From the NCBI GenBank assembly GCA_013203245.1, contig JABMOR010000084.1, positions 1 to 32,155 on the forward strand: a stretch of 32,155 nucleotides of DNA. The letters run 5' to 3'. Shown piece after piece: positions 1 to 32,155 of this stretch (position 1 is the stretch's first letter; each line of letters begins with the position of its first letter). Source of the DNA: Candidatus Nitrosopumilus sp. Lineage in GTDB: Archaea > Thermoproteota > Nitrososphaeria > Nitrososphaerales > Nitrosopumilaceae. The position numbers and the translations under genes are program-made. The notes under the pieces are model-generated. The model searched no databases. It had not been told where the DNA came from and worked only from the letters and a program-made list of their open reading frames with translations.

Positions 1-207
1 AGTCAAACAGAATTATTGAAACATTTGGCAGATGGTAATGAAGCAAAATGTGTTGTTTGTGGAAGAACAGCACTTAATACTAAATTGGATTTACATCACA
101 AAAATCATGACAAAACTGATGATAGTTACAAGAATATTGAGATTTTATGTGAAAAACATCATCAAGAAAAAGAAGGTAGAGATAAGAAACTAAGTGATTT
201 AAAATGA
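1..207 (+). CDS. HNH endonuclease-like protein, C-terminal part (cut by window start)
   Basis: The frame is open from base 1, so the TTG at 16 in the ORF track is probably internal and the gene begins outside the window. The visible part has a CxxC pair (CVVCGR), then LHHKNHD, then an N..ILC..HH block. That order matches the treble-clef zinc and His-metal core of HNH nucleases: the first His pair gives the catalytic base and the later Cys/His complete the fold. Such domains occur in homing, phage-packaging and restriction nucleases. Which of these applies cannot be told without the N-terminus. It lies upstream of other accessory genes, which fits a mobile-element origin. Confidence 0.6.
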   Translation, partial: SQTELLKHLADGNEAKCVVCGRTALNTKLDLHHKNHDKTDDSYKNIEILCEKHHQEKEGRDKKLSDLK

Positions 208-231
208 AGTCTATAATAATTATCAATGTAG

Positions 232-705
232 GTGGTGTTTATTATTTCATATTCTAGAAAAAAATTCAAACTAACATTACCTATACGTGAAATTCAAGAA
301 TCTGATGCATCCCAAGAATTTGTTAATGAACTAACTCCTATTAATGACATAGATTTAGAATTTTTGGTACCATATAATGTAGATGATAGATACATCTTCG
401 TTTATGATTTAGATGATAGAGTTATGGCATTTTTGACATTTTATGATAAAGTTGATCATTATCATTTAGATTTAGTTGAAACAAATCGTATGCATCCTGA
501 ATCTGATAAACTAAATCCTGGGATTGCACTGATTTTAACTTTGGAGGGATTGTCTCGTAATGCTAATTTTGATATAATAACATTGCATTCAACTCCTGAC
601 AACATTGGATTGTATCAATCCCGTGGTTATGTTGTAAATGGGGAATCCTACTATTTCTCAGATTATAATGTGATGTTAACTCCTATGATTAAGCATCTTA
701 CATAG
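232..705 (+). CDS. GNAT-like acetyltransferase domain protein
   Basis: A 157-residue protein. A TAG in frame lies immediately before the GTG at 232, so a GTG start is forced unless the gene begins at the GTG one codon later. The C-terminal half resembles a GNAT fold: a beta strand with VMAFLTF, an LNPGIALILTLEG helix where the acetyl-CoA loop would be, a strand DIITLHS, and the typical ending LYQSRGYV, equivalent to the FYEKLGF segment of GNAT enzymes. The pyrophosphate-binding R/Q-x-x-G-x-G/A motif is not clear, so activity is doubtful and the substrate is unknown. It converges on the small regulator gene and overlaps it by 8 bases. Confidence 0.5.
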   Translation: MVFIISYSRKKFKLTLPIREIQESDASQEFVNELTPINDIDLEFLVPYNVDDRYIFVYDLDDRVMAFLTFYDKVDHYHLDLVETNRMHPESDKLNPGIALILTLEGLSRNANFDIITLHSTPDNIGLYQSRGYVVNGESYYFSDYNVMLTPMIKHLT

Positions 706-934
706 CTGTCAGTGGTTTAGAATGATTGTGTATTGGTATGTATTTTTTTCCTTTTATCATCGATGCAGGAATTGAGGTGCCTCTGATTATTTCTAAAGTT
801 TTTATCACTTCTGGATGTTCTCTTAACATGATTTCTAAAAGACCTGACATACTTTCTTGTCTTGAGGATGCTAGTATGCCTAACACCGACTTTAACTCTA
901 CACTGAAGTTGCTAGTGACTCTTTCTTTTGTCAT
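698..934 (-). CDS. Small ribbon-helix-helix-like DNA-binding protein
   Basis: A 78-residue basic protein. Residues 5-50 (short strand RVTSNFSVEL, then two helices ending LLEIMLREHPEVIKTLEII) fit the size and layout of a CopG/Arc-type ribbon-helix-helix dimer. The C-terminal tail IKGKKYIPIHNHSK is basic. This call rests on pattern only. Supporting evidence for a repressor role is a 14-base perfect palindrome lying over the start codon and the expected transcription start, with a further half-site one turn upstream, which suggests autoregulation. The plus-strand ORF 726-941 is the shadow of this gene. Confidence 0.5.
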   Translation of the reverse strand: MTKERVTSNFSVELKSVLGILASSRQESMSGLLEIMLREHPEVIKTLEIIRGTSIPASMIKGKKYIPIHNHSKPLTAM

Positions 935-957
935 ACTATAGTATGCACATGGTATGC
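932..957 (-). promoter_or_regulatory. Palindromic operator over the start of the RHH-like gene
   Basis: CATACTATAGTATG (932-945) is a perfect palindrome whose left end is the start codon of the minus-strand gene. GTATGC occurs at 941-946 and again at 952-957, 11 bases apart, or about one helical turn. A TATA-like element (TTTATAGC on the minus strand, about 957-964) would place the transcription start at about 937, inside the palindrome. Repeated half-sites spaced one turn apart are typical of ribbon-helix-helix operators. Confidence 0.5.
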
Positions 958-1150
958 TATAAACATAACTTTTAGGCGTGATTAGGAATGAAAAAGCACA
1001 TTTTAGATTAAATCTGGATTAAAAACTATGTCTCATTCGAGGGTAGGGAATTAATCCGTGAGAATGAATTTTTACAATCCCCATAATGGTTAATTAAAAA
1101 TGGATTGATTCTCGTTGATCAATGATTTGAATTTATAAAATTCGTAATGA
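946..1150. other. Intergenic stretch, no gene seen
   Basis: About 200 bases between the RHH-like gene promoter and the end of the XRE-CBS gene. It holds an AT-rich perfect hairpin GAATTT-ATA-AAATTC near 1127-1141, the palindrome TTGATCAA near 1116, and a 21-codon minus ORF that I rejected. I found no RNA gene and no attachment site. Confidence 0.3.
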
Positions 1151-1708
1151 TTATTTTTGATTTAGAAAATCCCAAAGTGTCACAAGTCCATAAAGTTCAC
1201 CTTTCTTTGTAAGAATAACACAATCACTAGAAGATTCTAAAAATGGTTTTACATGTATTCCAGAAGTACTACATGGAACTATTGGTGGTGATTCTTCCAT
1301 GAATTCTGAAACTTTAATCTTTGAATCTTTTGTACTTGTTTTTCTTGTGGCCAACTTCATAGTTGTAATTTTTCCTCTTACAATGCCATTATCAATTACT
1401 GGGATACATTCAAACTTGTGTTTGATAATTAAATCAATTGCTTTAACTAATGTTTGATTAGGTTTTACAAATTCTATTTTCTTTTTACCAAACTCACATA
1501 ATGGTTTGGATGTGACATTTTGTTTTTTGTAAAGATATTCGTATATTTTTTTGATTATGGGTAATTTTGGAACATATTTTTTTGTCTCCATTCTTGCAAT
1601 TGTACTTCTTGGTTCATCAATAGCTCTTGCTAATTGAGGTTGAGTAATTCCCATAGATTTACGCATCTCAATAATATAATCAACAGTTGGAAGGTCTACA
1701 ACATTCAA
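1151..1708 (-). CDS. XRE-type HTH regulator with a pair of CBS domains
   Basis: A 185-residue cytoplasmic regulator. Residues about 10-62 form a Cro/C1-type helix-turn-helix (RKSMGITQPQLARAIDEPRS followed by ARMETKKYVP). Residues about 75-185 carry two CBS motifs, each with the usual strand-helix-strand and a V(I)P..D/S..G..GL/KI pattern (IPVIDNGIVRGKIT; CVILTKKGELYGLVTL). CBS pairs bind adenosine nucleotides, so DNA binding may respond to energy charge or SAM. This layout is common in archaea. A TTG start is supported by a TATA box at 1732-1739, which puts the transcription start on the TTG; the ATG at 1704 is out of frame. The gene is divergent from the replication-type operon and may control it. 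Confidence 0.8.
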   Translation of the reverse strand: MNVVDLPTVDYIIEMRKSMGITQPQLARAIDEPRSTIARMETKKYVPKLPIIKKIYEYLYKKQNVTSKPLCEFGKKKIEFVKPNQTLVKAIDLIIKHKFECIPVIDNGIVRGKITTMKLATRKTSTKDSKIKVSEFMEESPPIVPCSTSGIHVKPFLESSSDCVILTKKGELYGLVTLWDFLNQK

Positions 1709-1730
1709 ATCTGATTTCTCTACTTGTATT

Positions 1731-1740
1731 GTTTTATAAC
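1731..1740. promoter_or_regulatory. TATA element between divergent XRE-CBS and replication-type genes
   Basis: GTTTTATAAC contains a nearly symmetrical TTATAA. Leftward, its centre is about 27 bases from the TTG of the XRE-CBS gene, giving a leaderless transcript. Rightward it would give a leader of about 25 bases before the ATG at 1786. Imperfect TTGT/ACAA inverted repeats flank it (ATTGTTACAAAT at about 1743-1754). Confidence 0.45.
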
Positions 1741-1785
1741 ATTATTGTTACAAATTCACAAACCAAACAGTGGCGTAGTAGTACC

Positions 1786-1941
1786 ATGCAAACAATACAA
1801 TGTACAAAGCACAAAACAGAGTTTCAGTTACCATCAACTGAAGACGAATTTCTCTCAGGATGCCTGCATGAAGAAGTAGAATGTCTATGTGAGCATACTG
1901 AGCGATACCCAAAATGCAGATTCCAGGAGGTAAGAAATTGA
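1786..1941 (+). CDS. Cys/His-rich miniprotein
   Basis: A 51-residue protein; the ATG at 1786 is chosen over the TTG-type start of the track because the extra N-terminal residues run back into the promoter and the divergent gene. It contains six cysteines and several histidines (CTKHK, GCLHEEVECLCEH, YPKC), so a structural zinc site is likely. I do not recognise the family. It overlaps the following HTH gene by 28 bases and is the first gene of a three-gene unit ending in the AAA+ ATPase, so a role in element maintenance or copy control is possible but is only inferred from position. Confidence 0.5.
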   Translation: MQTIQCTKHKTEFQLPSTEDEFLSGCLHEEVECLCEHTERYPKCRFQEVRN

Positions 1942-2129
1942 ATTTTGAGCCTAATTTCACCCTCAAATCAAGCCTTTTGCTGGTTCAAGATAAGGTTCAG
2001 TATAGACAAAAGAAGATTCTAGAACTACGAAAAGCAGGATTCTCAAATGTGGGCATCTCTGATAAATTGGGATACTGTCTCTCTACAGTTGAGAAGGACA
2101 TTCAAAAATTAAGACTGGGGGCACTCTAA
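1914..2129 (+). CDS. Small helix-turn-helix protein
   Basis: A 71-residue basic protein. Residues about 30-68 (RQKKILELRKAGFSNVGISD, then LGYCLSTVEKDIQKLR) match the LuxR/sigma-region-4 style of helix-turn-helix, in which the helix after LGYCLSTVEK is the recognition helix. It starts inside the preceding gene (28-base overlap) and its TAA shares bases with the ATG of the AAA+ gene (TAATG), indicating translational coupling. It is likely a DNA-binding partner or regulator of the adjacent helicase, for example an origin-binding protein. That role is inferred from context. Confidence 0.6.
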   Translation: MQIPGGKKLNFEPNFTLKSSLLLVQDKVQYRQKKILELRKAGFSNVGISDKLGYCLSTVEKDIQKLRLGAL

Positions 2130-3631
2130 TGCGTTATCAATGTATGTCATGTGATCTTGTTGGTCTTAACTATGATGATTTTGAAGATTGTAGATGCAAC
2201 CGTCATGAGGTTTTAGAATTTCCTGATCAAGAAGACCAAAAAAATCTAAAATCAACAAAATCCTCAAAGAAAATTCAGAAAACAAAAGTCAAGGGATTGA
2301 TTGGAAATTATTTTGTAGAATCAATAACTCTCAATGGAAAACCATACTTTCTTTGTTATGACAAACTAACAAAGACAATACTTCCTAAAGACAAAATAGA
2401 GGATGAAGAAACAATCTATGTTCCAATTAGTATGGAGGAATACGGTTACCCGCCATATTCTTTCTCAGATGAAGAACTAGATGAACTGATTTCTGGAAAT
2501 ATATCAAAGGAAGAAATCCTAGATAGTCTTAAAAAATTCATTGACAAGTTCATCAATGCAAATGAAAACATAAAACATCTAATTTTGGGTGATTTGTTTT
2601 TGACATATTCGCAAGAATGGATGACTACAACACACTTTTTGTATTTTGTAGGTGAAACAGAATCTGGAAAGAGTTCTGCACTACATCTATTCAAAATCCT
2701 GGGATATCGGTGCCTATACGGAGTAGATATCCCAATTGCAGACATCTACAACTTTCTTGGATTAGATGAAGAGGCAACTGGAATAGTGGCAGAAGATGAG
2801 GCACAAGAACTAGGCTTTAATCGAGACAAAATACGACTCTACAAGAATTCGTATGCAAAAGGGTCTCTCAAACCCATCATTATTCTTCTCAAAAATGGAA
2901 GAAAGCAGGTTTTCTACAAGACCTTTTGTTTCAAAGTCTTTGCAGGTGAAAAAGTCCCTACTGACAAAGGCTTCAATGAAAGACTTGCAGTCATCCATAT
3001 GGTACAAGGACATACTGAGAAAAACATCAAACGACTTGATCAGGATGATCTTTTGTCCTTGGAAAAATTGCGTAAGCAATTACTTGTTTGGAAGACACAA
3101 AATGTCGAAAATGGCCTTGATCAGAGCGATTCTGGTCTAAAAGCCCGTGATCAAGAACTCTGGGAAGACTATCTGAGAATCCTGACGGGTACAAAATATG
3201 AAGAAGCATCAAAACAAGTTGTAAAATTCTATACTGCACAAAGACATGGGAAAATATGGGATAGTCTTGAAGCCAGAATTTTCAAATCCGTTGTAGAGAC
3301 GATGAAAGACTATTCGCTAGTCTTTAAAGATCTGTGGACCTCAATCACTGCAGGTTTGAATATTCCTGGAGATCTAGAACGAGGAACATTCACAGAACAT
3401 GAAACGGGAAAAAAGATTACACAGAACTCTTTGGCAAAACTCCTTGAAGAGAAATTTCAAGGGATAAAGAAACCAAAGTATGAACAAATCGACGAGAAGA
3501 CCCGAAAAATAACATGTTATGTATTTGACCAAAATGTGGTTGAAAAACTATCTACAAAATACAATGTTACAATGGGTCTAGATAGTTTTCCAAGTGGTGC
3601 AAGTGGTATTGATGGTCGAGAGTCAACTTAG
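2129..3631 (+). CDS. Zinc-finger AAA+ ATPase, putative plasmid/provirus replication helicase
   Basis: A 500-residue protein. Residues 5-26 hold C5, C8, C21, C23 and H26, a likely zinc site. An ATPase core follows: Walker A GETESGKSS at about 175-183, a Walker B-like strand GIVAEDEAQ at about 218-226, a Lys-containing sensor region (GSLKPIIILL), and FNERLAVIHMVQG, which resembles the arginine-bearing segment of D5/DUF3631-type helicase domains on mobile elements. The C-terminal region (about 390-480) reads as winged-helix. Together with the two small coupled genes upstream, this looks like a replication module. The exact family is not assigned; an AAA+ regulator is an alternative. The Ser/Gly-rich end is encoded by the left half of an inverted repeat. 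Confidence 0.6.
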   Translation: MRYQCMSCDLVGLNYDDFEDCRCNRHEVLEFPDQEDQKNLKSTKSSKKIQKTKVKGLIGNYFVESITLNGKPYFLCYDKLTKTILPKDKIEDEETIYVPISMEEYGYPPYSFSDEELDELISGNISKEEILDSLKKFIDKFINANENIKHLILGDLFLTYSQEWMTTTHFLYFVGETESGKSSALHLFKILGYRCLYGVDIPIADIYNFLGLDEEATGIVAEDEAQELGFNRDKIRLYKNSYAKGSLKPIIILLKNGRKQVFYKTFCFKVFAGEKVPTDKGFNERLAVIHMVQGHTEKNIKRLDQDDLLSLEKLRKQLLVWKTQNVENGLDQSDSGLKARDQELWEDYLRILTGTKYEEASKQVVKFYTAQRHGKIWDSLEARIFKSVVETMKDYSLVFKDLWTSITAGLNIPGDLERGTFTEHETGKKITQNSLAKLLEEKFQGIKKPKYEQIDEKTRKITCYVFDQNVVEKLSTKYNVTMGLDSFPSGASGIDGREST

Positions 3632-3658
3632 ACTACCTTTACCACTTTGACCACTTTA
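3591..3658. repeat. Inverted set of 9-bp iteron-like repeats over the helicase stop codon
   Basis: The left arm has AAGTGGT at 3592 and 3601. The right arm has ACCACTT at 3641 and 3650, preceded by a degenerate copy ACTACCTTT at 3632. Copies within each arm are exactly 9 bases apart. CAAGTGGTGCAAGTGGTA (3591-3608) pairs with 3640-3657 at 15 of 18 positions around a spacer of about 31 bases that contains the stop codon. It could be an origin iteron cluster, a transcript-end hairpin, or both. Confidence 0.55.
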
Positions 3659-3828
3659 ATCGTAATTGTGTATTGCAAGTAATGCTGAGTGATTTTATTT
3701 TTGAGACCAGGCACAATTAATTGGGAAATACTACATATTTTTGACAGTATTTTCAGTACGACTGCAGATTTAGGTTTGAACATGTGCAGTATTTTGAGAA
3801 CCTGATCCCTTGAATAGCTAAATACCAT
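3628..3828 (-). CDS. Doubtful small ORF, convergent with the helicase gene
   Basis: An open frame of 66 codons from the ATG at 3828 (the track uses a GTG at 3834). The middle part (RDQVLKILHMFKPKSAVVLK) is basic and could be helical, but the last nine residues are simply the 9-bp repeats read as KVVKVVKVV. No clear TATA box sits at the right distance. I do not recognise it and list it because nothing else explains 3659-3828. Confidence 0.22.
   Translation of the reverse strand: MVFSYSRDQVLKILHMFKPKSAVVLKILSKICSISQLIVPGLKNKITQHYLQYTITIKVVKVVKVV
3818..3825 (+). promoter_or_regulatory. TATA box for the small ORF at 3846
   Basis: CTAAATAC lies 28 bases upstream of the ATG, the usual distance for a leaderless archaeal transcript. 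The same octamer occurs 29 bases before the ATG at 15763. ATGATATCAT, a perfect 10-base palindrome at 3838-3847, overlaps the predicted transcription start. Confidence 0.4.
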
Positions 3829-3845
3829 AACCACGTAATGATATC

Positions 3846-3989
3846 ATGGGATATTTTGTAAAGGCACAGATTGCCCAGAACATGTCAATTGAAGTTTCAG
3901 GCGATGATGTCGCTATAGTGATACAATTGTTAAACGACGTGACTAGAAAGTTTTTCCCGTTGTCCCCTGCATCAAAGATTGAGATTTAG
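3846..3989 (+). CDS. Small protein of unknown function, leaderless
   Basis: A 47-codon ORF missing from the track. It begins at the ATG at 3846 and ends at TAG 3987-3989. The product has regular hydrophobic spacing (GDDVAIVIQLLNDVTRKFF) that looks like one amphipathic helix after a short strand. Composition resembles real coding sequence and a TATA box is correctly placed. I do not recognise the family. It lies between the replication-type unit and the restriction gene and could belong to either, or be independent. Confidence 0.45.
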   Translation: MGYFVKAQIAQNMSIEVSGDDVAIVIQLLNDVTRKFFPLSPASKIEI

Positions 3990-4061
3990 ATTGATTATCG
4001 ATTCAATGTGAATATGATGTGAACTACACCTAGAATTTTGAAAATTTCTGTAGAAAATTAA

Positions 4062-4070
4062 ATTATAAAT
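4062..4070 (+). promoter_or_regulatory. TATA box of the restriction-modification gene
   Basis: ATTATAAAT lies about 36 bases before the ATG at 4102, predicting a start near 4090 and a leader of roughly 10 bases. An in-frame ATGTAA just upstream (4096) cannot be used as a start. Confidence 0.4.
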
Positions 4071-4101
4071 CTAATATATCATGATTTTTAGCATAATGTA
4101 A

Positions 4102-7100
4102 ATGTCAAAAGTTAAGATTAATCTCCAATTACAAAATCTTAAAGAATTTTTATTAGATCAAAATTCGGAAGTATCTAAAGATTATATCACAAAATTACTT
4201 TCTGGAAAACTTAAACGCCCAGAAGAAACATTTGTTCATACAATTCTTAATGATGCATTTTGGGAAGAAAGAGGTTATTCCATTAATGAACGAAATTTTG
4301 AAGCACCGGCAGGAGGAAATGGTAGAGTCGAAGGCTCTCTTGAATTTTATGGGAAAAAAATTGCAATAGAATGTAAAAAACCATATGAAGTAAGAAAAGA
4401 TAAGGAGGAAATTAATGAATTAGATGGAAACGATATCCATGAATTAAAAGATCAAATTGGGGAATATCTGATAACTCATGATTTTATAATTTTTACAAAT
4501 GGATTTCATTGGTATTTTTATTCCAAAGAATCATATCGTATATGGTTAATTAATAAAGATAGTAAAAAAATAGATTTAAAACCATATTTCAAACATTTAA
4601 CACATAAAGAAATTTTTGATGAACAGTCTCCTGATTATATAGAAAATTTTCTGAATAAGGACAATATTCTTGAATCTCTTTCATCATTTGAAAATAAAAC
4701 AATCAGACACATTTTATCTGATAAATTTTTTTTAGATTTAAAAAATTGGGTTGAATTTGTAGATTTTGTTTTGAGAGATGTTCCTGCAGATACAAAAGCT
4801 AGGACAACCACATTAATCAATAAATTAATTTTTGTTCGTACAATGGAAGGTGTTGGTGTAATTCCTAATGGATTTTTATCAACTCTTTGGGATAACAAAA
4901 AAGGTATTAGAAAATCAACAGTGAGTTTTATTGATCAAATTGATGATGAATTAAGTGAAATATATGATACAGAATTATTTACATCAAAATTTATTGAAGA
5001 TAAAGACGGTAAACCAGTATTAGATTCGACTGGATCACCTGAATATAATTCAAAAAGGAAAAAAAACTTTGCATATAATGGAATACCAGAAGAATTTTTT
5101 GATGGACTTCTTAAACAATCAGAAGAACTAAATCTTAAAAATACTGGAATTACAAAAATTATTTGGAAAGATAGATCATTTTACATAAGAAGTTTATACT
5201 GGTGGAAATTTGAATCAATTTCTGCAGATATTCTAGGTAAAGCATATGAAACATATTTTGCTATTGAAAGAAAGAAACTTGGAATATTTTATACACCAAT
5301 TTTAATGACAGAATACCTTACCAAAAAAACTATCAGCAATGTATTTGATTCTAAAATTAATTTGTTAAAAGATGAATTTACTAGAGAAGAATGGAATATT
5401 AGTAAAATACAATCAATAGGAGAAGAAATCAAAGATCTTAAAATATGTGATCCTAGTTGTGGTTCTGGTTCATTTTTAATTCAAGCAATGAGGGTTGTTT
5501 GGTACAAATACAAAGAAATTGAAGAAATTTTAAAAAAATATGAAAAAAGCCTGGAAGAAGGAAAAAGTAATCTAGATAAATTCTCTTCAGAAAAATTTGG
5601 TATTTTAAGATATTTAGAGATATTATTTAGAATTAAAGATAATCAAGAGCGTATTGGTTCTATGATTTTAAGACATATTTATGGAAATGATAAAGATGTG
5701 AAAGCGGTAGACACTGCCAAATTAAATATTTGGTTAGAATGTTTAAGACTAGATCCAAATTCATTTAGAAGAGAAGTAGTAAAAAACAAACGCCATGTAT
5801 TACCAAATTTAGAACTTAACATTACAGTAGGTGATTCTTTGATCGGATTAGATATTGAATCTGTAGATAATGTTGTTAGTACAATGAGAGATACAATAAA
5901 ACAAATTCATAAATTAAAAAATGAATATACAGAATCTTTTGATAAAACAGCTATTGCAAATACTGCAGTAGAGTTAAGAACAGCTCTAAAAGGATTTGCA
6001 GATCATGAATTTATAAATTTAATTGGTATTACAAAAACAGAATATTTACTTGCGATGCTAACCCCTGCTCATTGGGCAATTCAACATTCTGATGTATTTT
6101 TTGATGATGATGGGAATTTAAAACCACAAGATAAACGTGGGTTTGATGTGATTGTTGGTAACCCGCCATGGGAAGTTTTGAAACCTACAATTGATGAATA
6201 TTTTGGTTCGGTGTATGAAAAAACTCACGATGATAGATTTAGAATGCTTACAAAAGACAAAAAAAATAGTTTTGTAGAAGAAGGACTAAAGAATATAATT
6301 ATTTCAGGTAATTGGGAATACTACAAAAAAGTAATTAAAACGCAAATGGAGTATTTTCAAAAAACTACTTCATTTTCTTATCAGGGGGGAGAATCAAAAG
6401 GTAAAAAATTAGGAGGAGATATCAATCTCTATAAATTATTCGTTGAACAATATTACAAACTATTAAAAAAAGATGGATTATGTGGAGTTGTTCTACCAGC
6501 AAATTTCTATTCTGATCTTGCAGCAAAAGGACTAAGGGAATTAATTTTTAACAATTGTAAAATTATTTCATTATATGGTTTTGATAATCAAAAGGGAATT
6601 TTTGAAGAGATTCATAGACAGTTCAAATTCATCATGTTAGTTTTTGAAAAAGGTGGAAAAACTAGACATTTTAAAGCAACTTTTTATCTACGAGACATAG
6701 AAAAAATCCCATTTTTGGATGAAGAATCTGTAACATATGACCTAGAATTAGTTAAAACTACATCACCAATAGCGATGTCATTAATTGAATGTAAAAATAC
6801 TACAGAAGTAAATATAATTAAAAAACTATATGAACATCCATTATTACTCGATAAAAAATGGGATCTTACATTTACAAATGAATTTCATATGACCAAACAT
6901 GCACCGTTATTTAACAGAGAACAGAAAGGAGAAATTCTTTTTGAAGCAAAAATGATGCATCAATTTACTCATTTATTAGCAGAACCAAGATATTGGGTTG
7001 AAGAAGAAAATGCAAAAAAGGATCTTAATTCTCGTGAAAATAAAAGAGTTAAACAATTTATTAAAAAACTAAATGAAAAATTAGAACCAGAATCACCTGA

Positions 7101-7680
7101 AATACAATTAGATTATAACAATTATAGATTAGCATGGAGAAATATTAGCCGTTCAACAGATCAACGAACTATGATTTGTACAATATTACCACCAAATGTA
7201 TTTCTAGGTAATTCTTTAAATTATATTCGTCCATTATTTTTTAATGGTAAACAATATGTAAAAAGTCTTAATGAAAAAGATCTTTGTTATCTTTGTGGAA
7301 TGTTAAATTCATTTGTACTTGATTTTGTTCTAAGATTTAGAGTTTCTATTAATGCAAATATGTTTTATGTATATGAAATGCCTGTTCCAAGAATATCTGA
7401 AAAAGAGTCCAATTTTCAAAAAATTGTTGAACGTGTGGGAAGTTTAATTTGTATCACAAAGGAATATGAATTGCTAAAACAAAAGTTAGAAATTAAAAAA
7501 ATATACACAAATGAAAATGAAAGAATGAATGCAATTGCAGAAATTAATGCATATGCTGCAAAAATATATAATATTAATGAAGATGAATTAAAGTATATTT
7601 TATCAACATTTCCAATTGTTAAAAACGAACTAAAAGAACTTATTTTAAAAAAATTTCAAACTGTTGATTCGATACAATAA
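4102..7680 (+). CDS. Type IIG-like restriction-modification enzyme (nuclease, N6-adenine methylase and specificity in one chain)
   Basis: A 1,192-residue protein. The N-terminal PD-(D/E)xK-type nuclease is suggested by RVEGSLEF and then IAIECKKP, with E90-x-K92 as the likely catalytic pair. The central methylase has motif I DPSCGSGSF at about 450 and motif IV NPPW at about 687-690, which identifies an N6-adenine (gamma-class, Eco57I-like) methyltransferase. The C-terminal 400 residues are the probable target-recognition region. It should methylate host sites and cut unmodified DNA with one polypeptide, so no separate R, M or S gene is needed, and none is seen. The coding sequence is visibly richer in A and T than the neighbours, which suggests transfer. 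PglX-type BREX methylase is an alternative, but no other BREX gene is present and the N-terminal nuclease argues against it. Confidence 0.82.
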   Translation: MSKVKINLQLQNLKEFLLDQNSEVSKDYITKLLSGKLKRPEETFVHTILNDAFWEERGYSINERNFEAPAGGNGRVEGSLEFYGKKIAIECKKPYEVRKDKEEINELDGNDIHELKDQIGEYLITHDFIIFTNGFHWYFYSKESYRIWLINKDSKKIDLKPYFKHLTHKEIFDEQSPDYIENFLNKDNILESLSSFENKTIRHILSDKFFLDLKNWVEFVDFVLRDVPADTKARTTTLINKLIFVRTMEGVGVIPNGFLSTLWDNKKGIRKSTVSFIDQIDDELSEIYDTELFTSKFIEDKDGKPVLDSTGSPEYNSKRKKNFAYNGIPEEFFDGLLKQSEELNLKNTGITKIIWKDRSFYIRSLYWWKFESISADILGKAYETYFAIERKKLGIFYTPILMTEYLTKKTISNVFDSKINLLKDEFTREEWNISKIQSIGEEIKDLKICDPSCGSGSFLIQAMRVVWYKYKEIEEILKKYEKSLEEGKSNLDKFSSEKFGILRYLEILFRIKDNQERIGSMILRHIYGNDKDVKAVDTAKLNIWLECLRLDPNSFRREVVKNKRHVLPNLELNITVGDSLIGLDIESVDNVVSTMRDTIKQIHKLKNEYTESFDKTAIANTAVELRTALKGFADHEFINLIGITKTEYLLAMLTPAHWAIQHSDVFFDDDGNLKPQDKRGFDVIVGNPPWEVLKPTIDEYFGSVYEKTHDDRFRMLTKDKKNSFVEEGLKNIIISGNWEYYKKVIKTQMEYFQKTTSFSYQGGESKGKKLGGDINLYKLFVEQYYKLLKKDGLCGVVLPANFYSDLAAKGLRELIFNNCKIISLYGFDNQKGIFEEIHRQFKFIMLVFEKGGKTRHFKATFYLRDIEKIPFLDEESVTYDLELVKTTSPIAMSLIECKNTTEVNIIKKLYEHPLLLDKKWDLTFTNEFHMTKHAPLFNREQKGEILFEAKMMHQFTHLLAEPRYWVEEENAKKDLNSRENKRVKQFIKKLNEKLEPESPEIQLDYNNYRLAWRNISRSTDQRTMICTILPPNVFLGNSLNYIRPLFFNGKQYVKSLNEKDLCYLCGMLNSFVLDFVLRFRVSINANMFYVYEMPVPRISEKESNFQKIVERVGSLICITKEYELLKQKLEIKKIYTNENERMNAIAEINAYAAKIYNINEDELKYILSTFPIVKNELKELILKKFQTVDSIQ

Positions 7681-7697
7681 ATAATTTTAAAGAAATA

Positions 7698-8243
7698 TCA
7701 ATAATATAGACTACGGATCTGTTTTAATATTCTGGCAGAAGCTCCCCAAACAATTTGATTTTGATACTTAAAGGTATACATTTCTTGAATGATGTTGTGA
7801 GTTGGATCCAGATCTTTTGAGCCAGTTTTTAAAAATGGTTCTAACGGAATATGAAAAATTTTTTTAACCTCACGGTTTGCTAAAAGTTGTGGAATTTCAT
7901 CAACAATTGAGATGAATGGTAGAATCAAAAAACCAGAGTTCAAAGTAACAACAGGCTCTAGCTGACCAATCACCTGATCCCTAGTTATGTTTAGTCCAAT
8001 CTCTTCATTAGTTTCTCGTAATGCCGTTTCTAAAAGATCTGAATCATCAACATCTAACTTTCCACCAGGAAATGAAATTTCACCTGCATGGAATTTCATA
8101 TCTTTGGGTTTTTCAGTCATCACAATAATTGGGTCTTTGCCATAAATCACTACTAGTACAGATGCTAATCTAAATTTTCCGTCATTTTCTATTTGGGGGT
8201 TAATTGGATTAGAAAGTTTTGATCTTAAATCAGTTAAGAGCAT
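7698..8243 (-). CDS. Nudix hydrolase, CoA pyrophosphatase-like (NudL/NUDT7 group)
   Basis: A 181-residue protein. HAGEISFPGGKLD followed by LLETALRETNEEIGL is a Nudix box with the NudL-style leader (H-x-G-x-x-x-FPGG). The RETNEE acidic residues bind the catalytic metal. Family members split CoA or acyl-CoA into 3',5'-ADP and phosphopantetheine; other nucleotide diphosphate substrates are possible. It converges on the restriction gene with 17 bases between stops and is divergent from the helicase-nuclease gene. The ATG at 8243 starts MLLTDLRSKL, the expected beginning for this family. Confidence 0.85.
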   Translation of the reverse strand: MLLTDLRSKLSNPINPQIENDGKFRLASVLVVIYGKDPIIVMTEKPKDMKFHAGEISFPGGKLDVDDSDLLETALRETNEEIGLNITRDQVIGQLEPVVTLNSGFLILPFISIVDEIPQLLANREVKKIFHIPLEPFLKTGSKDLDPTHNIIQEMYTFKYQNQIVWGASARILKQIRSLYY

Positions 8244-8304
8244 TTTGTTTCATTACATCAAGTTTGAATATCAATTATAATTTAATAACTTCAATTATCT
8301 AGAC

Positions 8305-11300
8305 ATGATCTTGAAACCAAATTATGCTCAAGCAACTGCAATTGAGCATACTGGTTCACCGTTACTGGTCACAGCAGGCCCTGGAAGTGGCAAAACGCGT
8401 GTAATTACTGAAAGAATAAAGTTTCTTCTCAAAACGGGCCTGAAACCATCTGAAATCCTTTGTCTTACATTCTCAGAAAAAGCAGCAAATGACCTGCAAA
8501 CTAGACTAGAAGAAGATGAGGCAATCAAAGAAAAAATTGACATTTCTGAGATGACCATCAGTACATACCATTCATTTTGTAGAAATTTACTAAAAGACAA
8601 TACTCTATCTACAGGTCTTGGCATGAAAGGCGGAATTCTTGATCGTCCGTTATTCCTAGTATGGGGTGTGCAAAATATTGATAAATTTGGGTTTGATGAT
8701 CATATAGAAATCGGAAACAATGCTGCAGATTTAATTGAAAAAATGATTGATGGAATTAGTGTGTTTAATGATGAGCTAATTCCTCCAGAAGAACTAGAAA
8801 AATATGTACAAGGGAAACTAAAGAATCCTGAAACTATGAAAGATGTTGAAGAAGTAGAATACATGCATCTGCTAGATAATTTGGTAAAAATCTACAAGGC
8901 TTACATTGATTTCAAAAAAGAAAAAGACATTATGGATTTTGATGATTTAATTGTACATGCAAACAAGTTACTTGAAAATAAAGAAAAGCCTCATGCACTA
9001 AAAGCTGCTCAAGAAAAATACAAGCATATATTGATTGATGAATTTCAAGATAACAATTATGCACAATTCTCAGTAGTAAAAAACTTGGCAAACAATGGCA
9101 ATGTTACTGCAGTAGGTGATGCTGATCAAAACATCTATCGATTCCAAGGTGCATATACTCAGATATTTGATGATTTCAAGAAATCATTTCCAGATTATAC
9201 TGAAGTGCAATTAACAGAGAACTGGAGAAACCCTCAAAAAGTAATCAATTTGTCAAACCAACTATTACAACAAGACCAATTCAGAGAACAAAAAACAATC
9301 ATACCTACAAAAGATGATGATCAAAAAGTAAATGTTGTGGAATGCTCATCAGAATTTGCACAGGCAGAATTTATTAAAAATAAAATTAGTGAGTTGAAAA
9401 AAGAAAATTCTGATTACAAATTTAGTGATTTTGCTATTTTATCTAGAAAGCAAAAGGACGGCCTAAACGTTGCACAAATTTTAGCATCAGAAGGAATGCC
9501 TGTAAAATATGTCGGAAAATCAGAAATTAGTAATTCTCCCAATGCCAAATTATTATTTTCATATCTTCGAATTATTGCAAATCCTATGAAATCCATGACT
9601 AGTATTATGCGAATTTTACAAGAATTTGGCATATCTGAGCAAAACATCTCAAAAATTAATCATGAAGCAACGATTAGGGCTAGAACTCAAACTGATGGAG
9701 ATTATGCATTTGACGTGCTATCTGATCTTAAACTGGATGGTCTGACTCAAAAGACGGAACTTCAAGAAATCAGTTCTCTGATTAACGAGTTTATTGGTAT
9801 CGCAAAGAACCAAAAACCATCCCAAACAATCTATCAAATTATCAGAAATAAAACAGACATTTATCAGAAAATTGCAAATGATGATTCAATTCAAAATTTC
9901 ATAGAACGTTCAATACTAAATGATATTCTAAACAGTGCATATGACTATGAAAAGATAAACCATGGTGCAGAAATCAAAGACTTTTTAGAATTTGCAGATG
10001 AACTGGACAAATTTGATATTGAAACTAAACGAGACACTGCAGAATCAAATTCAATTCAAGTATCCACAATTCACAAAAGCAAGGGATTGGAGTTTAAGAC
10101 AGTATTCATTATCGATGTTGCAACATTTAAAATTCCCTTACGATACACTGAAAAACCATTCTACGTTCCACAGGAATTATCCAAAGGCGTAATGCCGGTA
10201 TCTAACCCAAAGGAAGAATTTCTAAGAGAGGAAAGAAGAATACTGTACGTTGGAATGACTAGAACGATTGATAATTTATACATCATGTATCCTACCCAGT
10301 ATGAAAACAGAATAAAGGCAAACAAACCCTCAAAGTTTTTGCAACCATTGAAACCTGAAACCAACGATAACGTAGATTTTATAAAATATGATTCAAACTC
10401 CAGTTCAAATATTTCTACAACATTTGATGCAGTAGAAATTATTAAAAATGAACAACTAAACAATGTGATAAAGTATTTGCACAGTGGACAGTATTCTGGC
10501 GCTATACAGAAAATTTTGGATTTGGGACAGATTGAATTTTTCCAAAAAAATAATACTACAAAGGGGTTTTCTCCGGAGAAATTACTGGAACAAGCCCCAA
10601 GTGATGATATGGAATTAAAATTACTTGGAACAAAGCCTGAGGCATTGGGATTTCAAAAAAAGAACTTGTCATTTTCTAAATTTGATACCTATGAAAAATG
10701 CCCAAAACAATTCTGGTATCAACACGTACTAAACGCATTACCGGAAAACCAGGAAACATCTGCATTGTACAAAGGAAGTACTTTTCACAGCATTGTAGAG
10801 GATTCTGGAAAGAGGCAAAAAGAGGGTGTAATTGATGATGCTAAAGTACTGCTTGATGAGTTAGAAGCCTTGTGGGATCCTAATCAATACCTCACAACTC
10901 CAGTTCAAAAAGAGCATCAGGATAGACAATCCCTCGAACCTGCTTTACAGTCATACCAAAAGTGGTCCAGTTCAAATCCAAACAAGATAGTGGCATTGGA
11001 ATTGCCATTTACAGTCCATATTGGGGGATTTCAGGTAAACGGGGTCATTGACAGAGTGGAGGAGACGCCCCAAGGGGAATATGTGGTAATAGACTACAAA
11101 ACAGGAGGTAAAAACAAGAAAGTTGATGCTACAAACAGTGTTCAACTAAATCTGTACAGTTTGGCACTAAAAGAGAATCACGAGTTTGGCAAGTATCCTG
11201 TTTCTGCAATATTTTTCTATGTTGAAAAGCCTGAAGGTGAGCAACTATTCGAGTATAAAGTTGACGGGGAGAAAGTAAATGAAATAAAAACCATTTTGGA

Positions 11301-11403
11301 AGGTTATGTCAAATCAATTAAAGATAAGGCGTTCAAAGCAACACCTGAAATGTTTACTTGCAAATGGTGTCAGTATTCAGATATTTGTAATGATGCAATA
11401 TGA
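8305..11403 (+). CDS. UvrD/Rep-type superfamily 1 helicase fused to a RecB-like Fe-S nuclease
   Basis: A 1,032-residue protein. SF1A motifs appear in order: Walker A AGPGSGKT (about 24-31), LTFSEKAAN (Ia), IDEFQD (about 242), GDADQNIYRFQGA (III), a motif IV region, STIHKSKGLEF (about 590), and ERRILYVGMTR (VI). After a linker, a PD-(D/E)xK nuclease domain has GSTFHSIVE, then NGVIDRVE, then VIDYKTGG (about 929) as the acidic and D-x-K site. One Cys (YEKCPKQF, about 798) and C-x2-C-x5-C near the end (about 1019-1028) make the four-Cys cluster known from AddB and Cas4. It should unwind and degrade or resect DNA ends in repair, possibly also foreign DNA. TATA-like DNA at 8276-8285 puts the transcript start close to the ATG, so it is probably leaderless. 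Confidence 0.88.
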   Translation: MILKPNYAQATAIEHTGSPLLVTAGPGSGKTRVITERIKFLLKTGLKPSEILCLTFSEKAANDLQTRLEEDEAIKEKIDISEMTISTYHSFCRNLLKDNTLSTGLGMKGGILDRPLFLVWGVQNIDKFGFDDHIEIGNNAADLIEKMIDGISVFNDELIPPEELEKYVQGKLKNPETMKDVEEVEYMHLLDNLVKIYKAYIDFKKEKDIMDFDDLIVHANKLLENKEKPHALKAAQEKYKHILIDEFQDNNYAQFSVVKNLANNGNVTAVGDADQNIYRFQGAYTQIFDDFKKSFPDYTEVQLTENWRNPQKVINLSNQLLQQDQFREQKTIIPTKDDDQKVNVVECSSEFAQAEFIKNKISELKKENSDYKFSDFAILSRKQKDGLNVAQILASEGMPVKYVGKSEISNSPNAKLLFSYLRIIANPMKSMTSIMRILQEFGISEQNISKINHEATIRARTQTDGDYAFDVLSDLKLDGLTQKTELQEISSLINEFIGIAKNQKPSQTIYQIIRNKTDIYQKIANDDSIQNFIERSILNDILNSAYDYEKINHGAEIKDFLEFADELDKFDIETKRDTAESNSIQVSTIHKSKGLEFKTVFIIDVATFKIPLRYTEKPFYVPQELSKGVMPVSNPKEEFLREERRILYVGMTRTIDNLYIMYPTQYENRIKANKPSKFLQPLKPETNDNVDFIKYDSNSSSNISTTFDAVEIIKNEQLNNVIKYLHSGQYSGAIQKILDLGQIEFFQKNNTTKGFSPEKLLEQAPSDDMELKLLGTKPEALGFQKKNLSFSKFDTYEKCPKQFWYQHVLNALPENQETSALYKGSTFHSIVEDSGKRQKEGVIDDAKVLLDELEALWDPNQYLTTPVQKEHQDRQSLEPALQSYQKWSSSNPNKIVALELPFTVHIGGFQVNGVIDRVEETPQGEYVVIDYKTGGKNKKVDATNSVQLNLYSLALKENHEFGKYPVSAIFFYVEKPEGEQLFEYKVDGEKVNEIKTILEGYVKSIKDKAFKATPEMFTCKWCQYSDICNDAI

Positions 11404-11413
11404 TTTAAAATTA

Positions 11414-12160
11414 TTAAATTAAAAATTCCGCAGCGTTTTTACCTTCCTGAGTAATTTTTATCCAACGATTCCTACCAATCTTTTCAATCTCTACAAAATT
11501 CCATTCATCAACTAGTGGTTGTATGATATTTTTATCAAGACTTGCAAATCTTGCCTGTGAATGATTTTTTTCCTCTGAATTTACTGTGATAATTTCTTGT
11601 TTTTCAGCAAGTTCTGCCATTTCTTTTTTTGTAATCTTTTGATTCTTTGCCTGTTGAACTATTTTTAATGCCTGTAATAATTTTGGTTTTGGTATTTGGA
11701 TTTCATATGTTGGCAAGGGTATGGTGTCTTTGATTCCAAATGACTGCTGTTTTCCTTCAAAGGCTGCATACTTTTCTGGTTCTGCGTAAAATGGTTGAAG
11801 ATTTTTACATTCTTTTAAAACCATGCATGCCATCATGCATGCAATTGCTTGAATCTTTGATCCTGATGCGACATTGACATAGATGTAGTTATTTTTTTCT
11901 TGATTAATTACATCTTTAATTGACTTTATTGTTTGAAACAAATTCAGTCTATTACTGTAAGCAACCTTTACTTCAACTCCCAGTTTTTTACATTCTTTTT
12001 TTATTTTCTCAAGATATGGCCCTGACAAATCCGATGAACGATTATCATGGGCCAATAACCATAGTTTGTCGGCTTTTGTCTGTTTGAGTGGAATGGTAAT
12101 CCTGTCAATTTCAAAGCCTAAAGGGGCAATATGCACTCTAAACGTGGCTAGATTTGTCAT
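11414..12160 (-). CDS. CARF-type winged-helix regulator (HFX_2341/DUF6293-like)
   Basis: A 248-residue protein when started at the ATG at 12160. The N-terminal half (FRVHIAPLGFEIDRITIPL, then ADKLWLLAHD, then YIYVNVASGSKIQAIA) has the Rossmann-like pattern of CARF domains, including the family's HIAPLGFE-DR opening and a GSK ligand-binding loop. The C-terminal 80 residues form a winged helix (KKEMAELAEK, FVEIEKIGRNRWIKIT). CARF domains bind cyclic oligonucleotides or related nucleotides, so it is probably a ligand-controlled transcription regulator. No CRISPR array or cas gene is in the window. The track start at 12181 lies upstream of the predicted transcription start and is rejected. Confidence 0.75.
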   Translation of the reverse strand: MTNLATFRVHIAPLGFEIDRITIPLKQTKADKLWLLAHDNRSSDLSGPYLEKIKKECKKLGVEVKVAYSNRLNLFQTIKSIKDVINQEKNNYIYVNVASGSKIQAIACMMACMVLKECKNLQPFYAEPEKYAAFEGKQQSFGIKDTIPLPTYEIQIPKPKLLQALKIVQQAKNQKITKKEMAELAEKQEIITVNSEEKNHSQARFASLDKNIIQPLVDEWNFVEIEKIGRNRWIKITQEGKNAAEFLI

Positions 12161-12172
12161 AATAGTATCTAC

Positions 12173-12184
12173 AGTATGCATACT
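12173..12184 (-). promoter_or_regulatory. Palindromic operator at the CARF regulator promoter
   Basis: AGTATGCATACT is a perfect 12-base palindrome placed at the predicted transcription start of the minus-strand regulator, between its TATA box and the ATG at 12160. It is a likely autoregulatory site. The octamer CATACTAT at 12179-12186 is also found at 932-939 in the RHH-like operator. Confidence 0.45.
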
Positions 12185-12193
12185 ATGTTGATG

Positions 12194-12201
12194 TTATATA
12201 A
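12194..12201. promoter_or_regulatory. Symmetrical TATA box shared by divergent CARF gene and mini-gene operon
   Basis: TTATATAA is a perfect palindrome. Its centre is about 28 bases from the ATG at 12226 on the right (leaderless start) and about 26 bases from the palindromic operator on the left. One element can therefore serve both directions, which links expression of the regulator and the operon. Confidence 0.55.
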
Positions 12202-12225
12202 TAATTCCTATTGGATATCTAAAAC

Positions 12226-12351
12226 ATGAAAGAACAAAACAAAATTCAAAATAACGAATTTAATTCCAAGGTCTCTTTTTATCCTAGAATTATTCGAGAG
12301 TTCGAAGACGAACGAGACGAACAGCCAATGATCTATGGGGGTAATTATTAG
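12226..12351 (+). CDS. Mini-gene operon, gene 1: 41-residue acidic protein
   Basis: A 41-codon ORF absent from the track. Start ATG at 12226 sits 28 bases after the shared TATA centre, so it is leaderless. It ends in TAG directly before the ATG of the next gene. The product has a polar N-terminus, then FYPRIIREFEDERDEQP and a GGNY end; acidic overall, without Cys. I do not recognise it. Being the leader gene of a tight nine-gene unit, it must be translated for downstream coupling, which supports its reality. The last codons carry GGGGGT, which could act as the ribosome site for gene 2. Confidence 0.55.
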   Translation: MKEQNKIQNNEFNSKVSFYPRIIREFEDERDEQPMIYGGNY

Positions 12352-12570
12352 ATGATTTACTCCCAAAGAGAATCAGTTATCAAAAGAGCATCTGAGAAAA
12401 TGTTTCTTAAATTTGAACAAAGAGAAATTGATTTTTTATCGATTTTAGAATGGGATGATTTGATGAATCATCTTGAAATTAGATATGGACAATCATTTCA
12501 AGATATTTTTGCAGAAATCTTAGTTGGTGTCTTGAAAGATAGAAAAGAAAACGAGGAGTTAGAACAATGA
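12352..12570 (+). CDS. Mini-gene operon, gene 2: unknown 72-residue protein
   Basis: Starts immediately after the stop of gene 1 and overlaps gene 3 by four bases (ATGA). The product is almost certainly all-helical and soluble, with alternating charged and hydrophobic residues (KMFLKFEQREIDFLSI, GQSFQDIFAEILVGVL) and a Glu-rich tail. No metal motif, signal or membrane segment. I do not recognise the family; a protein-protein adaptor or an antitoxin-like partner is possible, but nothing in the sequence proves it. Confidence 0.6.
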   Translation: MIYSQRESVIKRASEKMFLKFEQREIDFLSILEWDDLMNHLEIRYGQSFQDIFAEILVGVLKDRKENEELEQ

Positions 12571-12968
12571 CAAAATTCCTATTCGAACCATTTGAAAAAA
12601 TAATTGTCAAGAATTTAGTTCATGAAGATCTTGACAATCTGATTCACCAAGTTGTAACCAATCGTGCCCGCTTTGTATACTGGGTTAATGGAATGATAAT
12701 TCACATTCCAACACTGATTCACGGTGCTGGTAAACCCGAATACCAAAACATGGAAAAAGGAATTCAATATTTACAAAAAGTTGTTTTTGCAAAATTTCCA
12801 AAATATGTTCCAAGTATTACCCAGAAAAACTGTGTAAACTACATAGCATTGCTGAATTACAGCAACAACGACAAAATCAAAGAACTCTCAAATTGGATAG
12901 AATCACATCCCATTTGGAAAACAATTCCTGAACCAACACGAATAGGAGGAATAAACATTGATGAGTGA
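12567..12968 (+). CDS. Mini-gene operon, gene 3: unknown 133-residue protein
   Basis: Soluble protein with mixed helix and strand. It starts in a four-base ATGA overlap with gene 2 and its stop overlaps the start of gene 4 by eight bases. Noticeable segments are FVYWVNGMIIHIPTLIHGAG, an aromatic hydrophobic stretch, and a Pro-rich end with HPIWKTIPEPTRIGG. Only one Cys is present and no catalytic signature is apparent. I do not recognise the family. A strong AGGAGG motif near its end (12944-12949) is the ribosome site of gene 4. Confidence 0.6.
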   Translation: MTKFLFEPFEKIIVKNLVHEDLDNLIHQVVTNRARFVYWVNGMIIHIPTLIHGAGKPEYQNMEKGIQYLQKVVFAKFPKYVPSITQKNCVNYIALLNYSNNDKIKELSNWIESHPIWKTIPEPTRIGGINIDE

Positions 12969-13113
12969 ACATCTTATCAAAACCCTCCTTGAAGATATAA
13001 AATCAGTATACATGGTAGGTTATTTCAAAGATGATTTGACTACAGAGGCTGAAAAATGGGGACAAATTGAGATTCTAGAGCAAATTCTAGCCTCAAAGGG
13101 GGATATGACATGA
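12961..13113 (+). CDS. Mini-gene operon, gene 4: 50-residue protein
   Basis: Missing from the track. ATG at 12961 overlaps gene 3 and follows AGGAGG by 11 bases. It ends TGA at 13111-13113 sharing ATGA with gene 5. The sequence is a likely two-helix protein (LIKTLLEDIKSVYMVGYF, then EKWGQIEILEQILAS). No known family is recognised. Confidence 0.55.
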   Translation: MSEHLIKTLLEDIKSVYMVGYFKDDLTTEAEKWGQIEILEQILASKGDMT

Positions 13114-13223
13114 CTGTCTTGTTTGGTTTGAAAAACAAATCATATGAAGATAGTATTGCATCATCCTTTGCAAATCTCAAAGAAAAGTTAGACGAACAAA
13201 AGGAGGACGAAAATGAGGTGTAA
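13110..13223 (+). CDS. Mini-gene operon, gene 5: 37-residue protein
   Basis: Missing from the track. It starts in an ATGA overlap with gene 4 and overruns the start of gene 6 by 11 bases. The C-terminal half is a charged helix (FANLKEKLDEQKEDENEV) that may form a coiled coil. Its codons contain AGGAGG (13201-13206), which serves as ribosome site for gene 6, so part of its value may be translational coupling. No family is recognised. Confidence 0.5.
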   Translation: MTVLFGLKNKSYEDSIASSFANLKEKLDEQKEDENEV

Positions 13224-13653
13224 AATACTTCAAAATCAAATTCAAGATACTACCATCGATGAATTATCAAAACAGAAAACAATCTCTGATGTAACCTATC
13301 AAAACATCACATACTATATGCATGATAGAAACAGGACTGTAACTGGGAAATCTATTGACTTTCTAAGTGCAACTAGTGAAATACTGCTCTTGGATTGGGA
13401 TTATTCTCCAAACTATATTGGATTTACCAATAACAAGACAAAAGAAAATATCCAATTTTCCTGTGTTGGACCAGATGAATGGTATGTGGAGATACTAATC
13501 AAAAATAATGGGAACTGGGAAGGTTATGTTTGGTGTTGCTATTCAGAATTCCAAGCGATAGAATACACGTTGAAGTTATTCTTTGAGGAAGTACCATGGA
13601 CTGAAACATTGCCTTGGAAATTAAAGCGAATTGGGAAGTATGCCAATGACTGA
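13213..13653 (+). CDS. Mini-gene operon, gene 6: unknown 146-residue protein
   Basis: ATG at 13213 follows AGGAGG by 6 bases, so the start is well supported. It is a soluble, beta-rich protein with many Trp and Tyr (EILLLDWDYSPNYIGFT, NNGNWEGYVWCCYSEF, VPWTETLPWKL). Repeated short strands and aromatic residues suggest a beta-sandwich or a binding domain rather than an enzyme. There is no signal peptide. It overlaps the next gene by eight bases. The family is not recognised. Confidence 0.6.
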   Translation: MRCKILQNQIQDTTIDELSKQKTISDVTYQNITYYMHDRNRTVTGKSIDFLSATSEILLLDWDYSPNYIGFTNNKTKENIQFSCVGPDEWYVEILIKNNGNWEGYVWCCYSEFQAIEYTLKLFFEEVPWTETLPWKLKRIGKYAND

Positions 13654-13852
13654 ACAAAATCCTATCTGTCCTGAATGTAAAGGTAACAATGTGGCCCTAA
13701 TTTTTTGGGGATATCCTGGGGATATGGATTGGTATCTTCAAGCAATCAAGGACAAAGAAATTGTTGGTGGAGGATGTTGTATTGGTAACAATGACCCAAA
13801 ATGGGAATGTACTGATTGTTATCATAAGTGGGGGGAACGAGATGACGATTAA
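13646..13852 (+). CDS. Mini-gene operon, gene 7: zinc-ribbon protein
   Basis: A 68-residue protein. CPEC near the N-terminus and CTDC near the C-terminus form a four-Cys zinc ribbon. Between them is a longer insert with GYPGDMDWYLQAIKDKEIV and GGCCIGNNDPKW. This layout, with GCC...DP.W.C..C...W, is shared by a widespread family of small uncharacterised bacterial proteins, as I recall. ATG at 13646 is preferred because it forms an ATGACTGA overlap with gene 6; upstream TTG and ATG starts (13631, 13640) remain possible. Function unknown. Confidence 0.65.
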   Translation: MTEQNPICPECKGNNVALIFWGYPGDMDWYLQAIKDKEIVGGGCCIGNNDPKWECTDCYHKWGERDDD

Positions 13853-14033
13853 GAAAATTCTCTTCTGGACATTTACTATTGGAGTAGGATTTGTGAATCC
13901 TTTGTTTAGTGTGGGGTTGGTGGTTTTGTATTATTTGCCAAAAATCATTCAAGATATCTGTCAACCATGTAATGAAGAACAAATATCTGAAATGAATTCC
14001 TATTCAGAAGATATTTTGGAGGATATGAAATAA
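13842..14033 (+). CDS. Mini-gene operon, gene 8: small membrane protein
   Basis: A 63-residue protein started at the ATG at 13842, preceded by GGGGGG (a ribosome site) within gene 7. The track's longer start has no support. Residues about 5-38 (ILFWTFTIGVGFVNPLFSVG, then LVVLYYLP) are one or two membrane segments. The rest is an acidic tail with CQPC. The stop codon shares TAATG with gene 9. Function unknown; small paired membrane proteins in viral operons are often holin-like, but that is only a suggestion. Confidence 0.55.
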   Translation: MTIKKILFWTFTIGVGFVNPLFSVGLVVLYYLPKIIQDICQPCNEEQISEMNSYSEDILEDMK

Positions 14034-14338
14034 TGCCTGATCAAAAAGCAGATTCAAAAAAGAAAAGTGCATCTGAGGCATTTGTCAATTCCTTTGGAGG
14101 ATATCCTATAGGATATGGTGTAGGAATTCTAATTTTACCCCTCTCTATGGGTTGGATTCAAGAAGATCCACTAACTGCAAACTTGGCAATTACTTTTGTT
14201 TATGCCTCAGTTTCTTTTGTCAGAAGTTATTTTTTGAGAAGAACATTTGAAAAATACGGAATAGAGGATAATTTCCTGAGATTGGGTTTGAAATTGATTA
14301 AAAAAATCAAAAGAAATAATGAATTTCAAAACAATTGA
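14033..14338 (+). CDS. Mini-gene operon, gene 9: DUF7220-like membrane protein
   Basis: A 101-residue protein with two membrane segments. The pattern AFVNSFGGYPIGYGVGILIL, then FVYASVSFVRSYFLRRTFEKYG, fits the DUF7220 family of small phage and provirus membrane proteins as I know it (V-GY-VA, then SIVRSYxLRRxFE). The strong ribosome site GGAGG (14018-14022) and TAATG coupling support the start. A basic tail faces the cytoplasm. This is the best hint that the mini-gene operon came from a virus. Function is unproven; it may be holin-like. Confidence 0.65.
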   Translation: MPDQKADSKKKSASEAFVNSFGGYPIGYGVGILILPLSMGWIQEDPLTANLAITFVYASVSFVRSYFLRRTFEKYGIEDNFLRLGLKLIKKIKRNNEFQNN

Positions 14339-14396
14339 CATTACTTACATCAATTTAATCGGCAACCTCTAATAATGTCCATATGATATTCATAAT

Positions 14397-14606
14397 ATGT
14401 TAGATGGAATAAAAATACCTGAAAGTAAAATGCTAGGTTTTGCATTTTTCGGTGTTGTCCTTTATCTTGGTTCTACTTATTTGAATATTCAACAACATGA
14501 ATCTGCGAATTTAGGAGTGGGTCTCGGAATATTTCTGATTACAATTTCTATTGATTTCCAGATTATTAGTTGGAAAATCAAGTATATTTCAAAACCTAAA
14601 CCTTAG
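14397..14606 (+). CDS. Small membrane protein, unknown
   Basis: A 69-residue protein with two hydrophobic segments (LGFAFFGVVLYLGSTYL and NLGVGLGIFLITISIDF). It follows the operon after 58 bases, in the same direction. No strong ribosome site or TATA box is clear. It may be a separate gene or the last member of the operon. Family not recognised. Confidence 0.5.
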   Translation: MLDGIKIPESKMLGFAFFGVVLYLGSTYLNIQQHESANLGVGLGIFLITISIDFQIISWKIKYISKPKP

Positions 14607-14667
14607 ATTCTAAACTCTTTTGAGCATAGACCATATGCTTAAGTTCAAAATATGATTTTTAATATTA

Positions 14668-15573
14668 TTGGTTCAAACTAAAGAAAAACGTAAGGCAAAG
14701 AAAAAACCATCAACTCCAATTGGAAGTTCATCAAGACCTTCTCAAAGCGGATATGATGCTGAAATCATTGCTCTAGATATTCTAAAAAAAGAGGGTTTTG
14801 AGATTAGTTATTCGCCAGTAACAGTGGATAGAGATAGGAAGAAACGCGTAACCGTAGATCTTAAGACTTTGATAAGTCAACAACACAGATTAGAAAGAAT
14901 GGGTTGGTCGCAGTATATTCTAAATCCAATAGTTGAATCAGGCAAGAAGAAAATTTATGGCCCTCGCAGTTATCATGAAATTAAATATAATCCGAGACCA
15001 ATTGCAGACTGGCTTAAACAAATCCCCGTATCAACGCCTAAAGAAGTTGAATTGTTAAAGAAACAATTTTGGGACAGAGAATACAAACACCGTGAATTAT
15101 GTGAAATTGAAAAATATCAAGAGGAATTAATGTTGGAAGTAATTGGAAAATCAATTATTCCTAAAAGTAAAACAAAATCGATTAAAGAGAGAATAGATCG
15201 TGAACAGGATCCTGCTTGGAAATTATTTTGGAAATCCACTCTTGTGTTTAATAACACCTTTGTAGATATTTTTTGCAAAAAAAATGGCAGGTATTATGTT
15301 GTTGATGTGAAATTTAAAAATAATCAAACTATTTATGAGAAAAATTTCTTTGACATTACTAATTATGAGGTATTGAATTATCCTAAAATCTTAAAAGAAG
15401 AAAAAGTTGGATTATATATTCTTGTAATTGTTGCAGATGGAAAAAAATTTAGATACGCTCTAACTGAATGGTCTGATTTCATTATCGATCCTGAATATGA
15501 TCCACAAGAGAAAAGTAAAACTAAGGTAAAAATGAAAAATTTGATACCTTTTGAGAAACTATTAAACCTGTGA
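14668..15573 (+). CDS. Putative PD-(D/E)xK endonuclease
   Basis: A 301-residue basic protein. Two features point to this fold: GYDAEIIALDILKKEGFEI (about 28-46), the helix and first strand typical of Hjc/Mrr-like nucleases, and FVDIFCKKNGRYYVVDVKFK (about 198-217), in which D199 and D213-x-K215 would be the active site. A central region (about 110-190) is charged and helical, perhaps DNA-binding. The start is a TTG; no ATG is available before residue 74, which is far past the conserved part. The first 25 residues are Lys-rich and disordered. Holliday junction resolvase or restriction nuclease are both open. Confidence 0.5.
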   Translation: MVQTKEKRKAKKKPSTPIGSSSRPSQSGYDAEIIALDILKKEGFEISYSPVTVDRDRKKRVTVDLKTLISQQHRLERMGWSQYILNPIVESGKKKIYGPRSYHEIKYNPRPIADWLKQIPVSTPKEVELLKKQFWDREYKHRELCEIEKYQEELMLEVIGKSIIPKSKTKSIKERIDREQDPAWKLFWKSTLVFNNTFVDIFCKKNGRYYVVDVKFKNNQTIYEKNFFDITNYEVLNYPKILKEEKVGLYILVIVADGKKFRYALTEWSDFIIDPEYDPQEKSKTKVKMKNLIPFEKLLNL

Positions 15574-15762
15574 AATTCTTTTTGTTAATTAAAATCCATC
15601 TATTTGATATACTAATTCCTGGACTTACAAAAAAACTCTTTTTTCAACCTTAATTTTTTTATTAAAATGTGTGAACTTAAGCGTATTGAATTGGATATCC
15701 ATAAAATTCATTTTCTTATGATTTGATCAAGACCTAAATACGCGATCAGTTGTAATTCTACT

Positions 15763-15840
15763 ATGAACGCCATTAAAGGCGACATTATGGCATCTGGTAA
15801 AGTGTTACCTGAGGTTAATTTAAAAATAATTTTATTTTAG
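15763..15840 (+). CDS. Possible 25-residue leaderless miniprotein
   Basis: An ATG at 15763 lies 29 bases after the start of CTAAATAC, a good archaeal promoter distance, and is followed by 25 codons (KGDIMASGKVLPEVNL in the middle) to a TAG. The composition is reasonable. It could be a true miniprotein, a truncated gene, or a regulatory upstream ORF for the membrane protein at 15893. Not recognised. Confidence 0.3.
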   Translation: MNAIKGDIMASGKVLPEVNLKIILF

Positions 15841-15861
15841 AATCGTCAAAAACACCGTCAG

Positions 15862-15869
15862 TTTATAAT
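15862..15869 (+). promoter_or_regulatory. TATA box of the membrane protein at 15893
   Basis: TTTATAAT lies about 28 bases before the ATG at 15893. This spacing favours ATG 15893 over the TTG at 15881. Confidence 0.45.
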
Positions 15870-15892
15870 AATGCCCTATTTTGATACCTGTT

Positions 15893-16123
15893 ATGAGATA
15901 CATCGAACCTACTAGGGTCAAGGTTTTGATGATGATGTTTTTTGTTACTGGCATACTTGGTATTATTATTGGATTATCTCCAATTTCTCCACCTTCTATG
16001 ACTATGATGATCACTTTCATGGGTGTCATTAACATTGGATTGGGTGCATTTTTCACATTTCTCTATCTGACACAAATCAAAAGTGACCCTGATAAAAGAA
16101 AGAAGAAAAGAAAAACTGACTGA
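15893..16123 (+). CDS. Small two-helix membrane protein
   Basis: A 76-residue protein. Two membrane segments (VLMMMFFVTGILGIIIGL; MMITFMGVINIGLGAFFTFL) are joined by a short Pro/Ser loop, and a Lys/Arg-rich C-terminal tail (KRKKKRK) should be cytoplasmic. The start at 15893 is chosen from the TATA position. I do not recognise a function. It is followed by a separate promoter for the decarboxylase gene. Confidence 0.6.
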   Translation: MRYIEPTRVKVLMMMFFVTGILGIIIGLSPISPPSMTMMITFMGVINIGLGAFFTFLYLTQIKSDPDKRKKKRKTD

Positions 16124-16173
16124 GTATTATCTATAAATTTAATTTTTTTCCAAATTCTAACCCTCAATTAAGA

Positions 16174-16181
16174 TATAAATA
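16174..16181 (+). promoter_or_regulatory. TATA box of the arginine decarboxylase gene
   Basis: TATAAATA lies 21 bases before the ATG at 16195 and 33 before the next in-frame ATG at 16207. The transcript start would fall between them, so either start codon is possible. Confidence 0.45.
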
Positions 16182-16194
16182 ATAACTCTCTTTC

Positions 16195-16758
16195 ATGAAT
16201 GCAGAAATGCTAAACTTAGTTGCAAAGAATTTGTTTCTTACAAAAGGAAAGGGTGTTCACGAAGATAGGTTAACTAGTTTTGAATATGCTCTTAGGGATG
16301 CTGGTATTGCAGGAACCAACCTTGTTTTGATTTCAAGTATTTTTCCTCCTAAGGCAAAATTGATTTCTAGAAAAGAAGGTTTGAAGAAAATTTCACCTGG
16401 ACAAATTTTATTTACAATATATTCAAAAAACCAAACAAATGAGCCTCAGAGAGTTTGTGCTGCATCTGTTGGTCTTGCCCAACCAAAGGATAAATCCAGA
16501 TATGGATATCTCTCTGAATACGAATCTTATGGACAAAATGAAACTCAAGCCGGTGATTATGCTGAGGATATTGCAGCCCAAATGCTTGCATCTTCTTTAG
16601 GAATTACTTTTGATGCTGATAAAGCATGGAATGAAAAGAGACAACAATGGTCAATTTCTGGAGAAATTTACAAAACTCATAATATTACTCAAACTACTAA
16701 AGGTGATAAAGATGGAAAATGGACCACTGTTTTTGCTGCCGCAGTTCTTTTACTGTAA
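16195..16758 (+). CDS. pdaD: Pyruvoyl-dependent arginine decarboxylase
   Basis: A 187-residue enzyme that converts arginine to agmatine, the first step to polyamines and the donor for agmatidine in archaeal tRNA-Ile. TNLVLISSIFPP (about 41-52) is the self-cleavage site: the chain splits between S47 and S48 and the second Ser becomes the pyruvoyl cofactor. GYLSEYESYG and the GDYAEDIAAQM helix are further conserved parts. The length fits the family. The N-terminus is ambiguous: M1 or M5. It converges on the next gene with no spacer. Confidence 0.9.
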   Translation: MNAEMLNLVAKNLFLTKGKGVHEDRLTSFEYALRDAGIAGTNLVLISSIFPPKAKLISRKEGLKKISPGQILFTIYSKNQTNEPQRVCAASVGLAQPKDKSRYGYLSEYESYGQNETQAGDYAEDIAAQMLASSLGITFDADKAWNEKRQQWSISGEIYKTHNITQTTKGDKDGKWTTVFAAAVLLL

Positions 16759-17907
16759 TTATTTCTTGTATCCTTTAAGATAAAATATTGCAGCTGCAAT
16801 TGCAACTATTGTAATTATGATCACTATTGGAACTGAATCATCAAATTCTTGTTTTTCATTTTGAATATTTTTTCCACCGAGTGAAAATTCTAACTCTTTA
16901 TTGGTTACTGATGTTTTTTCTCCAAAAATATATTTTCCTTGAATTCTTTGACCTTCTTCAGGATCAAAAACCCATCCTTGTTTTGTAATGTCAGTTGGAA
17001 TTTTTTCACCATCTATTATTTGTGTTTGAGCTATGTTTCCTTTAACATCTGAAACATTGGTGTTTTCTACAGATAATACTACTACCTGTATTATTGAATT
17101 TAGAGGATAAAACCCAGTAGAGAAATAATCTGATCTATGCAATTCATCTGTTTGCAAAAATTCTAGTGGTTTGATTTTATCTATGTTTGATGCTATTCCT
17201 GAATAATTCGTTGATATTCTTAATTGAAGCAATGACTTGTTTTCTGATGGTATTATGGAGAACGTCATTTTTGCATTCTCATCTGTTGAAAGATTTCTTG
17301 CAGCATCATAAAACCCTCCTGAGTCCCTGATGGTTTTTGGAATTAGAATTGATGATATTTTTTCATACATGGAATCCGTGTCTTCCATAGGCATTGTGTA
17401 TACTGCGGAAACAGTTCCTTTACCTGAAATCACTCCTGATGTTTCCAAGGCCGAATTCATCTCATCACTTGGCTGAATGAATGTGGAGTGAAGTTCTGCT
17501 TTTGTATCAAATATTTCATTTATTTCATCAATGAACTGTTCTGATGTTTTTAATGTTGAATTTTGAATTGTTAGAAAATTTTTATCTGCTTGATTTCTTT
17601 TAACATTTATTATTATACATGATTCTTCATAAACTCCTAAAATACATTCATTTTGATTTGTTATGATTACTGCTGAAATATTGCCATTTTCTCTAATTCT
17701 TTGTTCTAATTCTGCTGGGATTTTAATTTCTTGAACGCTTGTACTTTGCAATGTTATTGACGCTGTAACATTTTGAGATATTCTCTTGTCTACAATAATT
17801 TGTGCAGTTTCTTGAAACGTAGCAAGGCTCATTTCTTGTGAATACACATAGTTTGCTGAAATTCCAATTAATATCATCATTGTAAAGAGAATGATCTTTT
17901 GTTGCAT
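16759..17907 (-). CDS. Secreted, C-terminally anchored surface protein, unknown
   Basis: A 382-residue protein. A signal peptide is evident at residues 1-24 (KIILFTMMILIGISANYVYS) and a C-terminal anchor at about 357-376 (PIVIIITIVAIAAAIFYL) followed by KGYKK. The large outer domain has N-glycosylation-type N-x-S/T sites, two Cys close together (QNECILGVYEESCIII), and no catalytic signature. Possibly a cell-surface or S-layer-associated protein. The family is not recognised. Its stop touches the end of the pdaD gene. Confidence 0.7.
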   Translation of the reverse strand: MQQKIILFTMMILIGISANYVYSQEMSLATFQETAQIIVDKRISQNVTASITLQSTSVQEIKIPAELEQRIRENGNISAVIITNQNECILGVYEESCIIINVKRNQADKNFLTIQNSTLKTSEQFIDEINEIFDTKAELHSTFIQPSDEMNSALETSGVISGKGTVSAVYTMPMEDTDSMYEKISSILIPKTIRDSGGFYDAARNLSTDENAKMTFSIIPSENKSLLQLRISTNYSGIASNIDKIKPLEFLQTDELHRSDYFSTGFYPLNSIIQVVVLSVENTNVSDVKGNIAQTQIIDGEKIPTDITKQGWVFDPEEGQRIQGKYIFGEKTSVTNKELEFSLGGKNIQNEKQEFDDSVPIVIIITIVAIAAAIFYLKGYKK

Positions 17908-18018
17908 GTGTTGTTCCTCTAAGGATGAAATTATTAAATTTACTCCTATTTCAATACGATACCTTCTTTGATTGGTTTATTTTTTATGAAAATGATTTAT
18001 CTGGTAACTAATATCCCC

Positions 18019-18026
18019 ATAAATAC
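18019..18026 (+). promoter_or_regulatory. TATA box of the gene at 18042
   Basis: ATAAATAC begins 23 bases before the ATG, consistent with leaderless transcription. Confidence 0.4.
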
Positions 18027-18041
18027 AACTATCAAGATATT

Positions 18042-18614
18042 ATGGCATTAATCTCTGTTCTCGCTGATCTTTTTCAAAACCCTGTCATTCAACTGGTTGC
18101 TGTTTTGAGTGCTTTTGGGATAGGATTATTCCAAGGAATAATTCTTGGAAGGGCGATACTTGTACGATTTCCTCGGTTACAAAATCATGTGAAAACTGTA
18201 TCAGTTACAATGTTTATCTTATTTTTGATAAATGCACTATTGAGTGTCCCTCGATTTGCCTCTCCTGAAAAAATTATCATGTCTAATTTATCTGCAAATA
18301 GTCCTGCTGAATTTGCGTCTTCCCTTTTTTTGATATTTGGGGTGAATACTGGATTTCTAACGGTATTGGCAATTTCTGTTACCGTGATGAGTTTTGTTGT
18401 TTTGAAATTTACAAATCTTAATGGGGTAACCAAAGGATTTGTCTTCTTTTTTAGTGCATTAATCTTGATATTGACTGCTGTAAGTAGATTCACTGATCTT
18501 ACTCCTAGTACTTTTGAAGTATTGTTGTATTTCCTATATCAAATGGGAATTACTATTGGAATTTTGATGGGTTCTATTAGAAAAATTAAATCCAAAAAAT
18601 TAGACTTGAAATAA
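18042..18614 (+). CDS. Polytopic membrane protein, unknown
   Basis: A 190-residue protein with about five membrane segments (about 15-38, 53-70, 90-120, 128-145, 155-178) separated by short loops, ending in a Lys-rich cytoplasmic tail. The region between segments 2 and 3 carries a short polar loop (RFASPEKIIMSNLSANS). No transporter or enzyme motif is seen. It is divergent from the secreted-protein gene. Confidence 0.65.
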   Translation: MALISVLADLFQNPVIQLVAVLSAFGIGLFQGIILGRAILVRFPRLQNHVKTVSVTMFILFLINALLSVPRFASPEKIIMSNLSANSPAEFASSLFLIFGVNTGFLTVLAISVTVMSFVVLKFTNLNGVTKGFVFFFSALILILTAVSRFTDLTPSTFEVLLYFLYQMGITIGILMGSIRKIKSKKLDLK

Positions 18615-18674
18615 ATTCAAACATTTAAATCAGATTATCATTGTCTTGGAATTGACATCGAATTCAAACCGTTC

Positions 18675-18715
18675 GGGGAACAAGCTGGCAGTCCATGCGT
18701 TGGACTGTCAGCCCC
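18675..18715. ncRNA. Strong hairpin between convergent genes: terminator or small RNA
   Basis: GCTGGCAGTCCA (18684-18695) pairs completely, with one G-U, with TGGACTGTCAGC (18701-18712) around a five-base loop TGCGT. GGG just upstream can extend the stem with CCC just downstream across a five-base bulge. It is the most GC-rich segment in its surroundings and lies between the ends of the convergent membrane protein and pepF genes. A GTTC-GGG-GAAC mini-hairpin precedes it. A bidirectional end signal or a small structured RNA both fit; no tRNA or box C/D features were seen. Confidence 0.45.
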
Positions 18716-18728
18716 ATTTATCTAAAAT

Positions 18729-20501
18729 CTAGTTTAATGATGAGAGTGTTTTTACTTGCTCTTTGATATAATCAAAACCTTCTTGCCAGAATTTTGGACT
18801 TCTTATGTCAAAGCCATATTCTGATAGAAGTTTTTCTGGCTTTTTAGATCCACCTGCTTCGAGAATACTCATGTATGCTGGGACAAAGTCTTTTCCTTCT
18901 TTTTTGTATCTTTGAAACAATGACAAAGCTAGTAGATTGCCAAACGAATATGCATAGCAGTAAAACGGTGTATGATAAAAGTGTGGAATACAACTCCACT
19001 CTACTGCAAAGTCATCTGATATACTTACTGAGTTTCCAAATTGAACTTTGAGATTTTGTAAATATGTTTTTGAAATTTCATCTATTGTGGTTCCCTCCCC
19101 AATCTGTTTATGAGCGTCAACTTCAAAGATTGTGAAAAATGATTGCCTTAGAATTGTGGCATATAGATCATCAATTTTTTCAGATAACATTGCCTTTTTT
19201 TCATCATCAGAAATTTTGTTTGACAAATTATCATACAACAATAATTCTGAAAAAGTTGATGCAGTTTCTGCTAATGGTAACGGGGCATCTTGAACAAGAA
19301 TTGATCTATCTTGTGCTGCTTGACTGTGAACTGCATGACCTAACTCATGAGCCAAAGTAAACACATCTCTTGATTTTCCAGTAAAATTTACCAATACAAA
19401 AGGCGTGATTTTTGGAGTAAGTGTACTACAAAAAGCACCATCTCTTTTTCCTTGTCTTATGGCCGAATCAATATGGTTTTCATTGAATACTTTTCTTGCA
19501 TATTCTTCCAATTTACTGCTAAATTTCCCAAGAGATTCAAAAACCAATTTCACTGATTTATCATAAGAATAATTTTTTTCTTTGATGTTTGCTGCTGCTG
19601 GTGCATACAGGTCATACCTTCGTAATTTTTTCATTTTTAGCATCTTTGCTTTTTGAATAAAGAATTTTTGAAATACTGGTGAATTTTTTTTACAAACTGT
19701 GAGTAGGGACTCTATGGTTTTATCATCTACATCATTTCCAATATTCCTCATTGAGATTGGTGATTCATATCCTCTAATGTCAATACCTTCATCTTTCCAA
19801 TTTTGGACAATATTCTGATATATCTCTCCAACCACTCCTTTGTTTTTAGAATATTTGGAAAGAATAGTTTTGTATGCTGTTTCTCGAACTTTTGGATTTG
19901 TACTTCTGACATAGTTTGTGAGTTCCTCACGTGTCATCACTTTAGTTTTATTTCCAACTTTCATTTTATATTCAAAGGAATTAGTTATCTTGTCATAGAG
20001 TTTTACAAGCGCAGATATCCCTGTTACATCTAATGTGTTTATGATTCGTTCTTCAGGTTCACTTAATGCATATTTTGCAAATAGTCTTTTGTGTGAAAGA
20101 TATTCTGTAATTTCACCTGCATCTTTCATGAGTCTCTTTGCATTTTTTTCATCGACTTGTATTTTCCACCATAAATCAAAAAATAAAATTTTATTTGATA
20201 TTTCAGAACCCAGTTTTGACATCTTTGTCATTAGAGATGTTGCTTCATCTGATTGTGTATCTGATGAATATGATAATGATGCATAACCTCCAACCCTACT
20301 CATATTTTCAGAAATTTTCTCTACTTGATGAAGAATATCCATAAATTGTTTAGATGACATTTTTGGATTTAATTTTAATTTAATTTTTTCAAACTTTTTT
20401 GCCTGATTTTCTAATTCTTGAATTTGTTTTTGAAATGCAGGACTTTTTGGATTTTTTACTAGTTCTGATAGATCCCATTTACCTAACTGATATGATGACA
20501 T
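18729..20501 (-). CDS. pepF: Oligoendopeptidase F (M3 family zinc metallopeptidase)
   Basis: A 590-residue cytoplasmic peptidase that trims short peptides. The HEXXH site is in FTLAHELGHAVHSQ (about 378-391), with the third ligand Glu about 25 residues later in the LAETASTFSE segment. The C-terminal active-site segment IPHFYHTPFYCYAYSFG carries the substrate-binding His and Tyr residues of the family. The length is right for PepF. The ATG start (MSSYQLGKWDLSEL) agrees with the usual beginning (W-L). Confidence 0.92.
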   Translation of the reverse strand: MSSYQLGKWDLSELVKNPKSPAFQKQIQELENQAKKFEKIKLKLNPKMSSKQFMDILHQVEKISENMSRVGGYASLSYSSDTQSDEATSLMTKMSKLGSEISNKILFFDLWWKIQVDEKNAKRLMKDAGEITEYLSHKRLFAKYALSEPEERIINTLDVTGISALVKLYDKITNSFEYKMKVGNKTKVMTREELTNYVRSTNPKVRETAYKTILSKYSKNKGVVGEIYQNIVQNWKDEGIDIRGYESPISMRNIGNDVDDKTIESLLTVCKKNSPVFQKFFIQKAKMLKMKKLRRYDLYAPAAANIKEKNYSYDKSVKLVFESLGKFSSKLEEYARKVFNENHIDSAIRQGKRDGAFCSTLTPKITPFVLVNFTGKSRDVFTLAHELGHAVHSQAAQDRSILVQDAPLPLAETASTFSELLLYDNLSNKISDDEKKAMLSEKIDDLYATILRQSFFTIFEVDAHKQIGEGTTIDEISKTYLQNLKVQFGNSVSISDDFAVEWSCIPHFYHTPFYCYAYSFGNLLALSLFQRYKKEGKDFVPAYMSILEAGGSKKPEKLLSEYGFDIRSPKFWQEGFDYIKEQVKTLSSLN

Positions 20502-20677
20502 CTGAGTCTGCTGCTCTGTAACTATTAAAAAATGAAATGGTGTTTGGGATATCTGTATGATTTCTGAAATTTATTTCAAAAAATGAAAACATTGCCCAAA
20601 ATTTCCTTTTTATGGCCTTTTTGAGAAATAATATCTGGCCGATCTAGGCTCAGTTTTCTCTAAAAATTACCAAAAAA

Positions 20678-21652
20678 ATGGGTTATTATAGGAAATCAAC
20701 AGCACAATATTGGATTCCTTTGGTTGAACAAATTATTAAAGCAGATTCGACATGTGGTCGTTGTGGAAAAAATTCCATGCTGGCTGACAATGTTACTGGA
20801 GAGAGATTCTGTGGAAAATGTGGTTTTGTTATTACTGAAACTTTACAAGATTCTGGTCCTGAATGGAGATCATTTTCAAAAGAAGGTGGTGCAGATCCAA
20901 CTCGTACTGGTGCTCCAACATCATTAGCAATGCACGATAGAGGACTTGCAACAATCATTAGTCCTATGAATAAAGATTCTTCTGGAAAACCTCTTACGTC
21001 AACAATGAAGAGTACTATTGAAAGACTACGAACTTGGGATAGTAGAAGTAAAGTAAATGCCTCATCTGATAAAAATCTCAGACAAGCACTAAGTGAATTA
21101 TCTACATTAAAAGACAAACTTTCATTATCTGATGCTGTTATTGAAAAAGCATCATACATTTACAGAAAAGCATTGGAGAAAGGTCTCGTCAAAGGTCGTT
21201 CTATTTCTGCATTAATCGCAGCATCTCTTTATGCTGCATGTAGAGATACTGAAACTCCTAGAACTCTAAAAGACGTTGCTGATGCAGGCAACATTAAGAA
21301 AAAAGATATTTCAAGATGCTATAGAATTTTACATCAAGAATTAGAATTAAAAATGCCTGTTGTAGATCCAGTGCAATGTGTTGCAAGAATTGCAAGCTCA
21401 ATTGGAATTACAGAAAAAACAAAACGATTTGCAGTTAAAGTACTTAGAGATGCACAGGCACATGAAGAATCTGCTGGAAAGGATCCGATGGGATTGGCAG
21501 CAGCAGCATTGTACTTGTCTTGTGTGAAAAACGGTGAGGATAAAACTCAACGAGATATTGCAGAAGCAGCAAATGTAACAGAAGTGACAATTAGAAATAG
21601 ATACAAAGGCTTACGATTAGACCAAAATATGGATACATTGGGAGGCAAATGA
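20678..21652 (+). CDS. tfb: Transcription initiation factor B (TFB/TFIIB)
   Basis: A 324-residue basal factor that bridges TBP and RNA polymerase and recognises the BRE. It has an N-terminal zinc ribbon (CGRCGKN..., then CGKCG), the B-reader/linker region with EWRSF, and two cyclin-type repeats, each ending in an AAALYxxC-type helix (ALIAASLYAACRDT; GLAAAALYLSCVKN). The second repeat has the helix-turn-helix that reads BRE (TQRDIAEAANVTEVTIRNRY). TBP is encoded four bases downstream. A candidate TATA (TTTTTATGG, about 20,606-20,614) would give a leader of 35-40 bases, longer than in neighbouring genes. Confidence 0.95.
   Translation: MGYYRKSTAQYWIPLVEQIIKADSTCGRCGKNSMLADNVTGERFCGKCGFVITETLQDSGPEWRSFSKEGGADPTRTGAPTSLAMHDRGLATIISPMNKDSSGKPLTSTMKSTIERLRTWDSRSKVNASSDKNLRQALSELSTLKDKLSLSDAVIEKASYIYRKALEKGLVKGRSISALIAASLYAACRDTETPRTLKDVADAGNIKKKDISRCYRILHQELELKMPVVDPVQCVARIASSIGITEKTKRFAVKVLRDAQAHEESAGKDPMGLAAAALYLSCVKNGEDKTQRDIAEAANVTEVTIRNRYKGLRLDQNMDTLGGK
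21641..21645 (+). promoter_or_regulatory. Shine-Dalgarno site for tbp inside the tfb end
   Basis: GGAGG lies in the last codons of tfb and 11 bases before the ATG of tbp, indicating that the two factors are translated from a shared mRNA. Confidence 0.45.
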
Positions 21653-21656
21653 AAAT

Positions 21657-22217
21657 ATGACTCAAACTAAACCTATCATTGCAATTGTAAATGTAGTAGC
21701 CTCTGCAACGATTGAACAAAAATTAGACCTTGTAGATATTACTAAAAAATTCCCTGCAGTTGAATATCATCCTGAACAATTCCCTGGTGCCGTTTTCAGA
21801 CTAAAAAGTCCAAAGACTGCAACACTGCTTTTTGGTTCCGGAAAGATGGTATGTACAGGGGCAAAATCTCAAGAATTAGCAGAAACTGCAGTTTTTGAAG
21901 TAGTGAAAATTTTAAGAAAAGGTAAAATCAAAATCAAAAACGATCCTATAGTTTCTATTCAAAATATTGTATCTTCAATTAATCTTGGAGGTAAAGTAAA
22001 CTTGGAGCAAGCTGCTAGAACCCTCCCTAGAAGTATGTACGAACCAGAACAATTCCCTGGACTAATTCACAGGATGCTTGATCCTAAAACAGTAATTCTA
22101 ATTTTTGCATCAGGCAAATTAGTTTGTGTTGGAGCAAAACTTGAAAAAGATGTCCATCGCTCTGTCAACCAAATTCATGCTTTGCTTGAAGAAAAAGACT
22201 TGATGGTTTACGATTAA
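21657..22217 (+). CDS. tbp: TATA-box-binding protein
   Basis: A 186-residue protein made of two direct repeats of about 90 residues: YHPEQFPGAVFRL...LLFGSGKMVCTGAKS and YEPEQFPGLIHRM...LIFASGKLVCVGAK. This is the saddle that bends TATA DNA. Its acidic C-terminal end is short. It sits in one transcription unit with tfb. Confidence 0.95.
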   Translation: MTQTKPIIAIVNVVASATIEQKLDLVDITKKFPAVEYHPEQFPGAVFRLKSPKTATLLFGSGKMVCTGAKSQELAETAVFEVVKILRKGKIKIKNDPIVSIQNIVSSINLGGKVNLEQAARTLPRSMYEPEQFPGLIHRMLDPKTVILIFASGKLVCVGAKLEKDVHRSVNQIHALLEEKDLMVYD

Positions 22218-22266
22218 AATCGTATATTCTTAAAATCTAAAATTCTATTCTGAAAATATTTTCAAC

Positions 22267-22521
22267 TCAATAATATTCTTCATGAATATAACACCATTTC
22301 CAAATTATTTCTGGAACTGCCTGCATTACCGGATGCCCTGTTTCTTCAAAATGTTTTGTTGCATGTTTACCAATTGATGAATCGCAACAACCAACATGTC
22401 CGCATGTTAAACACATTCGAAGTGCAACTATGGGGAGATGTTCTTTATCGCATTCTTCACAATTTTTTGTCTTTTGAGATATTTTTCTTTCTTGAGAAAA
22501 ATGTTCGCATTCTTTTTGCAT
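22267..22521 (-). CDS. UBP-type zinc-finger protein
   Basis: An 84-residue protein. C...H, CEEC, CLTCGHVGCCD and HATKHFEETGHPV follow the order of Cys and His ligands of ZnF-UBP domains, which bind the C-terminal GG of ubiquitin in eukaryotes. It stands alone here and could bind a ubiquitin-like or SAMP-like tail, or another C-terminus. It starts one base after the stop of the pyrophosphatase gene, so the two are cotranscribed. Confidence 0.85.
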   Translation of the reverse strand: MQKECEHFSQERKISQKTKNCEECDKEHLPIVALRMCLTCGHVGCCDSSIGKHATKHFEETGHPVMQAVPEIIWKWCYIHEEYY

Positions 22522-22522
22522 T

Positions 22523-23062
22523 CTAATATTTTTTCAAAGTGTCTTTGTATCTTTTTATCGATTCCATGATCACCACTTTGGCATCTTTTGCAGATTTCCA
22601 TCCTAGAATTTCTACTTTCTTACCTTCCAAATCTTTGTAAACTTGGAAAAAATGTGCAATTTCTGAACGATAATGATCTTCAATTTTAGTAATATCTGTA
22701 GTGTGCAAATATCGTGGGTCATTTGTTGCAACACAAATAATTTTGTCATCCATCTCCCCATCATCTTTCATTTGTAGTAATCCGACTGGCCTTGCTTCAA
22801 TTAGAATTCCTGGATATGTGGGATTTGTAACTAATACTAGTGCATCAAGTGGGTCTCCATCATCAGACAACGTTTGAGGAATTAAGCCGTAATCTCCAGG
22901 GTAATGAAATGGTGAAAATAACACTCTGTCTAATTTTATCAAATTATGTTTTTTGTCATATTCGTACTTGTTCATGGAACCTTTGGGAATCTCTACAATG
23001 ACATTGACAATTTCTGGAACATCATTGCCTGATTCTATATCGTGCCAAAAGTTCTTACTCAT
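22523..23062 (-). CDS. ppa: Inorganic pyrophosphatase (family I)
   Basis: A 179-residue soluble enzyme that splits PPi to phosphate and drives biosynthetic reactions. DDGDPLDALVL matches the family signature D-x-D-P-x-D, and RVLFSPFHYPGDYGLIPQTL (ending at the first active-site acids) and KDAKVVIMESIKRY (C-terminal helix) agree. The start at 23062 is usual for the family (KNFWHDIE). It is placed first in a two-gene unit with the zinc-finger gene. Confidence 0.95.
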   Translation of the reverse strand: MSKNFWHDIESGNDVPEIVNVIVEIPKGSMNKYEYDKKHNLIKLDRVLFSPFHYPGDYGLIPQTLSDDGDPLDALVLVTNPTYPGILIEARPVGLLQMKDDGEMDDKIICVATNDPRYLHTTDITKIEDHYRSEIAHFFQVYKDLEGKKVEILGWKSAKDAKVVIMESIKRYKDTLKKY

Positions 23063-23121
23063 TTTCTAGCTCTTTGTTTAGATATTCAGTATATGAATTC
23101 TATGAAAATAATGATTATTGA

Positions 23122-23544
23122 TTATGCTAAATCATTGATATTTGGAATTACTTTGTAGATTTTTACTGTATAATCTCCTTCAAAGATGTTGATTGCTTCA
23201 CCTGTTTCCAAATCTACATTTCTTACTCTGAATTTGTATTCGTAAGAGCCATCTCCTTTTGCATCTACTTGAGCAAAGTGAACTGGATCCTCTCCTTTGT
23301 AAAACTGAATAATTATTGGGTATCTTTCAACTACATCTGAAGCTTCTCCTCTGATAGTTCCCCATGGTAATTTGTTATCTTGAGGTACATTCATTGTAGT
23401 AATTGTTTTTTCTAAACTGATTTTTTCATCAATTGAGGTTATTGTTACTTGGTTTGAATCTGCAGAAATCTCTCCTGGAATCATCATTATTCCAAATACT
23501 GTCATTATTGATGCCATTAGCAATATGTTTGATTTCGAATTCAC
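23122..23544 (-). CDS. Secreted protein, unknown
   Basis: A 140-residue protein with a clear signal peptide (ILLMASIMTVFGIMM, cleavage near GEISADS). The mature part of about 110 residues reads as a beta-sandwich (PIIIQFYKGEDPVHFAQVDA, then YEYKFRVRNVD), similar to the Ig-like or carboxypeptidase-regulatory type domains of archaeal surface proteins. No Cys remains in the mature part. Function is unknown. Confidence 0.65.
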   Translation of the reverse strand: MNSKSNILLMASIMTVFGIMMIPGEISADSNQVTITSIDEKISLEKTITTMNVPQDNKLPWGTIRGEASDVVERYPIIIQFYKGEDPVHFAQVDAKGDGSYEYKFRVRNVDLETGEAINIFEGDYTVKIYKVIPNINDLA

Positions 23545-23608
23545 TGTATCTTTACTTTTTTAAAGTCATTTAAAAAATTTGTTATTAATTCACACTAGTT
23601 TTTTTTGA

Positions 23609-23740
23609 TTATGGTAACTCTTCTTCCAAATCACAGCAAGCCTTGTGAACCCATTGGTCTTTGGAGTTTTTTAAAATCTCCTTACCTGCTTTAATTACAT
23701 CTCCACATTCGACGCATTTCCCAGTAAATCTGGCTTTCAT
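23609..23740 (-). CDS. Small zinc-finger protein, 43 residues
   Basis: Absent from the track. ATG at 23740, stop TAA at 23609-23611. The product has CVECG, then about 25 residues later VHKACCD, giving a C-x2-C ... H-x2-C(C) zinc site, and a KAGKEI loop that recalls the short PARP-type or treble-clef-like binding modules found in archaea. Basic N-terminal half, acidic end (LEEELP). The plus-strand track ORF 23661-23849 is a shadow. Confidence 0.6.
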   Translation of the reverse strand: MKARFTGKCVECGDVIKAGKEILKNSKDQWVHKACCDLEEELP

Positions 23741-23914
23741 GCTTTTTTCTCATTTCAATCTAATTTTAATCAGGCTATTGATTGAATCTGCAATTTTAAA
23801 ATGTATAATTAATTTTAAAAATCAAAAATTACGCCTATTTTGGACCTAATTTTGTAATAAAGAAATATTACATTCATCGATCTCATGATTTTTCTGACTC
23901 TGGTTTGTTACTAT

Positions 23915-23975
23915 CTGTCATGACAGACTGTGACAGTATCGTTATATCCTTGACAGTGTAACAATATTTGGTTAC
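23915..23975 (+). promoter_or_regulatory. Operator cluster and TATA of the TrmB-family gene
   Basis: CTGTCATGACAG (23915-23926) is a perfect palindrome and ACTGTGACAGT (23927-23937) is an inverted repeat with one central base. TGACAG recurs at 23921, 23931 and 23951, that is 10 and 20 bases apart. GTAAC (23958) and GTTAC (23971) form a further inverted pair. The TATA-like GTTATATC (about 23941) lies among them, about 37 bases before the ATG. Confidence 0.55.
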
Positions 23976-23977
23976 AA

Positions 23978-24826
23978 ATGGTCGATGAAAAACAAATCAA
24001 TTTGTTTGATAATGAATCCGACACTGCAATGTATCGGCATAAACTCACACTTGAAAAAATTAGAAATGAATTAATTAATTTTGGACTCACAAAGAGTCAG
24101 GCAAAAGTTTTCATCTATCTTGGTAAATATGGTTCAAAGACTGCATCTGAAATAGCCAAAGCATTACAATTACCTAGAACTGAAACATACCATTTGGTTA
24201 ATTCCCTTCAAAATATGGGGTTAGTTGTTGCAGAATTATCTCATCCTACTAAATACACTGCAATGGATATGAGAAAGGCTGTTTCGACACTGATTAAACA
24301 AGAACAAGAGAGAATTGATGTTTTAGCAGATAAAGAAGAATCTCTTTCTGAGATGTGGAAAGAAATACCATTCTTTGCAGTTGAAACTGATGAATCCAAA
24401 TCTGAAAAAATGCAGTTATTGCATGGAACTGGACCAATCACTAACAAAATAAAAGAAATGATAAATTCAAGTTCTGAAGATTTCAGAATTTACGGTATTG
24501 TTCCTGATTTACTTAGAATGTATCATTCAGACATATTTGATTGGATTGAAAATGCCCCAACTAATCTCAAAATGGTTGTTTCACCTGTAATTAAAACTCC
24601 TGAATTCTTATCTGATATTGATTCTAAAAAAATTAAAGCTCTTCCATCAAACTCTGAAAACAAATGTTTCATTGTAAATGACAAAAAAGAAGTTCTAATT
24701 TTTATGAGGAATGCTACACATCCAACACGACAAACTTTTGCATGGTGGTCTGATTCTGAAACCCTAGTAGATATGATGAATTCATTTTTTGAATTATCTT
24801 GGGAAAAAGGGGAATCTCTTTACTAG
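23978..24826 (+). CDS. TrmB-family transcription regulator
   Basis: A 282-residue protein. Residues about 25-95 are a winged helix: LINFGLTKSQAKVFIYLGKY, then ASEIAKALQLPRTETYHLVNSLQNMGLV, the usual TrmB recognition part, followed by a coiled-coil linker (TLIKQEQERIDVLADKEESL). The C-terminal part (about 145-275) resembles the effector domain of TrmB-like or HTH-PLD-type regulators. Ligand not known; sugar sensing is typical of TrmB itself. The repeats upstream of its TATA suggest that it regulates itself. Confidence 0.85.
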   Translation: MVDEKQINLFDNESDTAMYRHKLTLEKIRNELINFGLTKSQAKVFIYLGKYGSKTASEIAKALQLPRTETYHLVNSLQNMGLVVAELSHPTKYTAMDMRKAVSTLIKQEQERIDVLADKEESLSEMWKEIPFFAVETDESKSEKMQLLHGTGPITNKIKEMINSSSEDFRIYGIVPDLLRMYHSDIFDWIENAPTNLKMVVSPVIKTPEFLSDIDSKKIKALPSNSENKCFIVNDKKEVLIFMRNATHPTRQTFAWWSDSETLVDMMNSFFELSWEKGESLY

Positions 24827-24853
24827 TAAAATATAATTTATTTTATACACAAT

Positions 24854-25000
24854 TTACCTAATTTTCGTCTCTGAAATCAAATCTAAAATTTCCTTTTTTT
24901 CCAAATCATATTTTTCATGATTTTTTACAAATTCTTTAATTGCAATTATTATCAAATCTGTGTCTAAATTTTCTTTATTTTTTAGAATTGTATCTAGCAT
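24854..25000 (-). CDS. Small helical protein, 48 residues, unknown
   Basis: Missing from the track. ATG at 25000 to TAA at 24854. The product is charged and helical (LKNKENLDTDLIIIAIKEFV, KYDLEKKEILDLISETK), with no Cys and no membrane part. Composition agrees with neighbouring genes and the frame is clean. It fills the only large hole between the TrmB and zinc-ribbon genes. Function unknown. Confidence 0.45.
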   Translation of the reverse strand: MLDTILKNKENLDTDLIIIAIKEFVKNHEKYDLEKKEILDLISETKIR

Positions 25001-25197
25001 GGTCTCTTTGGATGACTACTATTATTTTCCTTTGAAATATGTCCACAGGCTCTATTACTCTTTTAGATTTTAATGATTACTATTGTTTTACATCTGAACA
25101 AAATTTGAGAATTTTAGACATTTTTCTATGAATTCTTCATTTTTTGAAATATTTTTTCAGTTAATATTTAATGACTTGTACTTGTAAGAAATAGTAT

Positions 25198-25869
25198 ATG
25201 GATTCCACGGATGTAGTAGATGAGGTAAATTCTCTGCTAAAATTGGGTGTTGGTGATCCATATAGATTAGAGCACATAAAACAAACTTATATTCAAAATC
25301 AAAAAATCTGGATCACTGATGAGAATTATCTAAAACGTCTGAGAGAAAAGTATCTTGCTAAACATAATTCTGATATTCAAACTAACGATGAAATTGTTTT
25401 TGAAAATGAACCTGAAGATAAAGAAACTATTCATTGTTGGAAATGTGGAAAAAAAGGTCCAATAGGTGCTAATTTCTGCATGCTTTGCGGTACTTCTATT
25501 TTTGAAGTTGGTGCAACTCCAAAACCTGTCCTAGAATCTAAAAGTTTCACAAAATCTATCCCGTTAAAAATTCCAATTATTATCGGAATTCCTGTTTTAA
25601 TATTGATAATACTCGGTGCTGGATATTCTCAAGGATATTTTGATAATGTATTGGATTCATCATCTGATAAAATTACCACTGTAATGGAGGATGAAGAAAT
25701 TTTCTATGGTGAATTTGATTCAAAATGTGGCGCTGGAACTGTTCTTAATCCTGAAACTAATGCATGTGTGCTTGGTAGTGTAAAAGTAGCAAGTTCTGGT
25801 GAATTTGATTCAAAATGTGGTACTGGAACTGTCTTTGATTCTGAATCCAATTCATGTGTTCTTGGATAA
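25198..25869 (+). CDS. Zinc-ribbon membrane protein with two Cys modules
   Basis: A 223-residue protein. Residues about 1-65 form a helical domain; CWKCGKKGPIGANFCMLCG (about 80-98) is a double CxxC zinc ribbon; IPIIIGIPVLILIILGAGY (about 124-142) is a membrane segment. Two nearly identical copies of a 23-residue module follow at the C-terminus (GEFDSKCGAGTVLNPETNAC and GEFDSKCGTGTVFDSESNSC, each followed by VLG) with two Cys each. The modules probably lie outside the cell with a disulfide each, the ribbon inside, a layout suggesting a sensor or anchoring role. It ends 6 bases before the 3' end of the tRNA gene on the other strand. Confidence 0.7.
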   Translation: MDSTDVVDEVNSLLKLGVGDPYRLEHIKQTYIQNQKIWITDENYLKRLREKYLAKHNSDIQTNDEIVFENEPEDKETIHCWKCGKKGPIGANFCMLCGTSIFEVGATPKPVLESKSFTKSIPLKIPIIIGIPVLILIILGAGYSQGYFDNVLDSSSDKITTVMEDEEIFYGEFDSKCGAGTVLNPETNACVLGSVKVASSGEFDSKCGTGTVFDSESNSCVLG

Positions 25870-25875
25870 ATAAAA

Positions 25876-25973
25876 TGGTGGACCGAATGGGATTTGAACC
25901 CACGACCTTTGCGGGAAGTTAATTCCTTACGCAGTGTGAGTGCGTCATCCAAACCAAACTAGACGACCGGTCC
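25876..25973 (-). tRNA. tRNA-Val (anticodon CAC) with a 20-base intron and encoded CCA
   Basis: Minus strand. The acceptor stem GGACCGG pairs with TCGGTCC, followed by A and CCA. The D arm is GTCT...GGAT; the anticodon stem ACGCA/TGCGT encloses loop CTCACAC with anticodon CAC (reads GUG). The T arm is GTGGG-TTCAAAT-CCCAT. Between the anticodon stem and T arm there are 25 bases instead of 5. The extra 20 (25908-25927) fold as a bulge-helix-bulge: central TGCG/CGCA, bulge TAA on the 5' strand, bulge AAG on the 3' strand, inner hairpin GGAA-TTAAC-TTCC. Cutting after the second base of each bulge leaves the variable loop AGGTC and a 75-base tRNA. The intron therefore lies after base 44, not at the usual 37/38. 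Confidence 0.85.
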
Positions 25974-26067
25974 AATCAGATTACTGAAATGGGTGTTTTT
26001 TTGTCTTTGCTATTGTATGATGTTGTAATTACCAAGCCTTTTTCTACTGATTTTAGAAATAACCCTC

Positions 26068-26316
26068 ATGTCTTTACAAGAATTTGATGTGCTAATTGAT
26101 AGAATGAAGTTGGCCTTTGAAGGTGCAGATAATTTAGGACAATATGTGGAAGCTGCTAAAATCCTATTCCAAATGAATGATCAACTACCTGATGATTTAC
26201 AATTAACTTTTGACGAATTAGATGATCCTGAGGAGGCAAAATCTTTTGTCAAGCAATATGATGCTGAATTAAAACATGCAATTGTAAATTATCGGCAAAG
26301 ATTAATGATTTCTTAA
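26068..26316 (+). CDS. Small acidic helical protein, unknown
   Basis: An 82-residue acidic protein, probably two or three helices (LQEFDVLIDRMKLAFEGADN, EAAKILFQMNDQLPDDLQLT, EEAKSFVKQYDAELKHAIVN). There is no metal or membrane motif. It resembles small conserved archaeal proteins of unknown role. It is divergent from tRNA-Val and converges on rpl40e with a two-base gap. Confidence 0.6.
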   Translation: MSLQEFDVLIDRMKLAFEGADNLGQYVEAAKILFQMNDQLPDDLQLTFDELDDPEEAKSFVKQYDAELKHAIVNYRQRLMIS

Positions 26317-26318
26317 TT

Positions 26319-26486
26319 CTATTTCTTGACACCGAGATTTCTGTTCTTTAATCTCAAGTATGGATTTCTACATTTTCTGCATCGAGTTGCATCAATATCG
26401 TTTCTAGCCCCACATTTGAAGCAAATTTTCATAACAAGACGTGCTTGCTGTGCAATTCTTTTCTTCTCTGGGTCTGTAACTGGCAT
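26319..26486 (-). CDS. rpl40e: Ribosomal protein L40e
   Basis: A 55-residue protein missed by the track. The four-Cys zinc finger (ICFKCGARN, then RCRKCRNPYLRLKNR) with a basic end LGVKK is characteristic of archaeal eL40, which in eukaryotes is made as a ubiquitin fusion. Start ATG at 26486, stop TAG at 26319-26321. Confidence 0.93.
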   Translation of the reverse strand: MPVTDPEKKRIAQQARLVMKICFKCGARNDIDATRCRKCRNPYLRLKNRNLGVKK

Positions 26487-26517
26487 TTAATTTTCTCCTC
26501 AATCTCTCTCTTTTATT

Positions 26518-27435
26518 CTAATCGGATTTTTCCATTTTTCCAGCTAATAATACTGGTACTTCTGCAGGTCTTTTTGCTACTGGAATATTTGCTTTGTTAA
26601 ACATTGATACTTTGGATTCTGCTGAACCATAATTTCCCATAATTATTGCTCCTGCATGACCCATCCTCTTTTCTTTGGGTGCTGCTCTTCCTGCAATGTA
26701 TGCTACTGTTGGTTTGTTAAATCCAATGTCGATAATTCTTTGAGCTAAAATTTCTTCAGAATCTCCACCTATTTCTCCTACTATCACTAGGCCTTCCATA
26801 TCTGGAATATCTTTTACCATTTCAAATGCGTCAATTAATCTTGTACCGTTAACTGGATCTCCTCCAATCCCAATGGTAATTGATTGACCAAACCCAGCTG
26901 TTGTAAGTGCGTCTGAAATTTCATAGAGCAAAGTTCCACTTTTTGATAGTACGGCAATTTTACCTGCTTTGAAAGGCATTGGTGGCATAATTCCTATTTT
27001 GATTAATTCTGGAATCATTATTCCTGGAGTATTTGGTCCAATTATTGTTGCTCCTTTTTTATTTGCCAAATCTAATGTTTCCATTGTATCTCTGATTGGG
27101 ACATGTTCTGGAATAGCTACCAGTAATTTGATTCCTGATTCTAATGCCTCTTTAGCTGCTGATAAAAAGAATTTTGCTGGAACAAATATGATTGAAATTT
27201 TTGCATTAGTTGCATCTACTGCTTCTTGCATTGTGTTGAATACTGGAACTTTATCTTCAAATTTCTGACCTCCTTTACCTGGAGTAACGCCTGCAACTAC
27301 GTTAGTTCCATAGGCTATCATTTGTTTTGCATGAAGTGAACCATATGCACCTGTAATCCCTTGAACAATGACTCCTTTATTTTCATAATCTGGATCTCCT
27401 GGTTTTCCTTTTAGTAATTCAAAGATATCTGTCAT
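26518..27435 (-). CDS. sucD: Succinyl-CoA synthetase alpha subunit
   Basis: A 305-residue subunit that binds CoA and carries the phosphohistidine. An N-terminal CoA-binding Rossmann fold (VQGITGAYGSLHAKQMIAYG) is followed by the ligase domain, in which MGHAGAIIMG contains the active His. GPNTPGIM is another conserved part. The start overlaps the stop of sucC by four bases (ATGA), so the two subunits are coupled. Acts in the TCA cycle and links to succinyl-CoA in the 3-hydroxypropionate/4-hydroxybutyrate cycle if this is an ammonia oxidiser. Confidence 0.93.
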   Translation of the reverse strand: MTDIFELLKGKPGDPDYENKGVIVQGITGAYGSLHAKQMIAYGTNVVAGVTPGKGGQKFEDKVPVFNTMQEAVDATNAKISIIFVPAKFFLSAAKEALESGIKLLVAIPEHVPIRDTMETLDLANKKGATIIGPNTPGIMIPELIKIGIMPPMPFKAGKIAVLSKSGTLLYEISDALTTAGFGQSITIGIGGDPVNGTRLIDAFEMVKDIPDMEGLVIVGEIGGDSEEILAQRIIDIGFNKPTVAYIAGRAAPKEKRMGHAGAIIMGNYGSAESKVSMFNKANIPVAKRPAEVPVLLAGKMEKSD

Positions 27436-28538
27436 TTCTTTATCCCCATAACTGCTGCATTAATTGCCTCTTCTACAGAATCAAATATGTTAGTTCTAGA
27501 ATCTTTTAGCATTTCTTTTGCTTTTTCTGATTCAGTACCTTTTAGTCTTGAAAATACTGGCAAGTCAATTAGATTATTTTCATATGCTTGGAGAAACGCT
27601 TCTGCGACAACTGTAGTTTTTACAATTCCTCCGTATAGATTTACAAGAATTCCTTTTACTTTGGGTAATCTGCTGATTAGGGTTAAAGCTTCATAAACTG
27701 ATTCTGTTGTTGCACCGCCACCTACATCTAGAAAACATGCTGGCTTTCCTCCATTATCTGATAACATATCTAATGTTGACATTACAAGTCCTGCACCGTT
27801 TCCAACAACTGCTATATTTCCATCTAACTCTACTAAAGAAAATCCACTTTTTTCAGCTTGTATTTCATTATCTGTTTTCTCTTGATATTTTTGTAATTCG
27901 GCATGTCTGAAATTACTGTTATCATCTGTTACAAATTTACCATCAAGTGCCATAACTGAATCATCTTGCATAATTGCTAATGGATTAATCTCTACAAGTT
28001 CTGCCTCTTTTTCAATTGTAAGTTTTGATAATTTTTTCAAAGTATCTACAAACTGTTCAGCAGTTTTTCCTTCCAGTTTCATTTCTTTTGCAACTTCTTT
28101 TGCTAGTTCGTCTGAAACATCCCCTAATCCAATTTCTTTGATAATTTGATTTTTAACTGATTCAATTTCTACACCGCCTTCAGCTGATGCAATAATTGTA
28201 TAGCACCTTTTTGAACGATTCAAAAATATTGAAAGATACAATTCTTTTTTAATATCTGCCATTTTTTCAAGCAAAATTGCTCTTGCCTTTTCACCCTTGA
28301 TGGTCAAATCCATAACTTGCGGATATTTTAGCTCAAATTCATCATCGTTTTGACATTTTTGAATACCTCCTGCTTTTCCTCTACCTCCAACAGGCACCTG
28401 AATTTTAATTACAAATGGATATCCTAATTCTTTTGCATGTTTTCTACCCTCCTCAATGTTCGTAGATGAGATACTTTCAAGTAGGTTAATTCCGTACTCT
28501 CGAAATAGTTCCTTAGCCTGAAATTCAAGTAATTGCAT
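27432..28538 (-). CDS. sucC: Succinyl-CoA synthetase beta subunit
   Basis: A 368-residue subunit with ATP-grasp domain (QVPVGGRGKAGGIQKC, the nucleotide-binding loop; ELVEINPLAI, metal-binding; VVGNGAGLVMSTLDMLSDNG, and FLDVGGGATTESVYEAL for the subunit interface). I start it at MQLLEFQAKELF (28538), the normal family beginning, since TTAATAAA about 30 bases upstream places the transcript start there; the track start at 28553 adds five residues and would lie ahead of that point. First gene of sucC-sucD. Confidence 0.93.
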   Translation of the reverse strand: MQLLEFQAKELFREYGINLLESISSTNIEEGRKHAKELGYPFVIKIQVPVGGRGKAGGIQKCQNDDEFELKYPQVMDLTIKGEKARAILLEKMADIKKELYLSIFLNRSKRCYTIIASAEGGVEIESVKNQIIKEIGLGDVSDELAKEVAKEMKLEGKTAEQFVDTLKKLSKLTIEKEAELVEINPLAIMQDDSVMALDGKFVTDDNSNFRHAELQKYQEKTDNEIQAEKSGFSLVELDGNIAVVGNGAGLVMSTLDMLSDNGGKPACFLDVGGGATTESVYEALTLISRLPKVKGILVNLYGGIVKTTVVAEAFLQAYENNLIDLPVFSRLKGTESEKAKEMLKDSRTNIFDSVEEAINAAVMGIKK

Positions 28539-28578
28539 GCAAAAATCATGCACTTTACGGTCTTTATTAACTGTGATG

Positions 28579-28908
28579 CTATTTCAATTGCTCATCTAGA
28601 AAATCGATCATTTCTAAAAACCGATCTTTACTTTTTCGTAATAATTCTTGAGGATATTCTTCAATTGTAAATACTAATTGTTGATGAAAACTTGGAACTA
28701 GAATTCCTCCTGATGTGACCATTTGCTCAATGACGTATCCCTTGGTAAGTGTACATACAATTTCTTCATACGATTCTTCTTCTTCTTCTAGTGTCTGTCG
28801 ATACAAAACAATTGGTCTGTTTGTTTTTGTAACAATGTTTGAGCCTTTTTCTAACAGATCTGATAAATGCTGAATTTGCCATGTGTCTAGGCTAATCTGT
28901 TTTACCAC
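28579..28908 (-). CDS. Conserved-looking 109-residue protein, unknown
   Basis: Soluble protein with an amphipathic helix (TWQIQHLSDLLEKG), then strands (RPIVLYRQTL, EEIVCTLTKGYVIEQMVTS) and a long C-terminal helix (RKSKDRFLEMIDFLDEQL). There is an acidic run EEEEES in the middle. No catalytic motif. It lies upstream of sucCD in the same direction with 40 bases between, so it may be cotranscribed. The family is not recognised. Confidence 0.6.
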   Translation of the reverse strand: MVKQISLDTWQIQHLSDLLEKGSNIVTKTNRPIVLYRQTLEEEEESYEEIVCTLTKGYVIEQMVTSGGILVPSFHQQLVFTIEEYPQELLRKSKDRFLEMIDFLDEQLK

Positions 28909-29022
28909 ATTATCAATATGTGATTTTTATATTTAACCGTGATAAAACAACGCATCTTCACAATTTGTTGTGTATAAACTCACTTTAATTGTGAAATTAA
29001 AATAAAGAAAATGATTTGGCAC

Positions 29023-29607
29023 TTAGGCCATATCTAATGCTCTAGAATGTTTTTTTGTATGTGGTCTTTCGCCTGCATACTTTCTTCGCATGTGTCCAGA
29101 TGGTCTTCCATAGATTAGTTCTAGGAACCATGACTCGTGCTCGATCTCTTCAGCTAGGATATCTTTTGCAATATCGTATGTTACTGGGTCTTTTCCAAAT
29201 GTCATTTGGCAAATTTTATTCCAGTTGACAATTGCACCCTGCTCTGCTTTGAGACATTTTTCTAGAATTGCTTTATGATCTGTTGGGTTTGCTGGGAGTT
29301 GTAGGAATTCACAACCAGAAATTTTGATAAATTCGGTTGCATCGTTTGGAAGAATTCCACCTAATTGATAGATTCTCTCAAGACATGATTCAAAATGACT
29401 AAGATCTTCTAATCTTGCATCTTCAATAATTCCTTTCAATCCTTCACCTTCAATGCCTGTACAATGTGCTCTGAGGTTGGTAAAGTAATAGTATGCAGTA
29501 AATTCTACTGCTGCATTTTTGATTAATTCCTTTAACAACTCATCCACATCTAGGCCATTTTGTTTTAGAACGTTAATTCCAACAACATTTGGGGTTGATT
29601 CGGACAT
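29023..29607 (-). CDS. Dps-like ferritin-family protein (DPSL)
   Basis: A 194-residue protein. The four-helix bundle is suggested by AAVEFTAYYYFTNLRAHC, then ARLEDLSHFESCLERIYQLG, then KCLKAEQGAIVNWNKICQMT, then AKDILAEEIEHESWFLELIY; the E, E..H and E..EH residues are positioned like the di-iron ligands of the DPSL/ferritin group. Cys residues near the ends of helices 1 to 3 fit the thioferritin-type (DPSL) proteins. Oligomeric shells oxidise and store iron with peroxide, protecting DNA. The start at 29607 (MSESTPN) is chosen since TATA-like ATATTTTTATTA lies about 28 bases upstream; the track start at 29646 would lie beyond it. Confidence 0.85.
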   Translation of the reverse strand: MSESTPNVVGINVLKQNGLDVDELLKELIKNAAVEFTAYYYFTNLRAHCTGIEGEGLKGIIEDARLEDLSHFESCLERIYQLGGILPNDATEFIKISGCEFLQLPANPTDHKAILEKCLKAEQGAIVNWNKICQMTFGKDPVTYDIAKDILAEEIEHESWFLELIYGRPSGHMRRKYAGERPHTKKHSRALDMA

Positions 29608-29659
29608 TTGTTTATGGAATTTTTGATTGTAATAAAAATATTGCATTCATTTTCAAAAT

Positions 29660-32155
29660 CTATTCTACAGAAATTTTGATTTTTTGGCCATCAATGTCAT
29701 CTTCTTTGTATTCTTTACATGATTCTGTAAAGTTAACTTGTTTCACTCTGACCAAAAATGCTAGTTCATCGGATTTCTCTTTCATCATTTCGAGTGACTC
29801 TTCATCTAATTCTAAAATTGATGCAACCTCTAAAACATCTGTTGGTGTGTACCCTCTCTCTTTTCTAAGAGTTTGAAGTCTTCTTGCAATGTCTTTTACC
29901 AATCCTTTTGCCATCATCTCTTTGTTTCTAGATGTTGAAATAATTACCGTATAGTTGTCTCTTTTTACAACTGCAAAATTTTCACTTGCATCAAAGTCTA
30001 TGATAAAATCTTCATTGTCTAATGAGATTATTTCTCCATCTATGCTGAAATCATATTTGCCTTCTTTTTGTAATGATGAAATTATTTCTTCTGGATTTGT
30101 TTCATTGAATGTTGAGACAAGTTTTCCCATGTGTTGTTTTGCTTTTGGTCCTATGCGTTTTCTTTCTAATTCTGCTATTCCTTTAACTGGCAATCCTAAT
30201 TGTTTTAATTCTAAAATTTGTTCTAATCCTGATTCTTTTTCTGTTTCAATGATTGTAACTTTTTCAACATTAAGTTGTGATTGTAATAGTTCAGACAATG
30301 ATTCAAGTTTATTTTTTTGACCTTTCTTTACACAAATTTGTGCTTCATTGAGTGGCCATCTTCTCTTTAGTTTTCCTTTCATTCTTGCAGCTGATGATAT
30401 TGACACTACATCTTTCATAATGTCAAATGATTCTTCAATTTCTTCATTGACTAGTGATTCTTGATATGTTGGCCACTTGTCAAGCAGAATACTTTGTTTT
30501 ACATTAAATGTAGATTGGTAAAGATGTTCACTTGTAAATGGGCAAAATGGATGAATCAATATGTCTAGAGTTTTGAGAACTTCGCTAAGAACTGCATAGA
30601 TTGACAATCTTCTATCTTTCTTTTCTTCGTCTTCGTCCCATAGTTCCCCTCTTGTAATTGGGATGTAAATCTGACTAAGATTGTTAATTATGAACTCATC
30701 AATTGCTTTTGCACCTTCATGGAATTTACACGATTCATTTTTCTCAGTTAGAATTTGAATTAATTTTTGCAGTTTAGATAAGAGCCAAATGTCTGGTGGT
30801 GTCAACAAGTCATTTTGCTTTGCCCATTCTATTGTGTTTGTTTGGTCAAAATTATCATATTTGCTATTCTGCTGAAAGTACAAATGAAGATTGAATAATG
30901 TGTTAATTACTTGATATGGTCTTGACATTAATTCATCCGTGCTGAAACTAAGTGGTTCAATTGGACTTGCTTTCCACATGAAATAGAACCTAATCAGGTC
31001 GACTGGATATTTCTGAAGCAATTCTGCACCATCAAGGACATTGCCTTTACTTTTACTCATTTTGCCTCCTTTATCATCTAGCACGTGTCCTTGAAACAAG
31101 AATGCTTTGTAGGGTGGAGTTGCAGCATTGTTTAAAATCACGTTTTCAATAAGCAACGTGTATGCCCAACCTCTAGTTTGATCAATTCCTTCTGTGAAAA
31201 AGGGCGCAGGAATTTCATTAGTGTATTCTTCATCCGTTAATGATGAATATGGTGCAGAGCCACTATTGTGCCAAGTATCTAAAACATATTCTTCTCTTTT
31301 TGTATTGACACTATTGCATTTTTTACATTTTATTGTAATGTTGTCAATCCATGGTCTGTGTAATTCAAAGTTTGGACCATCCGGTAATTTGTCTGCAGAA
31401 TCTACAATATCTTTTCTTGTAAAAAACCAATTCTTTTCACCACAATCTTCACAATTCCAAACTGGCAGAGGGCAGCCCCAAATCCTTTCTCGAGAAATAC
31501 ACCATGGGTGTCTCTCTTTGATAATTCCAAGAAATCTGTTTTTTGGTTGTTCAAAAAAGTATTCTACACTTTCTGCAGCATCTATTGCTTTGTTTTCTAA
31601 TTTGTCTAATTTGTAAAACCACCCTCTTCTAGCAAGCCAGACAATTGGATGGTGTGATCTCCAACATAATGGATATTTGTGTTTAATTTTACCAATTTTT
31701 ACTAGAGCATTGCACTCTTTTAGATCCTCAACTATTGGTCTGTCTGCATCTCTGACAAACATTCCTTGATATTTTCCTGCTTTTTCTGTAAATTTTACTT
31801 CATCATCAATAGGGCTGAAAATTTTGACTTTACGTTTATTTGCAATTTTGATATCTTCCTCACCGTTTGCTGGTGATAGGTGGACTAGACCACTTCCTGT
31901 ACTGGCATCAACAAATGTCTCTGATACTGCAACATGATAATTATCTAGTTTTGAAATTTCCTTTAGTTCTGGAATTAAATCTAATAATGGATGAATGTAT
32001 TTTTTCCCTTCAAATTCTGCGCCTTTTGCTGTTTTTTCAATTTTATATTCTTCAATTTTTACATCTGCCATGAACTCTTCTAATCTTGTTTTTCCAATAA
32101 TCCAAGTTTCATTTTCCACTTTGACGTATGCATAGTCTTCTTTAGGTTGCAATCC
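29660..32155 (-). CDS. ileS: Isoleucyl-tRNA synthetase, C-terminal part (cut by window end)
   Basis: The frame is open to the last base, so the TTG start in the track is internal and the N-terminal Rossmann half with the HIGH motif is missing. Visible parts: end of the CP1 editing domain (STGSGLVHLSPANGEED), HKYPLCWRSHHPIVWLARRGWF, SRERIWGCPLPVW, a CEDC/CKKC zinc pair, TWHNSGSAP (where most IleRS have a WFDSG-like motif), KMSKSKGN, and the anticodon-binding domain. A long C-terminal domain follows. It charges tRNA-Ile and edits valine. The start of the gene lies to the right of the window. Confidence 0.93.
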   Translation of the reverse strand, partial: GLQPKEDYAYVKVENETWIIGKTRLEEFMADVKIEEYKIEKTAKGAEFEGKKYIHPLLDLIPELKEISKLDNYHVAVSETFVDASTGSGLVHLSPANGEEDIKIANKRKVKIFSPIDDEVKFTEKAGKYQGMFVRDADRPIVEDLKECNALVKIGKIKHKYPLCWRSHHPIVWLARRGWFYKLDKLENKAIDAAESVEYFFEQPKNRFLGIIKERHPWCISRERIWGCPLPVWNCEDCGEKNWFFTRKDIVDSADKLPDGPNFELHRPWIDNITIKCKKCNSVNTKREEYVLDTWHNSGSAPYSSLTDEEYTNEIPAPFFTEGIDQTRGWAYTLLIENVILNNAATPPYKAFLFQGHVLDDKGGKMSKSKGNVLDGAELLQKYPVDLIRFYFMWKASPIEPLSFSTDELMSRPYQVINTLFNLHLYFQQNSKYDNFDQTNTIEWAKQNDLLTPPDIWLLSKLQKLIQILTEKNESCKFHEGAKAIDEFIINNLSQIYIPITRGELWDEDEEKKDRRLSIYAVLSEVLKTLDILIHPFCPFTSEHLYQSTFNVKQSILLDKWPTYQESLVNEEIEESFDIMKDVVSISSAARMKGKLKRRWPLNEAQICVKKGQKNKLESLSELLQSQLNVEKVTIIETEKESGLEQILELKQLGLPVKGIAELERKRIGPKAKQHMGKLVSTFNETNPEEIISSLQKEGKYDFSIDGEIISLDNEDFIIDFDASENFAVVKRDNYTVIISTSRNKEMMAKGLVKDIARRLQTLRKERGYTPTDVLEVASILELDEESLEMMKEKSDELAFLVRVKQVNFTESCKEYKEDDIDGQKIKISVE

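Follow-up and report, generated by a model that had tools for sequence, protein, structure and literature searches.

The tRNA-Val(CAC) gene of a Candidatus Nitrosopumilus genome, from the marine ammonia-oxidising archaea, almost certainly carries a 20-nt archaeal tRNA intron of the protein-spliced kind, inserted at 44/45, a non-canonical position. It lies in the stretch of DNA analysed here (the window; 32,155 nt; Table 1), and its reading as a variable-loop intron with a relaxed, HBh'-like bulge-helix-bulge (BHB) motif is supported, on sequence grounds, by a position shared across the family, covariation of its helices, intron-free orthologues with the predicted junction, and a two-subunit splicing endonuclease (EndA). 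Introns of this type are well known and this one is unsurprising; the modest new content is its distribution, with one non-canonical intron traced through a whole archaeal family and its presence and absence seen in near relatives at the same loci.

Table 1. Elements of the tRNA-Val(CAC) gene and its intron, in window coordinates.
Feature	Position	Strand	Basis
tRNA-Val(CAC), complete	25973-25879	minus	ARAGORN, Rfam RF00005
5' exon, tRNA positions 1-44	25928..25973	minus	tRNA calls and element mapping
Anticodon CAC	25938-25936	minus	tRNA calls and element mapping
Non-canonical intron, 20 nt, at 44/45, AGGAATTAACTTCCCGCAAA	25908..25927	minus	Element mapping, conserved position in relatives
3' exon, tRNA positions 45-73	25879..25907	minus	tRNA calls and element mapping
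Central helix, 5' strand TGCG (anticodon-stem 3' strand, 39-42)	25930..25933	minus	Mapping, alignment
Central helix, 3' strand CGCA (same sequence as 28-31, 5' strand of the anticodon stem)	25910..25913	minus	Paired in 88/88 versions
5' splice-site bulge TAA, predicted cut after TA	25927..25929	minus	TAA/TAT in 81/88 versions
3' splice-site bulge AAG, predicted cut after AA	25907..25909	minus	Mapping, alignment
Inner intron hairpin GGAA-TTAAC-TTCC	25914..25926	minus	Covarying stem
Inner helix arms GGAA and TTCC	25926-25923 and 25917-25914	minus	Mapping

ARAGORN calls a tRNA-Val(cac) at 25876-25973 on the minus strand and reports no intron, reading the extra bases as a long variable region, while the Rfam RF00005 match (25879-25973, 46.3 bits) places an insertion of ~21 nt there; the gene is confirmed here, together with an intron that goes unreported by a plain tRNA finder. 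Anticodon-stem position 43 and T-stem position 49 are separated by 25 bases instead of 5, which puts the insert inside the tRNA gene and outside position 37/38, and the stems and loops of the tRNA are all intact. The initial annotation had proposed a 20-base intron in this variable loop whose removal would restore five bases: element mapping reproduces its boundaries to the base, splicing in silico leaves AGGTC, a normal 5-nt variable loop (44-48), and intron-free orthologues likewise have 5 nt. The tRNA gene is convergent with a plus-strand gene for a zinc-ribbon protein (25198-25869) with a duplicated C-terminal segment (EFDSKCG.GTV), which ends about 10 bases from the tRNA 3' end.

The proposed geometry, with a TGCG/CGCA helix, TAA and AAG bulges, an inner hairpin and a weak outer helix, is present in full. 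The 4-bp central helix lies between two 3-nt bulges, and the outer helix consists of two contiguous base pairs (C38-G46 and A37-U47) followed by a C-C mismatch and is not conserved in relatives, so that the motif falls outside the strict hBHBh' class with its stable, conserved outer helix. CGCA in the intron duplicates the 5' strand of the anticodon stem; TGCG can therefore pair either within that stem or with the intron, and the cloverleaf and the BHB fold exclude each other. In a nearest-neighbour model the two are about equal, at -25.0 kcal/mol for the cloverleaf with the intron hairpin and -23.4 kcal/mol for the BHB fold.

A search over 61 genomes found the gene in most of those belonging to the same genus. 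The intron sits at the identical position in all 30 of the closest relatives fetched, with a loop that varies in sequence and length, and a pattern survey detected it, unchanged in position, in 18 of the 20 genera sampled in the family, including records named Nitrosopumilus, Nitrosarchaeum, Nitrosotenuis and Cenarchaeum; in this survey nothing matched in genus g29. It is absent from the listed genes of Nitrosopelagicus (g33), from most of those of Nitrosotalea (g34) and from three of the four genomes of g37. For covariation we used 88 distinct stem/intron combinations, which are related sequences, so that the counts gauge how consistent the pattern is and should not be read as independent events. 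All versions have a paired central helix, its outermost pair being T-A in 71, A-T in 6, G-C in 6, G-U in 4 and U-G in 1; when the anticodon stem changes, the intron changes with it. An inner stem of at least 3 bp, also covarying, occurs in 87 of the 88, and 96% of the cells of its first four pairs are paired, whereas re-dealing the inner-stem 3' arms 2000 times gave a mean of 72% and at most 77%. If no paired structure existed, such changes on both sides, seen in several genera, would be difficult to account for. As all 30 fetched relatives carry the insert and both helices are maintained by compensatory changes, its presence is not due to chance.

These data also bear on two readings in which the insert is not an intron. 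It could be a long variable arm retained in the mature tRNA, as in class II tRNAs, to which the ARAGORN call and the hairpin within the insert would lend themselves; yet tRNA-Val is a class I tRNA, short loops are the case in the genome's other Val tRNAs, orthologues without the intron have 5 nt, so that no long variable region is conserved among them, the insert varies between 16 and 28 nt over the 88 versions, and covariation of its 3' portion with the anticodon stem would not be required of an arm. We regard this reading as highly improbable. Even less credible is a gene that a 20-nt insertion has turned into a pseudogene: the genome also encodes a Val(TAC) tRNA, which could read GUG by wobble, but the intact stems and loops of the gene, the identical position of the insert across the family and the structural constraint on it speak against decay.

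If the insert is a real intron, its cut register could still be shifted. The sequence allows a junction at either 43/44 or 44/45 with an identical product, and the unconstrained minimum fold (-34.0 kcal/mol) has a BHB-like core in a shifted, 3-bp register, GCG/CGC, with a bulge AAA. Nevertheless, the 4-bp helix and the two 3-nt bulges are kept in all 88 versions and the compensation at the outermost pair has no place in the 3-bp register, making a shift very unlikely. We place the junction at 44/45 by the rule that cleavage follows the second base of the bulge. The spliced loop is AGGTC in 80 of the 88 versions.

For the intron at 44/45, the following course of splicing can be proposed. Before splicing, TGCG on the 3' side of the anticodon stem would pair with CGCA of the intron instead of its usual partner, giving a 4-bp central helix flanked by the inner intron hairpin and by little or no outer helix; the cell's heteromeric (αβ)2-type endonuclease would cut each 3-nt bulge between its second and third bases, and a ligase would join the exons into a class I tRNA-Val with the variable loop AGGTC. 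Cleavage, ligation and the order of these events are what we infer from the motif. It is conceivable, though rather doubtful, that the anticodon arm can form only once splicing has acted on one particular fold of the precursor, and that repeated in-place loss at two conserved chromosomal sites offers a natural test of the intron's function.

According to the literature, non-canonical introns demand an endonuclease of broad specificity. The genome encodes two EndA (PF01974) proteins, and, as far as genes alone can tell, they amount to an enzyme of the heteromeric, broad-specificity type, consistent with this demand. The catalytic subunit has the Tyr/His/Lys pattern (VYEKGPG...DHAPF...SVRK); its best match in the PDB (E 9e-42) is the (αβ)2 enzyme of Aeropyrum pernix (3P1Z, 3AJV), to which it aligns along its length; the extra loop is covered too, and a lysine in it aligns to Lys44 of the Aeropyrum enzyme. 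The second protein lacks the catalytic His and is therefore assigned as the putative structural subunit; it is distant from the Aeropyrum enzyme (E ~1e-7, to the catalytic chain) and best matches that of M. jannaschii (1A79). Heteromeric endonucleases have been linked to non-canonical introns, and Thaumarchaeota combine α2β2 enzymes with such introns (PMC4090602, PMC8450103). Every intron-free genome checked also has both genes, in keeping with a continued need to splice other tRNAs; a locus-by-locus survey of the tRNAs in the genome of the window found further intron-bearing genes, e.g., for Tyr, Ser(GGA), Gln(CTG), Leu(CAA) and elongator Met. An intron in the D loop, with a clean BHB motif (GCGC-AGA-GTCA-ATA-TGAC-GCGC-AAC), seems to be present in L215 (G000:C99:9085-9148), a tRNA-Arg(CCT)-like gene missed by ARAGORN.

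The comparison with orthologous genes that the initial annotation had suggested finds, next to the family-wide intron, intron-free genes with the spliced loop. They occur in families f2, f7, f12, f13 and f14 and in Nitrosopelagicus, and their loop is mostly AGGTC, as predicted for the spliced tRNA. The intron-free gene of Thaumarchaeota archaeon 13_1_20CM_2_39_20 (L064) equals the spliced gene of isolate TA_20 (L079) in all but one D-loop base. The tRNA gene lies near sucCD in 100 of 116 intron-bearing loci, and we considered whether intron-free genes, which are not near sucCD, are merely relocated copies; this is countered by neighbours common to both states at two loci. L079, with the intron, and L066, L095 and L139, without it, share gene neighbours at the same place, as do L142, with the intron, and the intron-free L123 and L161 of Nitrosopelagicus and the related L049. 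Presence and absence in common neighbourhoods at two loci imply repeated loss, which would be the simplest reading of these gene neighbourhoods; the intron is of old standing in the family and was probably lost several times. As the usual route of loss, a simple exact deletion suits L064 alone; position 43 also differs in most intron-free genes (G for T) and position 44 in some, and recombination or later compensatory change may possibly lie behind them.

Outside the family, introns at 44/45 were found in family f10, where they are unrelated in sequence, and in one genome of f8 (G255), whose assembly is fragmentary and may be mis-binned. In the latter, the intron (L194/L228, G255:C19) has a G-U pair in its central helix (TGCG/CGTA) and the contig carries a partial sucD; it represents either a real deep occurrence or contamination. 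In another family, a tRNA-Val(CAC) gene (L209, G217:C5) has a 13-nt intron-like insert near 43/44 with the helix CAGC/GCTG, possibly an independent gain. A thaumarchaeal tRNA-Val with the intron was also collected from a contig labelled Acidimicrobiia bacterium (L109), whose neighbours are common to a Cenarchaeum-labelled locus and which is probably mis-binned or mislabelled.

Archaeal non-canonical tRNA introns, relaxed HBh' motifs and the α2β2 endonucleases of Thaumarchaeota are established (PMC4090602, PMC3218864), and the general picture of archaeal tRNA splicing is unchanged by our results. Relaxed HBh'/hBH motifs at 45/46 and other non-canonical positions are described for Crenarchaeota and Nanoarchaeota (PMC4090602); the present intron resembles them in being short and outside 37/38, with a central 4-bp helix, 3-nt bulges and a weak or missing outer helix, but differs in its position, 44/45 instead of the listed 45/46, and in its mesophilic lineage. 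The tRNAscan-SE 2.0 paper describes a dedicated covariance model for Thaumarchaeota and counts 107 non-canonical introns in this phylum (PMC8450103), and our case resembles the BHB introns of that phylum in lineage, motif and (predicted) removal by EndA. That program would very probably list the intron in relatives, and our literature search found no paper that names it. Its distribution is usable for testing the gain, loss and function of introns.

Elsewhere in the window, the minus strand at 11414-12181 encodes an HFX_2341-like protein with a CARF domain and a winged helix (PF19810, PF22665), kin to CRISPR-associated regulators, and on the plus strand (20678-22217) an apparent transcription factor B gene lies directly 5' of a TATA-binding protein gene (PF00352), with 4 bases between them.
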